Origin: a virus
Reading direction: 5' to 3' (one strand)
Length of the DNA: 26,263 nucleotides
IMG/VR virus record: IMGVR_UViG_3300028548_003810
Location: 1 to 26,263 of that record
The translations under genes and the position numbers were made by a program. Under the pieces are notes generated by a model, which saw only the letters and a program-made list of their open reading frames with translations, searched no databases and was not told the origin of the DNA. This document shows, piece after piece, positions 1 to 26,263 of the stretch. Numbering within the stretch: the first letter of the stretch is position 1; the number at the start of each line of letters is the position of its first letter.

Positions 1-941
1 GCTTCTGCCTTTTTCTTATCAATCATATTGGTTTTAAACTCTTCATCAATATGTTGCTGACAAGTAGGACAATCTTCACTATTCTCAAAGAATGTTACAT
101 TTGTAGAATGGGCTTTATGTTTCTCTTTTAATGTTGATTGCAAATCTTTTAATTCATCAAATCTTGTTTTTATCTTTATTGAATCAGATATACTTTGAGT
201 CATATCATCACTGACTTTCTTTAAGTCATCAATGATTTTTTTCTTCTTGACAATCTCTTTCTCATTTGTTGATATAGAAGATTTCTTTTCATCTAGTAAT
301 TTTCTTTTGTTTTCTTTTAAATCTTCAATATAATTTTCTTTCAGATGAATTTTTTCGGATGTCAATTCAATATTATAAGCAATATCTTTCAATTCATCAT
401 CTATAGTTTTTAGTTTTTGTTTGAGAATCATATTCATCAAAGAGAAAATTTGAATGTCAAGAATTTCCTCTACTACTTCACGACGATGACGAGCCTTCAA
501 TTGCATAAAAGGAATAAAAGTAGAACTACCCAGAATTACAACCTGAGTAAAACTACGATAATTTAGTTTAAGAATTTGTTGTTCTAGATATTTTTGATAA
601 TCACGAACATTTGCATCTTGATTATACATTTTACCATTAATGTAAATCTCAAACACAGTTGGTTTGATGCCACGAATAATTTTTATTTTCTTGGTGCCAA
701 TACGAAACTCAACTTCTACCAGTGCATCACTGATATTAACAGAATTTACAAGTTGAGGTTTGTTGATATTACGAAATGGTTTTCCAAATAAACCAAAACA
801 TAAAGCATCAAGAATAGTAGATTTACCTGCACCATTCTCACCAATAATCAGTGTGGTAGAATTTTCATCTAACTGAATTTCTGTAAATTGGTTTCCTGTG
901 CTTAGAAAATTCTTCCAACGCACCATTTCAAAATGTATCAA
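1..941 (-). CDS. 46: Recombination endonuclease subunit gp46 (SbcC/Rad50-like), partial
   Basis: ATPase subunit of the gp46/gp47 complex, which resects DNA ends for recombination-dependent replication. About 313 N-terminal codons are present; the gene runs off the left edge. The P-loop GENGAGKST lies at residues 34-42, followed by a long charged coiled-coil stretch. A zinc-hook CPTC lies at about residues 291-294, as in the Rad50/SbcC family. I chose a TTG start at 941, which overlaps the gp47 stop as TTGA. It has an AGGA eight bases upstream and gives the N-terminus (M)IHFEMVRWKNFLSTGN. The ATG at 926 is the alternative, but it lacks a ribosome site and would drop five residues. The identity is firm; the start is likely. 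Confidence 0.93.
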   Translation of the reverse strand, partial: MIHFEMVRWKNFLSTGNQFTEIQLDENSTTLIIGENGAGKSTILDALCFGLFGKPFRNINKPQLVNSVNISDALVEVEFRIGTKKIKIIRGIKPTVFEIYINGKMYNQDANVRDYQKYLEQQILKLNYRSFTQVVILGSSTFIPFMQLKARHRREVVEEILDIQIFSLMNMILKQKLKTIDDELKDIAYNIELTSEKIHLKENYIEDLKENKRKLLDEKKSSISTNEKEIVKKKKIIDDLKKVSDDMTQSISDSIKIKTRFDELKDLQSTLKEKHKAHSTNVTFFENSEDCPTCQQHIDEEFKTNMIDKKKAE

Positions 942-1987
942 AGCTCTAAGTCCTGTGCCTCTGTGTATAGAGTTCTCATAGTGTTCTTCAATCTATCTTT
1001 ACTCAATGTCACATCTAGCTCGTCAATGTACCTGTCAAGCAGTGTCATAGTGTCCTCAGTGTTCTTAACAATATCATCTGATACATTGCTTGCATCTAAC
1101 TCTGAAAAATCTTCAATGATTTTAACTTCATAACAATCAGCTTGCAGAAGTTTATCAACAAATTTATCAAACTGATAAAGGTCTTTCTTATTGACTACAA
1201 TTAATTTTACATACTTATTTTTGTATCGTGTCATATCATTATTCATTTCAACACTGTCATCATAATATATTTTAGAGAACATTGTCAAGGGATTTACGAT
1301 ACGTTCTAGTTGTCTTGTGTTTGTATCAAATATATGAAATCCTTTTGGGTCATCATGATCATTCCAATAAATTTCATATGGTGTGCCGAGATAATATACA
1401 TGTCCATCATCAGATTTGTGATGATAATGTCCACTCATCACCATATCAAAACGATTGAATTCTTTTTTGTCCCAACCATGATCCATAATAAAACCTTTCT
1501 GCATGGCAAAACCATTTAGTTCTAAATGTCCCATACACACTTGGGCTGGAGATGTTTTCAACAGTTTCATAGTGTCAGACATGTTTTCACTATTAATCCA
1601 AGGAACAAATAATATCTTACATCCATCAAAATCTACTTCTGTAGCCTTTGGATATATTGTAATATTATCATGTCTACCATCTACTAATTCTTGTAGAGAA
1701 TTGACTTCATTCGTATTCTTATAAAAAGTATCATGATTTCCTACAAGCATATGAAAATCAATACCATCAAATTGGTTTACAAATCTTTCACGAAAATCTT
1801 TTGCAATTCTGTATGATACATATTTTCTTCTATCCATCACATCACCAAGATGAATAACAGTTGTTATGTTATTCTCTTTTAGATAAGGGAAGAAAACATT
1901 TTCATAAAAGTCGAAAAAGTATTCATTAAAATTAAGATTCTCAGATCTTGCGCCAAAATGAGTATCTGTGATCAATGCAACTTTCAA
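938..1987 (-). CDS. 47: Recombination endonuclease subunit gp47 (SbcD/Mre11-like)
   Basis: Nuclease partner of gp46. All the calcineurin-like phosphoesterase motifs of the Mre11/SbcD family are visible: DTH (residues 8-10), GDVMD (48-52), GNHD (83-86), GHLE (152-155) and SGHYHH (184-189). These residues hold the two metal ions. The length of 349 residues is near that of T4 gp47. The start is TTG, overlapping the gene 55 stop as TTGA, with GGAG eight bases upstream, so translation is probably coupled to gene 55. The gene is followed directly by gene 46 in the same overlapping style. Confidence 0.95.
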   Translation of the reverse strand: MKVALITDTHFGARSENLNFNEYFFDFYENVFFPYLKENNITTVIHLGDVMDRRKYVSYRIAKDFRERFVNQFDGIDFHMLVGNHDTFYKNTNEVNSLQELVDGRHDNITIYPKATEVDFDGCKILFVPWINSENMSDTMKLLKTSPAQVCMGHLELNGFAMQKGFIMDHGWDKKEFNRFDMVMSGHYHHKSDDGHVYYLGTPYEIYWNDHDDPKGFHIFDTNTRQLERIVNPLTMFSKIYYDDSVEMNNDMTRYKNKYVKLIVVNKKDLYQFDKFVDKLLQADCYEVKIIEDFSELDASNVSDDIVKNTEDTMTLLDRYIDELDVTLSKDRLKNTMRTLYTEAQDLEL

Positions 1988-2520
1988 TCGTCTTTCTCCA
2001 TAAAAACTTCCAATCCTTTAGCTAAAGTAGTTTCTTTCTTTTTAGGTTTGTATACATCTTCATCTGGAAGCAAACTATTAATGAATGTCTCATCAATACT
2101 ATAAACAGTATCATCACCTGCCATTGTTATAAATGGAACATAACTTTGTTTTTCAATCATCTTATTTCTAACATGCACTTGCTTTTTTTCAGCTTGGATT
2201 CTTCGAAGAAATGCATAATATATGATTTGAGTAAAATATGCAAATGGATTTTTAGATTTCTCTGGGTCAAAATTATATGCGTATTGTAGACAGTTTTGAA
2301 TACCATCAGAAATCATTTCATCACGATATGAATAATTGATAAAATTTGGTCTGTAAGATAAATGAGTAGCAATTTTTAGGAAACACTCGCCAATATAATT
2401 TGTCAATGGTGGTGTGTAATCATCGTCATCTTCATAATCTTTACATTCGTCTTTCCATTCTACCATAGCTAGTAGAAATTTTTTATTGTCTACATAATGA
2501 ACACTTTTTTTCTTGACCAC
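1984..2520 (-). CDS. 55: Late-transcription sigma factor gp55
   Basis: Phage sigma factor that directs host RNA polymerase to TATAAATA late promoters. The 178 residues match the layout of T4 gp55 (185 aa): an N-terminal YVDNKKFLLAMVEWK segment, a central EMISDGI...NFDPEKSKNPFAYFTQ core resembling sigma region 2, and SIDETFI near the C-terminus. The protein ends in LEVFMEKDD, a hydrophobic-acidic tail like the T4 element (LDFLYE) that binds the gp45 sliding clamp. That implies clamp-activated late transcription here too. The start is GTG, with AAGGAG six bases upstream. A sigma70-type promoter lies just upstream, which fits expression before the late genes. Confidence 0.94.
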   Translation of the reverse strand: MVKKKSVHYVDNKKFLLAMVEWKDECKDYEDDDDYTPPLTNYIGECFLKIATHLSYRPNFINYSYRDEMISDGIQNCLQYAYNFDPEKSKNPFAYFTQIIYYAFLRRIQAEKKQVHVRNKMIEKQSYVPFITMAGDDTVYSIDETFINSLLPDEDVYKPKKKETTLAKGLEVFMEKDD

Positions 2521-2542
2521 CTCAATCTCCTTTAATATATAT

Positions 2543-2571
2543 ATTATAACATAAAAAAAATATTATTGCAA
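2543..2571 (-). promoter_or_regulatory. Sigma70-type promoter of gene 55
   Basis: On the minus strand, -35 TTGCAA (2566-2571) and -10 TATAAT (2543-2548) are separated by exactly 17 bases. The -10 is preceded by TG one base away (extended -10, TGTTATAAT), a form also common in T4 early promoters. Transcription would start near 2536, giving a short leader that carries AAGGAG before the GTG of gene 55. No late octamer is present here, so gene 55 is probably read by host holoenzyme. Confidence 0.7.
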
Positions 2572-2605
2572 TATAATATTATATCAATATTTTTAATAAA
2601 ATCTA

Positions 2606-2634
2606 TTGACAGGGGGTTCTGAACTCACTATAAT
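2606..2634 (+). promoter_or_regulatory. Perfect-consensus sigma70 promoter pointing rightward (antisense)
   Basis: The plus strand carries TTGACA (2606-2611), a 17-base spacer and TATAAT (2629-2634): both hexamers and the spacing match the bacterial consensus exactly. The spacer contains the palindrome GTTCTGAAC (2616-2624), a possible operator. Transcription would start near 2641 and run antisense into the LSm-like gene and uvsW. No plus-strand gene follows. The pair with the gene 55 promoter is divergent, with the -35 boxes 34 bases apart. Confidence 0.6.
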
Positions 2635-2650
2635 AGACCATGTAGGGCGT

Positions 2651-3100
2651 TTAATGAATAGTTACATTTGATTTGATATGTTGTAATAAGTCATTAAGTT
2701 TATCTATTTCTACTTCTTCTACTTCTTCTTCAATTTCATATAACTCTTTATCTGTTGGTTCTATAGTTTCATCAAAATCTGGGCCTCCATCAGAAATATT
2801 AAATTGATTGATGCAATGTTTATAATAATTTGAAAGTTCTATAGAAGCAGAAACTAGCATAACAATATTACGTGAATTGATATCAATAAACTCATCATCT
2901 GTTAATGGATGAATCCATGGTGATAAGCTTAAAGCTTCAACAAATCCTGTCTCTGTCTTTTTTGGTACAAGAACAAGTTTTAATGGAAAAGATATATGTA
3001 TAGTTTTTTGCGAATCATTAGAAATATCATATGTCTCTAATATTTTTCCTATAATACTTTCTCCATTAGTCAATTTTAAAATTACAACTGATTCTTTCAT
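2651..3100 (-). CDS. LSm/Hfq-like domain protein of unknown role
   Basis: A 149-residue protein. The first 80 residues resemble a small beta-barrel of the Sm/LSm type: it starts VVILKLTNGESIIGKIL, the classic strand 1-strand 2 pattern, and continues with alternating beta strands (IHISFPLKLVLVP, NIVMLVSAS). The C-terminal third is acidic (EIEEEVEEVEIDKLNDLL) and probably disordered or coiled. The ATG overlaps the uvsW stop (ATGA). I recall unnamed proteins of this kind near uvsW and 55 in marine T4-like phages. RNA binding is inferred only from the fold resemblance; the function is unknown. Confidence 0.75.
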   Translation of the reverse strand: MKESVVILKLTNGESIIGKILETYDISNDSQKTIHISFPLKLVLVPKKTETGFVEALSLSPWIHPLTDDEFIDINSRNIVMLVSASIELSNYYKHCINQFNISDGGPDFDETIEPTDKELYEIEEEVEEVEIDKLNDLLQHIKSNVTIH

Positions 3101-4563
3101 AGTTTTATCCTATTAATTTTGTAATTGAATTTTTGACTTTTATATATTTTTAGACGTTCACTGAAATGTCTTAAAAGAAAATTAATTCTATTGTTTGGCA
3201 TAGAACAGTCGTCTACAATGTCAAATAACCTAATGGTATTTTTAATGTCAGTTTTGCGCAAACCTCTCCCGATAGATTGCAAAACTCTGATTTTAGACTT
3301 GGACGGTGAACTGAACACGATGTTGTGGATATTACGAATATTAATACCAGTACTGAATGTGCCATAACTCGCAACAATAATTGCGTTCTTTTCATTTTCA
3401 ACAATCTCTCTTATTTCTTCTCTAGTTTCTGCATCGACACCACCATGAACAAAAAATATAGATCTATCCTTGTATTTATTAATTAACAATTCATGCAAAA
3501 CCTTTCCATGCTTTTCTACAAATTGAAAAAGGCATAGTGTGTTACCATCAATGCGCCCCATAAGGTCAACAATAAAATCATTCCTTTCAGGTTTTGTGAC
3601 AACAAATTCCAGTTCTTGTGCATATTCAAATTCCTCTATTAATTGTCTGTCTTCATCTGGGTAACCTAATATTATACAATTAATTTCTAAATTGGCCAAT
3701 GTTTTATTATCAATAAGTTCTCTGGTTGTTATAACATATTTAGACTTTCCAAATAATCCCTCTAAAACAAGGCGATGTGTTTGTGTATCATCTAATGTTC
3801 CTGTCAAACCAAATCTGTATTTACACTTATGCAATTTAGTCATAATTCCAGTAAGAGATTTTGCCTTGAATAAATGAGCTTCATCACCTACCACGCAACC
3901 AAATTGTTTAAAATATCTTTGAGGCATTTTGTGTAATGATTGCCATGTAGATATAACCACATCTTTAACTACTTTTTTATCATGACCTTGATAAATTTTC
4001 TGACAATGTTTTTCTGAATCCCAACCATAATCTGCAAAATCTTTATACATCTGTTCTACTAATGAAGTTGTTGGAACTAATATAAGAGTTTTTAATTTTT
4101 TCATATAGTAATAACGAATAAGACAATATATTATAAGTGATTTACCAGAAGCAGTGGGAGAGATAAGAAGAGCCCGATTAGTTGCAATTGCATGAGCAAC
4201 AGCACTGATTTGATAATCTCTCGGTTTAATTCTTTCTCCACCAAGAGTAGGTTTCAATGCCTCTACAAACCCTTCAACAGCCTTTCTTGATACTGGCCTT
4301 TTACTTAACACACCAGTATCAAGATTATAATCTACATTAGAGTTTTGTAAATATTCTTCTATGTAAGGTAAAAGTCCCACATAAATTTCTCCTGTATTAA
4401 TATTATACAGACGAATTTTACCATCCCACATTTTATTGCGAAAACTTGGCATAAATTTATGGCCGGGAACTTCAAATGTAAAAAAATCATTAAGTTCTGC
4501 TGCGATAGATGGTTCCACATCTATTAGATTAAGATGAACTTCATTTTTTTTAGAAATAAGCAT
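3097..4563 (-). CDS. uvsW: UvsW-type DNA/RNA helicase
   Basis: SF2 helicase that in T4 unwinds R-loops and branched DNA and shifts origin-dependent replication to recombination-dependent replication. From the chosen start it has 488 residues. The N-terminal DNA-binding domain (residues 1-100, with WDGKIRLYN) is followed by Walker A SPTASGKS (135-142), DEAH (227-230), LTGTL (motif III) and a C-terminal QSIGRGLRK (motif VI). It aligns with T4 UvsW along its length. I chose the ATG at 4563, because T4 UvsW begins just there relative to the domain. An in-frame GTG at 4596 would add 11 residues and deepen the overlap with the upstream gene from 14 to 47 bases. Confidence 0.94.
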   Translation of the reverse strand: MLISKKNEVHLNLIDVEPSIAAELNDFFTFEVPGHKFMPSFRNKMWDGKIRLYNINTGEIYVGLLPYIEEYLQNSNVDYNLDTGVLSKRPVSRKAVEGFVEALKPTLGGERIKPRDYQISAVAHAIATNRALLISPTASGKSLIIYCLIRYYYMKKLKTLILVPTTSLVEQMYKDFADYGWDSEKHCQKIYQGHDKKVVKDVVISTWQSLHKMPQRYFKQFGCVVGDEAHLFKAKSLTGIMTKLHKCKYRFGLTGTLDDTQTHRLVLEGLFGKSKYVITTRELIDNKTLANLEINCIILGYPDEDRQLIEEFEYAQELEFVVTKPERNDFIVDLMGRIDGNTLCLFQFVEKHGKVLHELLINKYKDRSIFFVHGGVDAETREEIREIVENEKNAIIVASYGTFSTGINIRNIHNIVFSSPSKSKIRVLQSIGRGLRKTDIKNTIRLFDIVDDCSMPNNRINFLLRHFSERLKIYKSQKFNYKINRIKL

Positions 4564-5161
4564 ATTGATATTCTTCTCTAGAACCATAATCCCCACGAAG
4601 AATACAATTCCAAGAAATACTTGTTCTCTCAGCTGACGTTGGTGGAACCCAATGCTGCAACCACGACGGAAAAATTAATCCAGTTCCGACAATCGAATCG
4701 AATTGTAACATAGAAGAATTCTGCCAAGTTGCAGTTCCAGCTGGTTTTAAAATATTTGCTTGTGGTTTTGGGTCAAAAAATTGTATGGGAGATGAATCCT
4801 TTGAACTTTCTATGTAATACACACCAGACAAAAAATTATTAGAATGTGTATGTGGTGGATGTGCTCTACCTTCATTCATATGATTTCCCCACATACTAGT
4901 TATTTCAATACTTTTGTATGCATCATACTTTAAATTTTTCAAGATATTAGCAGTAGTATTTTGAACAATCTCTACTAGAGATTTAAATTCTTCTAATTTA
5001 AACAAGTTGTCTTTAGTTTGAATCATTCCTTCCATTGTCATTGGTTGGTTTTTAATATATTCAATCATTTTTAAATGTTCATCAAACAAGTCTGATTCGA
5101 ATTTGTAAATCATTGTGGGAAACGCCGCATACTCATCAATCTTTAAATTCACATCAACCAT
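4550..5161 (-). CDS. Putative 2-oxoglutarate/Fe(II) oxygenase (2OG-FeII_Oxy_5-like)
   Basis: Likely 2OG/Fe(II)-dependent dioxygenase, 203 residues from the ATG at 5161. The signature of this phage-rich family is visible: HTHSNNFLSGVYYI (iron ligands around H104/H106), then GLIFPSWLQHWV with the distal His170, and R179 in ERTSISWN, which would bind 2-oxoglutarate. The substrate is unknown; relatives in marine phages are also uncharacterised. It overlaps the preceding oxygenase by 13 bases and uvsW by 14, so the three are probably one transcript. GGAG lies nine bases before the ATG at 5161. An ATG at 5176 (five more residues) is possible. Confidence 0.85.
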   Translation of the reverse strand: MVDVNLKIDEYAAFPTMIYKFESDLFDEHLKMIEYIKNQPMTMEGMIQTKDNLFKLEEFKSLVEIVQNTTANILKNLKYDAYKSIEITSMWGNHMNEGRAHPPHTHSNNFLSGVYYIESSKDSSPIQFFDPKPQANILKPAGTATWQNSSMLQFDSIVGTGLIFPSWLQHWVPPTSAERTSISWNCILRGDYGSREEYQYAYF

Positions 5162-5688
5162 GATACTATGCTCCATCTTTCGCCTTTCGTGATAGGTTTA
5201 ACTTCATGAGGAAACATAAAGTTGGATGGAAATATAATTCCAGAACCAGATTTAGTTTTATAACTATTATTTTCAACGATAAATTCACCACCTTCATATT
5301 CGTTGTTTATAAAGAAAATAACTGTAGCCTGTGGATATCCATATCGTTGACCATGAGAATGATGAATGTTGTCAGAATGAAGAGACATAAACCCATCCAC
5401 TCCGTATCTATTAATACGAAAATTAGTGTGATGAATACAAGAAAAATTTTTATGTTTTTCTCCATACAATTTCATAATCTTCAAAACAGATTCTTTTAAT
5501 CTAGGATAAGGTCTATTTAAATCTTCTACCCAAACTTCATCCATCAAAACTCTATTTTGACTATCTGAATTAACACCTTCATTGCTAGAGTATGTAGAAT
5601 TTTTCCATGTCCAAGGATAGTTCATAATTTCTTTGCATAAATCAGCAGGAACAATATTATCATAATATTCAATCCAATTATTTAACAT
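5149..5688 (-). CDS. Putative 2-oxoglutarate/Fe(II) oxygenase (prolyl-4-hydroxylase-like)
   Basis: Second oxygenase, of a different subfamily from its neighbour: 179 residues with the P4H-type core. His104 and Asp106 (HSDNIHH), distal His161 (FPHEV) and Arg171 (GERWSIVSW) form the complete iron and 2-oxoglutarate site, and EGGEFIVEN is the typical strand before it. The ATG at 5688 overlaps the uvsY stop as TGATG and has GGAGG six bases upstream; the TTG one codon earlier is less likely. Substrates in this family include prolines in proteins and nucleic-acid bases; nothing here decides between them. Confidence 0.88.
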   Translation of the reverse strand: MLNNWIEYYDNIVPADLCKEIMNYPWTWKNSTYSSNEGVNSDSQNRVLMDEVWVEDLNRPYPRLKESVLKIMKLYGEKHKNFSCIHHTNFRINRYGVDGFMSLHSDNIHHSHGQRYGYPQATVIFFINNEYEGGEFIVENNSYKTKSGSGIIFPSNFMFPHEVKPITKGERWSIVSWLM

Positions 5689-6125
5689 CAAAAACCTCCA
5701 GACAAATGTATTTGTTGCTGTTGGGCATTTTTAATATCCCAACCTCTTTGTTCAATACCTTTTAAAGTATCCTCTATAAGACCTAATGCGCATTTATGAT
5801 ACTCAAGTTTTTTATCAATTTCTATTATTTCATCATCTGCATTAATATACATATCAAGGTCTGTTCTGAGAACTTTCATATCAAATGGTTTTTCTGAGTA
5901 AATCTTTGAGTCAGATTTGCCCGCATAATATTCCCATTTATTGAAATACATTTTTCTGTGATCTAGTTTTAATTGAAAAATTAAAAGTTTATACTTGGCT
6001 TTGTATTCGTTCCATTTAGGTCGAATTCTTTGATTTTTATATGACTCTTGGTGTAAGTGTTCAAAATTATCATCAATATCTAAATCTCTCTTTGCTTCAG
6101 CGGAGAGTTCACTTAATTTATCCAT
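5688..6125 (-). CDS. uvsY: UvsY-like recombination mediator
   Basis: Loads the UvsX recombinase onto gp32-coated single-stranded DNA in T4. The 145 residues match T4 UvsY (137 aa) in pattern: KWNEYKAKYK early on, then the hallmark YYAGKSD (T4: YYSGRGD), MKVLRTDL, DKKLEYHKCALGLIEDTLKGI and a C-terminal RGWDIKNA (T4: RGFAIKH). The gene follows the tube-like tail gene after a 12-base gap and overlaps the first oxygenase. uvsX and gene 32 are not in the window. Confidence 0.9.
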   Translation of the reverse strand: MDKLSELSAEAKRDLDIDDNFEHLHQESYKNQRIRPKWNEYKAKYKLLIFQLKLDHRKMYFNKWEYYAGKSDSKIYSEKPFDMKVLRTDLDMYINADDEIIEIDKKLEYHKCALGLIEDTLKGIEQRGWDIKNAQQQQIHLSGGF

Positions 6126-6137
6126 TCATTATCCTAA

Positions 6138-6722
6138 TTAAATTTTCACTATCTCATATAATTGATATTCAAAAGTTGCAGATGCTTTCATATATTCAAC
6201 ATCAGTAGCACTTTGATCATAATCAAGAGCACTCAATGTCGTGGGAAACATATCACGAAATCTAACTTCAACAATAGGATTATTCTTATTTGATAGAATT
6301 GTTAATGTTGAATCTGATGTCATATTTCTATCTGACTTGGTGAACATGCCAGATCTTGTTCCTGCTTTTTCATATCCCAAATCTGATGTTTCAGAGGTTT
6401 CATCTCTAAAAACTCTAAACTGTTCTGTAGATTTTGGAAAACCAGCAGCAGTTATCCAATTATGCAAAGATAAATAATTTTCAAGATATTCATCTACTAT
6501 AAAGGATAACTCAAAACTTGCGAAATCTACATTATCACCTTGAATTGAAACTTGTTTAAACCTTGATTCTAATATTGTGGTTCCTAATGTAATTCCAGGC
6601 AAATTACATGCAGTTGTAAAGAACTGCACTTTAGGAAGTTGATTAATTATAAAACTAAATTGAGTTGGACTTGCATAATCCAATTTATCTGGTTGTCGCT
6701 CAAGTGCTTTTGTAGTGGCCAT
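6138..6722 (-). CDS. Tail-tube-fold protein in the gene 3 position (gp3/gp54-like)
   Basis: A 194-residue protein that shares a clear pattern with gp19 of this same window: QFSFIINQLP, then a TACNLPGITLG segment (gp19: TSAQLPGMTVE), then IQGDNVDFASFELSFIVDEYLENYLSLHNW (gp19: IAGDRTFEEWTVTFYNDTNFAIRNAMERW; quoted here in part). In marine T4-like phages the gene between 23 and uvsY is usually called gene 3 (tail completion); a tube-like fold would also suit a gp54-type tube initiator. I cannot decide between them. The ATG has no ribosome-binding site and lies five bases after an exact TATAAATA, so the mRNA is probably leaderless. Confidence 0.8.
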   Translation of the reverse strand: MATTKALERQPDKLDYASPTQFSFIINQLPKVQFFTTACNLPGITLGTTILESRFKQVSIQGDNVDFASFELSFIVDEYLENYLSLHNWITAAGFPKSTEQFRVFRDETSETSDLGYEKAGTRSGMFTKSDRNMTSDSTLTILSNKNNPIVEVRFRDMFPTTLSALDYDQSATDVEYMKASATFEYQLYEIVKI

Positions 6723-6727
6723 ACAAG

Positions 6728-6735
6728 TATTTATA
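6728..6735 (-). promoter_or_regulatory. T4-type late promoter TATAAATA (tube-like gene)
   Basis: An exact late octamer on the minus strand. In T4 the octamer covers -13 to -6, so +1 would fall on the A of the ATG at 6722. The stretch between the octamer and the ATG is only CTTGT. It lies 115 bases beyond the gp23 terminator hairpin and restarts late transcription for the tail gene, uvsY and what follows. Confidence 0.8.
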
Positions 6736-6770
6736 ACATTTTAAAACCCTCTCAAAAATTTTGCAATGTT

Positions 6771-6817
6771 AAGTGATAAGTTTTTTATAAAAAAGTATCA
6801 AGTGACAAGTTTTTTTT
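6771..6817. repeat. Two direct repeats AAGTGAYAAGTTTTTT
   Basis: Copies at 6771-6786 and 6800-6817 (the second with two further T) differ by one base in 16 and start 29 bases apart. They lie between the gp23 terminator and the late promoter of the tube-like gene. On the transcribed strand they read A-tract then CTTRTCACTT. They may be a protein-binding site, but I recognise no known box. Apart from the late promoter, this 208-base gap holds no gene. Confidence 0.5.
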
Positions 6818-6849
6818 AATATTTTTCATAAACGAATAAACCAATAAAC

Positions 6850-6874
6850 AAAAAAAAGGGGTCCGACGGACCCC
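6850..6874 (-). terminator. Intrinsic terminator after gene 23
   Basis: A perfect 7-bp GC-rich stem (GGGGTCC/GGACCCC at 6858-6864 and 6868-6874) closes a 3-base loop and is followed on the minus strand by eight T residues (6850-6857). It lies 57 bases past the gp23 stop and is the only strong terminator I see in the window. Confidence 0.93.
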
Positions 6875-6891
6875 TGTAACTTTCTTCTTTA

Positions 6892-6922
6892 TTCCACGAT
6901 TATTATTATTCTATTCGTGGAA
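6892..6922 (-). other. Hairpin between the gene 23 stop and the terminator
   Basis: A perfect 8-bp inverted repeat TTCCACGA/TCGTGGAA (6892-6899 and 6915-6922) with a 15-base AT loop. It begins eight bases after the gp23 stop and has no T-run. It could protect the 3' end of the capsid mRNA or assist termination. Confidence 0.6.
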
Positions 6923-6930
6923 AGATTACC

Positions 6931-8280
6931 TTACATCAAGTTTGTAACTTTGACTCGACGATAGTAAACATTAACACCCGCATCGATAGATGCATCAGTG
7001 TTCTGAGTATCACCCGCGGCAACTGCACCAGCAGCTTGAGCGAATGGGTTAGCAGCCATACCGTAACGAGTCTTGAACCCGATTTTAGGTTGGAATGTGT
7101 TCTCACCAACCGCACGAACCATTTGCAACGGAACATATGGGCAGTAGAACATACCAGCATCATAAGGCGAAGAACCTTTGTAACCAACAACATAATACTG
7201 CGAAGCAGCAACGTTGGCAGAATACGGATCAACATAGACTTTATATCGTCCATTAAGAACACCAGCAAAAGTAGTTGTCGTATCATCAACATTCAAGTTG
7301 TTGTTAAGTGCAGGTGTGTAGTCAAGGATACCAGCCATCTGAAGAGCAGACGCAACGTCAGCAGAACAGAGAAGCATGTTACCTTTACCACGACGAGTTT
7401 GCTGACCAATCGCATTCGCATCACGTTCAATGGCAAACATTAGACCTTTGAATTTCTCAACAGACCAACGACCATTAGAGTCGGTGTCCAAATCGAAGAT
7501 ACCAGCAGTCGTTGTGTTAGCTTGTGCACCTTTAACAGCAGCAACATAAACACGACGAACAACTTCACGGTTAATTTCAGCAAGAATTTCCGAACTAAGA
7601 ATGTTCGCAAGTTCTGTTTCAGCGTCCAAACCATGAACTGCTTTAAGATCTTGAGCAAGTTCCATCGTGTACTCAGCCTTCAGAGCACGGGTAACGGCAG
7701 TAACCGTTGATTTGTCGATAGAGAATGCCATCTCAGCAAAAGCGTTTGTGGATGTATCACCCAGTGCTTCACCTTGAGCAGTTGTCTGACCAGTCGCAAT
7801 AGTGTACGTTCCAGCAGAAGGACTGTCGTTAAGCACAGCAGGGTTAGTCTCAGTTGCACCAACATCACCACCACCAGTTGTACCAGCAGCGTTTTGGTTA
7901 GATTTACCTTGTCCACCTGGCAGGGCTTCATCAACCAATGCTTCTGCACCATCCGAAGAGATAAAAGAAGCACGCATTGCAAAGATAAGTCCCGTAGGAC
8001 CAGTCATAGGTTGCACACCACAAATGTCATACGCAATCAAATTAGGCATGGCACGGCGAACTAGCGAAATAAGAATCGGATCCCAGTTAGAAATCGATCC
8101 ACCAGTGGAGTTAGTAGGTGCGGCTTCCGAAAGAAACGCAGCATCTTCTCTCATGGCTTTTTCTTGGTTTTCTAAAATAACAGTAGTGACTGCACGCTTA
8201 TAACTATCCTCGATCCTTGGAAGATCAGGATGCTCTAGGACTGGCTGCCACTTTTCTTGTAGATGTTCTGTTTGAAACAT
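6931..8280 (-). CDS. 23: Major capsid protein gp23
   Basis: Main head shell protein, 449 residues (T4: 521; marine relatives are shorter). Family segments are clear: NWDPILISLVRRAMPNLIAYDICGVQPM near residue 70 (quoted here in part), TGLIFAMR, and a C-terminal FQPKIGFKTRYGMAANPFA. A likely gp21 maturation site is LSE|A at residues 50-53, which matches the T4 rule of cleavage after L/I-x-E. The gene has an exact late promoter 32 bases upstream, a strong AAGGAG and its own terminator, as expected for the most abundant virion protein. It is visibly less AT-rich than its neighbours. Confidence 0.97.
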   Translation of the reverse strand: MFQTEHLQEKWQPVLEHPDLPRIEDSYKRAVTTVILENQEKAMREDAAFLSEAAPTNSTGGSISNWDPILISLVRRAMPNLIAYDICGVQPMTGPTGLIFAMRASFISSDGAEALVDEALPGGQGKSNQNAAGTTGGGDVGATETNPAVLNDSPSAGTYTIATGQTTAQGEALGDTSTNAFAEMAFSIDKSTVTAVTRALKAEYTMELAQDLKAVHGLDAETELANILSSEILAEINREVVRRVYVAAVKGAQANTTTAGIFDLDTDSNGRWSVEKFKGLMFAIERDANAIGQQTRRGKGNMLLCSADVASALQMAGILDYTPALNNNLNVDDTTTTFAGVLNGRYKVYVDPYSANVAASQYYVVGYKGSSPYDAGMFYCPYVPLQMVRAVGENTFQPKIGFKTRYGMAANPFAQAAGAVAAGDTQNTDASIDAGVNVYYRRVKVTNLM

Positions 8281-8312
8281 ATTCGTTTCTCCTTATTTTA
8301 TTTTTCTACATT

Positions 8313-8320
8313 TATTTATA
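8313..8320 (-). promoter_or_regulatory. T4-type late promoter TATAAATA (gene 23)
   Basis: An exact octamer just after the gene 22 stop and 32 bases before the gp23 ATG. The leader contains AAGGAG eight bases before the ATG. The layout is the same as for T4 gene 23. Confidence 0.9.
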
Positions 8321-8323
8321 AAT

Positions 8324-9415
8324 TTATGCAAGCTTGGTACGACTGATTGCCGACATATAACTTTTCATTGCTCCAGTCGTATCAATGTCCTGTGCAAGTT
8401 CACTATTATCATAATCAATTAAGAAAGATTCTTCCCCACCAGTTTTGGGAAAATAACTTTCCTTCAAAGTATCAAGTTTATGACGAAAACTTTCTTCACT
8501 AACAAAATCCAACTCTTCAGTTAAAGACTTAAATTTCTCAATCTCAGTGACAGTAAGGTCTTCAGAAACATCATGCATAATTGCCTCTTTAGTCAAAGAC
8601 TCAACAGCTTTCCTTCTATCAACATTCTCTTCAATAGTACTATTTAGTTTTTGTTCAAGTTCAGAAATCTTTTCTGCTTGAGCTTCTAAAATATTATATT
8701 TTTCGTCAGGAACATCAATATAATGGTCTTCAAACAATTGCTTCAAACCAGAAATAAAGTCTTCAGCAATCTCACCCTTCAAACCACGTTCAATCGCAAT
8801 TTCATTTTCTTTCATCCACTCTTCGACAACGTAACCAAGATAATCATCAACCTTAGTTGACAACTCTTCTTTAATTGTCTCAGTAGCTTCTGAAAGTTGA
8901 AGAACGTAGTCTTCTTCCATTCGTACAACTTCACTACGTATTTTAGATTTAACAGCAGCTTCAAAAATTGTTGCGGCCTTAATCTTAAATTCTTCAGAAA
9001 GATTTTCTCCGTCAATCAAAGCTTTAACGTCTTCAGCAACACTGATATTTGACATTTTTTCTTCAATATCTTCTTCGGAAATTTTCTCACCGTCATGCAT
9101 TACTTCGTCTCCAGCAGCAAGTTTCTGAGGAGCATCAGCTTTTCCAGCACTTTTTTGTTGCGCATCACCTTTAATAGCTTTAGCAGCAGCCGACGCTTTT
9201 TTACCAATCGCTTTTTCTTTACGATCTTCGTCAGCACCTTTCTCTACTTTTGCTTCGGGGTCTGCACCGCCAAGGTCTTCTTCATCGTTAACTTCATCTT
9301 TTACTTTTTTAGGAGCGTCTGATTTTCCACCCGTGCTGTCGGGTTGACTGGCTTCTTCTAGTTCCGCCAATACTTCAGATTCAAGCTCCTCAATTGTTTG
9401 GTCTAATTCGGACAT
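8324..9415 (-). CDS. 22: Prohead core scaffold gp22
   Basis: Internal scaffold on which gp23 assembles; degraded by gp21 during maturation. The 363 residues are highly acidic and helical. An N-terminal low-complexity region (residues 1-100) is rich in E, K and A, and long predicted coiled coils follow, ending in TTGAMKSYMSAISRTKLA, the typical gp22 C-terminus. Possible gp21 cut sites (L-x-E) are frequent, for example LEE|A at 19-22. It lies between 21 and 23 as in T4. GGGAG precedes the ATG, and a late promoter lies 26 bases upstream. Confidence 0.92.
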   Translation of the reverse strand: MSELDQTIEELESEVLAELEEASQPDSTGGKSDAPKKVKDEVNDEEDLGGADPEAKVEKGADEDRKEKAIGKKASAAAKAIKGDAQQKSAGKADAPQKLAAGDEVMHDGEKISEEDIEEKMSNISVAEDVKALIDGENLSEEFKIKAATIFEAAVKSKIRSEVVRMEEDYVLQLSEATETIKEELSTKVDDYLGYVVEEWMKENEIAIERGLKGEIAEDFISGLKQLFEDHYIDVPDEKYNILEAQAEKISELEQKLNSTIEENVDRRKAVESLTKEAIMHDVSEDLTVTEIEKFKSLTEELDFVSEESFRHKLDTLKESYFPKTGGEESFLIDYDNSELAQDIDTTGAMKSYMSAISRTKLA

Positions 9416-9441
9416 GGATTTCTCCCTTTATATACTTTTAT

Positions 9442-9449
9442 TATTTATA
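9442..9449 (-). promoter_or_regulatory. T4-type late promoter TATAAATA (gene 22)
   Basis: An exact octamer in the short gap between the gene 21 stop (9452) and the gene 22 ATG (9415). The leader carries GGGAG. Confidence 0.88.
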
Positions 9450-9451
9450 AA

Positions 9452-10108
9452 TTACAACATCTTGAGGAATTTAGCAAACTCTAATGCTTCTTTGTTTGCT
9501 TGTCTTTTATGTTTTTTAACATCAAATTTCTTCCTTAGTTCTGCAACATGTGCCTCAATTAATGCGCCATGATTCCATACCCACTCCTTTCCTTCCATGA
9601 CACCTTCCACGAAAGCATTTGGAGCCGATGGGTCAGCAACAATATCTGCGGCAGTTGCGAGATAAAAATCATCTCTCACATAGTTAGCACCATTTCTTTG
9701 ATCCAAACTTCCCATGCCTCTAGATGAAACGCCCAACTTGGCACCTTCATCCATAAGGTTCTTAACAATTTCCCCCATTGGCGTAGACATAATTTTGGCC
9801 TCACCAATAAAATTCTTACCATCAGGGGTCAAAGAAGTAATCATGTGAGATACCCGTTCCAAATTGACGGTTGGTCCGTCTGGATGTCCGAGTTCCCCAA
9901 AAGCACGATTTTCTTTGATAAAATTCTTGTTATATTTAGTAACTTCTTTATTAAGGATTTCCATAGGATATACTCGACCATTACGGTTCTTGATATCCGC
10001 CTGCATAAAAATGCCTCTAATTTTATAATCCTTTTTACCGCTTTCTTTTTCTTCGGTGATATACTCCACCTCTTCAACGGATTCTGAAAATAATTTTACT
10101 ATTTGCAT
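9452..10108 (-). CDS. 21: Prohead core protease gp21
   Basis: Serine protease that processes the prohead core and capsid proteins, 218 residues (T4: 212). The catalytic His is His75 in FGELGHPDGPTVNLERVSH, and the Ser is Ser128 or Ser129 in LGVSSRGMGSLD. The YKIRGIFMQADIKNRNGRVYP segment (quoted in part) is the usual N-terminal strand region. I chose the ATG at 10108 because relatives begin with M-x-x-x-KLF-x-E; AAGGA lies nearby, and this start avoids overlap with the upstream gene. An in-frame ATG at 10153 would add 15 atypical residues. Confidence 0.93.
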   Translation of the reverse strand: MQIVKLFSESVEEVEYITEEKESGKKDYKIRGIFMQADIKNRNGRVYPMEILNKEVTKYNKNFIKENRAFGELGHPDGPTVNLERVSHMITSLTPDGKNFIGEAKIMSTPMGEIVKNLMDEGAKLGVSSRGMGSLDQRNGANYVRDDFYLATAADIVADPSAPNAFVEGVMEGKEWVWNHGALIEAHVAELRKKFDVKKHKRQANKEALEFAKFLKML

Positions 10109-10118
10109 TGGTTCATCC

Positions 10119-10541
10119 TTATGTTGTATAATTTTCGTCTTTTTTGAATTCAATTATAAGAAATCCAGATGTACCAAAACAAGTCAGCTCATGGTCACCA
10201 GAAGTTGCTGTTGTGTTAGCCGCGGTTCCCTTAATCAATCCAGCAGTACCATCATAGTGTCCAGTTCCAGCAAGTCTAATCTGAACAATATCAGTTCCAG
10301 AAGATACTTCTTGAAGTTCAATATGGCCAGTATCGTCATCTGCACTACCTTGAGTCAATGCCCACCAAAGCTTTGAGATGTGTAATTTTGCACCGTTTGC
10401 ATGACCATCTAGAGCACTCGCATCCAAAATAGCATTATTTGCGGTAGTGTCATCTTCGATATCAACCTTAACCGTAACTGTTCCACCAGCGCCCGGAGCG
10501 TTAACGGCCGTGTCTCTTAATGTTCTTGTTGTAAATGCCAT
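10119..10541 (-). CDS. Hypothetical probable virion protein, 140 aa
   Basis: I do not recognise a named family. The protein is rich in small and beta-forming residues (G, A, T, D, V) and has few charges except at the acidic patch VDIEDDTTANN and the C-terminal EFKKDENYTT. No signal peptide or membrane segment is visible. The start MAFTTRTLRD has a good GGAG. It lies between the prohead core genes and gp21, where T4 has no such gene, so a head-decoration or minor capsid role is plausible but unproven. Confidence 0.8.
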   Translation of the reverse strand: MAFTTRTLRDTAVNAPGAGGTVTVKVDIEDDTTANNAILDASALDGHANGAKLHISKLWWALTQGSADDDTGHIELQEVSSGTDIVQIRLAGTGHYDGTAGLIKGTAANTTATSGDHELTCFGTSGFLIIEFKKDENYTT

Positions 10542-10550
10542 TCTTTTCTC

Positions 10551-10799
10551 CTATATCGCTAACATTTCTTTTTCGAAGTATCCAATAAGTTCCTTCTCAG
10601 GGACTTTATATTTCTTAGATACATCTGTAATTGTTCTTTCGAAACTATTTAGGAAATCTGAAGGTTTAGTATCCATCACTTTAAAAATAGAATCAACAGC
10701 ATCTTTCATCTTTGGAGAAAGTTTTTTATACCCCTTAGACATTTTGTGCTCATTGTTTTCTATAAACAATGTGTATATATTTTCAAATTTCTGATTCAT
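10551..10799 (-). CDS. Small protein in the gene 68 position
   Basis: 82 residues, helical and lysine-rich, with MNQKFENIYTLFIE at the start and EKELIGYFEKEMLAI at the end. By position (between 20/67 and 21) it corresponds to T4 gene 68, a prohead core protein, but I see no diagnostic motif. The ATG at 10799 comes one base after the PAAR stop and has AGGA upstream. An in-frame TTG/ATG extension to 10820 would overlap the PAAR gene and is less likely. Confidence 0.7.
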   Translation of the reverse strand: MNQKFENIYTLFIENNEHKMSKGYKKLSPKMKDAVDSIFKVMDTKPSDFLNSFERTITDVSKKYKVPEKELIGYFEKEMLAI

Positions 10800-10800
10800 T

Positions 10801-11109
10801 CTACGGTCCTGCAAATACATTTGAACTACCAGCAGCTACAGAAGTACAACCACTAATAACATCACCAATTCTACCAGCACCATCACCATTTACAAAAACA
10901 ATAGTGGAACCAGTTGTTATGGCAGCTTGATGTTTAGGACAAGGATCGCCCGGCAAGTCGTGATTTGTATTCTTGTCATCTTTACAACTCCACGGTTGAT
11001 TATTTACAAACACATTTATCGAACCCTCTGCTCTGGTCATAGCAGAACAGTGTGCCACATCTGCATCTCCAAGAATTTCGGACGTTGGTCCTCTAGTTGC
11101 TGCGGGCAC
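10801..11109 (-). CDS. PAAR-domain spike-tip protein (gp5.4-like)
   Basis: Forms the sharp zinc-bearing tip of the membrane-piercing spike of contractile tails. The 102 residues are one PAAR domain: GDADVAHCS near the N-terminus, two related INVFVNNQPW and TIVFVNGDGAGRIGD strands, the PCPKH segment that supplies metal ligands, and a final GCTSVAAGSSNVFAG. The length equals that of T4 gp5.4 (97 aa) within a few residues. The start is GTG with GGAG seven bases upstream, inside the end of the previous gene. Its place among head genes is unusual. Confidence 0.9.
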   Translation of the reverse strand: MPAATRGPTSEILGDADVAHCSAMTRAEGSINVFVNNQPWSCKDDKNTNHDLPGDPCPKHQAAITTGSTIVFVNGDGAGRIGDVISGCTSVAAGSSNVFAGP

Positions 11110-11311
11110 GTTCTTTCTCCATTAGTGATTGTAATCTGCCGTTCCACTTTGCCATCTCTACGTGTTGCTCATCTGTGTGATTTCCATTCTCACCTTCTGG
11201 TTCTGGAACATCAGGTATAAATTTAATTACATTATCAAAAGTTTTTGGGATATCTTCATATTTAGTATATGTTTCCAATATTCCATTAACTATCAATTGA
11301 AACTCCGCCAC
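11093..11311 (-). CDS. Small hypothetical protein, 72 aa
   Basis: Not recognised. It begins MAEFQLIVNGILETYTKYEDIP, has a proline- and acid-rich middle (PDVPEPEGENGNH) and a helical basic end (WNGRLQSLMEKERARSN). The start is GTG, overlapping the gp67-like stop as TAGTG. Its last 17 bases overlap the PAAR gene, and the two are probably translated together. A link to spike or baseplate assembly is possible from this overlap only. Confidence 0.7.
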   Translation of the reverse strand: MAEFQLIVNGILETYTKYEDIPKTFDNVIKFIPDVPEPEGENGNHTDEQHVEMAKWNGRLQSLMEKERARSN

Positions 11312-11481
11312 TACTCTTGCTCCGTCTCCACACTTTTAGTGTTTACAAATGATGCTGCAATTTCTTTTCTTCTAGTATCTAAGGCATTAGTAATTTTATC
11401 AGAAATCGCATCTTTAAATGCATTGTCCATTTCAATATTATTACCATCCACTGCCATATTTACAAATTCTTTACTTGTCAT
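11311..11481 (-). CDS. 67: Prohead core protein gp67-like
   Basis: A 56-residue protein directly after the portal gene, the place of T4 gene 67. It reads MTSKEFVNMAVDGNN..., then a helix with FKDAISDKITNAL, then RRKEIAASFV and an acidic end. T4 gp67 has the same plan (MAARTIDLIKEEKIAIARNFL, quoted in part, then an acidic tail). The ATG at 11481 has AAGGAG close upstream and lies inside the portal gene (11-base overlap). A longer reading from 11544 would overlap the portal by 74 bases and is rejected. Confidence 0.75.
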   Translation of the reverse strand: MTSKEFVNMAVDGNNIEMDNAFKDAISDKITNALDTRRKEIAASFVNTKSVETEQE

Positions 11482-13102
11482 TATTTTCTCCTTCTTCAGC
11501 ATTTGGGTCAATACCCAATGCAAGTGATGCTCTATCAGCAGCACTCATTTCTGGATCAACTGCCATACCAGTGGCATCTGCCGGATATCTAGTAACACCA
11601 TCACCACCATTATTCGGAACACCACCATCCATTGGATCTTTTTCTGCTTCAGTTGCAATTTGGTCGCGCATTTCTTCTATTTCACCATCGTTCATACGCA
11701 ATACATGTTTTAGAACATATTCTTTACTGAAGAATGTTCCAATATATGATTCTATATTTTGTAGTGAAGTAATACGGTCATTTAATAGTTCTGCATCTTT
11801 CAGCTCTGAAAAATGTCCATCTTTTAAGAAATCATATTGGATATGTTCTTTCATCACATCCCAATCGTCCAAAGAAACAATTCCTTTCAACAACAATTGT
11901 GTTTTTAGAACATCGGTAAATATATGAACAAATTTCTTTCTTAGTTTCTGAATGAATTTTGTAAATTTCAATTCATCTCTTGTTATATCTGTGCTTCTTC
12001 CAATACTAAAATTTGATTCAGATTCAAGTCTAGAAATTGGAACATTCAATGAACGATAAAGTTTTTTCTGAAAATATTGAATATCATCAATCTCACCAAG
12101 ATTCGAACCGCCTGGCAATGTTGTGATTTCTGTTCCTCTACCACCTTCTCTGCGTGGGAGCCAAAAATCTTCCAACATACTCATATGATTTCTATCGTCA
12201 CGAATTTCACCAGTTGATGCATCATACACCAATTTATTACGATAACGATTCATCACATCTTTAAGATATTGTTCTGCTTTGACCTTTGGTAGATTACCAA
12301 CATCAATATAAAAAATTCTACGTTCAGGTGCTCTTGAAATGCGATAGATAACCAATGCATCTTCAATCATTCTTAATTGATTAACAGGCTTAATTACTTT
12401 ATGTAAATAAGATAAAACTCTACCACTATTTTGGTCTATTACACCAGAAGGAACATATGTTATAGCATCACCAGCAATTCTAATTCCCTGTCTTGAACCA
12501 TCATATCCAGCGTGTTCTAATCCTTTTTCATTATAGATATAATATTCTTCAATTTTTTTAATCATTTCTACGCCAGTAGATACATCTTTTTCTTTCTTAA
12601 CTTCTCTGATTTTTTTGATTTTAGTTGCATCAATATATCTAAGAGCAATTACTCCCTTTTTGGGATTTTTATTATCAATAACTTTATGAAAGTAAATTTT
12701 ACCATCAACATACCAACGTCTGAAAATATCATGTCCTTTTTCTTCAAATTCCATAAGAGAAAGAACATTATCAAATTCTTCGCGAATAATTTTTTTAATT
12801 TTGTTTGGGTATGGTAACCTATCAAGAGTAACCATAACAGATTGAGACATTTCATCTGAAGTGATTGCCTCGTTAACTATATCTTCAATAGCACTATCGC
12901 ATTCTGGTTGTTGTGCGATTTCTCTATAACGTCTTACTAACTCAAGCTCTGTTCTTTCATTCCCATCCGTATTAAGAACAGAAGAAAAGAAACCGCCGCC
13001 AGCAACCTCTGTGCTACCGTCGTCAGGAGTCGGGACAGTGAAACTATCTCCACTGTCCTTATCCTGTTTACGAGTAATGCTAAATCCGAAAAGTTCTGCC
13101 AT
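11471..13102 (-). CDS. 20: Portal vertex protein gp20
   Basis: Dodecameric portal through which gp17 pumps DNA, and to which the neck and tail attach. The 543 residues are close to T4 gp20 (524). Typical segments include LVRRYREIAQQPECDSAIEDIVNEAI, IAGDAITYVPSGV, RRIFYIDVGNLPKVKAEQYL and the wing/stem region ending in KFVHIFTDVLK (all quoted in part). The start is ATG with AAGGAG five bases upstream. Confidence 0.95.
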   Translation of the reverse strand: MAELFGFSITRKQDKDSGDSFTVPTPDDGSTEVAGGGFFSSVLNTDGNERTELELVRRYREIAQQPECDSAIEDIVNEAITSDEMSQSVMVTLDRLPYPNKIKKIIREEFDNVLSLMEFEEKGHDIFRRWYVDGKIYFHKVIDNKNPKKGVIALRYIDATKIKKIREVKKEKDVSTGVEMIKKIEEYYIYNEKGLEHAGYDGSRQGIRIAGDAITYVPSGVIDQNSGRVLSYLHKVIKPVNQLRMIEDALVIYRISRAPERRIFYIDVGNLPKVKAEQYLKDVMNRYRNKLVYDASTGEIRDDRNHMSMLEDFWLPRREGGRGTEITTLPGGSNLGEIDDIQYFQKKLYRSLNVPISRLESESNFSIGRSTDITRDELKFTKFIQKLRKKFVHIFTDVLKTQLLLKGIVSLDDWDVMKEHIQYDFLKDGHFSELKDAELLNDRITSLQNIESYIGTFFSKEYVLKHVLRMNDGEIEEMRDQIATEAEKDPMDGGVPNNGGDGVTRYPADATGMAVDPEMSAADRASLALGIDPNAEEGENNDK

Positions 13103-13118
13103 AATATCTCCTTACTAC

Positions 13119-13126
13119 TATTTAGG
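13119..13126 (-). promoter_or_regulatory. Possible variant late promoter CCTAAATA (gene 20)
   Basis: It matches six of the eight bases of TATAAATA, 17 bases before the gp20 ATG. The same variant CCTAAATA occurs before the nuclease gene (18335-18342). Weak evidence. Confidence 0.35.
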
Positions 13127-13150
13127 TAGTTGAGATTATATAGTTATATA

Positions 13151-13705
13151 CTAAAACGGACCAGAAGGTGCATCTGCGATTACACCATCTGTGACAAAAT
13201 GTTGATATCTAAATGTAACATCAAAAGTTTCAATCTCAGCTGACCCACCAGCAGTCAAAGCAATTGCACTTACACTTAATGGAAACGCATTAACAAAAGT
13301 ATATGTTTTCAACAATCTATCATCCCTGTCAAGTTGTGAAACTTTAAGGTCAGCAGTATAATCATCATGATTAGTAAGTCCTTGTCCCGTAACAAGATGA
13401 TTCAAACTATTATTCCACCTTTCCATTGCATTTCTAATTGCAAAGTTTGTGTCATTATAAAATGTAACAGTCCATTCTTCAAAAGTTCTATCACCCGCGA
13501 TATAGATACTTCTACCACGAAACGGTACTGCGATTTCTTCAACTGTCATTCCAGGCAGCTGTGCTGATGTGCATAAAAATGCAGCATTTCTGGTATCAAG
13601 TCCAACAGCACCAGCTGGAGGATTGTTAATTTCAACCCGAAACTGGTTTGCTCTTGCACCGCCACCAATTAGTTGCGATCTAAATTCGTCTAATGTTCCA
13701 ACCAT
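13151..13705 (-). CDS. 19: Tail tube protein gp19
   Basis: Forms the inner tube of the contractile tail. The 184 residues (T4: 163) show the family pattern: ANQFRVEINNPP, LCTSAQLPGMTVEEIAVPFRGR (in part), IAGDRTFEEWTVTFYND, then WNNSLN and a final beta strand TFDVTFRYQHF. It follows gp18 after 15 bases with GGAG before the ATG. No separate promoter is visible, so it is read together with gp18, as in T4. Confidence 0.93.
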   Translation of the reverse strand: MVGTLDEFRSQLIGGGARANQFRVEINNPPAGAVGLDTRNAAFLCTSAQLPGMTVEEIAVPFRGRSIYIAGDRTFEEWTVTFYNDTNFAIRNAMERWNNSLNHLVTGQGLTNHDDYTADLKVSQLDRDDRLLKTYTFVNAFPLSVSAIALTAGGSAEIETFDVTFRYQHFVTDGVIADAPSGPF

Positions 13706-13720
13706 TTTCGTTGCTCCTTA

Positions 13721-15859
13721 TTAGAATCTGCCAATAACTTCACTGAACGAAACACCAGTTCGTACAGCAACAAAGTTAAGACTGATAAAGTTAATTGAAC
13801 GAGCAGGTTTAATGTAGATGTCAGCAATAAATTCATTCCTGTCAATAACTTCACCTGTGTTGTTAGTGCCATCGCAGACCACTGTAAAATCAGTGATACC
13901 TCTACGACCCTGAACATCTCGCAAAAAAGGTTCTACTAAATTACGGAACTGCGCTCGTGTAAACTCATCGTTGAATTCGAAGAGTGTAAACTTAGCAGCT
14001 GTCGCAATTGCTTTTTCAAGAACAAGGAACAATCTACGCACGTTGATTCTATCAAAAGCACTTGGTTTGGTTTGGGCAGTTTTATCACCAAACAGAACCA
14101 CACCCTGGCCAGGAAAATCAACAACAGGATTAATCCGAGCCTTATAAAGAATATCTCTTTCAGATTGCATTGGGTTATAAGCAACTTTAATTGCACCACG
14201 AACATTACCACGATTATAACCGCCAGGAGAGAACCACGGATCAGCAACTCTATCTGTATTTGCACAAAGTCCGGCAATATCACCGTTCAAAGGAACAAAA
14301 CGGAAAACATCATTGTATTTGTCATACATGTATTTGTAACCGCTATCATATACAACATATGAAGACGAAGGTAAAGTGTCAAAAGAATTTTTAACGTTTA
14401 CTGTTTGTGTGTTTGAACTCTGAACATTGACAACTGATTGTCTAGCTGGAGAGATAAAACCAACACAATCTTTACGAAGTTCACAAATATCTGTAATCAT
14501 TGTGCCATGTGTGTCAAACTCATCACCAGAAGTACCAAATGAACTTCCAGTAATTGTCACTGAAGGACCACCAAGAATAAAGTTAATATCATGAAGTTCT
14601 GCATTTGCAAACAAGTCATATGCAAGACGTTTCTCACCGAGAGTAACTGAATAATCGTCTGTTCCTCCAGTCAAACCATCAATCGTTGGTGTATCAACTA
14701 AAGTATACACACCTGCACCAGAACCAGAATCCTGAATGATACTATCACCATCCGTTTCGTCAATAACGCTTGAACCTTCATCTGATCCAGTTGCATCAGT
14801 TCCGTTTAACACGACATCATTACTAAGGTCTAAATCATTACCCCAGTTAGTACCAGCGCCTAGATGATCCATCCAGTAGATATTTGCAGATTGTGTATAA
14901 ATCACATCAGCATAATAATTTGTTCCACCTTGAGCTGTTCTAGCTTTTGGATTTTTAGAAAGTGCACTATATGTTTCTAAAACTGCAAGAGTTCTTTGAC
15001 CAGCAACACTTTCGGAATAACCTGAAAGTTTACCTGTTGTGTCATATACAACAATATGCATTTCATCGCCTGTTCCACGACCTTCTTGAGTAGACCATTG
15101 CGAAGTGCCTGGTGCTGTATCAAACAAATCATAAAACTTCCAACGACGACGAATAAAAGAATTGTTAGCAAGAGATGCAACCAATCCCGTTCCGTTTGGA
15201 TTATCTAGTTCACGAATTGTAATTGTGTTGGCTGATGTATCGCGAGCAGTTACTTCATATTCTTTGCCTGCATGACCCGTAGCAGGAGTTCCAAAACCAC
15301 TATCTGTGAAAAATGAAACAACATCACCAACGTTAATTACGTTAGATGCAAGATCAACATCATCAACAATCACAGATGTTGCACCAGAAGATGCAGCACC
15401 ATTTACTTGGTTTGCACCAGTAATATTTTGTGAAAATGCTGTAGATGTTGCACAAATAGAAACTGCAAGAGAATTTCCCCAATCACCAGCGGTTCTAGCA
15501 GCCCAAGGACCAACGCTACCTTGACCATCAGCAAAAGAACCTAAATAATGTTCTGTATCTCTAATCAACACACCCAATTCAGAGGCAGCACTTTTAACAT
15601 CAGATTCACAACGTACAACTTTTAATGCATTTGAATATTGCAAAAAGTTTGCCGCAGTGAACCAGAATTCAAAATTACTACCATTTGGTTCGCCAAAGAT
15701 ACTTCTTAGTTCTGCTTCTGTCCCAATATTTACAACCGAAGCTACAGGGCCTTTCTCAAAAGGACCAGCAACCGCGCCAATATTTGTTTGTACGGCAGGT
15801 ATAATATTAGTGAGATCAATTTCTCTAACCTGAACGCCTGGAGAGACTAAAAAACCCAT
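13721..15859 (-). CDS. 18: Tail sheath protein gp18
   Basis: Contractile sheath subunit, 712 residues (T4: 659). The N-terminus MGFLVSPGVQVREIDLTNII and the C-terminal RRLFLVLEKAIATAAKFTLFEFNDEFTRAQF (in part) and FIADIYIKPARSINFISL are hallmarks of the sheath family, and they hold the intersubunit strands. The central third is a variable, glycine- and serine-rich beta domain exposed on the sheath surface. AAGGAG lies seven bases before the ATG, and an exact late promoter lies 58 bases upstream. Confidence 0.96.
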   Translation of the reverse strand: MGFLVSPGVQVREIDLTNIIPAVQTNIGAVAGPFEKGPVASVVNIGTEAELRSIFGEPNGSNFEFWFTAANFLQYSNALKVVRCESDVKSAASELGVLIRDTEHYLGSFADGQGSVGPWAARTAGDWGNSLAVSICATSTAFSQNITGANQVNGAASSGATSVIVDDVDLASNVINVGDVVSFFTDSGFGTPATGHAGKEYEVTARDTSANTITIRELDNPNGTGLVASLANNSFIRRRWKFYDLFDTAPGTSQWSTQEGRGTGDEMHIVVYDTTGKLSGYSESVAGQRTLAVLETYSALSKNPKARTAQGGTNYYADVIYTQSANIYWMDHLGAGTNWGNDLDLSNDVVLNGTDATGSDEGSSVIDETDGDSIIQDSGSGAGVYTLVDTPTIDGLTGGTDDYSVTLGEKRLAYDLFANAELHDINFILGGPSVTITGSSFGTSGDEFDTHGTMITDICELRKDCVGFISPARQSVVNVQSSNTQTVNVKNSFDTLPSSSYVVYDSGYKYMYDKYNDVFRFVPLNGDIAGLCANTDRVADPWFSPGGYNRGNVRGAIKVAYNPMQSERDILYKARINPVVDFPGQGVVLFGDKTAQTKPSAFDRINVRRLFLVLEKAIATAAKFTLFEFNDEFTRAQFRNLVEPFLRDVQGRRGITDFTVVCDGTNNTGEVIDRNEFIADIYIKPARSINFISLNFVAVRTGVSFSEVIGRF

Positions 15860-15917
15860 TTTCGTACTCCTTCAATCTGTAAAGTTTATAAACTTTATTA
15901 GTTATTCTTCTTTGTAT

Positions 15918-15925
15918 TATTTATA
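15918..15925 (-). promoter_or_regulatory. T4-type late promoter TATAAATA (gene 18)
   Basis: An exact octamer 58 bases upstream of the gp18 ATG. It lies back to back with the rightward late promoter at 15969-15976, 43 bases away. Confidence 0.85.
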
Positions 15926-15968
15926 AAAATAAAGATTCTAAAAACCTTTTTTTATATGTTGTAATTCT

Positions 15969-15976
15969 TATAAATA
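15969..15976 (+). promoter_or_regulatory. T4-type late promoter TATAAATA (plus-strand gene)
   Basis: An exact octamer on the plus strand, five bases (TTTAC) before the ATG at 15982. By T4 geometry the first transcribed base is the A of the ATG. Confidence 0.75.
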
Positions 15977-15981
15977 TTTAC

Positions 15982-16281
15982 ATGTTAACGCATTATGAAA
16001 AATATAAATGCACTATAAAAAAAGTTGCAAAACGTAATTATCGACAACGTATTGTGTGGCTAAATGAGTATCTTGCCGAGAAGTCATGCATTCATTGTGG
16101 TGAAAGTGAAACTGTTTGTCTTAAATTTTATCCTTATAATAATAAAATAAGAAAACTTACTCAACGTAAGGGAATGAATGATGGAAGTAGAAAAGAATTA
16201 AATGAACTTATAAAAAAATCTAAGATTGTGTGTTTAAATTGTTTCATCAAACTGGATTCAGATTTAATAGAATTTATTTAG
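15982..16281 (+). CDS. Degenerate HNH-like zinc-finger protein
   Basis: The only convincing plus-strand gene, 99 residues, lysine-rich. It has the frame of small phage HNH endonucleases: a basic N-terminus, CIHC (Cys36, Cys39), a ~45-residue linker with a KGMNDGSRKELNELIKKSK helix, and CLNC (Cys84, Cys87). The usual catalytic histidines are missing. The FHH-type motif after the first CxxC reads FYP (49-51), and the His after the second CxxC is Phe. It is therefore probably not an active nuclease; DNA binding may remain. It is convergent with gene 17 (two bases apart), divergent from gene 18, and has its own late promoter but no ribosome-binding site. Confidence 0.8.
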   Translation: MLTHYEKYKCTIKKVAKRNYRQRIVWLNEYLAEKSCIHCGESETVCLKFYPYNNKIRKLTQRKGMNDGSRKELNELIKKSKIVCLNCFIKLDSDLIEFI

Positions 16282-16283
16282 TA

Positions 16284-17927
16284 TTACCAATTCGTATTAA
16301 AATCTCTGGTAACTGTTGTCCATTTGGTTCCGTATTCATCAATATCATCACCAAAGGGATCATCAATACCATTTACAATAAAACCAAATGGTGCCATATC
16401 TTGTTCTAACATATCTTGTTGTTCTCTTATCATAGTTTTTCGTATATCATTATCAGTAAGTTCTTTAAAATATGTTTGGTCTGTTGCCCAAGCAAAAATA
16501 AACATGCAAGCAACCAAATCATCGTTGCAACCATCATCAGCCTGATGAGATGAACCTCTGATAATAAATGTAGACAATTCATTTACACAGTCATAATCTT
16601 CTATAATAAGTTTGTCATCTTCTATCAATTGTTTGAGATTAGAACAACCAATCTTTTTAACCGCCTTTGTTGTTCTTACACCCAATTGTGCTCTACCCCC
16701 TGAGAATCCCGCTCCTAGTACCTGGCCTGCTCTACCTCGCATCGAAGCCATAACTAGGTTGTCATACTCAAGATCAAACTGTAACGTGTTGGCGACCTGC
16801 TCACCTATGTCATTCACCTCTACCATGACATATGCTTGATTATATGCTTTAGCAACTTCATGAATTTTGGTGGGAAACAGAAGCGGTTTAATTTCATTAT
16901 CTCTAAACTTTGCAACCATTTTATATGGTATCTCAGTTATATCAAATACCACAAATGCAGAATAATCATTTGCAGTACCACGAGATACATCAGCAGTTAA
17001 CATGTAAACATTTTGTTCTATTGGTCTTGTGTGAATGTCTAAACCTGCATTTGATTGAATGGGATTTCGATATGTTAAATTCTTTAATCTTTGTGCACTA
17101 ATTAATGTGTCAATAGAACCTAGAAAATGACATTCAAATTCAGCATTAAATTGTGATTCAGAAGTATTTCGTATTGTTTCTATTTTCCAATTTTCATCTC
17201 TGCCAGGAACTTCACTCCAATGAACTTCTGTTGCAACATAATCATTTCTTTTTTCTTGTGAATCTACCCATATTTTATAGAACATGTTCATACCATGCGG
17301 CGTAGAAACAATAATTACCTTTGTGTTTTGACCAGAAGTAATTGTAGGATAAACAGATGCAAAAAATTGTTCTGCAACATTTGAGGGAACAAACGCAAAC
17401 TCATCAAGAAAAATTATATTATAAGAACCACCACGAATTGCACTTGAAGAAGTTGCAGCTGCAATAACCCTACTACCATTTTCTAACTCAATATTACCTT
17501 TGTTCCATGCAATAATACCTTGCTGCATCCAGTTAGGAAGGTTCTCATAAGCAAGTTGTAGTCTGCCAAGAATATCTCTTGCAGTAACGGATTTGTTTGC
17601 AAGAACAGCAATATTTACATTTGGATTAAACAATGCATAGTGCAAAAGGTATGATATAATAGTAGTTGATTTGCCGGATTGTCTAGGTAATTTGTAAATG
17701 GTAAATCTATTATTATGCATAGAAGATACCATATCTTTTTGAAAATCATACATATCAAATGGCACCAAACCATGATCAAGAGAAACTATTTGAACATAAT
17801 TTGAGATAAAATAAATAGGATCATCTGCGCATTTATGGAACTCTTTAATGTTTTTCTTTGTAAACTCTACAGCTGTGTTAATCTTTTTTAAATTGGGATT
17901 GCCTAGATATTGGTTTTGGTCAGCCAT
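16284..17927 (-). CDS. 17: Terminase large subunit gp17
   Basis: DNA-packaging motor ATPase and headful nuclease, 547 residues (T4: 610). The ATPase has Walker A RQSGKST (82-88), Walker B IIFLDEF (171-177, D175/E176) and the coupling motif STPHG. The RNase H-like nuclease has Asp313 (LTADVSRG), Glu370/Asp373 (VEVNDIG) and the last acidic pair in GCNDDLVACMF. All key residues are present. The ATG overlaps the end of the nuclease gene by eight bases. Its partner gp16 lies upstream, separated by two inserted genes. Confidence 0.96.
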   Translation of the reverse strand: MADQNQYLGNPNLKKINTAVEFTKKNIKEFHKCADDPIYFISNYVQIVSLDHGLVPFDMYDFQKDMVSSMHNNRFTIYKLPRQSGKSTTIISYLLHYALFNPNVNIAVLANKSVTARDILGRLQLAYENLPNWMQQGIIAWNKGNIELENGSRVIAAATSSSAIRGGSYNIIFLDEFAFVPSNVAEQFFASVYPTITSGQNTKVIIVSTPHGMNMFYKIWVDSQEKRNDYVATEVHWSEVPGRDENWKIETIRNTSESQFNAEFECHFLGSIDTLISAQRLKNLTYRNPIQSNAGLDIHTRPIEQNVYMLTADVSRGTANDYSAFVVFDITEIPYKMVAKFRDNEIKPLLFPTKIHEVAKAYNQAYVMVEVNDIGEQVANTLQFDLEYDNLVMASMRGRAGQVLGAGFSGGRAQLGVRTTKAVKKIGCSNLKQLIEDDKLIIEDYDCVNELSTFIIRGSSHQADDGCNDDLVACMFIFAWATDQTYFKELTDNDIRKTMIREQQDMLEQDMAPFGFIVNGIDDPFGDDIDEYGTKWTTVTRDFNTNW

Positions 17928-18318
17928 TAACTAATTCTCTATTTTTAATATGTTCTTCTTCAATATCATCCTTAGATTGTCCAAAATATGCAACCCCATT
18001 GTGTGTGTCAATAAGAAGTTGATTTAGAGTTGTATCATCAACAACAAACTCTCCAAGAATACGACCATATTTACCAACACCATCTTTTTTGGTGCGTAGA
18101 ACTTGTGTTGATCCAATTGGTAGATGGGCTAAAACAAATTCCTTTGCCATCAATCCATATACCTTTTCTTCTTTGTCGCTTGTCCTAGATTCAGGTGTAT
18201 CAACACCATAGAATCGAACTCTCTGTTTTTTCATCCATACACCAAAACCTAAATCAATATCTACATCAGCGGTGTCACCGTCTATTACTTTAACAATTTT
18301 GCATTGATATTCAAACAT
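17920..18318 (-). CDS. Staphylococcal-type thermonuclease (SNase)
   Basis: Small secreted-type or intracellular nuclease fold, 132 residues, one SNase domain. The calcium and catalytic residues are all visible: IDGDTADVDID (metal Asp), Arg35, Asp40 and Glu43 in RVRFYGVDTPES, and Arg86 in KYGRILGE. No signal peptide is seen, so it would act in the infected cell, for example on host DNA or RNA. I chose the second ATG (18318), six bases after AAGGAG; the first (18321) is too close. It is joined to gene 17 by an eight-base overlap, although no packaging role is known. Confidence 0.9.
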   Translation of the reverse strand: MFEYQCKIVKVIDGDTADVDIDLGFGVWMKKQRVRFYGVDTPESRTSDKEEKVYGLMAKEFVLAHLPIGSTQVLRTKKDGVGKYGRILGEFVVDDTTLNQLLIDTHNGVAYFGQSKDDIEEEHIKNRELVNG

Positions 18319-18334
18319 CATTTACTCCTTCATA

Positions 18335-18342
18335 TATTTAGG
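18335..18342 (-). promoter_or_regulatory. Possible variant late promoter CCTAAATA (nuclease gene)
   Basis: The same octamer variant as before gene 20, 16 bases before the nuclease ATG. Only six of eight bases match TATAAATA. Confidence 0.3.
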
Positions 18343-18370
18343 TTCAAATCTGAGAGTATCATTATAAATT

Positions 18371-19480
18371 TTATGTCAATATTTCTTCATAAACCTCAAA
18401 AGGAATTTTTTCATTCCTTCTCCAAAACTGACCATCTTCCAAAACTAATTTAATTCTATCTGGATTTTTTCTTCTTTTTTGTCTATAGACATAATTATAT
18501 TTTTCATCAGTCGCCCCTCGCAAAATTTTAATTAAAGAAGCTTCTTTTGTTTTATTCTTTCTATAATTATTATCCTTTAAATATTTGTGTATATATTCTT
18601 TTGCAGGTTGTTTATATGTTTCCCAAGTACCACCATGTTTAATATCATGATTAACTATTGACCATCTTTGAAAATTTGGAGTGTTGAAAAAACTTAAAGT
18701 AGATTTCCATTCTTTGGTAGTTGTAAATGTAAAAATCATACGGCTATCTACATCTTGCCATTTAAAACAAAAGTTGCACCACCAAAACAAATCAAATATA
18801 GTTTTAATTTCTATTGGTGCAAAATCAACATGTTCAAACATAATTCTAGCTAACTGTTCCATTTCAAGTTTATAAGTTTCTGAATTTTTGGGTGGCATAT
18901 CACTATCAACACCACCACCAAATGCACCCCATGTAAAAATACTTTCCCAATCGTCATCATGTTTATCTAAATTTTTATGTAGAGCATCACTACCGAAACA
19001 CTGATCTCCACATTCCCCCGTTACTTTGATGATGTCATGGTTATTAAATAAAGTTTCATCTAACATTTCCTTATCTGATAAAGGACCGTTTCTATCTTTT
19101 ACCATTTTCTCCCACATCAATGGAAACTCTACAATTGATTCTTCAGTGTATCGGATATTGAGTATGTCAGAATCAGATTTGGTTTCCAATAATGCAATCA
19201 AAGCTCCACTACTGTCAATCCCACCGCTCCAAAATAATTCTACGGGTTTTCCCAATTTCCATAAATCTTGAGCTGCATCCATACAACACTCTTCAAAAGA
19301 CTTATTAAAATTTGCAACAGAAGGAATAGGTTCGTACATCATATTAAAAGGATTAAATATACCTGTTCTATCTACAGGCATGTATGCCTGAACCAATTGT
19401 CCTGGCGCTATTATAGGAGGATTTATATTTAAATCATCCAATTCAAAAATATCAGGTCTAAAATATTTAACTTTATTCAT
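18371..19480 (-). CDS. Asparagine-synthetase-like ATP-pyrophosphatase, no glutaminase domain
   Basis: 369 residues. The PP-loop SGGIDSS (85-91) follows FW and a beta strand, as in the synthetase half of AsnB. TGECGDQCFGSD (154-165) matches the AsnB SGEGGDELFGG motif. A basic C-terminal region (NNYRKNKTKEASL and onward) follows. The N-terminal glutaminase domain with its Cys2 nucleophile is absent. The protein may use free ammonia or another amine, or may make a different amide or adenylate. Residues 1-80 are not recognised. The gene is an insert between the terminase subunits, with gaps of about 50 bases on both sides. It lacks a clear ribosome site. The substrate is unknown. Confidence 0.82.
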   Translation of the reverse strand: MNKVKYFRPDIFELDDLNINPPIIAPGQLVQAYMPVDRTGIFNPFNMMYEPIPSVANFNKSFEECCMDAAQDLWKLGKPVELFWSGGIDSSGALIALLETKSDSDILNIRYTEESIVEFPLMWEKMVKDRNGPLSDKEMLDETLFNNHDIIKVTGECGDQCFGSDALHKNLDKHDDDWESIFTWGAFGGGVDSDMPPKNSETYKLEMEQLARIMFEHVDFAPIEIKTIFDLFWWCNFCFKWQDVDSRMIFTFTTTKEWKSTLSFFNTPNFQRWSIVNHDIKHGGTWETYKQPAKEYIHKYLKDNNYRKNKTKEASLIKILRGATDEKYNYVYRQKRRKNPDRIKLVLEDGQFWRRNEKIPFEVYEEILT

Positions 19481-19493
19481 AACAAAATTTATC

Positions 19494-19501
19494 TATTTAT
19501 T
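19494..19501 (-). promoter_or_regulatory. Possible variant late promoter AATAAATA
   Basis: Seven of eight bases match the late octamer, 13 bases before the ATG of the asparagine-synthetase-like gene. The same variant also occurs inside uvsW (near 3473), so chance is possible. Confidence 0.4.
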
Positions 19502-19533
19502 ACTAAGTCAACCAACAATTATATGTAAACAAA

Positions 19534-19935
19534 TCATTTCTCTTTCAACATTTTCTGCAACTCAGCAGTGCTCCCCACAAACAGTGCATTGGTAACACTC
19601 TTAGGTGCGTTACTTGGAACTTCTTTTAGTCTTTTCATTTTCTCTTGAAGATCACCAAGTTTTTCTGTTATCTCTGCAACTTGTTTAATTAAGTTGCCTG
19701 CAACCTCATACGCTCTTGGTGCATCGCTTTCTCTGGCCAATTCAAGAATGCCTTCAATTGCGTCAGAACCTCGCTCAACCAAGCTATAAAGGTTTTGTCG
19801 TTGGTATGCATAATCATTTTCTATGTCTGCTTCTTTACTGTTATTTACTTGTATTGTTTTTGTTTTTGTTTCAATCGGAGGATTAAATTCAATTTCTTGA
19901 ACTACACCTAATGCTCTATCAATTTCATTGCTCAT
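19534..19935 (-). CDS. 16: Terminase small subunit gp16
   Basis: Recognises viral DNA and regulates gp17, 133 residues (T4: 164). It aligns with T4 gp16 through NDYAYQRQNLYSLVERG (T4: DDYGVVRRNMHFQQQ), the SDAPRAYEVAGNLIKQ helix (T4: ADSPRHMEVFATLMGQ), a coiled coil (ITEKLGDLQEKMKRLK), and the C-terminal NALFVGSTAELQKML (T4: NATVFMGSPTELM). The T4 C-terminal extension is missing. The ATG overlaps the gp15 stop as ATGA. Confidence 0.9.
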   Translation of the reverse strand: MSNEIDRALGVVQEIEFNPPIETKTKTIQVNNSKEADIENDYAYQRQNLYSLVERGSDAIEGILELARESDAPRAYEVAGNLIKQVAEITEKLGDLQEKMKRLKEVPSNAPKSVTNALFVGSTAELQKMLKEK

Positions 19936-20741
19936 GACGTTAATTTATCTTCACCTGTAACAATATCTTTAACTTTTGAGTCTTGAAAGAATGATGTCGT
20001 TTCGTTAAATCCAAAATCATCATCAGCATCAGAACTAGTTGGATCTGGCGTAACAGTATATCTCTGTTCTCTTGCTGGAGTATTTGCTGGAAGATCAGTA
20101 TATTGATCTACAACGGCAGTCTTAATAACACCAGAATCAGTTACCGGACCATACAAATAAAATTTAGTTGTAAAAGACAACGTATAAATTATAGCTCTTC
20201 TCGTTTCAAAATCACCTTCATAATTATCCTCATACGATATGTCATTCAATATAATTGGTATATCTCTCTTAATACCCATATCTGCCATATCATTAAATGT
20301 TAAAGTATAATCAGGTTGAAAGTAAGGAAGAATTTGTTCAACAATTTGCAAAGCATCATCAGAATTTTTTGCCATTATATAAAGTTCAATTGAAAGATTA
20401 TATGGGACTGGCATAAATTGTGTATCAAGTTTAGAAGAATTCCCTGTTTTTGTTTTCTTAAACTTTTGTATACGATTCAATTTTCTAGCAGAATCATAAG
20501 TTAGGTTTTTAATTTCAAATCCAATACGTGGAAGTGTAATTGCAACTTGTTTTGTCAAGTCTGGATCTTCTTTAAGCCTAACCAAAAATTTCTGTCGTGG
20601 TCCATATGCTAAGGGAACCTTCATAGATTGTTGTATAACACCATCATTATCTTTACGAACTAATTGTATATTATTAAATACAGTTCCAAAAGCAACAATA
20701 ACTTTTCTAATTGTTTCATGGTAAAATTGACTTCCTAACAT
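19932..20741 (-). CDS. 15: Tail sheath stabiliser and completion protein gp15
   Basis: Caps the tail end and joins it to the head, 269 residues (T4: 272). Diagnostic segments match T4 gp15: FNNIQLVR near residue 25, KVPLAYGPRQKFL, VAITLPRIGFEI, and QIVEQILPYFQPDYTLTFND (T4: QIVEQILPYFQPHFNTT), then RDIPIILNDIS and RRAIIYTLSFTTKFYLYGPV. The C-terminus is acidic and variable. AGGAG lies nine bases before the ATG. Confidence 0.94.
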   Translation of the reverse strand: MLGSQFYHETIRKVIVAFGTVFNNIQLVRKDNDGVIQQSMKVPLAYGPRQKFLVRLKEDPDLTKQVAITLPRIGFEIKNLTYDSARKLNRIQKFKKTKTGNSSKLDTQFMPVPYNLSIELYIMAKNSDDALQIVEQILPYFQPDYTLTFNDMADMGIKRDIPIILNDISYEDNYEGDFETRRAIIYTLSFTTKFYLYGPVTDSGVIKTAVVDQYTDLPANTPAREQRYTVTPDPTSSDADDDFGFNETTSFFQDSKVKDIVTGEDKLTS

Positions 20742-20772
20742 TACGGATTGCTCCTATTATTCTTCATATTAC

Positions 20773-20780
20773 TATTTATG
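20773..20780 (-). promoter_or_regulatory. Late promoter variant CATAAATA (gene 15)
   Basis: Seven of eight bases match TATAAATA, and N-ATAAATA is the form reported for late promoters of marine T4-like phages. The octamer contains the stop codon of the fibre gene and lies 31 bases before the gp15 ATG, with AGGAG in the leader. Confidence 0.65.
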
Positions 20781-23700
20781 CACCCGCAGTATGACAAGTT
20801 TTTAATGTAGTGCCACCAGAGTTTTTAATCAACAGAGTTGACAGTGTTTTAAGTTCTGCTGAACCAATCGCATCATTTGCCATTTTTGCTTCTGTCACTT
20901 GGTCGTCGGCAATGTGGGCAGTATCGATACTACCAGCAGCATAATGCTCAGAGTCAATAGCATCATCAGCGATATGTGCGTTATCAATAGAACCATCTGT
21001 ATAGTGTTCTGAATCAATAGCATCATCAGCAATCTTAGTTGCATCAATAATATCAGCAGAAAGATGCGCTCTATCAATACTACCGTCTATATATTCATCA
21101 CTGTCGATGGAGTTTGCTGGCATAACTGGTATCTGAGTAAAGGTCACTACACCATTTGAGGCAATCGCTATAGCATCCAAGTCACTAGCAGAACCAATAA
21201 GACCGCCATCTTTAACTACTAAGTCACCAGCAACTTGGAAGTCACCGATTGAACTTAGCGTTGCCTTCGCAGTTGCACTAGAAGCAGCAGTCTCAGATAC
21301 ACCTGTAGTAAATACCAGTTTAGTAGCATTTGCACTTGCAGTGAATGCTCCTTCAGCAATAGCGTGAATACCCGCAGCTACCGTAGAACCATCTGTTCCA
21401 CCAGAGTCACCAGCGGCAAACTCAAGAGAAGCAATCACTTCATTTGCTACAAGCGCATCTTCTTCAGATTTCAACTGTAGTACCATTGGTAGATTATCAC
21501 CAGTACCAACATGTGTTGCCGTAAGACCAACATTATGAACATGTTTAAGTGTAACATCAGAGTTTACACCAAAGGCAATTTGGGCAGCATCACTTATCAG
21601 AATAATGTCATCACCAATAACAGCGTCTAGCACTACTGACAAACCACCATCAGTTTGAAGTGAACCATCAGTTGTACTTGTAGCAGCAGTGCTATCATCT
21701 GTTTTAATGATACCACTAGCAGTCAAAGCCGCAGTCGTAACTGCGCCAGCAATGACACCTGTACCAGAAACATCTAGGTTACCATTGACATCAATTAGAG
21801 TTGAGTTAAGTTCTATTTCGTCATCAGCATTAATATCCAAATCGCCATCTGCTGGTGAACCAATACTAATAGCAGAGTCACGGAAACGAAGTTGCATTGC
21901 AGCATTAATCATTATTCCGTTATCAGCAACGTGAGTTAGTGTTACATCTTTGTCTGCACCAAAAGTTAATACAGCAGCGTCACTAAGTAAGAATAAGTCA
22001 TCGCCAATGACTGCATCAGCAGCAACAGATAGACCACCATCAGTTTGAAGTGAACCATCTGTGGTACTTGTGGCCGCAGTAGTATCATCTGTTTTCATAA
22101 CACCACTAGCAGTCAAAGCCGCAGTTGTCACCGCACCAGCGATAACACCTGTACCAGAAACATCTAGGTTGCCATTGACATCAATCAGAGTTGAGTTAAG
22201 TTCAATTTCATCGTCAGCATTAATGTCTAAATCACCATCAGCTGGTGAACCGATACTGATTGCGCTATCACGGAAACGAAGTTGCATTGCGGCATTAATC
22301 ATTATTCCGTTATCAGCAACGTGGGTTACAGTAACATCTTTATCGGCACCAAAAGTTAATACAGCAGCGTCACTAAGTAAGAATAAGTCATCGCCAATGA
22401 CTGCATCAGCAGCAACAGATAGACCACCGTCAGTCTGTAAGGAACCGTCAGTAGTAGAAGTTGCAGCAGTAGTATCATCTGTTTTTATAATACCACTAGC
22501 AGTCAAGGCAGCAGTTGTGACAGCACCAGCGATAACACCTGTGCCACTAACATCTAAGTTTCCATTAACGTCAATCAAAGTTGAGTTAAGTTCTATTTCA
22601 TCATCAGCATTAATATCTAGATCACCATCTGCTGGTGAACCAATGTTGATAGCAGAGTCACGGAACTGAACAACCATAGCTGCGTTAAGTAACAGACCTG
22701 TATCAGCAACGTGAGTTAGTGTTACATCTTTGTCTGCACCAAATGTTTGTACCGCTGCATCACTAAGTAAGAATAAGTCATCACCAATAACTGCATCTAG
22801 TGTTACAGACAAACCACCATCGGTTTGTAATGAACCATCTGTTGTAGAAGTTGCAGCAGTGCTGTCATCTGTTTTAATAATACCACTTGCGGTTATAGCG
22901 GCAGTTGTTGTAGCGCCAGCAATATCAACCACACCTGAGAAGTCACCTGTGGCAGCATCTATCTCTCCAGAAATTGTAAGATTTCTTTGTCCTGTTGTAT
23001 CTATGTTTGAATCTGTAGTGACTACTTTAGAAGCAATTGCTGTACCAGCAGTTAAACCATCAAGTAGTTCTAGTTCTGTCTCAACAATGCTTGCACTACC
23101 GATTATGAACCCTGTCGCAGTAACAGTAGAGTTGAATGCCGCAGCACCAGCAGCACTACCATCAATCGTTAAGAAGGTTGTATCTGAACCACCATCTGTG
23201 CCTTTGAGAATAATATCACTATCGTTAGCAGCAGCATCAAGAGTAATGTCACCAGAACTGGTTGTTAGAAGGATTGCTGCATCACCAATAGAGAGATTAT
23301 CTGCTGCCAATGATGAAGCAGAAGCATCAGCCCAAGAAAAATCTGTACCATCTGCTGTTAGCACCTGGCCGTTGTTACCAATTGCTAGTACAGCAGGATC
23401 ACCACTCGCATCACCATATATAATCTTACCCCGTGCAATTCCAGCCATTTTAGCAAGGGTAATTTGGTTATCTCCAATGTGTGCAGTATCAATACTTCCG
23501 TCAATATACTCATCACTGTCAATGGAGTTTGCTGGCATAACTGGTATCTGACTGAATGTCACTACACCACTAGATGAAATTGCCATCGCATCCTTGTCAC
23601 TAGTAGAACCAATTGTACCAGCATCCTTGATAACCAAGTCACCAGCAACTTCGAAATCACCAATAGAACTTAGTGTTGCTTTAGCAGTTGCACTTGATGC

Positions 23701-26263
23701 AGCAGTTTCAGATACACCTGTAGTAAATACCAGTTTAGTAGCATTTGCACTTGCACTAAAGGTTGCTTCAGCGATTGCGTGAATACCAGCGGCAACCGTG
23801 GCACCGTCTGTTCCATCTGAGTCACCAGCAGCAAACTCAAGGGAAGCAATCACCTCATTTGCAACAACCACATCCTCTTCAGATTTTAATTGTAAAACAA
23901 CAGGAAGATTATCACCAGCAGTATGATGCTCTATCGTAAGACCAACATTATGAACATGAGCCAATGTAATTTCAGAGTTAGTACCAAAGGCAATTTGGGC
24001 AGCATCACTTATCAGAATAATGTCATCACCAATAACAGCGTCTAGCACTACTGACAAACCACCATCAGTTTGCAATGAACCATCTGTTGTACTTGTAGCA
24101 GCAGTACTATCATCCGTTTTGATAATTCCACTTGCAGTTAGGGCCGCAGTTGTCACCGCACCAGCGATAACACCCGTGCCTGATACATCAAGATTACCAT
24201 TGACATCAATTAAGGTTGAGTTAAGTTCAATCTCATCATCAGCATTGATATCCAAATCACCGTCAGCGGGTGAACCAATACTGATTGCGCTATCACGAAA
24301 ACGAAGTTGCATTGCAGCATTAATCATTATTCCGTTATCAGCAACGTGAGTTACGGTAACATCTTTGTCTGCACCAAAAGTTAATACAGCAGCGTCACTC
24401 AGTAAGAATAAGTCATCACCGATAACTGCATCAGCAGCAACCGATAGACCACCATCTGTCTGTAGTGAACCATCTGTTGTAGAAGTTGCAGCAGTAGTAT
24501 CATCTGTTTTCATAACACCACTAGCAGTCAAAGCCGCAGTTGTTACTGCGCCAGCAATGACACCTGTACCTGAAACATCTAAGTTGCCATTAATATCAAT
24601 CAAGGTTGAATTGATTTCTACCTCGTCATCAGCATTAATATCCAAATCACCATCTGCTGGCGAACCAATGTTGATAGCAGAGTCACGAAACTGAACAACC
24701 ATTGCAGCATTAACTAATAGTCCAGTATCAGCAACATGTGTAAGGGTTACATCTTTATCTGCACCAAAAGTTACCACAGCAGCGTCACTGAGCATGAATA
24801 AGTCATCACCGATAACAGCGTCTAAGACTACCGATAGACCACCATCTGTCTGTAATGAGCCGTCAGTAGTACTTGTTGCAGCAGTACTGTCGTCCGTTTT
24901 GATAATTCCACTTGCGGTTATAGCGGCAGTTGTTGTAGCGCCAGCAATGTCTACCGCACCAGAATAGTCACCTGTGGCAGCATCGATCTCTCCAGAGATG
25001 GTAAGGTTTCTTATGCCTGTGTAATCTTTATTAGAGTCTAGGATAACTGCTTTACTGGCAACTGCTGTACCAACAGCAGTACTTCCTATATCAAGAGCAT
25101 TGATTTCTCCAACGACAACTGTTGCACCATCTAGGATATTCAGTTCAGCAGGAGTGGATGTGATTGCCGTAGTTGTAGCAGCTGCAAGTAGAGGAACATA
25201 ACCACTTTGATTAATTAGTCTTTGTGTACGATCAGCAGTTGGGTCAATGATTGTAAGAGTTGTTTCGTGATCATCAGCAGTCGCTCCTTCAAACACAACA
25301 GCATTCTCAGCATTCATCGTAACCGTATCAACCTGGGTGGTTGTACCCGATACTGTAAGGTTACCACTAATTTCAACATTTGCATTGATATCAACCAGCG
25401 TAGCATTAAGTTCTATTTCGTCTGTAGCATTGATATCAAGTATAGCATTACTAGGCGCACCAATGTTTTGACTTGCATCGTTGAACTGTATTACTCTTGT
25501 ACCATTTAACAACAATCCTGTGTCAGCCACGTGTGTAAGGGTTACATCACTGTCGGCACCAAAATGAATAACCGATGCATCACTCAACATAATCAAGTCA
25601 TCACCGATAACAGCATCCAAGACTACTGACAAACCACCATCTGTCTGTAGTGAACCATCAGTTGTACTTGTAGCAGCAGTGTTGTCATCAGTTTTGATAA
25701 TTCCACTTGCAGTCAAGGCAGCAGTTGTGACAGCACCAGCAATAACACCTGTGCCACTAACATCTAGGTTGCCGTTTACATCAATTAAGGTTGAGTTAAG
25801 TTCAATCTCATCGTCAGCATTGATATCCAAATCACCATCTGCTGGAGAACCGATACTAATCGCACTATCCCTAAACCGGAGTTGCATTGCAGCATTAATC
25901 ATTATTCCTGCATCAGCAACGTGGGTCACGGTAACATCTTTATCGGCACCAAAAGTTAATACAGCAGCGTCACTAAGTAGGAATAAATCGTCACCGATAA
26001 CTGCATCCAAGACTACTGACAAACCACCATCAGTCTGTAGTGAACCGTCTGTTGTAGAAGTTGCAGCAGTACTGTCGTCAGTTTTGATAATACCACTTGC
26101 AACGATTGTAGACGTTGTAACAGCAGCGGCACCAGTTGTTCCACTAATAGTTACATTACCATTTATATCAATTAGAGTTGAGGTTATATCTATTTCATCA
26201 TCAGCAGCAATCATTAAATCGCCGTCATTATCAGAAGCAATACTAATAGCAGAATCACGGAAC
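20776..26263 (-). CDS. Giant repetitive tail-fibre-like structural protein, partial
   Basis: An open frame runs to the right edge, so the N-terminus is missing; about 1,828 residues are present. Most of it is a tandem array of a 130-residue, beta-rich, acidic unit containing TSTTDGSLQTDGGLS, AVIGDDL, LTFGADKDVTLTHVAD, FRDSAISIGSPADGDLDINA and LIDVNGNLDVSGTG (quoted in parts). Inserted segments carry AELNILDG and RNLTISGEIDAATGD motifs, common in phage fibres. The last ~110 residues change to short IDSEHYxDGSIDxAHIADDA repeats, which suggest a thin trimeric shaft, and end in a small tip with one Cys. It has very few aromatic or Cys residues. Its position before gp15 suggests a tail or neck fibre. 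Such repeat proteins are common in marine phage metagenomes. Confidence 0.85.
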   Translation of the reverse strand, partial: FRDSAISIASDNDGDLMIAADDEIDITSTLIDINGNVTISGTTGAAAVTTSTIVASGIIKTDDSTAATSTTDGSLQTDGGLSVVLDAVIGDDLFLLSDAAVLTFGADKDVTVTHVADAGIMINAAMQLRFRDSAISIGSPADGDLDINADDEIELNSTLIDVNGNLDVSGTGVIAGAVTTAALTASGIIKTDDNTAATSTTDGSLQTDGGLSVVLDAVIGDDLIMLSDASVIHFGADSDVTLTHVADTGLLLNGTRVIQFNDASQNIGAPSNAILDINATDEIELNATLVDINANVEISGNLTVSGTTTQVDTVTMNAENAVVFEGATADDHETTLTIIDPTADRTQRLINQSGYVPLLAAATTTAITSTPAELNILDGATVVVGEINALDIGSTAVGTAVASKAVILDSNKDYTGIRNLTISGEIDAATGDYSGAVDIAGATTTAAITASGIIKTDDSTAATSTTDGSLQTDGGLSVVLDAVIGDDLFMLSDAAVVTFGADKDVTLTHVADTGLLVNAAMVVQFRDSAINIGSPADGDLDINADDEVEINSTLIDINGNLDVSGTGVIAGAVTTAALTASGVMKTDDTTAATSTTDGSLQTDGGLSVAADAVIGDDLFLLSDAAVLTFGADKDVTVTHVADNGIMINAAMQLRFRDSAISIGSPADGDLDINADDEIELNSTLIDVNGNLDVSGTGVIAGAVTTAALTASGIIKTDDSTAATSTTDGSLQTDGGLSVVLDAVIGDDIILISDAAQIAFGTNSEITLAHVHNVGLTIEHHTAGDNLPVVLQLKSEEDVVVANEVIASLEFAAGDSDGTDGATVAAGIHAIAEATFSASANATKLVFTTGVSETAASSATAKATLSSIGDFEVAGDLVIKDAGTIGSTSDKDAMAISSSGVVTFSQIPVMPANSIDSDEYIDGSIDTAHIGDNQITLAKMAGIARGKIIYGDASGDPAVLAIGNNGQVLTADGTDFSWADASASSLAADNLSIGDAAILLTTSSGDITLDAAANDSDIILKGTDGGSDTTFLTIDGSAAGAAAFNSTVTATGFIIGSASIVETELELLDGLTAGTAIASKVVTTDSNIDTTGQRNLTISGEIDAATGDFSGVVDIAGATTTAAITASGIIKTDDSTAATSTTDGSLQTDGGLSVTLDAVIGDDLFLLSDAAVQTFGADKDVTLTHVADTGLLLNAAMVVQFRDSAINIGSPADGDLDINADDEIELNSTLIDVNGNLDVSGTGVIAGAVTTAALTASGIIKTDDTTAATSTTDGSLQTDGGLSVAADAVIGDDLFLLSDAAVLTFGADKDVTVTHVADNGIMINAAMQLRFRDSAISIGSPADGDLDINADDEIELNSTLIDVNGNLDVSGTGVIAGAVTTAALTASGVMKTDDTTAATSTTDGSLQTDGGLSVAADAVIGDDLFLLSDAAVLTFGADKDVTLTHVADNGIMINAAMQLRFRDSAISIGSPADGDLDINADDEIELNSTLIDVNGNLDVSGTGVIAGAVTTAALTASGIIKTDDSTAATSTTDGSLQTDGGLSVVLDAVIGDDIILISDAAQIAFGVNSDVTLKHVHNVGLTATHVGTGDNLPMVLQLKSEEDALVANEVIASLEFAAGDSGGTDGSTVAAGIHAIAEGAFTASANATKLVFTTGVSETAASSATAKATLSSIGDFQVAGDLVVKDGGLIGSASDLDAIAIASNGVVTFTQIPVMPANSIDSDEYIDGSIDRAHLSADIIDATKIADDAIDSEHYTDGSIDNAHIADDAIDSEHYAAGSIDTAHIADDQVTEAKMANDAIGSAELKTLSTLLIKNSGGTTLKTCHTAGA
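21121..25020 (-). repeat. Segmental duplication inside the fibre gene (offset 2415/2025 bp)
   Basis: The segment from about 21121 is repeated from about 23536 (offset 2415). Within it, 21568-21657 and 23983-24072 are identical over 90 bases. Toward the N-terminal side the offset falls to 2025, for example 22641 against 24666 and 22961 against 24986. The difference is 390 bases, one repeat unit, so one block has gained or lost exactly one unit. Confidence 0.8.
21580..26150 (-). repeat. Nine copies of a 390-bp coding repeat
   Basis: Using the ARACCACCAT/GT segment (codons for TDGGLS) as an anchor, copies start at 21641, 22031, 22421, 22811, 24056, 24446, 24836, 25631 and 26021. Six of the eight intervals are exactly 390 bases (130 codons); the others are 1245 and 795, where unrelated segments are inserted. 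Part of a tenth unit reaches the right edge. Confidence 0.9.

Follow-up and report, generated by a model that had tools for sequence, protein, structure and literature searches.

The window analysed here is a stretch of 26,263 nt (positions 1 to 26,263 of the IMG/VR record IMGVR_UViG_3300028548_003810) from a T4-like marine phage related to the Kyanoviridae. Its nearest annotated relatives are the Methylophilales phage Melnitz and the Pelagibacter phages HTVC008M and Mosig, with cyanophages next. The minus strand carries genes for capsid and tail proteins, UvsY, two 2OG oxygenases, UvsW, an Sm-like protein, gp55, gp47 and gp46. Profile and domain matches identified UvsY (5688..6125, minus strand) and the helicase UvsW (3097..4596, minus strand). 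The Sm-like protein gene (LSm; 2651..3100, minus strand) was recognised by a match to PDB 3by7 (E 1e-4) and by a Pfam Sm_like match (E 2e-6) that falls just under the Pfam cut-off. It is followed by the gene of a gp55-like late sigma factor (1984..2520, minus strand; phrog_234, E 5e-61) and, downstream within the gp55 unit, by a gp47-like nuclease gene (938..1987, minus strand; profile match). Elsewhere in the window, a fibre-like repetitive open frame of more than 1800 aa with recurring blocks (20776-26262, minus strand) runs off the contig.

Between the LSm stop (2651) and the gp55 start (2520) lies a predicted sigma-70 promoter on the opposite strand (TTGACAGGGGGTTCTGAACTCACTATAAT, 2606..2634, plus strand). 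As the sequence-only reading had noted, its −35 hexamer TTGACA (2606-2611) and its −10 hexamer TATAAT (2629-2634) are both exact and are separated by 17 nt, in agreement with the sigma-70 consensus (TTGACA, TATAAT, 16-18 nt spacing). By chance, 0.12 perfect sites are expected in the window (spacers of 15-19 nt, both strands); one was found, and 12 of 100 shuffled windows contained such a site. Taken alone, the single perfect site is suggestive and not decisive.

The gene map agrees with the further claims that the promoter faces no gene and points antisense to the LSm-like gene and then to uvsW. The genes identified for kilobases downstream of it are on the other strand, and no conserved ORF starting in the predicted antisense RNA was found, so that a leader peptide or a small plus-strand gene was rejected. 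The element thus has the layout of a cis-antisense promoter, lying antisense to an annotated gene and without an ORF of its own. The 3′ end of LSm would be the first antisense target, followed by uvsW. We also rejected a discrete small RNA, because no conserved terminator was present within 400 nt or 9 kb downstream and no Rfam match at the gathering score was found in the window. Among eleven sequences scanned, antisense intrinsic terminators were absent or isolated.

We then compared related loci, namely gp55 and uvsW relatives from IMG/VR together with cultured phages, all chosen by gene similarity and not by promoter. An antisense site was counted when at least 10 of 12 sigma-70 positions matched, at most 200 nt upstream of gp55 and on the strand opposite to the genes. 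Such a site was present in 142 of 156 related loci, and 51 of them had all 12 positions. Two contigs near-identical to the window both contain the exact site. Among dissimilar representatives (less than 85% similar), 37 of 39 had a site of at least 10/12, compared with 58 of 1232 control tiles (less than 5%) drawn from the same loci, while sites of 12/12 occurred in 14 of the 39 representatives and in none of the 1232 tiles. Some of the lowest scorers still keep a recognisable site, for instance TTGACT-N17-TATCTT in locus L043. The cultured carriers are HTVC008M, Mosig, P-HM1, P-SSM7, S-SKS1, S-SSM5, S-RIM2, ACG-2014d, DSL-LC02 and Syn9, with hosts among SAR11 (HTVC008M and Mosig), Prochlorococcus and Synechococcus; Melnitz, a phage of OM43, has a weaker antisense site. 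In a distant relative (L104; uvsW 4001-5428, gp55 from 5499), the Sm-like gene is absent and only a weak antisense site, TTTACT-N16-TATAAT, then CACTAATGTG, precedes gp55.

This conservation, and not the single occurrence, is the decisive evidence for a real site. Because nearly all of about 150 related sequences keep it, the antisense promoter is almost certainly used. A functionless match in AT-rich DNA would fit the 0.12 sites expected per window, but it is refuted by the retention of the site in dissimilar relatives, and we give it a negligible probability. The sequence-only reading had asked for both hexamers and a spacer palindrome to be conserved, and only the hexamers were. They hold 0.6-2.0 bits per column, compared with 0.04-0.8 bits in the spacer. 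The palindrome GTTCTGAAC is present (2616..2624), but its proposed role as an operator was rejected, since no part of the element is less conserved than the spacer, which drifts freely.

The same intergenic spacers hold a second promoter, which the sequence-only reading had missed. In the window, a predicted sigma-70 promoter in the gp55 sense (TTGCAA-N17-TATAAT, with TG before the −10) is located at 2543..2571 on the minus strand. Because a gp55-sense site of at least 10/12 is found in 144 of 156 loci, the element is, as read from its sequence, a back-to-back divergent pair. The −35 hexamers of the two promoters are a median of 14 nt apart, and in part of the cyanophages they overlap, giving TTGACAAACTTGTCAA in Syn9. 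This layout would suit a coupling of the two promoters, in which the divergent promoter tunes gp55 through supercoiling or RNA polymerase competition and the antisense RNA is a by-product. However, the spacing of the two promoters ranges from −16 to 68 nt, and the start-site sequence described below is conserved beyond what coupling needs, which makes this explanation very unlikely. Bacterial divergent promoters likewise consist of two back-to-back sigma-70 promoters; what sets the present pair apart is its conservation at a single core-gene junction within a phage family.

Upstream of the pair, an ORF was called in 153 loci and proved Sm-like in 149 of them. In one locus (L120) a carbamoyltransferase gene is inserted between uvsW and LSm, and the pair is still found between LSm and gp55. 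The antisense site therefore appears to be tied to the LSm-gp55 junction rather than to uvsW.

Next we looked at the boundaries of the transcription units. In the window, a late-promoter-like motif, TATAAATA (6728..6735, minus strand), lies upstream of a unit comprising the tail tube gene, uvsY, uvsW and LSm, and the capsid unit before it ends in an intrinsic terminator (6857..6875, minus strand), the only sense terminator found in the 9 kb before gp55. In the window and in several relatives, the late motif, as TATAAATA or NATAAATA, precedes the uvsY-uvsW-LSm unit, which fits the earlier suggestion that UvsW is late as in T4. Motifs of the TATAAATA type occur near the site on the sense strand in ten of ten isolates; on the antisense strand of the scanned stretch the isolates have none and the window has one. 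Across eleven sequences, sense terminators were mainly located 3-5 kb upstream of the site, with two weak additional hairpins at about 0.3 kb (in S-SKS1 and Syn9). From the placement of terminators and late motifs, LSm and uvsW look late and gp55 looks early, and the pair appears to sit at the junction where the late unit (uvsY-uvsW-LSm) meets the gp55-47-46 unit. Separately, the window contains a further copy of TATAAATA (15969-15976) immediately before a 99-aa ORF with paired cysteines (15982-16281, plus strand), on a strand that is otherwise nearly empty.

No clear sense terminator was found between LSm and gp55. The antisense promoter might accordingly be viewed as a transcription insulator, whose opposing stream of RNA polymerase would block read-through from the late unit, or from upstream host RNA polymerase, into gp55-47-46. 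The missing terminator, the position kept at the LSm-gp55 junction even with a gene inserted further up, and a conserved RNA body not being found beyond the start region all point in this direction. Nevertheless, a terminator would serve the purpose more simply and a roadblock does not need a conserved start-site sequence, and we regard an insulator as unlikely.

Downstream of the −10 hexamer, many phages share a short dyad centred on TGT and located over the expected start. The conserved TGT lies at about N6-N9 after the −10, which fits a start about 7 nt downstream. In the window, the start is predicted at about 2640-2642 (CAT at 2639-2641), and together with the initial transcribed stretch, AGACCATGTAGGGCGTTTAATG, it occupies 2635..2656 on the plus strand; same-genome copies of it occur in relatives, and the dyad is weak in the window. 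The arms of the dyad vary among phages yet covary, agreeing with one another better than permuted arms (z about −6 to −7.6, 0 of 200 permutations). Stems of at least 4 bp were found in 27% of the sequences, compared with 5% of shuffles, and G.T pairs outnumbered A.C pairs (22 vs 4). These figures are inflated by relatedness, z also reached −3.1 in a control window placed 20 nt downstream, and the dyad is present in only part of the phages. The G.T bias would favour a strand-specific hairpin; a DNA dyad leaves it unexplained. A hairpin at the 5′ end of the RNA is nevertheless disfavoured, and a DNA dyad preferred, because the start is expected downstream of the 5′ arm and because the sequence recurs within the same genome.

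This recurrence concerns about 17 nt at the start site, which six of ten isolates carry again behind other sigma-70 promoters of their genome. The copies match at 17/17 in S-SKS1, at 17/17 and 15/17 in S-SSM5 and at 16/17 in Syn9, and more weakly in ACG-2014d (15/17), Melnitz (15/17) and S-RIM2 (14/17). The best matches differed by a mean of 3.9 mismatches within genomes and 6.5 across genomes. A recent duplication was rejected as the source of the copies, because the promoter spacers differ between them. No second copy was found in HTVC008M, Mosig, P-SSM7 and P-HM1, or, by exact scan, in the clade of the window. We read the start-site sequence as a putative shared feature of early promoters, and possibly as an operator. 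In Syn9, S-SSM5, S-RIM2 and ACG-2014d the second copy precedes a small homologous gene, assigned to phrog_718 by profile in two of them. The small protein (about 65-70 aa; 52794-53006 in Syn9) is a candidate co-regulated gene product or regulator. A similar leader follows the start-site sequence in S-SKS1 (HQ633071, from 169894 downwards, minus strand) and in the second copy of locus L263. It contains a hairpin and a T-run (GAACCGTC...GACGGTTTTCTGCTATAAT in S-SKS1) before a helicase gene and is possibly an attenuator or a small RNA.

These features could also belong to a cis-acting switch at the late-early boundary that is common to the Kyanoviridae, with a phage regulator binding the start-site dyad and, in a variant, the promoter serving as an R-loop origin as well. 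The dyad would then co-evolve with its regulator, and each phage would have its own version, common to a few early promoters. We consider such a switch rather improbable.

Our preferred reading, to which we give slightly less than an even chance, is that of an early promoter, used by the host RNA polymerase, whose anti-late RNA would oppose LSm and UvsW up to the onset of gp55-dependent transcription. The minus-strand promoter of the pair would transcribe gp55, while the plus-strand promoter would produce a non-coding RNA complementary to the 3′ end of LSm, and also to uvsW if transcription continues. Judging from the promoter type only, the antisense promoter would fire early with unmodified host RNA polymerase. 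Polymerase collision and RNA pairing would then keep the levels of LSm and UvsW down until control passes to gp55 and late transcription. T4 expresses uvsW from a late promoter, and its UvsW protein clears R-loops from origins (PMC3016281), so that a phage would have a reason to delay UvsW. Support comes from both promoter motifs and their conservation, from the unit boundaries, from the late-type motif of the target unit and from the start-site sequence common to promoters of several phages. We also count in its favour that hexamers and spacing are conserved while the spacer sequence drifts, and that same-genome start-site copies lie behind promoters of small genes. Against it, sense transcription may be too scarce early in infection to be opposed, and the RNA has to reach about 0.5 kb to uvsW, and more than 2 kb in L120.

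Anti-late RNA in T4 arises from early transcription reading through into late genes, whereas the element described here would be a dedicated, conserved promoter. We found no prior description of it in the literature searched; a transcription start-site map of Syn9, which reportedly exists, lay outside that search. T4 gene 32 is reported to be transcribed on both strands, sense and antisense (Belin et al. 1987, as cited in PMC3014915), a precedent for phage RNA against phage genes in a T4-type phage, at another locus. A second precedent is CfrI, a cis-antisense RNA of cyanophage S-PM2 (PMC2984593). Like CfrI, the RNA predicted here would be a cis-antisense RNA of a Kyanoviridae phage. The CfrI transcript has been detected and spans psbA together with a homing endonuclease gene, whereas the RNA predicted here would cover LSm and uvsW, and its promoter is kept family-wide.

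The proximity to uvsW and uvsY also raised the question of replication. At T4 oriF, or ori(uvsY), a promoter likewise lies near uvsY and uvsW, accompanied by an A+T-rich unwinding element, and UvsW acts on the R-loops there (PMC3016281). The antisense RNA could similarly prime DNA synthesis at an R-loop origin. A strong promoter without a gene adjoins uvsW and uvsY, a short G-rich stretch follows the start in many phages, and a single theta origin was predicted for Syn9 (PMC2984593). In most of ten genomes, the site is in or near a minimum of the detrended cumulative GC skew, but this minimum is wide and in most cases does not coincide with the site, falling between 0.72 and 0.09 of genome length around it. 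The skew at fourfold sites differs weakly between the two sides, and a contrast in third-position skew was dropped as origin evidence, as it nearly vanished at fourfold sites. Furthermore, the sequence after the start does not clearly exceed the genome in A+T content. The skew data leave an R-loop origin neither supported nor excluded; overall we consider it quite unlikely. T4 oriF differs in using a MotA middle promoter.

Cyanomyoviruses are without homologues of MotA and AsiA (PMC2984593). With this element, one can test how phages that lack these proteins keep early and late transcription apart, and at which point they begin replication. Some phages of the family are abundant in the ocean, and a non-coding promoter that cyanobacterial and SAR11 phages both keep at one core-gene junction would point to a shared infection step missed by protein annotation. 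HTVC008M has two further perfect sigma-70 sites against late baseplate and head genes (23571-23543 and 19462-19434, both minus strand), the second of which may serve a DNA end protector gene on that strand.
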